From NCBI RefSeq assembly GCF_001434575.1, contig NZ_AZDA01000058.1, positions 1-37,647 on the forward strand: DNA of 37,647 bases. The letters are read 5' to 3'. This DNA comes from Loigolactobacillus bifermentans DSM 20003 (GTDB taxonomy: Bacteria; Bacillota; Bacilli; Lactobacillales; Lactobacillaceae). The position numbers were made by a program, and so were the translations under genes. Below the pieces are notes generated by a model. That model was not told the DNA's origin. It saw only the letters and a program-made list of their open reading frames with translations, and searched no databases. The stretch's first letter is position 1. Every line of letters begins with the position of its first letter. Shown here piece by piece: positions 1 to 37,647 of this stretch.

Positions 1-47
1 AAGAAAAGCCCCACAATCATTAGACTTCTTGTCTAACAATTGTAGGG
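1..47 (-). terminator. Rho-independent terminator of the CDF exporter gene
   Basis: On the minus strand an 18-bp stem (arms 8-25 and 30-47, with three G-U wobbles) closes a 4-nt loop region and is followed by TTTTCTT. It lies 41 bp beyond the stop codon of the CDF gene, so it should end that transcript. The wobbles pair only in minus-strand RNA. Confidence 0.85.
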
Positions 48-87
48 CACTTCATTTGCGAACAGTCATTTTTATTTGGTCTTACTT

Positions 88-963
88 TTAAACATTATGA
101 TCCGTCAATTCTGGTACCAGCTTGCCTTGTTCCACCTGAATCGTCACATGGGTGATGCCATACTTGGCTTTCATTTCATCGTTAATGAGTTTGATCAAAT
201 GATTATTACCACTAAAATCATAGCGACAAAGATGTGCGGTTAAGGCAATATCACTGGTGCCTAGTGCCCAAATATGTAAGTCATGGACACTATTGACCTC
301 AGGATGGGCGCATAATGTGGCCCGAACTTCATTGACATCGATTTTATCAGGTACGGCGCCAGACGCTAACTCCCAAGAGTCCCGTAACAAGCCGATGGTC
401 CCTACTAAAATCACAGCCGCAATCACCAAACTGACCACGGGATCTAACCAGTTCCAGCCAGTCAATAAAATTAAGAAGCCTGCAATGACAACCCCCACTG
501 AAACAATGGCATCAGCGGCCATGTGCATAAAGGCACTCTTAATATTTAAGTCGTGTTGCCCGTGCATGAACAGCAACGCCGTTCCACCGTTGATAAAAAT
601 CCCAATCAGCGCCACAACGATTACCGTGACACCCCCTGTTGGTGCCGGATGCCGCAAACGCTGTAACGCTTCAATAATGATCAACACCACGGCGACGATC
701 AGTAAAATGGCATTTAACAACGCCGCAAAAATTGAAATACTCTTGTACCCATAGGTGCGATGGCAAGTGGCTTGTCGTTGCCCTAGCAGTAGCGCCGCCC
801 AGGAGATCACAAGGCCTAGTACGTCGCTTAAATTATGACCTGCATCTGCAACTAATGCTAATGATTGGCTACTTAATCCGAAACCCGCCTCACAAATAAT
901 AAAGGCCAAATTGAGACCGATACCTAGTTTGAAAGCGCGGCTATGTTCTTTCACAAGATCCAT
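88..963 (-). CDS. Cation diffusion facilitator (CzcD/ZitB-like) metal exporter
   Basis: A 291-residue inner-membrane metal/H+ antiporter of the CDF family, probably exporting Zn2+ and related divalent ions. About six hydrophobic helices are visible, followed by a cytoplasmic C-terminal domain. The two HxxxD pairs that build the transport site are present: H43/D47 in TM2 (ADAGHNLSD) and H147/D151 in TM5 (HMAAD). The C-terminal domain carries the typical VHDLHIWALG segment. The frame is open to a GTG at 1011, but AAGGGAG at 971-977 is spaced for the ATG at 963, which also gives the usual CDF N-terminus. The gene is monocistronic with its own promoter, operator and terminator. The metal cannot be decided from sequence; Zn/Co/Cd is usual for this subfamily. 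Confidence 0.92.
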   Translation of the reverse strand: MDLVKEHSRAFKLGIGLNLAFIICEAGFGLSSQSLALVADAGHNLSDVLGLVISWAALLLGQRQATCHRTYGYKSISIFAALLNAILLIVAVVLIIIEALQRLRHPAPTGGVTVIVVALIGIFINGGTALLFMHGQHDLNIKSAFMHMAADAIVSVGVVIAGFLILLTGWNWLDPVVSLVIAAVILVGTIGLLRDSWELASGAVPDKIDVNEVRATLCAHPEVNSVHDLHIWALGTSDIALTAHLCRYDFSGNNHLIKLINDEMKAKYGITHVTIQVEQGKLVPELTDHNV

Positions 964-978
964 GCGCTCATCTCCCTT

Positions 979-998
979 ATATGCGTAAATGCGCATAT
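979..998. promoter_or_regulatory. Inverted-repeat operator in the CDF leader
   Basis: Perfect 7-bp arms ATATGCG/CGCATAT (979-985 and 992-998) with a 6-nt spacer lie between the predicted transcription start (about 1009) and the ribosome binding site. The position suits a repressor acting as a roadblock. An ArsR/CzrA or TetR type metal sensor is a reasonable guess, but no such regulator gene is adjacent. Confidence 0.55.
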
Positions 999-1015
999 AT
1001 TCATATTTCACTTAA

Positions 1016-1044
1016 AGTGTACCAGCAATGGTCCCCATAAGCAA
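1016..1044 (-). promoter_or_regulatory. Promoter of the CDF gene
   Basis: Sigma-A type: -35 TTGCTT (1039-1044), 17-bp spacer, -10 TACACT (1016-1021). It is correctly placed upstream of the operator and start codon. Confidence 0.65.
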
Positions 1045-1053
1045 GGCTTTTTG

Positions 1054-1108
1054 GAAAAATAACTAAAAAAAATTTGACGACGCTAAAATTAAATTAGCAC
1101 GTCAAATT
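1054..1108 (-). terminator. Terminator of the ClC antiporter gene
   Basis: Arms 1071-1079 (AATTTGACG) and 1100-1108 plus an inner GCTAA/TTAGC helix form the stem. On the minus strand a T-rich run follows (1054-1070). It is located 17 bp after the clc stop codon. Confidence 0.8.
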
Positions 1109-1124
1109 TCGTTTGCTTTTTCAC

Positions 1125-2696
1125 TTAATGCTGGGTGAGTAACATCCGGCGACCAATTTTATCTAACTTATGCCGCAATTCGCGACACCGGCCTTCATCG
1201 GTTAAGATCACTAATGTATCACCTGCCCGCAATAAGGTGTCCCCATGCGGAATTAAATTGTATTCACCACGCCGAATGGCAATCAACACCATTTCGCGCG
1301 GCCAGTGAATATCGCGGACCATTTGTTCAGAAAAAGCACTGCCCACTAAAATCGGAATTTCGATTTGCGCATCATGGCCCGTTAAAGCCTCTAATTTTTG
1401 AGTGGTCTGCATGCGTTGTAATAAGGAGGCGTAGATTGGCGCACCGCCTAGTAGATCAACCACCAGGTAAGCCGTCAAGGAAACCACCGCCAACGGCATT
1501 AAATGTTGCAACGTGCCGACCATTTCGGTAATCAGTAGAATTGCGGTAAACGGCGCCTTCCCAATCCCTGCAAAGTAACCGGCCATGGCAAAAATCAGTA
1601 AATTAACGATACAATTATGGGGCAATAGCCCTAAGCGCCACATAATGGTCCCGTAAGTGGCCCCGATTGCCGCCCCTAACATGAGGATCGGCAAGAAAAT
1701 GCCCCCTGGTAAACCAGAACCATAGGAGATCATCGAGAACACAAAACGTAATACCAATAAGATGACCAACGCCGATAGTGCTGGTTGATGCCGGCCAATA
1801 TCTAAGATCACCCCGTTACCACCGCCTAAATACTGTGGCCACACATAACCAATTGGAATCACTAATACCAGTGGCACTAAACCTTGGAAATAACGTGGCA
1901 ATTTAGGAAAAAGATCATGATACAGTTTTGGCATCCATAACAAAACCTGTTGATACAAATACCCTAGTAACCCTAATAAAATGCCTAACAGCAACAAATG
2001 CCAGTAATCGCGTAGTGGAAACGAATTGGCATAGGTAATATGGAGCACCGGGACCATGCCGAAAAAGTTGGTGGACACAAAGTTCGCCCCAATGGCCCCG
2101 GCTAACGCACTCATCCAAACTAAAGGCGAAAAGTTATGGTAGACTTCTTCCAACACAAACATGGTGCCGGCAATCGGTGCATTAAACGCCGCCGACAACC
2201 CGGAAGCCGCACCACTGGCTAACAATACCCGCCGTTCTGTAGTGGAGGCATTTTTAAACCGACTGGCAACCCCTTGGCCAACCGCAGCGCCCAGTTGAAT
2301 AGACGGCCCTTCACGCCCTAGAAAAAGACCTGAGCCAATGCCAAGCACCCCGGTGACAAATTTACGCCACAAAATTGGCCACCATGGCAATTTAATTTCA
2401 TCAGCCAGTTGGCCTTCAACTTCCGGGATCCCAGAGCCCATAATATGCGGCTGCGGTTTCGTGATCAAGCCGATCACCAACGCCATCACCAGCATCCCCA
2501 ATAACACCAACCCTAAAAGCCAGGGCTGCTGTTGCGCCGCACGATAAATAGACTGCCAAAATGCCAATGACCGTTCAATGATCAACCGAAAACAACTTAC
2601 CACAAAACCACTTAATAGCCCGACCAGTAACCCTTTGAGAATGTACATCAAATGGGTCGTGTCAAGGCGCGACAATCGTTCTTGCACCTGTGCCAC
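1125..2696 (-). CDS. ClC-family H+/Cl- antiporter with C-terminal RCK_C domain
   Basis: A 523-residue membrane protein of the ClC family. All signature segments are visible: GSGIPE (87-92), GREGP (127-131, gating Glu E129), LEEVYHNF with the internal proton glutamate (E183/E184), GGIFLP (331-336), and a tyrosine in APIYASLL corresponding to the chloride-coordinating Tyr. Both glutamates that mark exchangers rather than channels are present, so proton-coupled chloride (or fluoride-like anion) transport is expected. Residues about 448-515 form a TrkA-C/RCK_C domain, a common ligand-binding module in potassium systems, which suggests ligand control. Translation starts at GTG 2694-2696; the Shine-Dalgarno is weak (AGAAAGTGA) and close, so the exact start is less certain. 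Monocistronic, with its own terminator. Confidence 0.92.
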   Translation of the reverse strand: MAQVQERLSRLDTTHLMYILKGLLVGLLSGFVVSCFRLIIERSLAFWQSIYRAAQQQPWLLGLVLLGMLVMALVIGLITKPQPHIMGSGIPEVEGQLADEIKLPWWPILWRKFVTGVLGIGSGLFLGREGPSIQLGAAVGQGVASRFKNASTTERRVLLASGAASGLSAAFNAPIAGTMFVLEEVYHNFSPLVWMSALAGAIGANFVSTNFFGMVPVLHITYANSFPLRDYWHLLLLGILLGLLGYLYQQVLLWMPKLYHDLFPKLPRYFQGLVPLVLVIPIGYVWPQYLGGGNGVILDIGRHQPALSALVILLVLRFVFSMISYGSGLPGGIFLPILMLGAAIGATYGTIMWRLGLLPHNCIVNLLIFAMAGYFAGIGKAPFTAILLITEMVGTLQHLMPLAVVSLTAYLVVDLLGGAPIYASLLQRMQTTQKLEALTGHDAQIEIPILVGSAFSEQMVRDIHWPREMVLIAIRRGEYNLIPHGDTLLRAGDTLVILTDEGRCRELRHKLDKIGRRMLLTQH

Positions 2697-2814
2697 TCAC
2701 TTTCTAAACGAATTTACTTCTATTTTAGCAGTTAACCATAACAGGATAAACCGTTAATCTTTTTACAAGAAAAATCAATGCTCAGAGCCCATTTTTTACA
2801 AAAGGACGAACTGC

Positions 2815-2859
2815 ACACAAAAAAATAGCGGCTCACCCATTTGAGTGATCCACTATTTT
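2815..2859 (-). terminator. Terminator of the Apf surface-protein gene
   Basis: Arms 2822-2838 and 2843-2859 form a hairpin (AAAATAG/CTATTTT at the base). A run of T follows on the minus strand, 19 bp beyond the apf stop codon. Confidence 0.85.
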
Positions 2860-2877
2860 AAAAGATTGATTAAAGGC

Positions 2878-3558
2878 TTAGTAAGAGCCGTTTGCTTCCC
2901 AGTATGCTTTCGCAGCCGTCCAAGAACCGTAACGTGATGCAACATAAGAATCAGCTACTTTTTCTTGGTTTGAGGCAGAATAGTCACCGTTTAAGTAAGA
3001 AGAAGTCAATTGATACTTACCAATGTATTGACCGTTTGTTGCAGTGTATGAACCACCAGATTCTTTGTTGGCGATCCATGCTTTCGCAGCGGCTTCGCTA
3101 CCACTAGCACTAGATGTATAGCTTGAGCTTGTTGATGTTGAGGCAGCACTTGTTGCTTGTGTGCTGGCACTTGAAGTTTGACTGTTATTGCTTGAACTAT
3201 TATTGCTTGATTGATAGTTCGTTGTTTGTGTTGGTTGTGTATAAGTGTAAGTTTGCGCACTTTGTGCAGCTGGTTGTGCGCTGGTTGTCGTTGTTGTTTG
3301 TGTTGATGCAGAACCTGGTAAAGTATAGGTTTGACCTGCATAAATCATGTGTGTGGCTGTGTTGATGTTGTTCGCTTGTTCAAAGGCTGTAACCGTCGTG
3401 TCGTAACGCGCTGCAATCGTTGTAACGGTATCACCAGCTTGGGCTGTAACAGTTGTTGCAGCATCAGCAGCAGTCACGCCACCAACTAATAATCCAGCGG
3501 CACCAGCAGTTGTTACTAATAACATCTTGACACGTTTACTTAATAAAATAAAAATCAC
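2878..3558 (-). CDS. apf: Aggregation-promoting factor-like surface protein (LysM + lysozyme-like C-terminus)
   Basis: A secreted cell-wall protein of about 223 residues. A basic n-region (SKRVK), hydrophobic core and Ala-rich cleavage site form a signal peptide ending near ADAATT. A LysM domain (VTAQAGDTVTTIAARYDTT to YAGQTYTLPG) binds peptidoglycan. A long Ser/Thr/Gln linker follows. The last ~75 residues (ESGGSY, GQYIGKYQL, SRYGSWTAAKAYWEANGSY) match the C-terminal domain of lactobacillar Apf proteins, which maintain cell shape and may cleave peptidoglycan. Start problem: AGGAG (3558-3562) overlaps the GTG at 3556-3558, so that codon cannot be used with this site. An ATT at 3547-3549 lies 8 nt downstream, and the first ATG (3525) would remove the basic n-region. 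The likely start is therefore ATT. Confidence 0.88.
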   Translation of the reverse strand: MIFILLSKRVKMLLVTTAGAAGLLVGGVTAADAATTVTAQAGDTVTTIAARYDTTVTAFEQANNINTATHMIYAGQTYTLPGSASTQTTTTTSAQPAAQSAQTYTYTQPTQTTNYQSSNNSSSNNSQTSSASTQATSAASTSTSSSYTSSASGSEAAAKAWIANKESGGSYTATNGQYIGKYQLTSSYLNGDYSASNQEKVADSYVASRYGSWTAAKAYWEANGSY

Positions 3559-3650
3559 TCCTAAATTCTATGTGTTTGTTCTGTCTTGTTTACTTAAATG
3601 ACTTTTCTTAGTGGAACGCTTTTTTGCGCTCTCAACATTCAACGAGGCAT

Positions 3651-3680
3651 AGTATATCAAGCAGGTGTAACAAACAAATA
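3651..3680 (-). promoter_or_regulatory. Probable apf promoter
   Basis: The -10 TATACT (3651-3656) is near consensus. The -35 is poor (TTTGTT-like, 16 bp upstream). It would give a 5' leader of about 95 nt. Confidence 0.45.
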
Positions 3681-3744
3681 CCGAAACCATTACAAAACCG
3701 GATTATTTCGCAATAATGTTACGGCGCTGTAATATGCTGAAATC

Positions 3745-3800
3745 AAACAAACGTTCGAGTCGAGCTAAATTCCCATTAACTCAACTTCGAACGTTTGTTT
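3745..3800. terminator. Long hairpin after the flavoprotein gene
   Basis: Perfect 14-bp arms (AAACAAACGTTCGA, 3745-3758, and complement 3787-3800), extended by GT/AC and GAG/CTC inner pairs. It lies 105 bp after the flavoprotein stop codon on the minus strand. There is no clean U tract, so it may be a weak terminator, an mRNA 3' stabiliser or a protein site. Confidence 0.5.
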
Positions 3801-3905
3801 TGAAAGATTACATGTAACCGTTTTCCGACACTTTATTTAGGAGTGATTCTCGAAAAAAAGTGCAATTTTTTGGTAAAAAGTTGGATTTCTGCTTAAAAAA
3901 CATGC

Positions 3906-5315
3906 TTATTGCTTGCTTTTTTGTTGAAATAACCAAGCCTGTTGGCCTGCTTGACGACCAAAAATCACAGTTTCTGCCACTGAATTGCCACCGATCCGAT
4001 TATCACCATGTAAACCACCGGTGACTTCCCCGGCTGCAAATAAACCTGGAATCACATGACCAGCTGTTGTTTGCACTTGCGTTTGCGGATCGATCTTCAA
4101 ACCACCCATAGTGTAATGGATGGCCGGTGCAATGTGGATCGCCATAAATGGTGCTTGGGTCAATTGACGGTCTAACCCTGTGGTACGCTGCCATTGCGGA
4201 TCATTTTGCGCGGCGACGTTTTGGTTCCAAGTGGCAACTGTTGCTGCTAAGGTAGCGGCAGAGACCTGAATCGTTGCAGCTAAGGCGTTTAAATCAGCAG
4301 CCTGTGTTACCAAACCGATCTGTTGATAAAAGGCTAACGCCTTCACCCGTTTAAATACACTTTGGTCGAAAATCAAATACGCACTTTTTTCAGGCAAGGC
4401 CTCAATCGCTGCCGTCACATTTTTACGTGTGTCTAGCTCATTTACAAAACGTTGGCCCTGCTGATCCACTAAAATGGCACCTTCCCCGCGGACGGCTTCT
4501 CCAATTAAATAAGCATGGTCAGTGTCTTGTTGCACAGTGGGATGCACTTGAATTTGATCAAGATCCACGGTTCCCGCCGTTACAGCTTGTGCCAAAGCGA
4601 GCCCATCCCCAGTTGCCCCTGGCTGATTGGTCGTTTGATAGGCTTCTAACTCAGGCCGATACTTGGCAATCAACTGTGCATTGGCCCCAAAACCACCGGT
4701 TGCTAAAATAACAGCACCTGCTTTGACTTGCCGCTGTTGTCCCGCTAATGTCACAGTAACGCCAGTGACCCCTGTTGCATCCCCAGCCAAAGCCGTGACT
4801 TGGGCTGACGCAAAAATCGGCACTTGTTTTGCAGCCAACGCTTTTAGCAAGCCAGTAATTAAATAACCGCCAACAGGTGCCATAGAACTTGGCCGGTGGG
4901 TCCGTTGCCGACTCATACCACCGGTGATCGTCAGGTCATCTAAATGGATCTGATGTTGCGCCAACCAATTAATGGCTAACGCACCATGCGTTGTAAAATA
5001 TTGTAATAAGGCCGGGTCATTGCGACCACCGCCACCATTCAGTGTTTCAGCATAAAAATCGTCAAAGGAATCCACAACATGATGTTGCAACTGTACTTCC
5101 GTTTCGGCGGCGTTCATGCCTGAAGATGCCCGGGTAGTGTTGCCACCCAAGCGCGGCATTTTTTCAAAAATCGCGACTTGCGCTCCTAATTCCGTTGCTT
5201 GTAACGCACTGGCCAAGCCAGCACCACCCGATCCAATCACCAGAATATCGTAATGTGTGGCTAACTGTTCTGGTGCAGTTGGTTCAAACTTAAATTTTTC
5301 ACTCATGCTGCGCAT
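3906..5315 (-). CDS. Soluble fumarate reductase / flavocytochrome c-type flavoprotein
   Basis: A 469-residue FAD-dependent reductase of the FrdA/FccA family. The FAD-binding fold opens with DILVIGSGGAGLASA (residues 23-37) and E51 for the ribose. The four active-site residues of soluble fumarate reductases are all recognisable: H258 (QIQVHPT), R297 (NELDTRK), H400 (HYTMGG) and R440 (GDNRIGGNS). It therefore probably reduces fumarate or a related unsaturated acid. There is no signal peptide, haem domain or FMN-binding domain, so it is cytosolic and takes electrons from an unknown donor. Two ATGs (5315 and 5306) are possible; the SD is weak for both. It has its own promoter with an inverted repeat immediately upstream, next to a MarR gene that may regulate it. 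Urocanate or another enoate as substrate cannot be excluded. Confidence 0.85.
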   Translation of the reverse strand: MRSMSEKFKFEPTAPEQLATHYDILVIGSGGAGLASALQATELGAQVAIFEKMPRLGGNTTRASSGMNAAETEVQLQHHVVDSFDDFYAETLNGGGGRNDPALLQYFTTHGALAINWLAQHQIHLDDLTITGGMSRQRTHRPSSMAPVGGYLITGLLKALAAKQVPIFASAQVTALAGDATGVTGVTVTLAGQQRQVKAGAVILATGGFGANAQLIAKYRPELEAYQTTNQPGATGDGLALAQAVTAGTVDLDQIQVHPTVQQDTDHAYLIGEAVRGEGAILVDQQGQRFVNELDTRKNVTAAIEALPEKSAYLIFDQSVFKRVKALAFYQQIGLVTQAADLNALAATIQVSAATLAATVATWNQNVAAQNDPQWQRTTGLDRQLTQAPFMAIHIAPAIHYTMGGLKIDPQTQVQTTAGHVIPGLFAAGEVTGGLHGDNRIGGNSVAETVIFGRQAGQQAWLFQQKSKQ

Positions 5316-5347
5316 TGCCCACTTTCATTTGAATTTTCAGTAAGTTA

Positions 5348-5376
5348 AGCATAGAAAAGCAGTTGGAACACGTCAA
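5348..5376 (-). promoter_or_regulatory. Promoter of the flavoprotein gene
   Basis: -35 TTGACG (5371-5376), 17-bp spacer, -10 TATGCT (5348-5353): close to the sigma-A consensus. Confidence 0.75.
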
Positions 5377-5382
5377 GTTGTT

Positions 5383-5400
5383 TTTCTACTATTATAGAAA
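5383..5400. promoter_or_regulatory. Inverted repeat, candidate MarR operator
   Basis: Arms TTTCTA/TAGAAA (5383-5388, 5395-5400) with a 6-nt spacer lie just upstream of the flavoprotein -35 and between it and the MarR terminator. An 18-bp AT-rich palindrome is typical of MarR sites, and a MarR gene is adjacent. Confidence 0.45.
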
Positions 5401-5401
5401 G

Positions 5402-5428
5402 AAAAAAACAGCCGCCTAATGCGACTGT
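5402..5428 (-). terminator. Terminator overlapping the end of the MarR gene
   Basis: An 8-bp stem (5408-5415 with 5421-5428, one G-U) is followed on the minus strand by six T. The 3' arm starts beyond the TAG stop while the 5' arm lies inside the last codons. Confidence 0.85.
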
Positions 5429-5802
5429 CCAATTAAGTCATGTAAACCGGCCTTAAACAGCTGATTTTGCTGCTGCCAAACGCCTAACATCTTTTGCGCA
5501 CGTGTAACGACTTTTTCACCTAATGTGGTCAGTCCTAGCTGCTTCCGCCGGCGATCAAAATCATCTGGCATTTGTTCCAAGTAACCTAACACCACCAATT
5601 TATGCACGAGCCGCGTGACATGCGCTGCATTTAAGGCTAAGTAATCCGCTACTTGACGCTGATGCAGTCGGGCTTTTTGTGCCACGATCAAAAGCAGTAA
5701 TAAATCTGTTTCATCTAATGGTAGACATTCCTGTCCTAACCACTGGTTCAAACGGCGTGCAATTTGACGTTGTAACACTAATAATTCTAAATCCATGTCC
5801 AT
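5416..5802 (-). CDS. MarR-family transcriptional regulator
   Basis: A 128-residue winged-helix DNA-binding protein. The recognition helix region is QVADYLALNAAHVTRLVHKLVVLGYL (about 50-75). The wing carries the family signature DFDRRRKQLGLTTLG (about 81-95). It is preceded by 25 bp by the methyltransferase gene on the same strand and shares its promoter, ending in a terminator that overlaps its own 3' end. The ligand is unknown. The palindrome at 5383-5400 before the flavoprotein promoter is the nearest plausible target, so it may sense a substrate or redox cue linked to that enzyme; this is inference from position only. Confidence 0.88.
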   Translation of the reverse strand: MDMDLELLVLQRQIARRLNQWLGQECLPLDETDLLLLLIVAQKARLHQRQVADYLALNAAHVTRLVHKLVVLGYLEQMPDDFDRRRKQLGLTTLGEKVVTRAQKMLGVWQQQNQLFKAGLHDLIGQSH

Positions 5803-5827
5803 CCCAATGTTTGCTCCCTAACCCAGT

Positions 5828-6595
5828 TTAACGGCCAGTTCCTGGCCAGATCAATAACGTGATTTGATAGGTTTGTGTCACCTGAAGTTGCTGTTGCTGC
5901 TGAAAAAGCGCCGCTAGTTCAGGCAATACCGTCTGTTGCTGTTGAAAATTTAATAAAGGTAGTACTGCGGCTTGTAACTCAGCTTGCGTCCAAGTCTCTG
6001 TCACCGGAAAGTGCCATTGCCAGTGTCGAAACGCAATGTCAGCGTGTTGTAATTGGCGCTGATAAGCCGTCATCATTGCCAAATCTGGCAATGTTTCAAA
6101 CAAGGCAGGTTGCTGAAACCGCCGGGCCAGTGGGGCAAAAAAATCATCCGTTTGGCCAGTAACCCGACTTAACGCAACAGTTTGCCGAGCAAGACGACTA
6201 AAAGCTGCTAACTGGGCCGGTGCCAAATCTGGCAACATATGTGCAAAGACTAAGTCTGCAATAGGTCGCCGCTGCGTCAACAATGAAGACACGGCCCGGC
6301 GCTGCGTCTTCAGATTGGTCACTTGCCGTTGCCGGGCCAGCTGTTCAGCATACTGCAACATCACAGCTGAAAAATCATAAATCGTCACCTGTTGGGCAGC
6401 TTGTGCAAATGGAACTGCAAAACGGCCAGCACCGCCACCAATATCTGCCACTGTGTGATTTTGCAACAGCCCACTTGCTTGTAGCACTTGCTGAATTGCA
6501 GCCACAAAAGGCAATTGACTGGCTTGCTGGGCCGCAACATAGTCTGGCGCAAATGCATCCCAATCGGCTGCTGCGCGTTGCTCATCTGGGGTCAT
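5828..6595 (-). CDS. Class I SAM-dependent methyltransferase
   Basis: A 255-residue UbiE/COQ5-like methyltransferase. Motif I, the SAM-binding glycine loop, is VADIGGGAGRF (49-59), followed by an acidic residue ending beta-2 (TIYDFSA) and a motif IV-like DLVFAHMLPDL. The substrate is unknown. The ATG at 6595 is preceded by AAGGTGA at good spacing. It has its own promoter and is the first gene of a two-gene unit with the MarR regulator. The C-terminal ~100 residues are rich in Gln and match no motif I recognise. Confidence 0.82.
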   Translation of the reverse strand: MTPDEQRAAADWDAFAPDYVAAQQASQLPFVAAIQQVLQASGLLQNHTVADIGGGAGRFAVPFAQAAQQVTIYDFSAVMLQYAEQLARQRQVTNLKTQRRAVSSLLTQRRPIADLVFAHMLPDLAPAQLAAFSRLARQTVALSRVTGQTDDFFAPLARRFQQPALFETLPDLAMMTAYQRQLQHADIAFRHWQWHFPVTETWTQAELQAAVLPLLNFQQQQTVLPELAALFQQQQQLQVTQTYQITLLIWPGTGR

Positions 6596-6628
6596 ACGTC
6601 ACCTTCACTGTTTAAAATTGCCTCTTTA

Positions 6629-6657
6629 AGATTACGTACTTTTCGGCTAAAATGCAA
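6629..6657 (-). promoter_or_regulatory. Promoter of the methyltransferase-marR unit
   Basis: -35 TTGCAT (6652-6657), 17-bp spacer, -10 TAATCT (6629-6634). Confidence 0.65.
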
Positions 6658-6683
6658 TCTTATTTTTGCATTGATCCCTGTAA

Positions 6684-6710
6684 CAAAAAAAGCCGCCATT
6701 CGACGACTTT
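6684..6710 (-). terminator. copY terminator
   Basis: A 9-bp stem (6689-6697 with 6702-6710, two G-U) is followed on the minus strand by a T tract. It overlaps the copY stop codon by 2 bp and separates copY from the methyltransferase. Confidence 0.85.
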
Positions 6711-7149
6711 AGTTGCAATGACATTCACCTGGCACACAGTTACACATCACATGTTCCGGTGCTGTCTTGGCTTTTTCAGCGAGTTGCTGTTGTAACAACT
6801 GAATATCACCTTGACTCAAGGTCACATGCGCCAATAAATGGCTTAGCGCCTGTCCAGAACGCATGCGACACAAATGGTCAAACAAGGTGGTGGTGGCGTA
6901 ATCCATGGCTTGTTGTTCCTCAACCAATGGCGTGTACGTAAATGCCCGGCCATTACGCGTTGCATTTAAAGCACCTTTTTTCACTAATCGGCCAATCAAT
7001 GTTTTTGTTGTTGCAGCCTTCCAACCCATTTTTTCAGCTAACACATCGATCAATTTACGACTGGTTACCGCGCCTAACGTCCAAACCGCACGCATGACTT
7101 CCCATTCCGCATCGCTGATCTCTGCAACCGCTTGTTTTTCAACTACCAT
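6709..7149 (-). CDS. copY: CopY-type copper-responsive repressor
   Basis: A 146-residue BlaI/MecI/CopY-family repressor: an N-terminal winged helix (about 10-75, SDAEWEVMRAVW then ATTKTLIGRLVKKGAL) and, at the C-terminus, the diagnostic metal motif CxCxxxxCxC (C136, C138, C143, C145). In CopY, Zn2+ at this site favours DNA binding and Cu+ displaces it, releasing the operator. The start is ATG 7149 with AGGAGG at 7158-7163. A cop box lies in a promoter 370 bp upstream, so it is probably autoregulated. Unusually, no copA, copB or copZ gene lies next to it and a terminator follows directly, so its main targets must be elsewhere. Its ribosome binding site lies inside a conserved repeat hairpin. 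Confidence 0.95.
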   Translation of the reverse strand: MVVEKQAVAEISDAEWEVMRAVWTLGAVTSRKLIDVLAEKMGWKAATTKTLIGRLVKKGALNATRNGRAFTYTPLVEEQQAMDYATTTLFDHLCRMRSGQALSHLLAHVTLSQGDIQLLQQQLAEKAKTAPEHVMCNCVPGECHCN

Positions 7150-7157
7150 TTTAAAAA

Positions 7158-7256
7158 CCTCCTAAATACATTAGGGTTAGATTTTGCTTCTGCAAAATCT
7201 GATTTTCGGAGGATGACCAGTCTTGTGGGGGCAATTCACCCCGCAGGACTCATGGC
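7158..7256. repeat. Structured ~98-bp repeat, copy 1 (overlaps copY RBS)
   Basis: Two hairpins. Hairpin 1 has base CCTCC/GGAGG (7158-7162, 7208-7212) and top AGATTTTGC/GCAAAATCT (7179-7187, 7192-7200). Hairpin 2 has arms 7219-7230 and 7239-7250 (12 bp with two G-U). It ends in CATGGC. Read on the minus strand, the first arm is the copY Shine-Dalgarno AGGAGG. Confidence 0.85.
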
Positions 7257-7353
7257 CCTCCTAAATGCGCTAAGATCTATTTTGCTTTTGCAAAATTTCA
7301 CTTTGAAGACGAACCATTCCATCGGACAAAAACCGTCACGATGGAAACATGGC
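7257..7353. repeat. Structured ~98-bp repeat, copy 2
   Basis: Directly abuts copy 1, starting CCTCCT and ending CATGGC. Hairpin 1 keeps ATTTTGC/GCAAAAT but has a degenerate base. Hairpin 2 has perfect arms TTCCATCG/CGATGGAA (7317-7324, 7339-7346). Confidence 0.85.
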
Positions 7354-7451
7354 GGCACCTCGGTTCTCTAAGGTTAGATTTTGCCTTCGCAAAATCTATT
7401 TCGGTGCATGTCCATTCCATCGGACGAAGACCGTCACGATGGAAACATGGC
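7354..7451. repeat. Structured ~98-bp repeat, copy 3
   Basis: Third tandem copy. The base of hairpin 1 has changed on both sides to GCACC/GGTGC. The top AGATTTTGC/GCAAAATCT is intact (7376-7384, 7389-7397). Hairpin 2 is as in copy 2. It ends in CATGGC and is followed by a further TCCTCC. Confidence 0.85.
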
Positions 7452-7516
7452 GTCCTCCTTGCGAAAGTTTTCATGTCGGAGCAGTAACGGCTCCTTTTAT
7501 GTTAAGTTTCATCAAC

Positions 7517-7545
7517 AGTTTACACATGTAGTTTCAATAATGCAA
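7517..7545 (-). promoter_or_regulatory. copY promoter with cop box
   Basis: -35 TTGCAT (7540-7545), 17-bp spacer, -10 TAAACT (7517-7522). The CopY operator consensus TACANNTGTA occurs as TACACATGTA at 7521-7530, overlapping the -10. This gives a copper-controlled transcript with a leader of about 360 nt that contains the three repeats. Confidence 0.8.
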
Positions 7546-7561
7546 GCATCTTGTGACGCTT
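7544..7561 (-). terminator. Weak hairpin after the MFS gene
   Basis: A 7-bp stem (7544-7550 with 7555-7561, one G-U) directly follows the MFS stop but has no U tract, so read-through into copY is possible. Confidence 0.35.
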
Positions 7562-8737
7562 TTAACCTTGATTGGCGTGCACCTTTAATTGCCGGTGGAA
7601 CACCAGGAAAATAATGCCAACAAGCGGTAATGTTACTAATAAAACTGGGTAAAACCATAGCCGGGGTACAAAATCGAATAACGCCCCACCAATCACTGGT
7701 CCGAGCACCATGCCCAAGTCCATACCAATATAAAAAGTACTGTTGGCCAAGCCTTGTTCATCCAGCGGTGCGACTAATAACGCAGTAGCCTGGCACACAG
7801 AATACATAAGGCCGTAACCACCTGCCAGCCCAAAAGCAGCAACCACTAACCACCAATTGTTCACTAAAAAGGTTAAGCCTAGCATGCCGATCCCGTTACT
7901 GATCACACCTGCTAGGAGAAAATATTGAAACGGCACCCGATCAAAATAATCTTTCAAAACCAGCCGCATCACTAATAAAATAATGGCATAAATTAAGAAA
8001 AAGCTCCCGACAGCAACATGTAAATGGCGTTCAGCCACGTATTCAACAATGTACGATTGCGTGGCAAAATACGGAATGGACAAAATCATAATGATCAACG
8101 CGATCGGCACCACTTTAGGTTGAACTAAGCGCATCGGTTTGGCGGCCTTTGTATCGACCATGACTTGGGGGAGCCCACGATCCGCAATAAATTGAATCAA
8201 AATCATCAACGTCCCACTAAAAACTGCCGCACAACAAAAAGCCAAACGATAACTAAAATGACCGTAAACATAGATCCCCAATGCCGGCGCAATGGCCATC
8301 CCTAACGCGTTCATCATACCGTAATAGCCCATTCCGGTTCCGATTCGATGCCGCGGTAAAATTCCAGCTAACCAAGTGGCCATACAAACAGAGCATAAGG
8401 CAAAGCCCAGTCCATTCACCACCCGAAAAAGTGCAATCAACCAAGCGGTGGTTGCAATGGCGTAACCGATGCCAGCGATGAAAAGTAACCCACCGCCAAT
8501 AAAGGCCAATTTATATTTTGACACACGATCCGTTAACCGCCCAGCAAAGGGCCGGAAAAACAGTGAACACAAATTCATCATCGCCGCGATCACACCAGCC
8601 AGTAATGCACTGCTACCAATACTACGGGTAAAGCCGACAATCAGTGGATTGATCAACATGGATGACGACATATAGCAAAAACTTCCCAATAAAATCAAAA
8701 CAACATCTTTGGTGAATAATTTTTCTCGCTGAATCAT
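7562..8737 (-). CDS. MFS transporter, multidrug-efflux-like
   Basis: A 391-residue major facilitator with about 12 hydrophobic segments. The loop 2-3 motif A is present as GRLTDRVSKYK (about 66-76), and the N-terminal half resembles DHA1-type drug:H+ antiporters. The substrate is unknown. The ATG at 8737 is preceded by AAAGAAG with 8-nt spacing and an extended -10 promoter. It lies upstream of copY on the same strand with only a weak hairpin between. No metal-specific residues are evident, so a role in copper handling is not supported by sequence. Confidence 0.85.
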   Translation of the reverse strand: MIQREKLFTKDVVLILLGSFCYMSSSMLINPLIVGFTRSIGSSALLAGVIAAMMNLCSLFFRPFAGRLTDRVSKYKLAFIGGGLLFIAGIGYAIATTAWLIALFRVVNGLGFALCSVCMATWLAGILPRHRIGTGMGYYGMMNALGMAIAPALGIYVYGHFSYRLAFCCAAVFSGTLMILIQFIADRGLPQVMVDTKAAKPMRLVQPKVVPIALIIMILSIPYFATQSYIVEYVAERHLHVAVGSFFLIYAIILLVMRLVLKDYFDRVPFQYFLLAGVISNGIGMLGLTFLVNNWWLVVAAFGLAGGYGLMYSVCQATALLVAPLDEQGLANSTFYIGMDLGMVLGPVIGGALFDFVPRLWFYPVLLVTLPLVGIIFLVFHRQLKVHANQG

Positions 8738-8774
8738 TGGCAGGCTTCTTTCAGAAAATAATTAGATAATTCTC

Positions 8775-8780
8775 ATCATA
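8775..8780 (-). promoter_or_regulatory. Extended -10 promoter of the MFS gene
   Basis: TATGAT preceded by TGG (extended -10); the -35 is poor. Confidence 0.5.
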
Positions 8781-8855
8781 CCATAAAACCTCCGCTGATC
8801 TTTACCATTTCTTAACTGCTTGAGCGTTAAATGCGCCACTTTTTGCAAAAGGGAC

Positions 8856-8923
8856 TACAATAGAATTGTACAGCGGATGAAGGTCCGCCTGCCCGGACCA
8901 ACAGTCACTGACATTCTGTACAG
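8856..8923 (+). promoter_or_regulatory. Promoter -10 and structured 5' leader of the 74-residue protein gene
   Basis: -10 TACAAT at 8856-8861 predicts a start near 8868. The RNA would begin in the arm TTGTACAG (8866-8873), which pairs over 8 bp with CTGTACAG (8916-8923). Inside, two helices compete: GCGGA/TCCGC (8873-8877, 8884-8888) and GGTCCG/CGGACC (8882-8887, 8894-8899). Such mutually exclusive helices are typical of regulatory leaders, but no known riboswitch class is recognised. Confidence 0.4.
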
Positions 8924-8946
8924 AAAAAATTTAGGGGGTCATCAAA

Positions 8947-9171
8947 ATGGCAGAAGCAGTTGCAACTGAACCACAAATTCTTAACAAAGCAATGAGTGAA
9001 GCATTTGATTGGAGTCAAGATGACACGCCTGTTCGCGTCGCGATCTGGAACTATTTTATGGAGAATAACGATCACAGCACTGAAAAGACGCTCGAATTAA
9101 TCAAACCTTACATTGACGCAACCAGTGAAGAACCAATTCGCGAATTTGTCGAAGCCAACCTTAAAAAATAA
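8947..9171 (+). CDS. Small acidic protein of unknown function (74 residues)
   Basis: Not recognised. It is a 74-residue, mostly acidic protein with no Cys, signal peptide or membrane segment. Patterns such as EKTLELIKPYIDA and EEPIREFVEANLKK suggest an all-helical fold. AGGGGG 8-9 nt upstream supports the ATG at 8947. It is a single gene with a structured leader and a strong terminator, which indicates a real and probably well expressed gene. Confidence 0.72.
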   Translation: MAEAVATEPQILNKAMSEAFDWSQDDTPVRVAIWNYFMENNDHSTEKTLELIKPYIDATSEEPIREFVEANLKK

Positions 9172-9188
9172 CCTTGACGCTTAAAAAA

Positions 9189-9223
9189 CCTTTGCACAAT
9201 TAAACTTGCGCAAAGGCTTTTTT
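9189..9223 (+). terminator. Terminator of the 74-residue protein gene
   Basis: Stem CCTTTGC/GCAAAGG (9189-9195, 9210-9216) then CTTTTTT. An A tract on the other side makes it potentially bidirectional. Confidence 0.88.
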
Positions 9224-9306
9224 ATATCTTGCATAAAATGAAATTCACAATAATTTCTAATCAATCAATAAAAATTGGTATACCTAAATATTTTAGAGCT
9301 AACGGC

Positions 9307-9335
9307 TTGGCTGTACTACTGATCTGCGCTATACT
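9307..9335 (+). promoter_or_regulatory. Promoter of the 59-residue membrane protein gene
   Basis: -35 TTGGCT (9307-9312), 17-bp spacer, -10 TATACT (9330-9335). Confidence 0.7.
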
Positions 9336-9380
9336 AGAAGTGTAGAATAGCACAGGCAATTATGAAAGGACTGAGCCGTC

Positions 9381-9560
9381 TTGATCAAAATGATTCCGGC
9401 AATTGTCGTACTTTTAAACTTATTCGCAGCTATTTCACAAGTTTTGATGGTACTTCAAATTGCACACCCCGTTTTACTGTTTAGTTTTGGTGCACTTTGT
9501 GTCACAAGTGGCATTGTACTCATCTGTCGTTATTGGTCTTTAGAAAAACCGGCATTTTAA
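9381..9560 (+). CDS. Small two-helix membrane protein (59 residues)
   Basis: A 59-residue frame starting at TTG 9381 (MIKMIPAIVVLLNLF), with AAAGGA 10 nt upstream. Two hydrophobic helices (about 4-25 and 31-50) are separated by a short turn with HP, and a basic/aromatic stretch CRYWSLEKP follows. Function unknown; many such proteins are membrane-complex accessories. A good promoter 46 bp upstream and a terminator 46 bp downstream support it as a real gene. An internal ATG at 9390 is a possible alternative start but is too far from the ribosome binding site. Confidence 0.62.
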   Translation: MIKMIPAIVVLLNLFAAISQVLMVLQIAHPVLLFSFGALCVTSGIVLICRYWSLEKPAF

Positions 9561-9605
9561 TTGATTCGTTTTCTTATAATTCGTTTTAGATTTCACTAAA
9601 AAGTG

Positions 9606-9628
9606 CACGGGCCAACCGTGTTTTTTTT
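9606..9628 (+). terminator. Terminator between convergent genes
   Basis: Stem CACGG/CCGTG (9606-9610, 9616-9620) followed by eight T on the plus strand. On the minus strand the same stem precedes CACTTTTT, so it may serve both genes. Confidence 0.85.
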
Positions 9629-9962
9629 ATGCCCAAAAAGTGTGATTCGCAACAACATTATTGGGAATGGGAATTTGCCGCAACACCCGGTTCGGTGCCT
9701 GAGGCAATACAACTTCTTTCGGCGCCTTCTTAGCCCCCATTAACACCACTGTTAACAAGCCGTAAATATGATCTAATACATCGGCTGGCGTGAAAAAGCC
9801 TAGCACCCCTTGGTTTATTTTTTGATTAAACGTTGGCAATTCGATCCACAGCTCTTCATTTTGAAGCTGTAAGATCACTGGAAAGTTCACCATTAACGCT
9901 GGCTCCCCGGCCCGTTTCGCTAACGCTTGATCAAATGCTGCCATAAATGTCTGAAAACTCAT
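9627..9962 (-). CDS. Conserved-looking protein of unknown function (111 residues)
   Basis: Not recognised. A 111-residue soluble protein without signal peptide, membrane helix or Cys. ATG 9962 is preceded by AAGGGGG at 8-nt spacing. The middle (NEELWIELPTFNQKINQGVLGFFTPADVLDHIYGLL) alternates beta-like and helical stretches. It is transcribed alone from an extended -10 promoter and ends in the shared terminator. Confidence 0.68.
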   Translation of the reverse strand: MSFQTFMAAFDQALAKRAGEPALMVNFPVILQLQNEELWIELPTFNQKINQGVLGFFTPADVLDHIYGLLTVVLMGAKKAPKEVVLPQAPNRVLRQIPIPNNVVANHTFWA

Positions 9963-9985
9963 GCCACCGCCCCCTTGCTTGTTCT

Positions 9986-9991
9986 ATTGTA
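9986..9991 (-). promoter_or_regulatory. Extended -10 promoter of the 111-residue protein gene
   Basis: TACAAT preceded by TGT (extended -10), 24 bp before the ATG; no good -35. Confidence 0.45.
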
Positions 9992-10034
9992 ACACCTTCA
10001 CCGCACCTGATAACCTGACATGTGTTCAGAATGG

Positions 10035-10040
10035 TATACT
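10035..10040 (+). promoter_or_regulatory. Extended -10 promoter upstream of the palindromic element and AKR gene
   Basis: TATACT preceded by TGG. Transcription from here would run through the 10054-10350 element into the aldo/keto reductase gene. Confidence 0.5.
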
Positions 10041-10053
10041 GAAATTAAGAGGA

Positions 10054-10350
10054 TGGGCCATAATTGCTTATTTTAGTTTGCGCACCGCACCCGGCCGATT
10101 TTGAATTACCTCCTAAAATCTCTAGAGTTAGATTTTGCTAACGCAAAATTTTATTTCGGAGGATGGCCATTCTGGCGGACGAAAACCATCACGCCAGAAA
10201 CATGGCATCTGAAAAAGGAACAAAATCGGCCTCTAACGTGCGCCATAATGCAGATTCTTCCGTTTAACGGTAAATCAGCTCCAGACTCAAAGTGCAGAGT
10301 CCAGAGCTGATTTTCGTTAATCCTGGTCATCTAAATGCATTATGGCCCAC
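10054..10350. repeat. ~300-bp nested palindromic element
   Basis: Outer arms TGGGCCATAATTGC (10054-10067) and GCATTATGGCCCA (10338-10350). Two sub-domains lie inside: a stem of GCGCAC/GTGCGC plus GGCCGATTTTG/CAAAATCGGCC that carries a copy of the 98-bp repeat, and a second stem closed by CATAATGC/GCATTATG with TTAACG/CGTTAA and a 16-bp inner helix. The inner helix pairs fully (two G-U) only in minus-strand RNA. No gene is seen. This explains most of the 419-bp gap before the AKR gene. Confidence 0.7.
10109..10206. repeat. Structured ~98-bp repeat, copy 4
   Basis: Same plan as the copies at 7158-7451: CCTCC/GGAGG base, ATTTTGC/GCAAAAT top, second hairpin and CATGGC end. Arms of hairpin 2 are TTCTGGCG/CGCCAGAA (10170-10177, 10192-10199), changed on both sides relative to copies 2 and 3. 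Confidence 0.88.
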
Positions 10351-10381
10351 CTACTAATTCATTAGAAAGTAGTGTGACATC

Positions 10382-11212
10382 ATGGAAGATTACCAACTTA
10401 AAGATGGTACTGCCCTGCCTAAAATCGGCTTTGGCACTTATAAGCTCAACGGAACTGCTGGCGTACGCGCGATGGTTTCCGCAATGGATCAAGGTTATCG
10501 TTTAATTGATTCTGCGTATAATTATGAAAACGAAGGTGCTGTCGGTGCTGCTATTCAGCAAACCAGCGTGCCACGCAGCCAGCTACTGATCACTTCAAAA
10601 TTACCCGGTCGCTACTATCAGCGGGCGGACGCCATTGCGGCCATTCAAGAATCGTTATATCGGATGCATTTAGATTATTTCGACTTATATTTGTTACATT
10701 GGCCGAATCCCAAACGTGACCAATACGTCGAGGCTTGGCAAACCTTGATCGACGCCCAACGATTTGGCCTTGTGCGGTCAATCGGCGTTTGCAACTTTCT
10801 ACCTGATTATTTGGACCGTCTCACCACTGAAACTGGCGTCACACCAGTGGTCAACCAAATCGAATTGCACCCACGCTTTAACCAGGCCGAACAGCGTGCC
10901 TATGATCAACAAGCTGGCATTATCACGCAAGCTTGGAGTCCCTTAGGCCGTGCGCAGCACTTAAATCAACAACCAGTCTTAAGTGAATTAGCCGCAAAAT
11001 ATGGTAAAGATAAGGGTCAAATCATTTTACGCTGGGAACTACAACTTGGCGTCTTACCAATTCCCAAGTCTGCAACACCTAGCCGTCAAGCCAGTAACTT
11101 AGCTGTTTTTGACTTTGAACTTTCAGAAGCTGATATGAACGCAATCAACCAATTGACCCAACCCGATGGTCGCAATAAAAATCAAGATCCTGCTGTTTAC
11201 GAAGAATTTTAA
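10382..11212 (+). CDS. Aldo/keto reductase (2,5-diketogluconate reductase-like)
   Basis: A 276-residue NADPH-dependent reductase with a TIM-barrel fold. The catalytic tetrad is visible: D43 and Y48 (LIDSAYNYENE), K73 (TSKLPG) and H106 (LLHWPNP). The cofactor-binding C-terminal loop is IPKSATPSRQASN. The length is normal for bacterial AKRs of the 2,5-diketo-D-gluconate reductase group, which act on many small aldehydes and ketones. The stop codon overlaps an ATG of the next gene, so the two are probably co-transcribed. The SD before ATG 10382 is weak (AAAGTAG) and follows a small CTACT/AGTAG hairpin. Confidence 0.92.
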   Translation: MEDYQLKDGTALPKIGFGTYKLNGTAGVRAMVSAMDQGYRLIDSAYNYENEGAVGAAIQQTSVPRSQLLITSKLPGRYYQRADAIAAIQESLYRMHLDYFDLYLLHWPNPKRDQYVEAWQTLIDAQRFGLVRSIGVCNFLPDYLDRLTTETGVTPVVNQIELHPRFNQAEQRAYDQQAGIITQAWSPLGRAQHLNQQPVLSELAAKYGKDKGQIILRWELQLGVLPIPKSATPSRQASNLAVFDFELSEADMNAINQLTQPDGRNKNQDPAVYEEF

Positions 11213-11232
11213 TGAAGGAAGGCGTTGCGCAG

Positions 11233-11706
11233 ATGCCCCTACGCTTAATTGAACCGCGAGATAACACTGCCTTAAGGCAAGTGATCCAAAGCACCTTACG
11301 TGAATACCACGATGATCTACCAGGCACTGCCTATTACGACCCACAATTAGGTCAATTAGCGGCGTTTTATCAGCAAACGCCTTACGCGCGCTACTGGGTG
11401 GTGGAACAGCAAGGCCAAATTGTTGGTGGCGGTGGTATTGCGCCGTTTCCACAAAGCGGCGTGGCAGAACTGCAAAAGCTGTATTTATTACCTAACGCCC
11501 GCGGCCAAGGCTACGCAACGCAGTTGATGCAACATTGTATCACGACGGCCCGTGAATTCGGCTACCACACCCTGTACCTCGAAACATTTAAAAACTTACA
11601 CACCGCTATTAAAATGTATGAAAAATATCAATTTCAGCCACTAACCGCTGCCTTATCAGGTACAGCACACAGTACTTGTGATGCCTGGTACAGCCTAGCG
11701 CTTTAA
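11233..11706 (+). CDS. GNAT-family N-acetyltransferase
   Basis: A 157-residue acetyl-CoA-dependent acetyltransferase. Motif A is LQKLYLLPNARGQGYATQL with the acetyl-CoA loop RGQGYA, followed by LYLETFKNLHTAIKMYEKYQF typical of the C-terminal half. The frame is open from an ATG at 11212 that overlaps the upstream stop codon, but AAGGAAGG at 11215-11222 lies 10 nt before ATG 11233, and this gives the usual GNAT beginning (MPLRLIEPRD). Substrate unknown. It is co-transcribed with the aldo/keto reductase and ends at a strong terminator. Confidence 0.88.
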   Translation: MPLRLIEPRDNTALRQVIQSTLREYHDDLPGTAYYDPQLGQLAAFYQQTPYARYWVVEQQGQIVGGGGIAPFPQSGVAELQKLYLLPNARGQGYATQLMQHCITTAREFGYHTLYLETFKNLHTAIKMYEKYQFQPLTAALSGTAHSTCDAWYSLAL

Positions 11707-11707
11707 A

Positions 11708-11756
11708 AAAATGGCCGCCTCACGAGTTGAGCTCTTCCTCGTGAGACGGCCATTTT
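11708..11756. terminator. Strong bidirectional terminator
   Basis: AAAATGGCCG/CGGCCATTTT outer helix plus CTCACGA/TCGTGAG inner helix, with A and T tracts at the ends. It lies between the convergent GNAT gene and araT. Confidence 0.92.
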
Positions 11757-11765
11757 GAATGGTAC

Positions 11766-12929
11766 TTAATTTTGTGATTGCACGTAAGCTGTTAAACGCG
11801 CAACGGCTTTTTCAAGATTTTCCATGCTCGCAGCATAACTGATCCGCACGTAACCTTCCCCACCAGCACCGAATGAAATGCCAGGAATCAAAGCTAATTT
11901 TTGCGTCTTGGCTAATTCACGTACAAAAGTCCAAGAATCTTGTGGGCAGTTGGCTGGGATCTTCGCAAATAAGTAGAAGGCCCCATCTGGACGCGCCATC
12001 TTAAAGCCTAAAGGTTCAAGCGCGCCGATCAAGTAATCACGACGGGCAATATATTGCTTGGCCATGACTTGGCTATCTTCTTTCCCATTGGTCACAGCTT
12101 CTAAAGCTGCATATTGCACAATCGTGGTTGGCGCCGTCACCATGTATTGATGGGTTTTGATTACTTCATCCACCACTGCAGTTGGGGCCAACAAGAAGCC
12201 GACCCGCCAGCCTGTCATGGCATGGGACTTCGATAAACCATTGATCACAATGACTTGATCCGGAATAAAGTTGGCTAAAGATTCATGGGGTTCGCTGTAA
12301 GATAATTCCGCATAAACCTCATCACTGATCACCCAAAGTTGATTTTGCTTGATCACTTCAGCCAAACCAGCCAGTTCGTCATGGTTATAAGTGACCCCAG
12401 TTGGGTTGTTCGGGTAGTTCAAAACAATCGCCTTAAAGTTGGCTTCTGGATGCGCTGTAATCGTCGCTTGTAACCGTTCTGGGGTTAAGACAAAGCCATC
12501 CGCACTGGTATCAATAAAGATCACTTGACCATGATCTAAGAACGTGTCTGGAATATAAATTGGGAAAATTGGGGTGGGGATCAACACCACATCATCTGGA
12601 TTCACAATGGCCTGTAAGGCTGCTGCGATACCTTCTGTGGCCCCAACCGTGGTAATGACATTTTCGGCCTTGTAATGCCAGTCAAACTTTTCATTATAAT
12701 AAGCGGCCGCGGCTTCACGTAAAGCTGGGATCCCAGGATTTGGTGTGTAGTGGGATTGGTTGTCCTTGATTGCCTGAATGGCAGCTTCTTTCACGTGTTC
12801 TGGTGTGTTAAAATCAGGTTCCCCTAAGGTTAATTTAACCATACCAGGCACTTGGCTGACTTCGTTATCGAATTGACGAATATCGGACACAGCAATTTTT
12901 TTAACAATCTCATTAAAATCTTCGCGCAA
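11766..12929 (-). CDS. araT: Aromatic amino acid aminotransferase (AraT-like)
   Basis: A 387-residue fold-type I PLP aminotransferase that exchanges amino groups between aromatic (and often branched-chain or Met) amino acids and 2-oxo acids. The PLP lysine is in NGLSKSHAMTGWRVG. Other landmarks are LTLGEPDFNTPEHV (substrate loop), NYPNNPTGVTY, SDEVYAEL (Asp for the PLP nitrogen) and the carboxylate arginine in GYVRISYAAS. It closely resembles lactococcal AraT as I remember it. PatA is an alternative label. The start is TTG 12929 with AGGGAG 4 nt upstream; no in-frame ATG precedes conserved sequence. Monocistronic with a TATAAT promoter. Confidence 0.88.
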   Translation of the reverse strand: MREDFNEIVKKIAVSDIRQFDNEVSQVPGMVKLTLGEPDFNTPEHVKEAAIQAIKDNQSHYTPNPGIPALREAAAAYYNEKFDWHYKAENVITTVGATEGIAAALQAIVNPDDVVLIPTPIFPIYIPDTFLDHGQVIFIDTSADGFVLTPERLQATITAHPEANFKAIVLNYPNNPTGVTYNHDELAGLAEVIKQNQLWVISDEVYAELSYSEPHESLANFIPDQVIVINGLSKSHAMTGWRVGFLLAPTAVVDEVIKTHQYMVTAPTTIVQYAALEAVTNGKEDSQVMAKQYIARRDYLIGALEPLGFKMARPDGAFYLFAKIPANCPQDSWTFVRELAKTQKLALIPGISFGAGGEGYVRISYAASMENLEKAVARLTAYVQSQN

Positions 12930-12964
12930 ATTTCTCCCTACTTTCTTAATTCCTTTTAATAAAC

Positions 12965-12970
12965 ATTATA
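12965..12970 (-). promoter_or_regulatory. araT promoter -10
   Basis: Perfect TATAAT; the -35 about 17 bp upstream is poor (CCTGAA). Confidence 0.5.
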
Positions 12971-13021
12971 CCCGTTGTGGCTAAAAATTCAGGCCTTTTC
13001 TTAAAGTTTTTTGTGAAAAGC

Positions 13022-13060
13022 AAAAAAGTGGTGCGCTTTCTGAAAAAGGGCACCACTTTT
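13022..13060 (-). terminator. Terminator of the nrd operon
   Basis: Perfect 11-bp stem AAAAGTGGTGC (13024-13034 with 13050-13060) followed on the minus strand by TTTTTTG, 70 bp beyond the nrdF stop. Confidence 0.88.
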
Positions 13061-13130
13061 AGGTTTACTTTTAAAATGGCATCATCACTTAAATAGCCTG
13101 CTAAGCGGTGACACGCATGCATGTGGATGC

Positions 13131-14081
13131 TTAAAAATCGTAATCACTTTCAGTCATTTCTTCAGCATTCCCCATTAAATAGCCTGCCCCGACTTGTGAG
13201 AAAAAGTCGTGATTCGCTGTTTCTGTGGAAATCCCATTCATCACGATAGGGTTAATGTCCTTAAGTTCAGCGTTGGGAAAACGTGAATCAAAGCCCATAT
13301 TTTGCAAAGCCTTGTTGGCATTATAATGGACAAACTGCTTCACATCTGCTGCTAAACCAATGGGCGCATAAACTTCTTCAGTAAAGGCAAATTCATTTTC
13401 CAATAAATCGTCCAAGAGATCATCCATCCACTTTTTAAAGGTCTTTTGTTCTGCAGCAGGTAATTCATTAAACCCTAATTGGAACTTATAGCCTAAATAA
13501 GTGCCATGGACGGATTCATCCCGAATGACCAATTTAATAATTTCCGACAAATTAGCCAGCTTATTATTGCCCCGGTACCACAAAGGCGTAAAGAAGTTGG
13601 TGTAATACAAAATACCTTCTAAAAAGACACTGGCGACTTTCTTTTCCAAGTTGTTGCCAGACTGATAAATATCGTTGATCCGCTTGGCCTTATACTGCAT
13701 CCGTGGGTTATTGTTCATCCACTCAAAGACTTCATTGACCGTCGCTTGATCATTTAAAGACGTTAAGATCGTGCCATAACTTTTGGCGTGGATCGACTCC
13801 ATCATTAAGAAATCATTGATCACCGCCGCCTCTTTACGCGTCCGAACATCTGGACGCATGACATCGACACCTTCTTCAGACTGTAAAGTGTCCAATAATG
13901 CCAAGCCGCCAACAACCTTGTTGATCACTGATTTTTCAGTATCGGATAAGGTGCGCCAATCGCGTAAATCATTGGAAACCGGTACCCGGGTGTCCAACCA
14001 ATACTGTGCTGTGGCTTTGTCCCAAACATATTCATCAAATTCATCTTCGATTTTATCCCAATTAACTGTTTGATAGCTCAT
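13131..14081 (-). CDS. nrdF: Class Ib ribonucleotide reductase beta subunit NrdF (active form)
   Basis: A 316-residue radical-generating subunit. All six metal ligands occur at family spacing: D64, E95, H98, E155, E189 and H192, with radical tyrosine Y102 (IHAKSYGTI). The C-terminal tail ESDYDF is the NrdE-docking segment with its radical-relay tyrosine. It should carry a di-Mn or di-Fe tyrosyl cofactor assembled with NrdI and pass the radical to NrdE. ATG 14081 has AAAAGGA 9 nt upstream and begins 18 bp after the stop of the paralogous gene. It is last in the nrdI-nrdE-nrdF'-nrdF operon. Confidence 0.96.
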   Translation of the reverse strand: MSYQTVNWDKIEDEFDEYVWDKATAQYWLDTRVPVSNDLRDWRTLSDTEKSVINKVVGGLALLDTLQSEEGVDVMRPDVRTRKEAAVINDFLMMESIHAKSYGTILTSLNDQATVNEVFEWMNNNPRMQYKAKRINDIYQSGNNLEKKVASVFLEGILYYTNFFTPLWYRGNNKLANLSEIIKLVIRDESVHGTYLGYKFQLGFNELPAAEQKTFKKWMDDLLDDLLENEFAFTEEVYAPIGLAADVKQFVHYNANKALQNMGFDSRFPNAELKDINPIVMNGISTETANHDFFSQVGAGYLMGNAEEMTESDYDF

Positions 14082-14099
14082 TTCAACGCGTCCTTTTCT

Positions 14100-15026
14100 T
14101 TAAAAGTCGTAATCGTCATCCGTCATGACTTCTAAGTCAGCCGGATGATTTGCGGCGGTTACTTGTTGGCGGAACTGATCCTGATCAATGGCAATGTGCG
14201 CTAACTTGGTCACAAATGGTGCTGGTGTCACACTATAGCTAGCACTTAAGCCTAAGGCAGCCAAAGTTTGGTTAACCCCGTAACGGCATAGGTTAAGCGC
14301 CGCTTCAGCGTCCTCACAAGTTGCACTTAAATAATCAGCTTCCAAATTTACCAACCGGTTAAATTGCTGGGTGATCCAGGCGGTTAAATCAGCTTGGGCC
14401 GAAGGGGCTAACTCGTTAAAGCCTAACTGAAATTTATAACCTAAGTAAGCACAGAAAATGGCGCTTCCTTGCAAAATGTTGTGCAGCATTTGATTGGTAT
14501 TTGGTAACGTGGTTTGTTGCAAAACGGTTGCGTATTTGCCAAAGGATAAGGCCGTTTCCGTTAACATAAACAACGCCTTTTTCTGTAACGGGGTACCTGA
14601 TTGACAAACCGCCGTTAATTGCTCGATTTCCGCTTGTAATTGTGGATCCGCATCAGCCCAGTCAAAGAAGGTTTGGCTTTTCCCAGGAACTAACGCCCGG
14701 AAAATCGTCGTACAGCTTTTGGCATGAACGGACTTCATAAAGGTGATCGTGTTCAGCACCGCTTCTTCTTGTTGGGTACGCTTATCGTGGCGTAAGGCCG
14801 GTGTCCCCACTTCTGATTGAAAAACAGCTAATAACGAACTAGCAGCCAATTGCTGACCAATTTGCTGTTGGGCTGCTGTAGGCAACTGCGCCCAATTCGG
14901 TTGGTCATTGGTTACCGGTACCCGAATATCCAGCCAAAAATTAGTGGTTAATTGCTCCCAAGTGTATTTATCAACGTTATCTTCAATTTCATCCCAGTTA
15001 ATTGCTTTGTAATATAAGTAGCTCAT
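14100..15026 (-). CDS. NrdF-like paralog lacking metal ligands and radical tyrosine
   Basis: A 308-residue NrdF homologue lying between nrdE and nrdF. It aligns with the neighbouring NrdF along its whole length, including an identical YLGYKFQLGFNEL and the same tail pattern MTxxDYDF. Of six metal ligands it keeps only H101 and E157; the others are replaced: Asp to A67, Glu to K98, Glu to S188, His to F191. The radical tyrosine is C105. It cannot form the usual cofactor but keeps the NrdE-docking tail, so a structural or chaperone-like role in a mixed beta-beta' dimer is likely, as for yeast Rnr4. The ATG at 15026 is preferred (AAAGGTGA upstream, MSY start as in NrdF) over ATG 15041. The frame is intact, with no sign of decay. 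Confidence 0.9.
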   Translation of the reverse strand: MSYLYYKAINWDEIEDNVDKYTWEQLTTNFWLDIRVPVTNDQPNWAQLPTAAQQQIGQQLAASSLLAVFQSEVGTPALRHDKRTQQEEAVLNTITFMKSVHAKSCTTIFRALVPGKSQTFFDWADADPQLQAEIEQLTAVCQSGTPLQKKALFMLTETALSFGKYATVLQQTTLPNTNQMLHNILQGSAIFCAYLGYKFQLGFNELAPSAQADLTAWITQQFNRLVNLEADYLSATCEDAEAALNLCRYGVNQTLAALGLSASYSVTPAPFVTKLAHIAIDQDQFRQQVTAANHPADLEVMTDDDYDF

Positions 15027-15045
15027 GTTGTCACCTTTCATCCTG

Positions 15046-17211
15046 CTAAATCATGCAAGCTTCGCATTCATTGGCGGTTTTGATTTCGTCATCTTCTGTA
15101 AATGTTCGAATGTAATACAAGGACTTGATTCCTTTGGTCCAGGCATAATTGCGCAACCGGTTAAGATCCCGGGTAGTCATTTTCAACTGTTGATCATCTT
15201 TCCATTCATACAAGCCAGCTGGTAAAACCGAGCGCATAAATAACGTCAAGCTCATGCCTTGGTCAATATGCTTTTGGGCCACTGCATACGTGTCGATGAT
15301 CTTCCGTTGATCAATATCATAGGCCGGTTGGTAATATGGCATGGTAGCGTTGGACAAATAAGGGGCTGGGTAAAAAATCGACCCTACTTTATTTTCTTGC
15401 CGTTGCTCAACTAATTGTGTAATTGGGTGCAGTGAGGCACTGGTTTCATTCACATAAGAAATTGAGCCATTCGGGGCAACTGCTAGCCGATTACGATGGT
15501 ACAGGCCGTCTTGCATGACAGCCTGCTTTAAGGCTTGCCAGTCAGCGACTGTTGGCAATTTGACGGTTTCAAAAATCGCAGCCACTTTTTGGCTCTTAAA
15601 CTGAAAATCAGACTGTAAATATTGATCAAAGTAACGCCCATTGGCATAATCTGAAGCTTCAAAGTCCGCAAAAGTGGTCTGCCGTTCTAAAGCAATTTGA
15701 TGACTGGTAACCAAAGAATAATAATTTAATGCCATGAAATAAGCATCTGTAAATTCCAAAGCTTCTGGGGAACCATATTCGATTTGATGGCGGGCTAGTG
15801 CTGTATGTAAGCCCATGGCACCTAACCCAATGGTATGGTACAGTGCATTCCCGTGTTGGATCGTTGGCACTTGCCGAATATTCGTGGTATCGGTCACCAT
15901 GGTCAATGCCCGAACCGCAACGGCCACCGAATGACCAAAATCCGGAGAATCCAGCATATTCATGATATTCGTCGAACCGAGGTTACACGAAATATCAGTT
16001 CCTACCGTTTCGTAGGCCAAGTCTTCATCCAACTGCGATGGTGTTTGCGGTTGTAAGATTTCACTACACAAATTACTCATTAAGATCCGTCCAGCCACTG
16101 GATTCGTACGATTAGCTGTATCAATATTTAAAATATACGGGTAGCCAGATTCCTGTTGTAATTGCGAAATTTTTTGTTCTAATTCGCGGGCATTAATGGC
16201 CGTTTTTTTGATTTTCGGATTCGCTACCAGCTGATCGTATTCTGCTGTAATATCCAGATAGGCAAAAGGTTGCTGATATTCTCGTTCCACATCATACGGA
16301 CTAAATAAGTACATCGGTTGATTGGTTTTAAGCAATTCATAGTACTTATCTGGTACGATCAACCCTAACGATAACGTCTTGACCCGAATTTTTTCATCAG
16401 CATTTTCTTTTTTAGTTTCCAGAAAATGTAAAATATCAGGATGGAACACGTTTAAATAAACGACACCGGCACCGTTCCGTTGTCCTAATTGATTGCTATA
16501 ACTAAAGGAATCTTCCAATAGTTTCATAACGGGCACCACGCCAGAAGACGCATTGGCAATTTTTTTAATGGGATCGCCAGCAGCTCGTAAGTTCGACAAA
16601 TTCACGCCAACTCCACCACCGATTCGTGACAGTTGTAAAGCAGAATTCACACTGCGGCCAATTGATAACATCGAATCAGCCATGTCGATCAAGAAGCAAG
16701 ACACCATTTCACCGCGCCGCTTTTTACCGGCATTTAAGAAAGTTGGTGTCGCTGGTTGATAACGTTGGGCAATTAATTCATCAGCGATCTCGCTGGCCAA
16801 TTTGGCATCTCCATGACCAAGGTACAGCGCATTAAACGCCACCCGCTGGGTAAAATCTTCTAAAAATTCTGAACCATCATTGGTTTTCATCGCATATTGG
16901 GTATAAAACTTATAAGCGCCTAAAAAGCTCCGAAACCGGAAATGTTTGGTTTTTAAAGTGGTAAAAAGTTGTTCAATAAATGCAGGTGTATATTGCGCCA
17001 ACACCTCTGGATCAATGTAATCCGCCTGTACCAAATAGTCTAAGCGAGCCTGTAATGATTCAAATTGTTTGGTCCGCGGCAACACTTCTTCTTTGAAGTA
17101 AGCGCGCAACGCTTCTTGGTCGTAATACAGTGGAATCTCACCGTCAACGGGAATGTTGACTAAGTTATTTAAATAAAAATATGTTTTTTCCATTTGTGGG
17201 GTACTGGTCAT
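15046..17211 (-). CDS. nrdE: Class Ib ribonucleotide reductase alpha subunit NrdE
   Basis: A 721-residue catalytic subunit that reduces ribonucleoside diphosphates. Active-site landmarks: redox cysteine pair C172 (MVSCFLI) and C409 (ISCNLGS), the N380-C382-E384 group in NLCSEI with the thiyl cysteine, radical-relay tyrosines Y699-Y700 (SLYYIRT), and the C-terminal shuttle pair C716/C719 (ECEACMI). There is no N-terminal ATP cone, as usual for class Ib. The frame extends upstream to 17244, but AGGAGG 8 nt before ATG 17211 fixes the start. It begins 2 bp after the nrdI stop. No nrdH is present in the operon. Confidence 0.96.
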   Translation of the reverse strand: MTSTPQMEKTYFYLNNLVNIPVDGEIPLYYDQEALRAYFKEEVLPRTKQFESLQARLDYLVQADYIDPEVLAQYTPAFIEQLFTTLKTKHFRFRSFLGAYKFYTQYAMKTNDGSEFLEDFTQRVAFNALYLGHGDAKLASEIADELIAQRYQPATPTFLNAGKKRRGEMVSCFLIDMADSMLSIGRSVNSALQLSRIGGGVGVNLSNLRAAGDPIKKIANASSGVVPVMKLLEDSFSYSNQLGQRNGAGVVYLNVFHPDILHFLETKKENADEKIRVKTLSLGLIVPDKYYELLKTNQPMYLFSPYDVEREYQQPFAYLDITAEYDQLVANPKIKKTAINARELEQKISQLQQESGYPYILNIDTANRTNPVAGRILMSNLCSEILQPQTPSQLDEDLAYETVGTDISCNLGSTNIMNMLDSPDFGHSVAVAVRALTMVTDTTNIRQVPTIQHGNALYHTIGLGAMGLHTALARHQIEYGSPEALEFTDAYFMALNYYSLVTSHQIALERQTTFADFEASDYANGRYFDQYLQSDFQFKSQKVAAIFETVKLPTVADWQALKQAVMQDGLYHRNRLAVAPNGSISYVNETSASLHPITQLVEQRQENKVGSIFYPAPYLSNATMPYYQPAYDIDQRKIIDTYAVAQKHIDQGMSLTLFMRSVLPAGLYEWKDDQQLKMTTRDLNRLRNYAWTKGIKSLYYIRTFTEDDEIKTANECEACMI

Positions 17212-17213
17212 GG

Positions 17214-17675
17214 CTAAGCCTCCTGTGCTGTAAATGCGGTGCACTGCTTTAAAATAATGTTGGCGATACGCGGTACATCACTTTTGGTGCCGCGCAATTC
17301 AAAATCAGTTAAGTATGGAAAACCGAACCGTTCAGCGTATTGTTTCGCCGTTAAGGCAAATTGCTTATTAAAGTTCCGATTACCACTGCCGATAATGCCA
17401 TAACAATGCTGATAATTTTGAGCAAAATCTAAATAAGTCCCGAGTTTGTTGGTTAAAATCTCGGTATACCCATTATCGACACCATTACCACCTTTTAAAA
17501 AGGTTGGTAAAAACGCCACAAAGGGGTCCGTTAAAGTCGTTGGTTCGGGATTCTCTTTCACATTGATCGCCTTTAAGACAATAGCTTGTGTGGCAAAATA
17601 ATCCGCTAGCCGCCCCATAAAATGCTTGGTGTTCCCTGTTAAGCTTATGTAAAGGACATTGATGCGCTTGGTCAT
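17214..17675 (-). CDS. nrdI: Class Ib ribonucleotide reductase flavodoxin NrdI
   Basis: A 153-residue FMN protein that supplies oxidant for assembly of the NrdF cofactor. The FMN phosphate loop is visible at the N-terminus (YISLTGNTKHF), with later flavin-contact segments FLPTFLKGGNGVDNG and GIIGSGNRNFN. First gene of the nrdI-nrdE-nrdF'-nrdF operon. The frame opens at a GTG at 17684, but ATG 17675 fits the family start (MTKRINVLYISLTGNT) and has GAGTGA just upstream. Confidence 0.95.
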   Translation of the reverse strand: MTKRINVLYISLTGNTKHFMGRLADYFATQAIVLKAINVKENPEPTTLTDPFVAFLPTFLKGGNGVDNGYTEILTNKLGTYLDFAQNYQHCYGIIGSGNRNFNKQFALTAKQYAERFGFPYLTDFELRGTKSDVPRIANIILKQCTAFTAQEA

Positions 17676-17687
17676 CGCTATCACTCA

Positions 17688-17734
17688 TTTCTATATATTG
17701 TGTGTATGAACTAATATAGCACAATATATAGAAT
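17688..17734 (-). promoter_or_regulatory. Two NrdR boxes in the nrd promoter region
   Basis: Two matches to the NrdR box ACACWATATATWGTGT: 17688-17703 (minus strand ACACAATATATAGAAA) and 17719-17734 (GCACAATATATAGAAT). Their centres are 31 bp apart, three helical turns, as needed for cooperative NrdR binding. The promoter itself is in this AT-rich stretch but cannot be assigned uniquely. Confidence 0.88.
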
Positions 17735-17864
17735 AGATATATAAGAATTGTTAAATTCAATTAGGAGATTCCCCTAATTATCGCTTCCATTCCCAAAAAC
17801 ACTGGGTTTTTAATGGCTAAATTTTTCATAAAAAACCATCAACCGATTTTACAAGTGCTTTCAA

Positions 17865-17893
17865 TTGCTAAATGTAATGTTTCAAGTTACAGT
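17865..17893 (+). promoter_or_regulatory. Promoter of the NAD(P)-binding protein gene
   Basis: -35 TTGCTA (17865-17870), 17-bp spacer, -10 TACAGT (17888-17893), followed by a small ACAG/CTGT inverted repeat. Confidence 0.6.
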
Positions 17894-17926
17894 TAAGCTG
17901 TTCATAAAACGAAAGGAAGTTTCGAC

Positions 17927-18571
17927 ATGCAAAATATTTTAATTTTAGGTGCTCACGGTAAAATCGCCCAACTCGCCACGAAGCTTTTTTTAGATCAAAC
18001 AGATGCCCACTTAACCCTTTTCTTACGCAACGCTAAGCGGCTAACCGCCGATGATCCAAAACGTGAAACCATCATTGAAGGCGATGCTGATAACGTTGCT
18101 GACCTGACCCAAGCCATGGCTGACAAAGATGTGGTTTATGCCAACTTAGCCGGTCATAATATCGAAGCCCAAGCCAAGGCCGTTGTGGCTGCCATGCGCA
18201 CAGCGCAGGTAAAACGTTTAATTTGGATCTCGACCCTGGGTATTTATGATGAAGTACCAGGTGCCTTCGGTCAGTGGAACCACCGCATGTTAGATGGCGG
18301 TTATTTGGAAACTTACGGCGCCGCTGCTAAGGTTTTAGAAGCTGCTGACGATTTGGATTACACCATTGTCCGGCCTGCTTGGTTGACCAATAATGATGAA
18401 ATTGATTATGAAACCACACAAAAAGGCGATGCCTTTAAAGGAACCGAAGTTTCTCGTAAAAGTATCGCCGCTTATGTGGTGACATTAGCCCAAGATCCAA
18501 CTGCTGAAGTGCATCACTCGGTTGGTGTCAACAAACCGAACACTGATGGTGACAAACCAGCTTGGTACTAA
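17927..18571 (+). CDS. NAD(P)H-binding protein, NmrA/atypical SDR family
   Basis: A 214-residue Rossmann-fold protein. The dinucleotide loop is LILGAHGKIAQ (5-15), followed by a basic residue after beta-2 (FLRNAKR), which suggests NADP(H). ISTLGIYDE (about 101-109) and VRPAWLTNN match the NAD(P)H-binding SDR_a5/NmrA-like group of quinone-reductase or redox-sensor homologues. AAAGGAAG precedes the ATG at 7-nt spacing. Monocistronic between a good promoter and terminator. Reaction unknown. Confidence 0.85.
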   Translation: MQNILILGAHGKIAQLATKLFLDQTDAHLTLFLRNAKRLTADDPKRETIIEGDADNVADLTQAMADKDVVYANLAGHNIEAQAKAVVAAMRTAQVKRLIWISTLGIYDEVPGAFGQWNHRMLDGGYLETYGAAAKVLEAADDLDYTIVRPAWLTNNDEIDYETTQKGDAFKGTEVSRKSIAAYVVTLAQDPTAEVHHSVGVNKPNTDGDKPAWY

Positions 18572-18586
18572 CGACTATTTCAAGCG

Positions 18587-18615
18587 CGCTCGCTGATGAT
18601 TCAGCGGGCGTTTTT
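18587..18615 (+). terminator. Terminator of the NAD(P)-binding protein gene
   Basis: A 10-bp stem (18587-18596 with 18601-18610, one G-U) and TTTTT. It overlaps the last codons of the convergent acetyltransferase gene. Confidence 0.88.
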
Positions 18616-19128
18616 GAGTGCTTTTTCCATGATCAAATCACGTTGGGCATCGGTGCCCAATTGAAAAACATGTGACCCAGTTTCATGAAAGCCCATGGCC
18701 TGGTAAAATTGATAGGCAGGCGTGTTATGTTCCCAAACGCCTAACCAGAGGCTTGATTTTTGCTGAGCCTGGGCTTGGCGAATAGCGTCGTTGATCAAGT
18801 ATCGGCCTAACCCTTGGCGTTTAAATGCTGATCGAATATAGATTCGTTCAACTTCTAGTGTTTGCGTCCCGCGTGGTTCAGACTGCGCTTGATCGACGTT
18901 CAGCTTTAGATAACCCGCCAACTGCTCATCCACGTACAACAATTGAAAGGTACTGCCAGCCGTCGCCAATTCTTGCTGTAATAAAGTGGGCGCATAGGCA
19001 GCTTGTAAATAGGTTTGCATGTTGTCCGGCGTATTAAACGCCCCAAAAGTATCAGTAAAGGTTTCAATACCAATAGCGCGTAACGTTTCAAGATCAGCCG
19101 CAGTTGCTTGTTTAAGTTGAATTGTCAT
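18601..19128 (-). CDS. GNAT N-acetyltransferase, PaiA-like
   Basis: A 175-residue acetyltransferase. Motif A region: LEVERIYIRSAFKRQGLGRYL with the acetyl-CoA loop KRQGLG. The C-terminal half, GVWEHNTPAYQFYQAMGF then GSHVFQLGTDAQRDLIMEK, resembles Bacillus PaiA spermidine/spermine acetyltransferases, so a polyamine substrate is possible but unproven. It lies 60 bp downstream of a PadR regulator on the same strand with a partial terminator hairpin between. ATG 19128 is preceded by AAAGTGA. Confidence 0.87.
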   Translation of the reverse strand: MTIQLKQATAADLETLRAIGIETFTDTFGAFNTPDNMQTYLQAAYAPTLLQQELATAGSTFQLLYVDEQLAGYLKLNVDQAQSEPRGTQTLEVERIYIRSAFKRQGLGRYLINDAIRQAQAQQKSSLWLGVWEHNTPAYQFYQAMGFHETGSHVFQLGTDAQRDLIMEKALKNAR

Positions 19129-19154
19129 TTAAATTCACTTTCCAATCACAAAAT

Positions 19155-19181
19155 AATCGCTACAGGTTGTCTGTAACGATT
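19155..19181 (-). terminator. Hairpin between padR and the acetyltransferase gene
   Basis: An 11-bp stem (19155-19165 with 19171-19181, one G-U in minus RNA) followed by ATTTTG. Probably a partial terminator or attenuator. Confidence 0.55.
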
Positions 19182-19188
19182 AAACGGA

Positions 19189-19707
19189 TCACTGATTTGT
19201 TTTTTGTAATTTTTGGTACCAATTTAAATCTGATTTTTGCAATGTTAAGCGATGTTGCAATAATTCCTGTTGTAATGCTGTCAGGTCGGTCACTTGTAAC
19301 GCTTTTTCCAAAGACTGGCATTCCTGTTCAAGATCTGCCACATGCTGTGCCAGTGACTGTGACAAAACGTCAGGCGCCACATCACTGGCTAATAATAGCC
19401 CTAACGCACTGGGTGACTGAAATTTATCCGGTTTGAGCAATTGTTTGGCCGCTAATTGTTTAAACAACGCCCGCCCTTGATCCGTGATCACATAGCTAGT
19501 TTTACTGACAAACGCATTTTTTGTCGGTAAATAGGCCGTCACGGCTAATGCGCCCATTTCCTCTAACACGTCGATATTATAATAAAAAGAACCTTTGGTA
19601 ATGGTAATAAACGCGTCATAGTGACGTTGTCGAATTAACTGTAACAGTTGGTAAGGATACGCTTCCCCCTGCGCGATAAATAAGCCGAGAATCAAAAGTT
19701 GCACCAT
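19189..19707 (-). CDS. PadR-family transcriptional regulator
   Basis: A 172-residue PadR regulator. The winged helix spans about residues 1-80 (LLILGLFIAQGEAYPYQLLQLI, then ITKGSFYYNIDVLEEMGALA). A predicted coiled-coil C-terminal part (about 110-170, LEQECQSLEKAL) makes the dimer. The frame opens at GTG 19728, but AAGGGGG lies 8 nt before ATG 19707 and gives the standard PadR start. Upstream of and probably partly co-transcribed with the PaiA-like gene, which it may control. Confidence 0.88.
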   Translation of the reverse strand: MVQLLILGLFIAQGEAYPYQLLQLIRQRHYDAFITITKGSFYYNIDVLEEMGALAVTAYLPTKNAFVSKTSYVITDQGRALFKQLAAKQLLKPDKFQSPSALGLLLASDVAPDVLSQSLAQHVADLEQECQSLEKALQVTDLTALQQELLQHRLTLQKSDLNWYQKLQKTNQ

Positions 19708-19742
19708 AGCAATGGCCCCCTTAAACACAAATCTTATCCCTT

Positions 19743-19748
19743 AGTATA
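19743..19748 (-). promoter_or_regulatory. padR promoter -10
   Basis: TATACT, with a weak -35 (TTTCAG) 17 bp upstream. Confidence 0.45.
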
Positions 19749-19845
19749 GCACGCTTCGGTCGGTTCTGAAAAACAGAGTCACCCCACGTTCACAGACAAC
19801 GCTCATCATATTGTTAGGTATTGTTAACTTTTTTTGAAACTAGTA

Positions 19846-19873
19846 TTGACTTTTTTCTGAAAAAGCTTATGAT
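19846..19873 (+). promoter_or_regulatory. mntH promoter
   Basis: -35 TTGACT (19846-19851), 16-bp spacer, -10 TATGAT (19868-19873). A CTTTTT/AAAAAG inverted repeat fills the spacer and could be a regulator site, for example for MntR; this is unproven. Confidence 0.7.
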
Positions 19874-19956
19874 ATAGTCGCAGTAAAAAGGACTCATTCA
19901 TTGAAGGCCTACTTGTCAGGCACTCAATTCTAAGCCAATAGAAAAGAGGGAACCAT

Positions 19957-21321
19957 TTGAAGAAGAAAGAAACACACGATAAGATGTTCGCCAGTACTGG
20001 CGGCGCACAAAAAAGTTTATCCGAAGTCAACGGTTCGGTAAACGTACCACAAAACGCTGGTTATTGGCGCACCTTACTTGCCTATACCGGTCCAGGCGCA
20101 TTAGTTGCCGTGGGGTATATGGACCCTGGGAACTGGATCACCTCAATCGCTGGTGGGGCGACTTACAAGTACACTTTGATCAGCGTGATTCTCCTATCCA
20201 GTTTGATTGCTATGTTGCTACAAGCCATGGCTGCTCGCTTAGGGATTGTGACTGGAAAAGATTTAGCCCAGCTTACCCGTGAGCGCACGTCTAAGGGAAT
20301 GGGAATCTTCCTGTGGATCATTACCGAACTTGCCATTATGGCCACCGATATTGCTGAAATTATCGGTTCTGGGATCGCCTTAGAATTATTATTTGGCTTC
20401 CCACTGATCGTCGGGATCACCATTACCGCATTCGACGTTTTAATTTTATTGTTACTCATGAAAATGGGCTTCCGTAAAATTGAAGCGATCGTTGCCACCT
20501 TGGTTGCTGTCATTTTATTTGTCTTCTTATATGAAGTCATTTTGGCCCAACCGAATGTCCCTGAAATTTTCAGAGGTTTCGTCCCAAGCACGCGGATCGT
20601 TTCAAATTCGTCCATGCTGTACTTAGCGCTAGGGATCGTTGGGGCAACGGTGATGCCGCACAACCTTTACTTAGGTTCCTCAATTTCACAAACACGCCGT
20701 ATCGACCGCAACAATGATGCGCACGTGGCCAAATCTATTCGGTTCACTGTGGCAGATTCCAACATTCAATTAACAGTTGCCTTCGTTGTCAACTGTCTCC
20801 TATTGATCTTAGGTGCCGCTTTGTTCTACGGCACACACAGTGATTTAGGCCGCTTCGTCGATTTGTATCACGCGTTAAGTGATTCAAAAATCGTTGGGGC
20901 CATTGCAAGCCCAGTCTTAAGTATGTTGTTTGCCATTGCGTTACTATCATCCGGTCAAAGCTCAACCATTACAGGTACCCTTTCTGGACAGATCATTATG
21001 GAAGGCTTCATCCACTTAAAAATGCCATTATGGGCGCAACGGCTGTTAACACGATTGTTATCCATTACACCTGTTTTAGGCTTTGCCATTTACTATCATG
21101 GTAATGAATCTAAAATCGAAAATCTTTTGACCTTCTCACAGGTTTTCTTAAGTATCGCATTACCATTTGCAATCGTCCCATTGGTTTTATTCACCAGTAA
21201 CAAAAAATTAATGGGCAATTTCGTTAACCACGCCTGGGTCAAGTACACGGCTTGGATCATTGCCATTATTTTGATTATTTTAAACTTCTGGTTGATTTTA
21301 CAAACCTTAGGCATCGCTTAA
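19957..21321 (+). CDS. mntH: NRAMP-family Mn2+/divalent metal transporter MntH
   Basis: A 454-residue proton-coupled manganese importer with about 11 membrane helices. The metal-binding DPGN motif is in [11 protein letters not shown] (helix 1) and the helix 6 motif in [14 protein letters not shown], both diagnostic. The start is TTG 19957 with AGAGGG at 6-nt spacing; an ATG ten codons later lacks a ribosome binding site. Monocistronic with a strong terminator. It complements the CDF exporter at the other end of the window. Lactobacilli depend strongly on Mn2+, and class Ib ribonucleotide reductase nearby can use it. Confidence 0.95.
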
Positions 21322-21324
21322 CGC

Positions 21325-21368
21325 AAAAAATACCAGCGTCCTTATCGCAAGGGCACTGGTATTTTTTT
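21325..21368 (+). terminator. mntH terminator
   Basis: AAATACCAG/CTGGTATTT plus CCTT/AAGG stem followed by a T tract. Confidence 0.9.
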
Positions 21369-21392
21369 GCTTTAGTAGGTGTTCAGCGCAAC

Positions 21393-21420
21393 AAAAAAGC
21401 CCGGCGATCGCCAAGGCTTT
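21393..21420 (-). terminator. Terminator of the 44-residue protein gene
   Basis: AAAGCC/GGCTTT base with inner GGC/GCC, followed on the minus strand by TTTTTTG. Confidence 0.82.
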
Positions 21421-21425
21421 ATGAC

Positions 21426-21560
21426 TTACTTGCTTTCTTTTTCAGCACGTTCTTTTAAGAAGTTCAAAACAGAAAGTGTATGTTCTTGTTGCTTTTTAAC
21501 GTTTGTATGGTTTGTTGGGCGGCGGTTGTTACCAACACCGGTATGATTGTTTTGGGCCAC
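21426..21560 (-). CDS. Small basic protein (44 residues)
   Basis: A 44-residue frame starting at GTG 21560 with a perfect AGGAGG at 8-nt spacing: MAQNNHTGVGNNRRPTNHTN..., ending KERAEKESK. The N-half is Asn/Thr/His-rich and probably disordered; the C-half (KKQQEHTLSVLNFLKERAEK) looks like one amphipathic helix. Function unknown. A near-consensus promoter and a terminator flank it, so it is very likely expressed. Confidence 0.72.
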   Translation of the reverse strand: MAQNNHTGVGNNRRPTNHTNVKKQQEHTLSVLNFLKERAEKESK

Positions 21561-21623
21561 GATCAAATCCTCCTCTCGCCTGACCTTATTTTGCCTAGAC
21601 TTTCCTAAGCATGACTACCCATT

Positions 21624-21652
21624 ATCATAACAATTTAAATATTACTTGACAA
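21624..21652 (-). promoter_or_regulatory. Promoter of the 44-residue protein gene
   Basis: -35 TTGTCA (21647-21652), 17-bp spacer, -10 TATGAT (21624-21629). Confidence 0.72.
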
Positions 21653-21773
21653 GCTAGAATTTGAATTTTCAGCAAATTATTGGAAAACGCCCTGTAAAAA
21701 TGGAAACCGTGGTAGACTTACAGCACATGATGAGCCATACTAGGCTTAGTTTTGTTTGAGAGGATTGTCAAAA

Positions 21774-23807
21774 ATGAAAACACCTACAGCAGTCCAACGC
21801 TTACGGCGAGTCTCTTTAGCAGGGATTTTAGTAACGCTTGGTATTGTCTACGGCGATATTGGGACATCGCCACTTTATGTTATGAATGCGATTATCGCAG
21901 ATGCTGGGGGCATGCGGCACTTAACCCCTGACTATATTATTGGTAGTATTTCACTGATTTTTTGGACCTTAATGCTGATCACAACTTTAAAATACGTCAT
22001 TATCGCCATGAAAGCCGATAACAATGGTGAAGGTGGTATTTTTGCCCTTTACGCCTTAGTCCGTCGGCGCGCAAAATGGCTGATTGTTCCAGCCTTAGTC
22101 GGTGGCGCGGCTATTTTAGCGGATGGCAGTTTAACCCCTGCGATGACCGTGACCAGTGCCATTGAAGGCTTAAAGGGGCAGCGCTTTGGCCAACTGATTT
22201 TTTCTGGAGACCAACACGTGGTGGTGATCATCACCATTGTGATCCTGGTGATCTTATTTATGATCCAGCGCTTTGGGACCAGCACGTTAGGCCAAGCTTT
22301 TGGGCCGATCATGCTGATTTGGTTTTTAATGCTCGGCTTGGTGGGTTTCTTTAACTTATTACCAAATCCAGAAGTCTTGAAGGCCTTATCCCCTGTTTAC
22401 GCGATCAAAGTCTTATTTGCGCCAACCAACAAAGTCGGTATTTTTATTTTAGGCAGTATTTTCCTAGCCACAACTGGTGCGGAAGCCTTGTATTCTGACA
22501 TGGGCCACGTTGGGAAATACAACATTTATTTTAGCTGGCCCTTTGTTTATGTCAGCCTTATGCTGAGCTACTTTGGGCAAGGTGCTTGGTTGATTCGAAA
22601 TCACATGGCCGTTGACCCAGCCACCAACCCATTCTTTGCAGTGATGCCTAACTTTTTGAAACTGATTGGTGTCATCATTGCAACGTTGGCCGCCATTATT
22701 GCTTCACAAGCGTTGATCACTGGCGCGTACACCTTGGTGGCCGAAGCCATGCGGCTGAAGATTTTACCACGCATGGTGATCAAGCATCCCAGCATGCAAT
22801 TTGGCCAGCTGTATATTGCAACGGTCAACTGGATCCTCTGTGCGATCACGTTAACCATTGTCGTATTATTCCAAACGTCTGCGCACATGGAAGCTGCGTA
22901 CGGTCTTGCCATCACAGTGACTATGTTAATGACGACCTTATTATTACATGAGTACTTAAGCACAAAATTCAACCGAATCTTCGCCACCAGTCTGATGATT
23001 TTCTTTGGTACGATTGAAACGATTTTCTTCCTGGCTAGCATTGTGAAGTTCACACATGGTGGCTACGTCACTGTGTTGATCACCTTAATGCTGGTCGCGG
23101 TGATGTACTTCTGGTATTTCGGGAATATTTTACGGGATCGCAATGAGCCTGAACGCGATCGGGTTTCCTTGCTGGCTTACCGCAATCAGTTGGTGGCTTT
23201 AAGCCATGATGACAGCATTCCGCTGTATGCCACGAATTTAGTTTACATGACCAAGGTTCGTGCCAACCATCAAATTAAGCGGTCAATGTTGTATTCTATT
23301 TTGGATAAGCGGCCTAAACGTGCCCAAGTTTATTGGTTTGTCACCGTCAACGTCACCAGTGAGCCTTATACGCGCGACTACTCCGTCGATATGATGGGCA
23401 CCCGCAATATTGCCAATGTCCAGATCTATTTAGGCTTCCGGCGTGAGCAACGAATCAACGCTTATCTGCGCCAAATTGTCGTGGATCTCATGCGCCAAGG
23501 TAAAATCGATCGACAACCACAAGACTACACGACCTTACCCAACCGGGATGTTGGGGACTTCTCCTTCGTTATTTTGCAGGAATGGTTATCCCCTGCAGCA
23601 GAAATTTCTAATTTCGACCGCTTTATTATCAACGGTCGGATCCGGCTTCAAAACTACACCGCCTCGCCAGTACAATGGTTTGGCCTAACGTTCTCGGATG
23701 TTGTTTTGGAAAACGTCCCATTACTACTGGGAAAACGTTCCGTTTTGAAATTGCACGAGATCTCTGAAGAAGAGCGGCAGCAGCTCGATCAAAACAGTAA
23801 TCAGTAA
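21774..23807 (+). CDS. kup: Kup-family K+/H+ symporter
   Basis: A 677-residue potassium uptake protein with about 12 membrane helices in the first ~440 residues and a long hydrophilic C-terminal region. The family signature [14 protein letters not shown] is near the N-terminus, and [18 protein letters not shown] follows. GAGAGGA lies 9 nt before ATG 21774; an in-frame TTG at 21756 would lie on the ribosome binding site. No clear terminator follows; a weak ATCTG/CAGAT hairpin at 23812 precedes A-rich sequence. No c-di-AMP riboswitch is recognisable upstream. Confidence 0.95.
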
Positions 23808-23835
23808 ATTATCTGCAGCAGATCTAAAAACATGC

Positions 23836-23841
23836 TAAAAT
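23836..23841 (+). promoter_or_regulatory. Extended -10 promoter of the Ser-rich membrane protein gene
   Basis: TAAAAT preceded by TGC, 58 bp before the start codon. A small CACTT/AAGTG hairpin lies in the leader. Confidence 0.45.
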
Positions 23842-23898
23842 ATAACTCAACTTCACTTTTCAAGTGACCACACTAGTCTTTTTTAGGGGTGTTAAAAA

Positions 23899-24429
23899 AT
23901 GAAAGAACCTAACAGCCGCATGTCACGGCGTCAACAGCGGAAACCAACTGCACCGCAAAAACCGACCCCACAGCGGCCGCAAAATCGTTCTTTTCTCAGT
24001 CGTCATCGCTGGGCAGTGATCATCGCTGTGGTGATCGTAGTGGCCTTTGGCGTTTATGCTGAATTTTCCAGTATTACGGCTGATAATCAGGCCGATAAAA
24101 CCGCTGAATCGGCACAGTCCAGTCAAACAACAACCTCAACCACAACGACGGCCAAGTCAACTTCTAAGCAACAGACGCACACCAAAGCAGCCAGTGAATC
24201 TGATGCCACATCGGCCAGTCATGAAAGCAGTCACTCAGATTCAGATTCAGATTCTGAATCCGAGTCCAAAGACAGCAGTGATAACACTGCTAACCATACC
24301 TTTGACTCGGCTAGCGCCGCCTTGGCTTGGGCCCGCGCAAATTCGTCCAGTTGGCTCAATGCCGGCTATAGCAATTTCCACGTCAGTCAAAATGATCAAG
24401 GTCAATATATCGTTGAGTTTATCCAATAG
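23899..24429 (+). CDS. Single-pass membrane protein with Ser/Thr-rich linker
   Basis: Not recognised as a named family. 176 residues: a basic, Pro-rich cytoplasmic N-terminus (about 1-37), one membrane helix (WAVIIAVVIVVAFGVYA, about 38-54), a Ser/Thr/Asp-rich linker with an SDSDSDSESES run, and a short C-terminal domain (ASAALAWARANSSSWLNAGYSNFHVSQNDQGQYIVEFIQ). The topology is N-in with an external domain. AGGGGTG precedes the ATG. The repetitive linker may vary in length among strains. Confidence 0.75.
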   Translation: MKEPNSRMSRRQQRKPTAPQKPTPQRPQNRSFLSRHRWAVIIAVVIVVAFGVYAEFSSITADNQADKTAESAQSSQTTTSTTTTAKSTSKQQTHTKAASESDATSASHESSHSDSDSDSESESKDSSDNTANHTFDSASAALAWARANSSSWLNAGYSNFHVSQNDQGQYIVEFIQ

Positions 24430-24442
24430 CTTTTAAGCCCTC

Positions 24443-24488
24443 AAAAAAGACACCTAAAAATCAATTTTTGATTTTTAGGTGTCTTTTT
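24443..24488. terminator. Strong bidirectional terminator
   Basis: A stem of about 20 bp (AAAAAGACACCTAAAAATCA and complement) with a T-rich loop and T runs on both strands, between the convergent membrane protein and tpx genes. Confidence 0.93.
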
Positions 24489-24494
24489 GATTGG

Positions 24495-24986
24495 TTACAA
24501 GTTTTTCAAAAAGGCTAATGCTTTTTGATAATCTGGTTCGTGGGTTTGTTCTTGGATCAATTCACGATAGAGAATTTTGCCAGTTGCATCAATAATAAAA
24601 ATTGAACGGGCCAAAATGTTCTTATCAGCGACATATAAGCCTAATGCTGAGCCGAATGAATGTTGCGCATCAGATAATAGTTGAATCCGATCCACACCTT
24701 CAGCGGCACACCAATTTTGTTGTTGTTCAGTGGTGTTGGTTGAAACTGTTACAAACCGAATATCTGGAAAGGCATCCATTGATTGATTAAAATGCTTTGT
24801 TTGAATGCTGCAAACAGAGGTGTTAATATCTGGGACAACACTGATCAAAGTGGCCTGTCCTTGCCAATCTTTGGGTGTCACTGTTTCACCCGTTGCTGCT
24901 GTCAGTTGAAAATTGGGTAATGTTTGATCAACTGCTGGTGCTGTGCCATTTGTTGTTAAAGGATCGCCATGCATTGTAATGTCCAT
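24495..24986 (-). CDS. tpx: Thiol peroxidase (Tpx, atypical 2-Cys peroxiredoxin)
   Basis: A 163-residue thioredoxin-dependent peroxidase that removes H2O2 and organic peroxides. The peroxidatic cysteine is C59 in PDINTSVCSIQTKHFN and the resolving cysteine C93 (NWCAAEG), with Tpx spacing. GGAGG lies 9 nt before ATG 24986. Monocistronic with a good promoter. Confidence 0.95.
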   Translation of the reverse strand: MDITMHGDPLTTNGTAPAVDQTLPNFQLTAATGETVTPKDWQGQATLISVVPDINTSVCSIQTKHFNQSMDAFPDIRFVTVSTNTTEQQQNWCAAEGVDRIQLLSDAQHSFGSALGLYVADKNILARSIFIIDATGKILYRELIQEQTHEPDYQKALAFLKNL

Positions 24987-25021
24987 CGAAAAAAACCTCC
25001 AATTAATTTAGATTCAACTTT

Positions 25022-25050
25022 AGTTTATCAAGTTTTTAAGTTGTTAGCAA
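25022..25050 (-). promoter_or_regulatory. tpx promoter
   Basis: -35 TTGCTA (25045-25050), 17-bp spacer, -10 TAAACT (25022-25027). Confidence 0.7.
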
Positions 25051-25122
25051 TTAATTAGCTGTCAATTCATTTACATTGTTTTGCTCAATGGGCTGTCCCG
25101 TTAAAGGAACTACTTGAACGTC

Positions 25123-25152
25123 AAAAAAGACGCCACTTTTTCAAGTCGCGTC
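25123..25152 (-). terminator. Terminator of the LCP gene
   Basis: Stem GACGC and ACTT/AAGT (25129-25138 with 25143-25152, one mismatch) followed on the minus strand by TTTTTT. Confidence 0.88.
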
Positions 25153-25163
25153 CTGCATTGCTA

Positions 25164-26240
25164 CTAATACGTATTTTCAGTGTAATAAACGGTATCTAAC
25201 CCAAAGGTATTAAAGTCTTGATTCGTGCTACCGTTAAAGGTTGGATTCAGTGCATTCAATCTGGTTTCAGCATTGTCTACCTTTTCAGCCTTCAAGCCGA
25301 GCTCTTTACGAATATTGCTAGAAACCCGGTTTAATTCGTTGGTAGCGGCAATTTGATAGGAGCTACCATTGATCCATGCGGAGTTCCCTTGCAAGTGCTC
25401 AGACGTGATTTTACTAGCGTTATGGCGATACTTAAAGGCCGCTGTTGCTAATGTATTGAAATTAATATCCGTCCGCACATTAGGTTGTAACGCCTTCAAC
25501 AGGTCATCGTAATGGCCGATACCTTTAGGGGAGATCAGCTTTTTAGCAACTGCTTTAATAACCTCTTGTTGCCGCATCTGCCGACCATAATCGCCTTTAG
25601 GATCTTGATACCGCATGCGCGCATAAGCCAGTGCTTGGGTCCCATTCAAGTGATGCTTCCCTTTCGTGATCCAAACACCATCAAAGCCAACATTCATTTT
25701 TGCGTTGACTTCAATGCCACCAACAGCGTTCACAATGGTCTTCAAACCACCCATATTCATGGTGACATAATAATCGATCGGCACATTTAATAAATGCCCC
25801 ACCGACTTCTTCGCCATGGTGGACTTGCCTAAATTATAAGCGGCATTCAATTTTTGCATGTTCCGTTTTTTATCACCGATCATTTCGGCTAGTGTATCCC
25901 GCGGAATACTGTGCATCGACGTTTTGCGTGTTTTCGGATTAACGGTGACCACGATCAACGTATCTGAATTCCCACGGTCGATTCGGCCATCGGCGCCGGT
26001 ATCTACCCCTAAAAAGAGGATCGAAAACGGCTTGCCTTGTTGAATCTTCGTAGAGGCTGTGCCTTTAGGCGGCGTATACATCTTGTTGAAACTTTTACCC
26101 GTTTTTTGGTAAAGCTGATGCACATAAATACCGCCACCAATCAAGGCCATTACAATGAGCACTAGTAAAGCCAACAAGATCCGCAGGCCCCAATGCCGCT
26201 TCTTGCGCGGTGGTTTTTGATGTTGTTGTCGTGTTTCCAA
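25164..26240 (-). CDS. LytR-CpsA-Psr (LCP) family wall-polymer transferase
   Basis: A 358-residue membrane-anchored enzyme that attaches teichoic acid or polysaccharide to peptidoglycan. A basic N-terminus (PPRKKRHW) and one helix (LRILLALLVLIVMALIGGGIYV) precede an external LCP domain with FSILFLGVD, RGNSDTLIVVTVNP, HSIPRDT and a late YARMRYQDPKGDYGRQMRQ. The catalytic Arg/Asp residues of the family are in these segments. The frame opens at GTG 26267, but GGAG (26249-26252) is 8 nt before TTG 26240, the likely start. Confidence 0.9.
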   Translation of the reverse strand: METRQQHQKPPRKKRHWGLRILLALLVLIVMALIGGGIYVHQLYQKTGKSFNKMYTPPKGTASTKIQQGKPFSILFLGVDTGADGRIDRGNSDTLIVVTVNPKTRKTSMHSIPRDTLAEMIGDKKRNMQKLNAAYNLGKSTMAKKSVGHLLNVPIDYYVTMNMGGLKTIVNAVGGIEVNAKMNVGFDGVWITKGKHHLNGTQALAYARMRYQDPKGDYGRQMRQQEVIKAVAKKLISPKGIGHYDDLLKALQPNVRTDINFNTLATAAFKYRHNASKITSEHLQGNSAWINGSSYQIAATNELNRVSSNIRKELGLKAEKVDNAETRLNALNPTFNGSTNQDFNTFGLDTVYYTENTY

Positions 26241-26338
26241 ACCTTCATCTCCGTTCCATTCACACACTACTTTTTATGTTTCCAGCCTATCATAAATGAC
26301 GCTTAACATTTATTTTTTAATGAAACTTAACAGAAAAA

Positions 26339-27118
26339 TCACTTTTTACGAGGTTGCAATGGCATTCCCGGTCGTTGTCCCGTTGGATTGGCAGCACTCA
26401 TGGCATCCATGGTGTCATTTAAGGTTTGATCCACAAAGACATTGCCACGATTCGTCGCATGGCCTTTGGTCCAACGATAGGATAACTGCGTAAATTGTGG
26501 CAATAACTGTGCTAGCCGTTGCCACAGCGCCTGATTGGCCACTGGCTGGCCGCCACTGCGCTTCCAACCACGCCGTTGCCAACCGGCTAGCCACCCCTTT
26601 GTAATGGCATCTAAGACGTATTTTGAATCTGCGATCACCACAATTGGTGCTTGCGGGGACCACTGCTGCGCAATGCGTTCTAACCCACGTACCAAGGCAG
26701 TGACTTCCATTTTATTGTTGGTTACCCCATATTCACCTGCTGAATCGGCCCATTCTTGCCCTTGGTAGGCAATTAAATACGCCCAAGCAGCTTTATCCGT
26801 CGCCTTTACATGGCCCCCTTGGACATTGCCAGTATTCCGTGACCCACCATCTGTGTAGAGCTGAATGGCATTGGCCGGCATGGCTTGCGTGGCAGTTGCG
26901 CCATGATTGGTTCGTCGTGGCGTACTACGACGCTGGGAATGGTGCGCCAGGGTTCCTTGTGACTGTGCAAGCCACGTTGCGGCTTCCTCAAAGGTCATAA
27001 AGCCTTTGTACTTCGCACCAGGGTAGCCTGCCACATAGGTTTTAACCGTCGCCCAACTTTCATTAAAAACGCCTGTTTTCTTTCCTTTTGCAACGGCATA
27101 AAACTTTTTAGCGGCCAT
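26339..27118 (-). CDS. rnhA: Ribonuclease HI with N-terminal viroplasmin-type domain
   Basis: A 259-residue RNase H that cuts RNA in RNA-DNA hybrids. Residues about 1-50 (KKFYAVAKGKKTGVFNESW to YKGFMTFEEAATWL) form the viroplasmin/caulimovirus-VI hybrid-binding domain found in RNase H1 of many Firmicutes and eukaryotes. After a linker the catalytic domain carries D90 (YTDGGS), E138 (NNKMEVTAL), D164 (IADSKYV) and D230 (VFVDQTLN). GAGGTG before ATG 27118 fixes the start, against a frame opening at 27148. Confidence 0.92.
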   Translation of the reverse strand: MAAKKFYAVAKGKKTGVFNESWATVKTYVAGYPGAKYKGFMTFEEAATWLAQSQGTLAHHSQRRSTPRRTNHGATATQAMPANAIQLYTDGGSRNTGNVQGGHVKATDKAAWAYLIAYQGQEWADSAGEYGVTNNKMEVTALVRGLERIAQQWSPQAPIVVIADSKYVLDAITKGWLAGWQRRGWKRSGGQPVANQALWQRLAQLLPQFTQLSYRWTKGHATNRGNVFVDQTLNDTMDAMSAANPTGQRPGMPLQPRKK

Positions 27119-27151
27119 GCACAACACCTCACTGTTAAAATCTCTCATTCT

Positions 27152-27180
27152 AATTTAACCATTTTAGGCCCTAAAAGCAA
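27152..27180 (-). promoter_or_regulatory. rnhA promoter
   Basis: -35 TTGCTT (27175-27180), 17-bp spacer with TGG before the -10 TAAATT (27152-27157). Confidence 0.55.
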
Positions 27181-27204
27181 AGTCTGATTTTAATGCAGGC
27201 CTTG

Positions 27205-27233
27205 AAAAAGGGATGCGGCTTACGCCACATCCC
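27205..27233 (-). terminator. Terminator of the liv operon
   Basis: A 10-bp stem (27210-27219 with 27224-27233, one G-U) with tetraloop, followed on the minus strand by TTTTTC. Confidence 0.92.
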
Positions 27234-27249
27234 CCAATACGACCTTTTA

Positions 27250-27876
27250 TTACAACGTTACCTTATAACCAGCAGCCGATAATGTTTGTTGAACATTTGC
27301 AACATCACTGGTTGCCACGTGAATTTCAATGACCTGTTCTTGATCACGTTGAATCACCATTAAGGTTAAAATACTGTATTCATGCTCTGCCAACACTTTG
27401 ACGAGCTTGGCAATAAAACCAATTTCATCCTTAGGCACATGAACGGTAACAGAAGTCCCTTGTTTGCCATAACCTGCAATGTTCAAGAAGGCATCTAAAA
27501 TATCATTGTTGGTGATAATGCCAACTAAATTATCATCATCGACAACTGGCAAGACCCCAATCTTATGCTGGCGCATTTGATAAGCAGCATCTTCCAGCAC
27601 CGCATTAGAGGTAATCGTCCGCACGTCCTTTTCCATAATATCGGCAACCGTGGTTTTATTCAGCAGGTAATTCACTTCATAAACCGATAAGCTCGTTGCC
27701 TTTGATGGCATGGCACCTTGGATAATCCCTTCAGTGACCAGGCCCACCAGTTTGCCATTATCCAAAACTGGCAAACGGTGAATATCATTAGCCTTCATTA
27801 AGTCAACGGCGTCATTAATGCGTGTGGTTGGTCGCACCGTCACGATCTTCTTTGTCATAAAATCTGCAACACTCAT
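27250..27876 (-). CDS. CBS-pair and ACT domain protein of the liv operon
   Basis: 208 residues. Two CBS motifs (about 1-55, DFMTKKIVTVRPTTRINDAV, and 75-130, DIMEKDVRTITSNAVLEDAA) form a Bateman module, followed by a C-terminal ACT-like domain (about 138-208, TVHVPKDEIGFIAKLVKVLA). Bateman domains bind adenosyl ligands and ACT domains bind amino acids, so this AcuB-like protein could sense branched-chain amino acids for the transporter. It lies 5 bp after livF, in the same transcript, with the terminator behind it. It has no DNA-binding domain. Confidence 0.85.
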   Translation of the reverse strand: MSVADFMTKKIVTVRPTTRINDAVDLMKANDIHRLPVLDNGKLVGLVTEGIIQGAMPSKATSLSVYEVNYLLNKTTVADIMEKDVRTITSNAVLEDAAYQMRQHKIGVLPVVDDDNLVGIITNNDILDAFLNIAGYGKQGTSVTVHVPKDEIGFIAKLVKVLAEHEYSILTLMVIQRDQEQVIEIHVATSDVANVQQTLSAAGYKVTL

Positions 27877-27881
27877 GTTCC

Positions 27882-28589
27882 CTAACCCCCTAAGTAAGCT
27901 TTCTGCACGTCGGCATTGGCCAATAATTCCTGGCCGGTTCCGGTTAACACAATACTCCCGGTTGCCAATACATAGCCACGATCCGCAATCGATAACGCCT
28001 TAGACGCATTTTGCTCGATCAACAAAATCGTGGTGCCTTGCTTTTGAATGGCCTGAATAATATCAAAAATTTCATTGATAAAAATCGGCGCTAACCCCAT
28101 TGAGGGTTCATCCATTAACAATAGCTTCGGCTTGGCCATTAATGCACGGCCCATTGCCAGCATCTGCTGTTCACCACCAGATAATGTGGCTGCATCCTGG
28201 TTCTTACGTTCGCCTAATACTGGAAAACGGTCAAATACGTTGTCATAATCCTTTTTCAGCGCATCGCGATCTTTTCGTAAAAAGGCCCCCATTTGTAAGT
28301 TTTCCATCACCGATAAACCTGGGAAAATATGCCGACCTTCAGGCACTTGCGAGATCCCACCTGCCACAATATTTTGTGACTTTTCTTTTTGGATCTCTTT
28401 GCCTTCGTAAATAATTTTACCATCAGCCGGCTTCATTAAGCCAGAAATTGTCTTTAAAATCGTTGTTTTCCCGGCACCGTTCGCCCCGATCAATGATACG
28501 ATCTCGCCTTCGTTGACTTCAAAATTAACCGATTTAACCGCGTGGATCACACCATAATTAACGGACAAGTCTTCAACTTTCAATAACAT
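27882..28589 (-). CDS. livF: Branched-chain amino acid ABC transporter ATPase LivF
   Basis: A 235-residue ABC ATPase. Walker A GANGAGKTT, signature LSGGEQQMLAMGRAL, Walker B LLLMDEP. The TIMEG-type C-terminus and length match LivF. Its ATG overlaps the livG stop (TAATG), indicating translational coupling. Confidence 0.93.
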   Translation of the reverse strand: MLLKVEDLSVNYGVIHAVKSVNFEVNEGEIVSLIGANGAGKTTILKTISGLMKPADGKIIYEGKEIQKEKSQNIVAGGISQVPEGRHIFPGLSVMENLQMGAFLRKDRDALKKDYDNVFDRFPVLGERKNQDAATLSGGEQQMLAMGRALMAKPKLLLMDEPSMGLAPIFINEIFDIIQAIQKQGTTILLIEQNASKALSIADRGYVLATGSIVLTGTGQELLANADVQKAYLGG

Positions 28590-29365
28590 TAGGACTCACC
28601 CCCTAAATAAGCTTTGATAACACGTTCATTCTTCTGAATCTCAGCTGGCGTGCCTTCGGCGATCAGTTGGCCGTATTCCAAAACATAAATCCGTTCCGCA
28701 ACGTTCATCACCAAGGACATGTCGTGTTCGATCAGCAACACTGTAATGTGGAATTCATTTTGGATCTGACGAATCAAGCGGGTTAAATCAGCCGTTTCTT
28801 CTGGATTCATCCCGGCAGCCGGTTCATCTAAGAATAGGATTTTAGGCTTCGTCGCTAACGCCCGGACAATTTCCAAACGCCGTTGTTCCCCATAAGGTAA
28901 GTTCCGCGCTAAATTGTCCAATTTATCTTGCATATCAAAAATTTTCAGTAATTCAATCGCTTCTTCACGCATTTCGACTTCTTTTTTATAGTAACTTGGT
29001 AAGCGCAAAATACTGCTAACAAAACTTTCTTTGTGTTTCGCAGTCATGGCGATCAGCACATTGTCTAACACTGACAAGTCTTTAAACAAGCGAATATTTT
29101 GGAAGGTCCGCGCTAACCCAGCTTGGGCCACTTGATAAGGCTTCTTTTTATTCAACACCTGCAAGCCTTGGTCTGTTTGCAATGAAACAGTGCCTTCAGA
29201 AGGTGGAATAACGCCGGTCAACAAGTTAAACAACGTGGTTTTACCCGCGCCGTTAGGGCCGATCAATGCGACTAATTCGTTATCTTCCAAGTGCATGGTA
29301 ACACCGGAAACGGCTGTTAAGCCCCCAAAGTTTTTGGTTAAGTCTTTAACATCTAATAAACTCAT
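28589..29365 (-). CDS. livG: Branched-chain amino acid ABC transporter ATPase LivG
   Basis: A 258-residue ABC ATPase. Walker A GPNGAGKTT, LivG-type segment ARTFQNIRLF, signature LPYGEQRRLEIVRALA and Walker B ILFLDEPAAGMNPEET. It starts 2 bp after livM; partner of LivF. Confidence 0.94.
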   Translation of the reverse strand: MSLLDVKDLTKNFGGLTAVSGVTMHLEDNELVALIGPNGAGKTTLFNLLTGVIPPSEGTVSLQTDQGLQVLNKKKPYQVAQAGLARTFQNIRLFKDLSVLDNVLIAMTAKHKESFVSSILRLPSYYKKEVEMREEAIELLKIFDMQDKLDNLARNLPYGEQRRLEIVRALATKPKILFLDEPAAGMNPEETADLTRLIRQIQNEFHITVLLIEHDMSLVMNVAERIYVLEYGQLIAEGTPAEIQKNERVIKAYLGGES

Positions 29366-29367
29366 GG

Positions 29368-30324
29368 CTAAGCGTCCCCCTTCGTTTTAGACTTCCGGGT
29401 GAACAACCGGCGAATGGATAATTCCCAAGTGCCTAATAAACCGGATGGCTTGAAAACCATGATCAAGATCAAGGCCAATGAATACAAGACCATTCGTAAA
29501 GTCCCAAAGTTTTGTAAGATCATATCCAATAACCCTAGCACCACAGCGGCCACAAAAGTTCCTGTAATACTACCGATCCCGCCTAATACGACAATGATCA
29601 AAATGTTGATGGATTCCATGATCCCAAAATCAGTTGGGGCAATGGTTTGAATGTAGTTGGCATGTAACGCGCCGCCGATTGCAGCCGTTGCTGCGCCCAC
29701 CACAAAAGCGATGACTTTCCACTTGGTAATGTTAACCCCCATGGATTCAGCGGCAATCTCATCTTCACGCACAGACATGACGGCACGGCCATCACGACTG
29801 TGAATGAAGTTCACAATGATAATTGTGGTGATACAAACCAATAAGTAAACCACTGGCCAAGTCGCTAACATGGGAATGTTATATAAGCCGGCCGGCCCAT
29901 TGGTAATTTTCAAGTTGTTCAAAATGATCCGGATGATTTCGGCAACCCCCATGGTGGCAATTGCCAAATAATCCCCGTTTAAACGTAAGGTGGGGATCCC
30001 AACGACCAACGCCACCACACCTGAGAAAACAGCCCCTGCGATCAAGCCGAGTAACATGCCTAATGCATTGGGAATGGCAGTGGTGATCAACGCACAAACA
30101 TAAGCGCCGATTGCCATAAAGCCAGCATGCCCTAAAGAGAACTGCCCTGAAAAACCGATGATCAAGTTTAACCCAGTGGCTAAGATAATGTTGATTCCAA
30201 TCAAAACCAAGGTTGTTTCTGCAAACTGACCCATGATGCCAGCGAACTCTAACACATTAATAATAATGTAGCCAGCAATCATAATCGCAAGCCAAATCAA
30301 ATTATACTTTAGATTTTTCTTCAT
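29368..30324 (-). CDS. livM: Branched-chain amino acid ABC permease LivM
   Basis: A 318-residue permease with about ten hydrophobic segments. Typical LivM motifs are GFSGQFSLGHAGFMAIGAY and REDEIAAESMGVNITKWK (the coupling-loop region contacting the ATPase). The frame opens at GTG 30333, but AGGTGG is spaced for ATG 30324. Confidence 0.92.
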   Translation of the reverse strand: MKKNLKYNLIWLAIMIAGYIIINVLEFAGIMGQFAETTLVLIGINIILATGLNLIIGFSGQFSLGHAGFMAIGAYVCALITTAIPNALGMLLGLIAGAVFSGVVALVVGIPTLRLNGDYLAIATMGVAEIIRIILNNLKITNGPAGLYNIPMLATWPVVYLLVCITTIIIVNFIHSRDGRAVMSVREDEIAAESMGVNITKWKVIAFVVGAATAAIGGALHANYIQTIAPTDFGIMESINILIIVVLGGIGSITGTFVAAVVLGLLDMILQNFGTLRMVLYSLALILIMVFKPSGLLGTWELSIRRLFTRKSKTKGDA

Positions 30325-30333
30325 GTTTGCCAC

Positions 30334-31212
30334 CTACACTTTCTCTTTAATGTTCTTGCCTAAGATACCAGCAGGTTTCACTAATAAGATAATGATCAAG
30401 ACAGCGTAAACCACGGCATCTTTATAAGCTGAGAAGCCTAAAGCTTGGGTAATTGTTTCTAACAACCCAATAACAAAGCCACCAATGGCTGCCCCTGGAA
30501 TCAAGCCGATCCCACCTAAAACAGCGGCGACAAAGGCTTTGATACCAGGTGTCATCCCCATTAATGGATCAATTGAATTGTAATACAAGCCGATCATCAC
30601 ACCGGCTGCCCCTGCCAAAGAAGAACCTAAGGCAAAGGTAAAGGAAATCGTCCGATCGATGTTGATCCCGATCAATTGAGCTGCATCTGGATCCACAGAA
30701 ACCGCCCGCATGGCTTTCCCCATTTTGGTCCGTTGCACGATCAATTGTAATAAGATCATTAACACGATTGAAACCGCTAAAATCAAAATCTGAATATTCG
30801 AAATTGAAACCCCACCTAAATGGTATTGTTTAACAGCCATTGCTTGTGGAAAGTTCCGAACGTTAGAGCCAAATAAGTAAGACATCCCGTTTTCTAACAG
30901 GAATGACACCCCGATAGCTGTGATCAAGGCGGCGATCCGTGGCGAATGCCGCAAAGGCCGATAAGCCAAATACTCCGTTAGCATCCCGACAAAGGCACAG
31001 AATACCATGGCCGTGATCAAGGCGGGCCAGAAACTTAAATGCCAAACATTGATCACGTAATAACCCCAGAAAGCACCTAACATATAAATATCACCATGAG
31101 CGAAGTTGATCAATTTAATGATCCCATAAACCATGGTATAACCTAACGCCAGCAACGCATAAATGCTCCCTAGCGACAGACCATTAACAAGTTGTTGTAA
31201 AATTGTGTGCAC
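30334..31212 (-). CDS. livH: Branched-chain amino acid ABC permease LivH
   Basis: A 292-residue permease with about eight membrane segments. LivH motifs: INFAHGDIYMLGAF near the N-terminus and VSVDPDAAQLIGINIDRT in the coupling loop. The start is GTG 31212 with GGAAGTG at 7-nt spacing. It is separated from livJ by a 155-bp structured gap. Confidence 0.93.
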   Translation of the reverse strand: MHTILQQLVNGLSLGSIYALLALGYTMVYGIIKLINFAHGDIYMLGAFWGYYVINVWHLSFWPALITAMVFCAFVGMLTEYLAYRPLRHSPRIAALITAIGVSFLLENGMSYLFGSNVRNFPQAMAVKQYHLGGVSISNIQILILAVSIVLMILLQLIVQRTKMGKAMRAVSVDPDAAQLIGINIDRTISFTFALGSSLAGAAGVMIGLYYNSIDPLMGMTPGIKAFVAAVLGGIGLIPGAAIGGFVIGLLETITQALGFSAYKDAVVYAVLIIILLVKPAGILGKNIKEKV

Positions 31213-31242
31213 AGCGTTTCACTTCCATTCTTTTGACTGAAA

Positions 31243-31346
31243 CAAAAAAAGTAGGACAAAGGCTTGGCTGGTTTACGTTTTGCCGTAAACGTGTGCCAAA
31301 AGGCCGACGCTGTCACCCCAGCTGTCTAACCGCCTTTTGTCCCACT
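31243..31346 (-). terminator. Branched terminator/attenuator between livJ and livH
   Basis: The outer stem (31250-31263 with 31332-31346) is followed on the minus strand by seven T. Inside are GTTTACG/CGTAAAC (31271-31277, 31284-31290) and an AAAGGCC copy (31297-31304) that can pair with the 5' arm instead. It should lower livHMGF expression relative to livJ. Confidence 0.8.
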
Positions 31347-31367
31347 CTCATTGTTTAAACTTGCAAT

Positions 31368-32555
31368 TTACTTAACGGCAGTTGCACTTGCTTCTTTACC
31401 GTTAACGACTTTAGCAACGATAACTTGTTTTTGTGGGTTGTGTTTCTTATCGATCGTGATGGTCCCTGTAACACCCTTAAAGTCTTTTAACTTGCTTAAA
31501 CCAGTTGCAATCTTAGTCGAATCAGCTGATTTTTCGTTTTCAATTGCGTCTTTGATCATGTAAGTGGCATCGTATGCCAATGCATCAAATGTCCCAGCTT
31601 CTTCGCCATATTTCGCTTTGAAAGCTTTCATATAAGCTGTTGCTTTGGCATTGGTATTGGCCTTGGCATCAAAGTGCGTTGTGTAGTAGATGTTGGTGGC
31701 AGCTTTCTTCCCAGCAATTTGAACTAACTTAGGATCTGAGAAGCCATCAGCCCCAACGATTGGTTGGTTGATTCCCATTTGACGGGCTTGTTTGACGATC
31801 AAACCAGCTTCTGTATAGTAACCAGGAACGTATAAGGCATCAAATTTCTTACCTTTTAACTTGGTTAACAACGTGTTGAAATCTTTATCGCCAGCTTGGT
31901 AATATTGCGTTTCAACGACGGTGCCTTTATAAGAACTCTTGAAAGCTTTGGTTAAACCTTGGCCATAATCAGTTGATTTATCAGCTAAGATCGCCACCCG
32001 CTTTAAATGCATGTTGTTGTAAACGTACTTGGCTAAAGCTTTCCCTTGATAACTATCTTCGAAGCATGAACGGAACATGTAAGGTTGCACTTTCCCATTC
32101 TTTTGGACCGTCAATGAGTCTTGTGTCCCACCTGGTGTAATATAAGGGACTTTAGACTTGGTATAGTTTGGCAATGCAGCTAAACCAGCACCAGACGTGA
32201 TCGGCCCAATGACAGCGTTGACCTTGCTCTTAGTGGTTAAGTTAGATGCCACTGAAGCAGCAGAAGAATTATCAGACTTGTTATCTTTTTGAACTAACTT
32301 AATCTTCATCTTCTTGTTACCAACTTTGACACCGCCGTCTTTGTTGATCTGTTCAACGGCTAATTTAACCCCTTTTTGCATGGCTTGACCATAGGCAGCA
32401 GCTGAACCAGATAATTCAAAGTTCCCGCCTAAGACAATTTCTTTACCGGATTGCTTGTTGCCGCCCCCAGCAGCAGAACTACTACACCCAGCTAATAATA
32501 ACGACCCTGCCAACATGACAGTGCCCATAACTTTTGCAAACTTTTTTCCTTGCAT
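31368..32555 (-). CDS. livJ: Branched-chain amino acid-binding lipoprotein LivJ
   Basis: A 395-residue extracellular solute-binding lipoprotein. The signal peptide ends in lipobox LLAGC (lipidated C24), followed by a Ser/Gly linker and a type I periplasmic-binding fold (KEIVLGGNFELSGSAAAYG at the start, VNAVIGPITSGAGLAALP, AYDATYMIKDA). It delivers Leu/Ile/Val to LivHMGF. GGGAG lies 8 nt before ATG 32555. First gene of the operon. Confidence 0.94.
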   Translation of the reverse strand: MQGKKFAKVMGTVMLAGSLLLAGCSSSAAGGGNKQSGKEIVLGGNFELSGSAAAYGQAMQKGVKLAVEQINKDGGVKVGNKKMKIKLVQKDNKSDNSSAASVASNLTTKSKVNAVIGPITSGAGLAALPNYTKSKVPYITPGGTQDSLTVQKNGKVQPYMFRSCFEDSYQGKALAKYVYNNMHLKRVAILADKSTDYGQGLTKAFKSSYKGTVVETQYYQAGDKDFNTLLTKLKGKKFDALYVPGYYTEAGLIVKQARQMGINQPIVGADGFSDPKLVQIAGKKAATNIYYTTHFDAKANTNAKATAYMKAFKAKYGEEAGTFDALAYDATYMIKDAIENEKSADSTKIATGLSKLKDFKGVTGTITIDKKHNPQKQVIVAKVVNGKEASATAVK

Positions 32556-32570
32556 AACGCCATCTCCCGT

Positions 32571-32628
32571 GTTTATTAAAAATCTAATTTGTTTTTAATA
32601 AACTAACATAATTGGCCGGTTTCGTCAA
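32571..32628 (-). promoter_or_regulatory. livJ promoter with 12-bp perfect inverted repeat
   Basis: -35 TTGACG (32623-32628), 17-bp spacer, -10 TAGTTT (32600-32605). Perfect arms GTTTATTAAAAA/TTTTTAATAAAC (32571-32582, 32592-32603) overlap the -10 and the transcription start, a typical repressor position. It does not match the CodY box as I know it. Confidence 0.6.
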
Positions 32629-32717
32629 ATTATTTTTAAAGAAATTTCACAGATAAAACGCATTCACCGGCTTTTTTAGCTGATTTTGACGTTTTTTAGA
32701 AGAAATTAGGCCAAATT

Positions 32718-32750
32718 AAAATGAGTGCAAAATGTGAATGCACTCATTTT
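32718..32750. terminator. Terminator after the tag-like gene
   Basis: Perfect 12-bp stem AAAATGAGTGCA (32718-32729 with 32739-32750). It ends the opuC-tag transcript and may also work in the other direction. Confidence 0.8.
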
Positions 32751-32803
32751 TAGAATCGCCATTCAATTAAAAGCGCGGTTGTATTTGAGTAAAGATGAGA
32801 AAA

Positions 32804-33316
32804 TTATGAAGAAATTTGAATAATTCCTGCTGCGCGCAGGAACATATGCGTCACAATTGGCCCGACAAAGGTAAAGTGGCGCCGTTTCAGATCTTTTGCC
32901 ACACGACTACCTAAAGCACTGGTTCGCTCAGTTTCATAATCTGGTGCCAACAAATAAGGTTGACCATCTGCAAAGCGCCACAAGTAAGTCGCAAAGCTGC
33001 CAAACTCGTTTTGAACGGCTAGCATTGCCCGGGCATTTTGAACGATTGCCCGAATTTTACGCGGGTTGCGAATCATTTCAGGATCCGCCGCCAACGCCAT
33101 GATTTCTGGCTCGGTGAACGCTGCCACAACCTGTGGGTCAAAATTTGCAAAGCGTTGCTGAAACACAGGAATTTTACTTGCAGCCGCCTGCCAGCTTAAA
33201 CCCGCTTGAAAAACGCCGACTGTTAATAGTAAAAACAGCCGTTGATCATCATGGGTCGGTTGCCCAAAATGGTCATGGTAAAACTGAACACCAACACTTT
33301 TCACCAAAGCACTCAC
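32804..33316 (-). CDS. Divergent DNA-3-methyladenine glycosylase I (TAG-like) protein
   Basis: 170 residues, matching TAG over its core: YHDHFGQPTHDD, FQAGLSW, IRNPRKIRAIVQNARA, FGSFATYLWRF and FTFVGPIVTHMF. Compared with E. coli Tag it lacks the base-recognising Glu38 (here G34 in VGVFQAG), the N-terminal zinc cysteine, and the C-terminal His/Cys zinc ligands because it ends at IIQISS. It may be inactive as a glycosylase or have another base specificity. GTG start at 33316, 10 bp after the opuCD stop and probably in the same transcript. Confidence 0.8.
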   Translation of the reverse strand: MSALVKSVGVQFYHDHFGQPTHDDQRLFLLLTVGVFQAGLSWQAAASKIPVFQQRFANFDPQVVAAFTEPEIMALAADPEMIRNPRKIRAIVQNARAMLAVQNEFGSFATYLWRFADGQPYLLAPDYETERTSALGSRVAKDLKRRHFTFVGPIVTHMFLRAAGIIQISS

Positions 33317-33326
33317 AGCTTTCTAT

Positions 33327-34001
33327 TTAATGTTGGGGCCGTTTTTGCAATTTGGTTGCCGGATCAAAGTATCGCTCTAATGTCCCTAACACCAAATCAG
33401 AGATAATCGCCATTAATGCCGTTGGCAAGGCCCCTGCTAAAATGATTGCCCCGCCATTGGTGGCATTGGTGCCGCGAATGATAATATCCCCTAAACCACC
33501 TGCACCCACAAAGGAGCCAATGGCTGTGATCCCAATGGCCAAGACTAATGCGTTCCGGATCCCAGCCATGATCACAGATAACGACAGCGGTAATTCAATC
33601 AAATACAGCATTTGCCAACGGGTCATGCCCATCCCTTCCCCAGCATCTAAAATAGCTGGGTTAACGCTAAGCATGCCTGTATAAGTGTTTTTGATAATTG
33701 GCAATAACGCATATAAGAAGACCGTCACAACCACTGTATTGACCCCTAGTCCTAAGCCTAACATAATCATCGACACCATGGCTAACGACGGTACCGTTTG
33801 AATCACATTGGCAATGCCAATGACCCAGTTACTCAGCCGCCGATGCTTGGCAATTAAGATACCAATGGGAATCCCTAAGATCGCCGCCAACACCACACCG
33901 TAAATGGAAATCAAAAAATGACGTTCAAATTGTGCTAACACATACATGCCGTTATGACTAAAGTAATAAATCAGCTGCTGCGCTAAATTTAAATTTTGCA
34001 T
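33327..34001 (-). CDS. opuCD: Osmoprotectant ABC permease OpuCD
   Basis: A 224-residue permease with about six membrane segments. It has the BPD-type coupling loop (ILDAGEGMGMTRWQMLYLIELPLSL) and a later IGSFVGAGGLGDIIIRG. Its ATG overlaps the opuCC stop (TAATG). Last transporter gene of the operon. Confidence 0.92.
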   Translation of the reverse strand: MQNLNLAQQLIYYFSHNGMYVLAQFERHFLISIYGVVLAAILGIPIGILIAKHRRLSNWVIGIANVIQTVPSLAMVSMIMLGLGLGVNTVVVTVFLYALLPIIKNTYTGMLSVNPAILDAGEGMGMTRWQMLYLIELPLSLSVIMAGIRNALVLAIGITAIGSFVGAGGLGDIIIRGTNATNGGAIILAGALPTALMAIISDLVLGTLERYFDPATKLQKRPQH

Positions 34002-34930
34002 TAGTTTTGACCCCCTTCAAAGTAGTGATGTTGCTTGAGAAATTGCTGTGCCACAACAGTCGGTTCTTGCAAATTATTATCAACTTTGTAATTTAGCTGT
34101 TGCATGGTTTTCAAGCTGATCTTGCCATCTAGTCGCCGTAAGATCCCTTTTAATTCAGGGTGTGCCTTCAACGCCTGGTTATTCACCACCACACTAGCCT
34201 GATAAGGTGGGAAGAAATGACGATCATCTTTTAACAATTTCAAATTGTAGCTGCTAATGCGGCCATCCGTTGAGTAGCCTAAAACGGCATCCATTTTACC
34301 ATTGGCTAGGGCACTATAAACTAAGCCGATCTGCATCGGGTACACATGACCAAAACTGAAGCCGTACTTCTTTTGGAACCCAGCATAGCCGTCACCTTGT
34401 CGGTTTAACCAAATTTGATCGATCCCCACCCGCATTTTTGGCGCAACTTTTTCTAAATCGCTAACTGTTTCAAGATGATATTTTTTTGCAAATTGCTGCG
34501 TGACCATAAATTGATACGTATCCGCAAAGCCATAACTTGGAAAATAAGTCATGTCATACCGTTGATCAAACAGTTTGCGAACCGTTTGATCAACTTTTTT
34601 CGAATCAGTCGTCGCTTTTTCATTCTTTAATACGGTTTGGTAATCCGTTCCGTTGTAACGAATCGCCGTTAAATCAGCATCCCCACGTTTTTGAGCCTGA
34701 AAGCTAACGGTCCCAGAACCTAAATTATTGATCACCGTGGTTTTCAAATTAGAATAGTGATTGATCATGCCTTGCACCATTGCGGCCATGATCTGTTGTT
34801 CAGTGGTATTTTGAGCGGCGATTCGCACCGTATCCTTCCCCGAACTACTAAGGCCAGGTAAGCTACAGCTGGTGAGTAGCGGCACTAAAAGCAAGCAGAG
34901 TAACCCTGTCAAAGTGCGTTTTAATTTCAT
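34001..34930 (-). CDS. opuCC: Osmoprotectant-binding lipoprotein OpuCC
   Basis: A 309-residue solute-binding lipoprotein. Signal peptide with lipobox LLTSC (C22), then VRIAAQNTTEQQIMAAMVQGMI and YGFADTYQFMVTQQFA, typical of the OpuAC/ProX-like family binding quaternary amines (glycine betaine, carnitine, choline). The ATG directly follows the opuCB TAA, with AGGAGG inside opuCB. Confidence 0.92.
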   Translation of the reverse strand: MKLKRTLTGLLCLLLVPLLTSCSLPGLSSSGKDTVRIAAQNTTEQQIMAAMVQGMINHYSNLKTTVINNLGSGTVSFQAQKRGDADLTAIRYNGTDYQTVLKNEKATTDSKKVDQTVRKLFDQRYDMTYFPSYGFADTYQFMVTQQFAKKYHLETVSDLEKVAPKMRVGIDQIWLNRQGDGYAGFQKKYGFSFGHVYPMQIGLVYSALANGKMDAVLGYSTDGRISSYNLKLLKDDRHFFPPYQASVVVNNQALKAHPELKGILRRLDGKISLKTMQQLNYKVDNNLQEPTVVAQQFLKQHHYFEGGQN

Positions 34931-35563
34931 TTAGCCCGCCTCCTTTGTTCGTGGCGTTAGTTTTTGTTCCAACTGCCCTAATAAAAAGTCAACGACCAAC
35001 GCCAAAATAATCACTGGGATCGAGCCACCTAAAATCAAATCAGAACGGTACAGATTTAACCCGTTAAAGATGAAATCCCCTAAACCACCGGCACCAATAT
35101 AAGCAGCTAACGCAGTCCAAGCAATGACATACGTTGCAGACAACCGCACCCCTGCCATGATCACCGGCGCAGCAAGGGGGAGTTCGACTTGAACGATCGA
35201 CTGTGTTGCACTCATGCCCATCCCTTTGGCCGCATCACGCAATGTTGGGTCCACTTGTTTCATCCCTAAATACGTATTGCGTAAGATCGGCAATAACGAG
35301 TAGATAAACAAGGCCACGATTGCTGGCTTGGCGCCGATGCCAAAAATCGGAATCATCATAGCGAGTAATGCCATGGCCGGCACCGTTTGTAAAATACTGG
35401 CTAAGCCAATAATGGCCCCAGAGATTTTGGGATAACGGGTCAGTAAAACCCCTAACGGTACGGCAACAATGACCCCTAACGCCAAGGCAATGGCCGCAAT
35501 GTACAAGTGCTGCCAGGTTTTTGTCACGAGCTGACCACCATAATTTTGGAAAAACGTCATCAT
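34931..35563 (-). CDS. opuCB: Osmoprotectant ABC permease OpuCB
   Basis: A 210-residue permease, paralogue of OpuCD: coupling loop [24 protein letters not shown] and [16 protein letters not shown]. Its start overlaps the opuCA stop (ATGA). Confidence 0.92.
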
Positions 35564-36711
35564 TTGGCATCACCGCCTGACGTTTCTTTGTCAGCATCCC
35601 CCCATAACGCATCGTAAACCATGTCCACTAAGGTGGCCCGTGTGACGATACCGACTAATTTACCAGCTTGGTCGATCACGGGCACGTTTTGATACCCACG
35701 TTTCAAGATTCGATCAACGGTATCCCGAATAATCGAGTTTTCCTTCACATAAAAAACTTTCGGATCCATAATATCGCCTAATGTTTTACCCGAACCGTAG
35801 TATTCATTTAACCGTTCCAAGTTCACAAACCCTTTTAGGTGTCCGGTTTGATCTGTTACCAATAAGGTATCGACCCGTTTGGTATGCATTTCGGCTAACG
35901 CCTCTTTCAACGTCCGTTCTTCTGGTGCTGAAACGGCCTTGGTGGCCACTTGTCCAACTGTGGTAATACTTGGCCGCGCTTGGATCAAACGCTCTTGACC
36001 AATTAAATCGGCCACGAATTGGTTGGCCGGATGCCGTAAAATATTGTCTGGCGTATCCACTTGGACTTGGCGGCCTTCTGTCATAATCACGATCCGGGTG
36101 GCCAACGTTAAGGCTTCATCCATATCATGGGTCACAAAAATAATTGTTTTGCCTAACCGTTCCTGTAAGTCTTTTACCAGATCTTGCAGGGATTCCCGCG
36201 TGATCGGATCTAACGCACCAAACGGTTCATCCATGAGAATAATATCCTGATCCGCTGCTAACGCCCGAACAACGCCGATGCGTTGCTGCTGACCACCAGA
36301 CAATTCAGCGGGATAACGATCCAAAAATTCTTCTGGCAATTCCACCAGTTTGATCATTTCCTTTGCCCGTTCATTGCGTTTTTCAACTGGCCACTTTAAT
36401 AGCTTAGGTACCAAAGTAATATTATCGCGGATCGTCATATGCGGCATTAAACCTATATTTTGAATCACGTAACCAATTTTACGGCGTAGCTTCACAGGAT
36501 CCATGGTGGCAATATCGGTGCCATTAATTTTAACAGTCCCTTCTGTTTGATCGAGCATTCGATTCAGCATGCGCATCACCGTAGTTTTCCCAGAACCAGA
36601 TGTCCCGATAAAGCAGATAAACTCGCCTTTTTCAACTTGTAAATTAAAATCATCAACTGCCTTTTTTCCACCGGCATAGACTTTCGATAAGTGGTTTAAT
36701 TCTAAAAGCAT
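35560..36711 (-). CDS. opuCA: Osmoprotectant ABC ATPase OpuCA with CBS pair
   Basis: A 383-residue ATPase: Walker [10 protein letters not shown], signature [16 protein letters not shown], Walker [14 protein letters not shown], then two C-terminal CBS motifs (about 245-370, ending [23 protein letters not shown]). In OpuA/OpuC systems the CBS module senses ionic strength and, in some species, c-di-AMP. AAGGTGA precedes ATG 36711; an upstream in-frame start at 36747 has no comparable site. Confidence 0.94.
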
Positions 36712-36753
36712 GGCAACATCACCTTTCTCTAAAATCACAGGTTGCATATCTAT

Positions 36754-36782
36754 ATCTTAGCAACAAAAGATTCTTTTGCCAA
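36754..36782 (-). promoter_or_regulatory. opuC operon promoter
   Basis: -35 TTGGCA (36777-36782), 17-bp spacer, -10 TAAGAT (36754-36759). It is divergent from the hsp20 promoter, 4 bp away. Confidence 0.7.
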
Positions 36783-36786
36783 ATCG

Positions 36787-36814
36787 TTGCAATTTGACCT
36801 TCTTTGACTATAAT
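36787..36814 (+). promoter_or_regulatory. hsp20 promoter with CtsR operator
   Basis: -35 TTGCAA (36787-36792), 16-bp spacer, -10 TATAAT (36809-36814). The spacer holds TTTGACC-TTC-TTTGACT (36793-36809), which on the other strand is AGTCAAAnnnGGTCAAA, a perfect CtsR heptad repeat. Repression by CtsR and release on heat are expected. Confidence 0.93.
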
Positions 36815-36866
36815 GAGATTTGTAAGGTTGAAAGAGACCTGAACAACTGAAAGGAAGTCTTTATTC

Positions 36867-37310
36867 ATGGCAAATGATTTAATGAATGGTCGTTCTGATA
36901 TGATGGCGCTTGGCGCAGATCGCTTTTTCAATCGTTTGGCGCGAGACTTTTTTGGAAATACCTTTGAAGTTCCCAGCGCAACTGAACAAATGAAAACCGA
37001 TATTCGCGAATCTGATCAGGCATATACCGTTAAAATTGAATTGCCTGGTTTTAAGAAAGACAATTTAAGCCTCGATTACCAACATGGCATTTTACAAGTC
37101 AGTGGTAAACTCGAAAACAACACCAAAGAAACGGATGACAACGGCAATGTGTTACGTAGTGAGCGCCACTATGGCACTTACCAACGGCAATACCGTTTAC
37201 CAAATGTACAACGTGAGCAGATCAGCGCAGCATACAAGGATGGTATTTTAACCATTACATTACCAAAACAAGCCCCAACGACTGACGAAAAACCAATTCA
37301 AATCAATTAA
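36867..37310 (+). CDS. hsp20: Small heat-shock protein Hsp20 (alpha-crystallin family)
   Basis: A 147-residue ATP-independent chaperone that holds unfolded proteins. The alpha-crystallin domain spans about residues 40-135 (YTVKIELPGFKKDNLSLDYQ to YKDGILTITLPK), with the conserved A/G-x-L-type segment DGILTITLP. AAAGGAAG precedes ATG 36867. Monocistronic, under CtsR control, with a strong terminator. Confidence 0.95.
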   Translation: MANDLMNGRSDMMALGADRFFNRLARDFFGNTFEVPSATEQMKTDIRESDQAYTVKIELPGFKKDNLSLDYQHGILQVSGKLENNTKETDDNGNVLRSERHYGTYQRQYRLPNVQREQISAAYKDGILTITLPKQAPTTDEKPIQIN

Positions 37311-37333
37311 CGGAATCCTTCACTTTTAAAGTA

Positions 37334-37367
37334 GCCCCGGTAAGCAGATGCCTACCGGGGCTTTTTT
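37334..37367 (+). terminator. hsp20 terminator
   Basis: Stem GCCCCGGTA/TACCGGGGC (37334-37342, 37353-37361) followed by TTTTTT. Confidence 0.93.
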
Positions 37368-37371
37368 GACT

Positions 37372-37647
37372 TTAAAATGACATGCCGTGGCTTAGCAATG
37401 CCGTCATCCGATCTAAATGACGTTGTTCCCGTGGAATAAAAGTGCGAATCGCATCGGCATTGTAACCAATATTAAGCTTGTGATCGCCAAAAATAATTGG
37501 CCGCCGTAATAATTCTGGTTCCGTGTGTAACCGTTCAAACACCTGATTCATGGTCATCTGTGGTAATTCTTGGGCAAACCGGGTATAACCTTTATCCCGA
37601 ATTATTCATACGAGGTTTAATATCGGCATACCGCACAATTTTGGACC
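37372..37647 (-). pseudogene. Spx/ArsC-family gene, apparently frameshifted and cut by the window end
   Basis: The open part (37372-37557 and upstream to about 37605) encodes the C-terminal half of an Spx-like protein: FERLHTEPELLRRPIIFGDHKLNIGYN and IRTFIPREQR are typical of Spx, which binds RNA polymerase alpha to redirect transcription in thiol stress. Read upstream in the same frame, a TGA is met at 37605-37607. A neighbouring frame then continues with YADIKPRMNNSG, so the two halves seem out of register near 37590-37605. The N-terminal CxxC or CxxS region lies outside the window. It may be a real frameshift, a decayed paralogue or a sequence error at the edge. Confidence 0.6.

Follow-up and report, generated by a model that had tools for sequence, protein, structure and literature searches.

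The R2 proteins of class Ie ribonucleotide reductases (the QSK and VPK types of Aerococcus, Mesoplasma, and Gardnerella) are relatives of NrdF in which metal ligands have been replaced, and they keep the aspartate and both histidines of the site. A paper on these proteins (PMC11846895) describes three replaced glutamates, a tyrosine converted to DOPA, and a working radical subunit. In yeast, according to two papers (PMC2704937, PMC3267527), Rnr4 has lost part of the metal ligands, has evolved faster than its partner, and is required alongside an intact R2. The original prediction for the locus described here, a window of 37,647 nucleotides (the whole stretch of DNA analysed) from Loigolactobacillus bifermentans DSM 20003, was that its nrd operon carries a second, cofactor-less NrdF, possibly forming a bacterial pair of the Rnr2/Rnr4 type. 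From sequence comparison and structural modeling, we favor, at a probability of roughly 0.6, a reading in which this protein, NrdF', would be the dedicated cofactor-less beta' subunit of an accessory class Ib reductase, paired with the NrdF of the same operon and docked on NrdE.

Open reading frames and family profiles place four genes on the minus strand in the order nrdI-nrdE-nrdF'-nrdF. The gene for the flavoprotein of cofactor assembly, nrdI (17214..17675), is listed from a GTG at 17684 and has an ATG at 17675, and nrdE (15046..17211), encoding the class Ib catalytic subunit (TIGR04170, 1081 bits; motifs present), is listed from a GTG at 17244 and has an ATG at 17211 preceded by AGGAGG. 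The frame of nrdF' is listed as 14100-15041; we set its start at the inner ATG at 15026 because of the N-termini of its relatives and the AAAGGTGA just upstream, giving a gene of 14100..15026 with a TAA at 14100-14102. One stop and six codons part it from nrdF (13131..14081), which lies in the same reading frame and encodes the partner class Ib NrdF (beta) of 316 residues, with all six ligands and the tyrosine present. An intact 308-residue NrdF paralogue does, as had been described, lie between nrdE and a normal nrdF, once the start is re-set. It aligns at 32% identity with its neighbor and at 36% with a third, ordinary NrdF of the genome, which is found with its own NrdE on contig C86. Judged by eye from its neighbors (a transporter and other metabolic open reading frames), the window looks chromosomal. 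Upstream of nrdI, at 17691..17731, lies a pair of NrdR-box-like sites, CTATATATTG and CAATATATAG on the plus strand, 31 nt apart, which match the NrdR box consensus; the pair has one exact match in the window and none in 100 shuffles. At identical spacing it recurs, among 131 loci, only in L087 from an Enterococcus plasmid, and the exact spaced pair is absent from L047, L089, and L090, which also extend upstream of nrdI. Two NrdR-like boxes 32 nt apart are present in L085 from a Lactococcus plasmid, where single boxes are common by chance (6 found, 3.1 expected). In both L085 (2685-3356) and L087 (3360-4031), a gene for a Crp/Fnr-family regulator is oriented divergently from the plasmid nrd operon.

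By family and fold, the window protein is an NrdF. It scores 135.9 bits against PF00268 (cut-off 33.6), and an AlphaFold model of NrdF' alone (23 rows; pLDDT 86.0, pTM 0.85, with the N-terminal 14 residues unsure) has as its nearest structure the NrdF of Streptococcus sanguinis, 4n83, with a TM-score of 0.89 on target. Against TIGR04171, the NCBIfam profile for class Ib NrdF with a cut-off of 355 bits, it reaches only 182.7, whereas the neighboring NrdF reaches 433.7. Four of the six ligands and the radical tyrosine of a class Ib NrdF are replaced. Alignment and a check of the codons agree with the substitutions that had been read from the sequence: A67 (14826..14828) stands opposite the ligand D64 of NrdF, K98 (14733..14735) opposite E95, and C105 (14712..14714) opposite the radical tyrosine Y102, while G187-S188-A-I-F191 (14454..14468) takes the place of D188-E189-S-V-H192, including the ligands E189 and H192. 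Only one histidine and one glutamate ligand are left, H101 and E157. The replacement of D188, the aspartate adjacent to E189, by G187 is a further loss that the original prediction had not listed. The protein ends in the tail MTDDDYDF (14103..14126), an operon-type DYxF end that, by analogy with NrdF tails, would dock on NrdE. The segment YLGYKFQLGFNEL is, as claimed, identical in NrdF' and NrdF of the window; since relatives do not keep YLGYKFQLGFNEL, it is no sign of a special role.

For a wider view of these residues, we tabulated 41 NrdF' frames (33 distinct), 41 partners (31 distinct), and 30 ordinary NrdF (28 distinct), the last picked by a BLAST score of 300-430 to the window NrdF; broken copies were left out, as were partner and ordinary frames of 300 residues or fewer. 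D64 is lost in all 33 distinct NrdF' sequences (A in 24, S in 5, T in 2, N and Y in one each), and so is D188 (G in 25, N in 8). The remaining positions vary: E95 is K in 18 and kept in 15, H98 is kept in 31 and N in 2, Y102 is kept in 18 and lost in 15, E155 is kept in 30 with D in 2 and N in one, E189 is kept in 8 and lost in 25, and H192 is F in 24, Y in one, and kept in 8. All these residues are kept in the partner and ordinary NrdF, with loss of D64 or D188 in 0/31 and 0/28. Every sequence retains the Trp of FWLD and the Tyr of the tail. The YNANK segment is kept in 31/31 partners and 28/28 ordinary NrdF, and its Lys in 4/33 NrdF'. A 34th NrdF' outside this set (L132, family f5) has D64A and D188N with the rest kept, beside a partner that keeps everything. 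It thereby resembles L091-L096, and in these seven members D64 and D188 are the only tabulated residues gone, the tyrosine and five ligands being kept, so that metal binding to some degree is possible in them. The frameshifted copy L117, read from its printed frames, has Glu at 64 and keeps D188, with E95, E155, E189, H192, and the tyrosine lost. We take D64 to be Asp84 of E. coli NrdB and D188 to be its Asp237, a link of the radical-transfer path; on these equivalences, the two common losses would impair both metal loading and radical transfer. The pattern across these sequences, two common losses with the remainder decayed by lineage, fits lost chemistry and not new chemistry. The losses in the window protein are not the product of a broken copy or of chance, as 33 distinct intact sequences, the window's included, are without D64. 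In intact relatives, the operon position and the losses of D64 and D188 are conserved, and the other ligands differ by lineage.

The distribution of NrdF' was followed from family to class. Among 397 genomes of the window's family (coded f1, and taken from the named plasmid matches to be Lactobacillaceae, order Lactobacillales), searched separately with NrdF' and with the neighboring NrdF, 27 intact NrdF' copies occur in 26 genomes from 11 of 40 genera, 23 of them at 60-100% identity and 4 at 43-46%, with the next matches by score, among those listed, at 36-40%. The partner NrdF clade occupies 27 places in the same 26 genomes at 80-100% identity to the window NrdF, the next listed matches standing at 58-61%. 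Every NrdF' of the family is directly upstream of a member of this one NrdF clade; the order NrdE, NrdF', NrdF is seen in the loci of 26 places, and in the 27th (G351:C2) NrdF' and NrdF are adjacent by coordinates. Neither NrdF' nor the partner occurs alone among the matches listed in the family, except in G133 (L133, G133:C23, about 113115-113276), where 53 residues from the end of a partner-type NrdF (75% identical) stand with neither NrdF' nor NrdE in the 4 kb fetched, probably as the remnant of a lost operon. In G014 (L117, G014:C21), both genes of the pair are frameshifted, the partner being about 71% identical. Each of the 26 genomes has at least three NrdF matches, and therefore a further NrdF, which makes the NrdF'-type reductase accessory. 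The paralogue is accordingly not the decaying property of a single strain, the outcome that the original prediction had named as refuting it, and broken copies are few.

Beyond the family, at least 15 of 395 genomes of the order carry the pair: five of f1, three of f3, six of f2 (L091-L096, five of them on contigs above 1 Mb), and one of f5 (G635, L132). The order search used E <= 1e-60, at which G635 gave two matches, its pair being found on a later check of the locus. In a class sample of 398 genomes searched at E <= 1e-50, no adjacent pair was found outside the window's own genome; given the precedent of G635, class members below this threshold could be missed. Two NrdF matches without a pair were found in G171, G224, G255, G400, G456, G178, G294, and G667. 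A single-protein scan of genome contigs with NrdF' gave no match, and the whole-genome searches took its place. Phage origin was rejected, as 296 phage records match and none reaches 60% identity; a one-strain event was likewise rejected, with NrdF' present in four coded families and on plasmids.

The plasmid search covered 72,556 records. For 164 of these, the best match to the window NrdF' is at 60-80%; 43 align with the full length of the Enterococcus lactis type at 56-100% (rows H136-H178), and 5 align at 95% or above with the E. faecalis type, so that up to 212 records carry NrdF', a sum of three sets that may overlap. The hosts are Lactiplantibacillus, Pediococcus, Latilactobacillus, Lactococcus, and Enterococcus, and at least two NrdF places are found in each of the 60, 43, and 5 such rows listed. 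In rows H2 and H57 of the 60, two genes are annotated under the NrdF' match, which is probably broken there. Six of the plasmid regions examined (L047, L085, L086, L087, L089, and L090) hold the pair, L086 being without annotation; nrdI is present in L047, L087, L089, and L090, as in the window, and none is annotated in L085. In L047, the Lactiplantibacillus plantarum plasmid Lp16E, the anaerobic reductase genes nrdD-nrdG lie beside nrdI-E-F'-F (12461-15576 and 17285-21892), with nrdE split over two frames. In L088, from the E. faecium plasmid p97_1_201kb (about 6001-7377), nrdI is followed by the beginning of an NrdF' that an IS30 transposase gene breaks off. For the Lactococcus lactis plasmid pGdh442, NrdE, NrdF, and NrdI have been listed as plasmid-borne (PMC3019208); its record, NC_009435, has a full-length NrdF' match and two NrdF places (H147), and the available excerpt of that paper does not mention a second, ligand-less NrdF. 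Most annotated plasmid rows listed are labeled "ribonucleotide-diphosphate reductase subunit beta", and NrdF' is therefore likely counted as an active enzyme.

The paralogue is under purifying selection in the two groups with several usable pairs. By the Nei-Gojobori method, dN/dS in the plasmid clade is 0.105 for NrdF' (88 pairs, left after removal of 17 that were saturated or too close) and 0.037 for the partner (77 pairs, 28 dropped), and in family f2 it is 0.134 for NrdF' (15 pairs) and 0.037 for the partner (14 pairs, one dropped). Two further groups with one usable pair each give 0.076 and 0.154 for NrdF' and 0.022 and 0.033 for the partners, and the last two groups have zero usable NrdF' pairs; in the window group, the sole usable NrdF' pair is a close one (dN 0.023), the window copy itself being saturated and too distant. 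Neither relaxed selection nor broken frames, the marks of a pseudogene, are seen in these two clades or in the 41 intact frames, and a pseudogene was rejected, the broken copies L088, L117, H2, and H57 lying outside the 41. Pairwise distances among 20 operons, computed for NrdF' and for NrdF, correlate at r = 0.94, a value that 0/5000 permutations reached; within one subclade (13 operons) the correlation is 0.93. This shows inheritance together, as for any two linked genes. In the tree, the partner NrdF form one clade with a support of 100/100, and NrdF' falls on one side of a branch with a support of 73/90, in two firm subclades whose deep joins are unsafe because the branches are long. Forcing NrdF' and NrdF into a single clade is 2.87 log units worse and not rejected (AU p 0.387). 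NrdF' may have arisen by duplication of the partner or of an ordinary NrdF, both being compatible with the tree test.

Several observations bear on whether the two proteins pair. The C-terminus DYxF is found in 33/33 NrdF' and 30/31 partner NrdF but in only 2/28 ordinary NrdF, and both proteins therefore look fitted to the NrdE of the operon. This agrees with the earlier proposal that chemistry was lost and the docking tail retained under selection, with D64 gone in every distinct sequence and dN/dS at about 0.10-0.13 where measurable. Across 14 operons, mean identity is 0.37 for NrdF' against 0.75 for NrdF, and by segment NrdF' keeps the N-terminus, helix A, and helix C and has let the remainder go. 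Only at the N-terminus is NrdF' the better conserved of the two, in 7/298 windows of 11 residues (starts 1-7); over residues 4-14, the fair comparison since most partner NrdF begin at aligned position 4, conservation is 0.76 against 0.43. In helix B it is 0.34 against 0.77. The NrdF of Bacillus anthracis is described as a dimer whose N-termini are markedly exchanged, with Pro71 of helix B lying in the core of its interface (PMC6754363). By analogy, the kept N-terminus supports a pairing of NrdF' with NrdF, and the poorly kept helix B speaks against it. At window NrdF positions 19, 21, 23, 91, and 97, in helices A and C, the partners have fixed residues unlike those of ordinary NrdF, and most NrdF' (70-100%) keep the ordinary residues; the partner may have re-fitted these helices to NrdF'. 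An AlphaFold2 model of the tandem NrdF'-NrdF (25 rows, 631 residues) has a mean pLDDT of 82.8 and a pTM of 0.84, a value that in our own judgement is above what we would expect for randomly placed domains, though AlphaFold may dock any two NrdF chains in the known way. The NrdF' half of this model probably rests on few rows, with single-gene NrdF' rows aligning to the NrdF half.

The simplest account of the strict pairing, the co-divergence, the shared tail, the kept N-terminus, and the abolished radical site is a beta-beta' dimer of NrdF' and the operon NrdF, in which the conserved N-terminus of NrdF' would swap into NrdF and the C-terminal tail of NrdF' would dock on NrdE in the same way as that of NrdF. 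The tyrosyl radical, assembled with NrdI, would then stand on NrdF alone, and the dead half would secure both the heterodimer and its complex with NrdE, perhaps stabilizing NrdF during assembly, so that the complex would have one radical site by design. As a counterpoint, the partner NrdF has its full set of ligands and could be active as a homodimer. Alternatively, NrdF' might act apart from NrdF, its own homodimer docking on NrdE by the tail as a decoy or brake on the accessory reductase, which would suit a tail end kept in 33/33 while the body of NrdF' diverges (0.37 against 0.75), the evidence for the proposed heterodimer being indirect. We regard this as unlikely, as conservation is concentrated in the N-terminus and helices A and C, the pairing and co-divergence point to NrdF and not only to NrdE, and one would expect a brake to have been lost now and then.

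Still less probable, in our view, is an assembly chaperone that acts on the NrdF cofactor together with NrdI and departs before turnover. The position of nrdF' directly before nrdF in 41/41 copies taken, the presence of nrdI in the window and in L047, L087, L089, and L090, and the statement in PMC2704937 that yeast Rnr4 stabilizes the Rnr2 cofactor would all suit such a role, but a chaperone acting only transiently would have no need of an NrdE-type tail so strictly conserved. That NrdF' carries out other redox or metal chemistry is a thought raised by L091-L096 and L132, in which only D64 and D188 are gone; the changes elsewhere (K for E95 in 18/33, N for H98 in 2/33, F or Y for H192 in 25/33, and the tyrosine lost in 15/33) leave no substitute set common to all, and we think it very improbable. 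We find it hardly credible that NrdF' is a leftover duplicate that travels with the operon, in spite of its fast evolution and the copies broken by IS30 (L088), by a frameshift (L117), or into two genes (H2 and H57), in view of the dN/dS of 0.10-0.13 in two clades, the 41 intact frames, and the spread over four coded families and plasmids; in L117, moreover, NrdF is frameshifted as well as NrdF'. Returning to the beta-beta' reading, we would put it at slightly better than even that the operon encodes a distinct bacterial class I reductase, with an obligate beta-beta' that is independent of yeast Rnr2/Rnr4, had become fixed by the time the operon dispersed across the order, is now carried on plasmids of lactic acid bacteria, and enforces one radical site per complex. 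If so, it would be the second, independent ligand-less partner after that of yeast, and an R2 with two subunits and one radical would then look like a recurrent solution and not a yeast oddity. Half-site working in class I reductases would also become testable with small bacterial proteins, from an operon found on many plasmids of food bacteria.

In the open-licence PMC literature, which excludes most subscription papers, we found no report of a bacterial cofactor-less beta' subunit. With the class Ib NrdF of S. sanguinis (4n83), NrdF' shares the fold, the nrdI/nrdE context, and the tail; it differs in having no metal and radical site and in falling below the NCBIfam class Ib cut-off. Membership in class Ie was rejected, in keeping with the original prediction: in class Ie, three glutamates are replaced and the tyrosine becomes DOPA (PMC11846895), whereas the window NrdF' has lost Asp and His, has not kept the tyrosine (gone also in 15/33), and has a normal NrdF alongside, with the Asp lost in 33/33 and H192 in 25/33. 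The closer likeness is to the yeast class Ia pair Rnr2/Rnr4, described in the papers cited above as a beta-beta' with a ligand-losing R2 paralogue that keeps the fold and evolves faster than its partner; here, too, a ligand-less R2 paralogue stands beside an intact R2 and is under selection. NrdF' differs from Rnr4 in belonging to a bacterial class Ib system, in being operon-encoded with nrdI and often plasmid-borne, and in the ligands lost, three iron-coordinating residues being reported as changed in Rnr4 and four ligands being replaced in the window NrdF', and its heterodimer is a predicted one. NrdF' presumably has an origin separate from that of Rnr4, the likeness between the two being one of function and not of descent.
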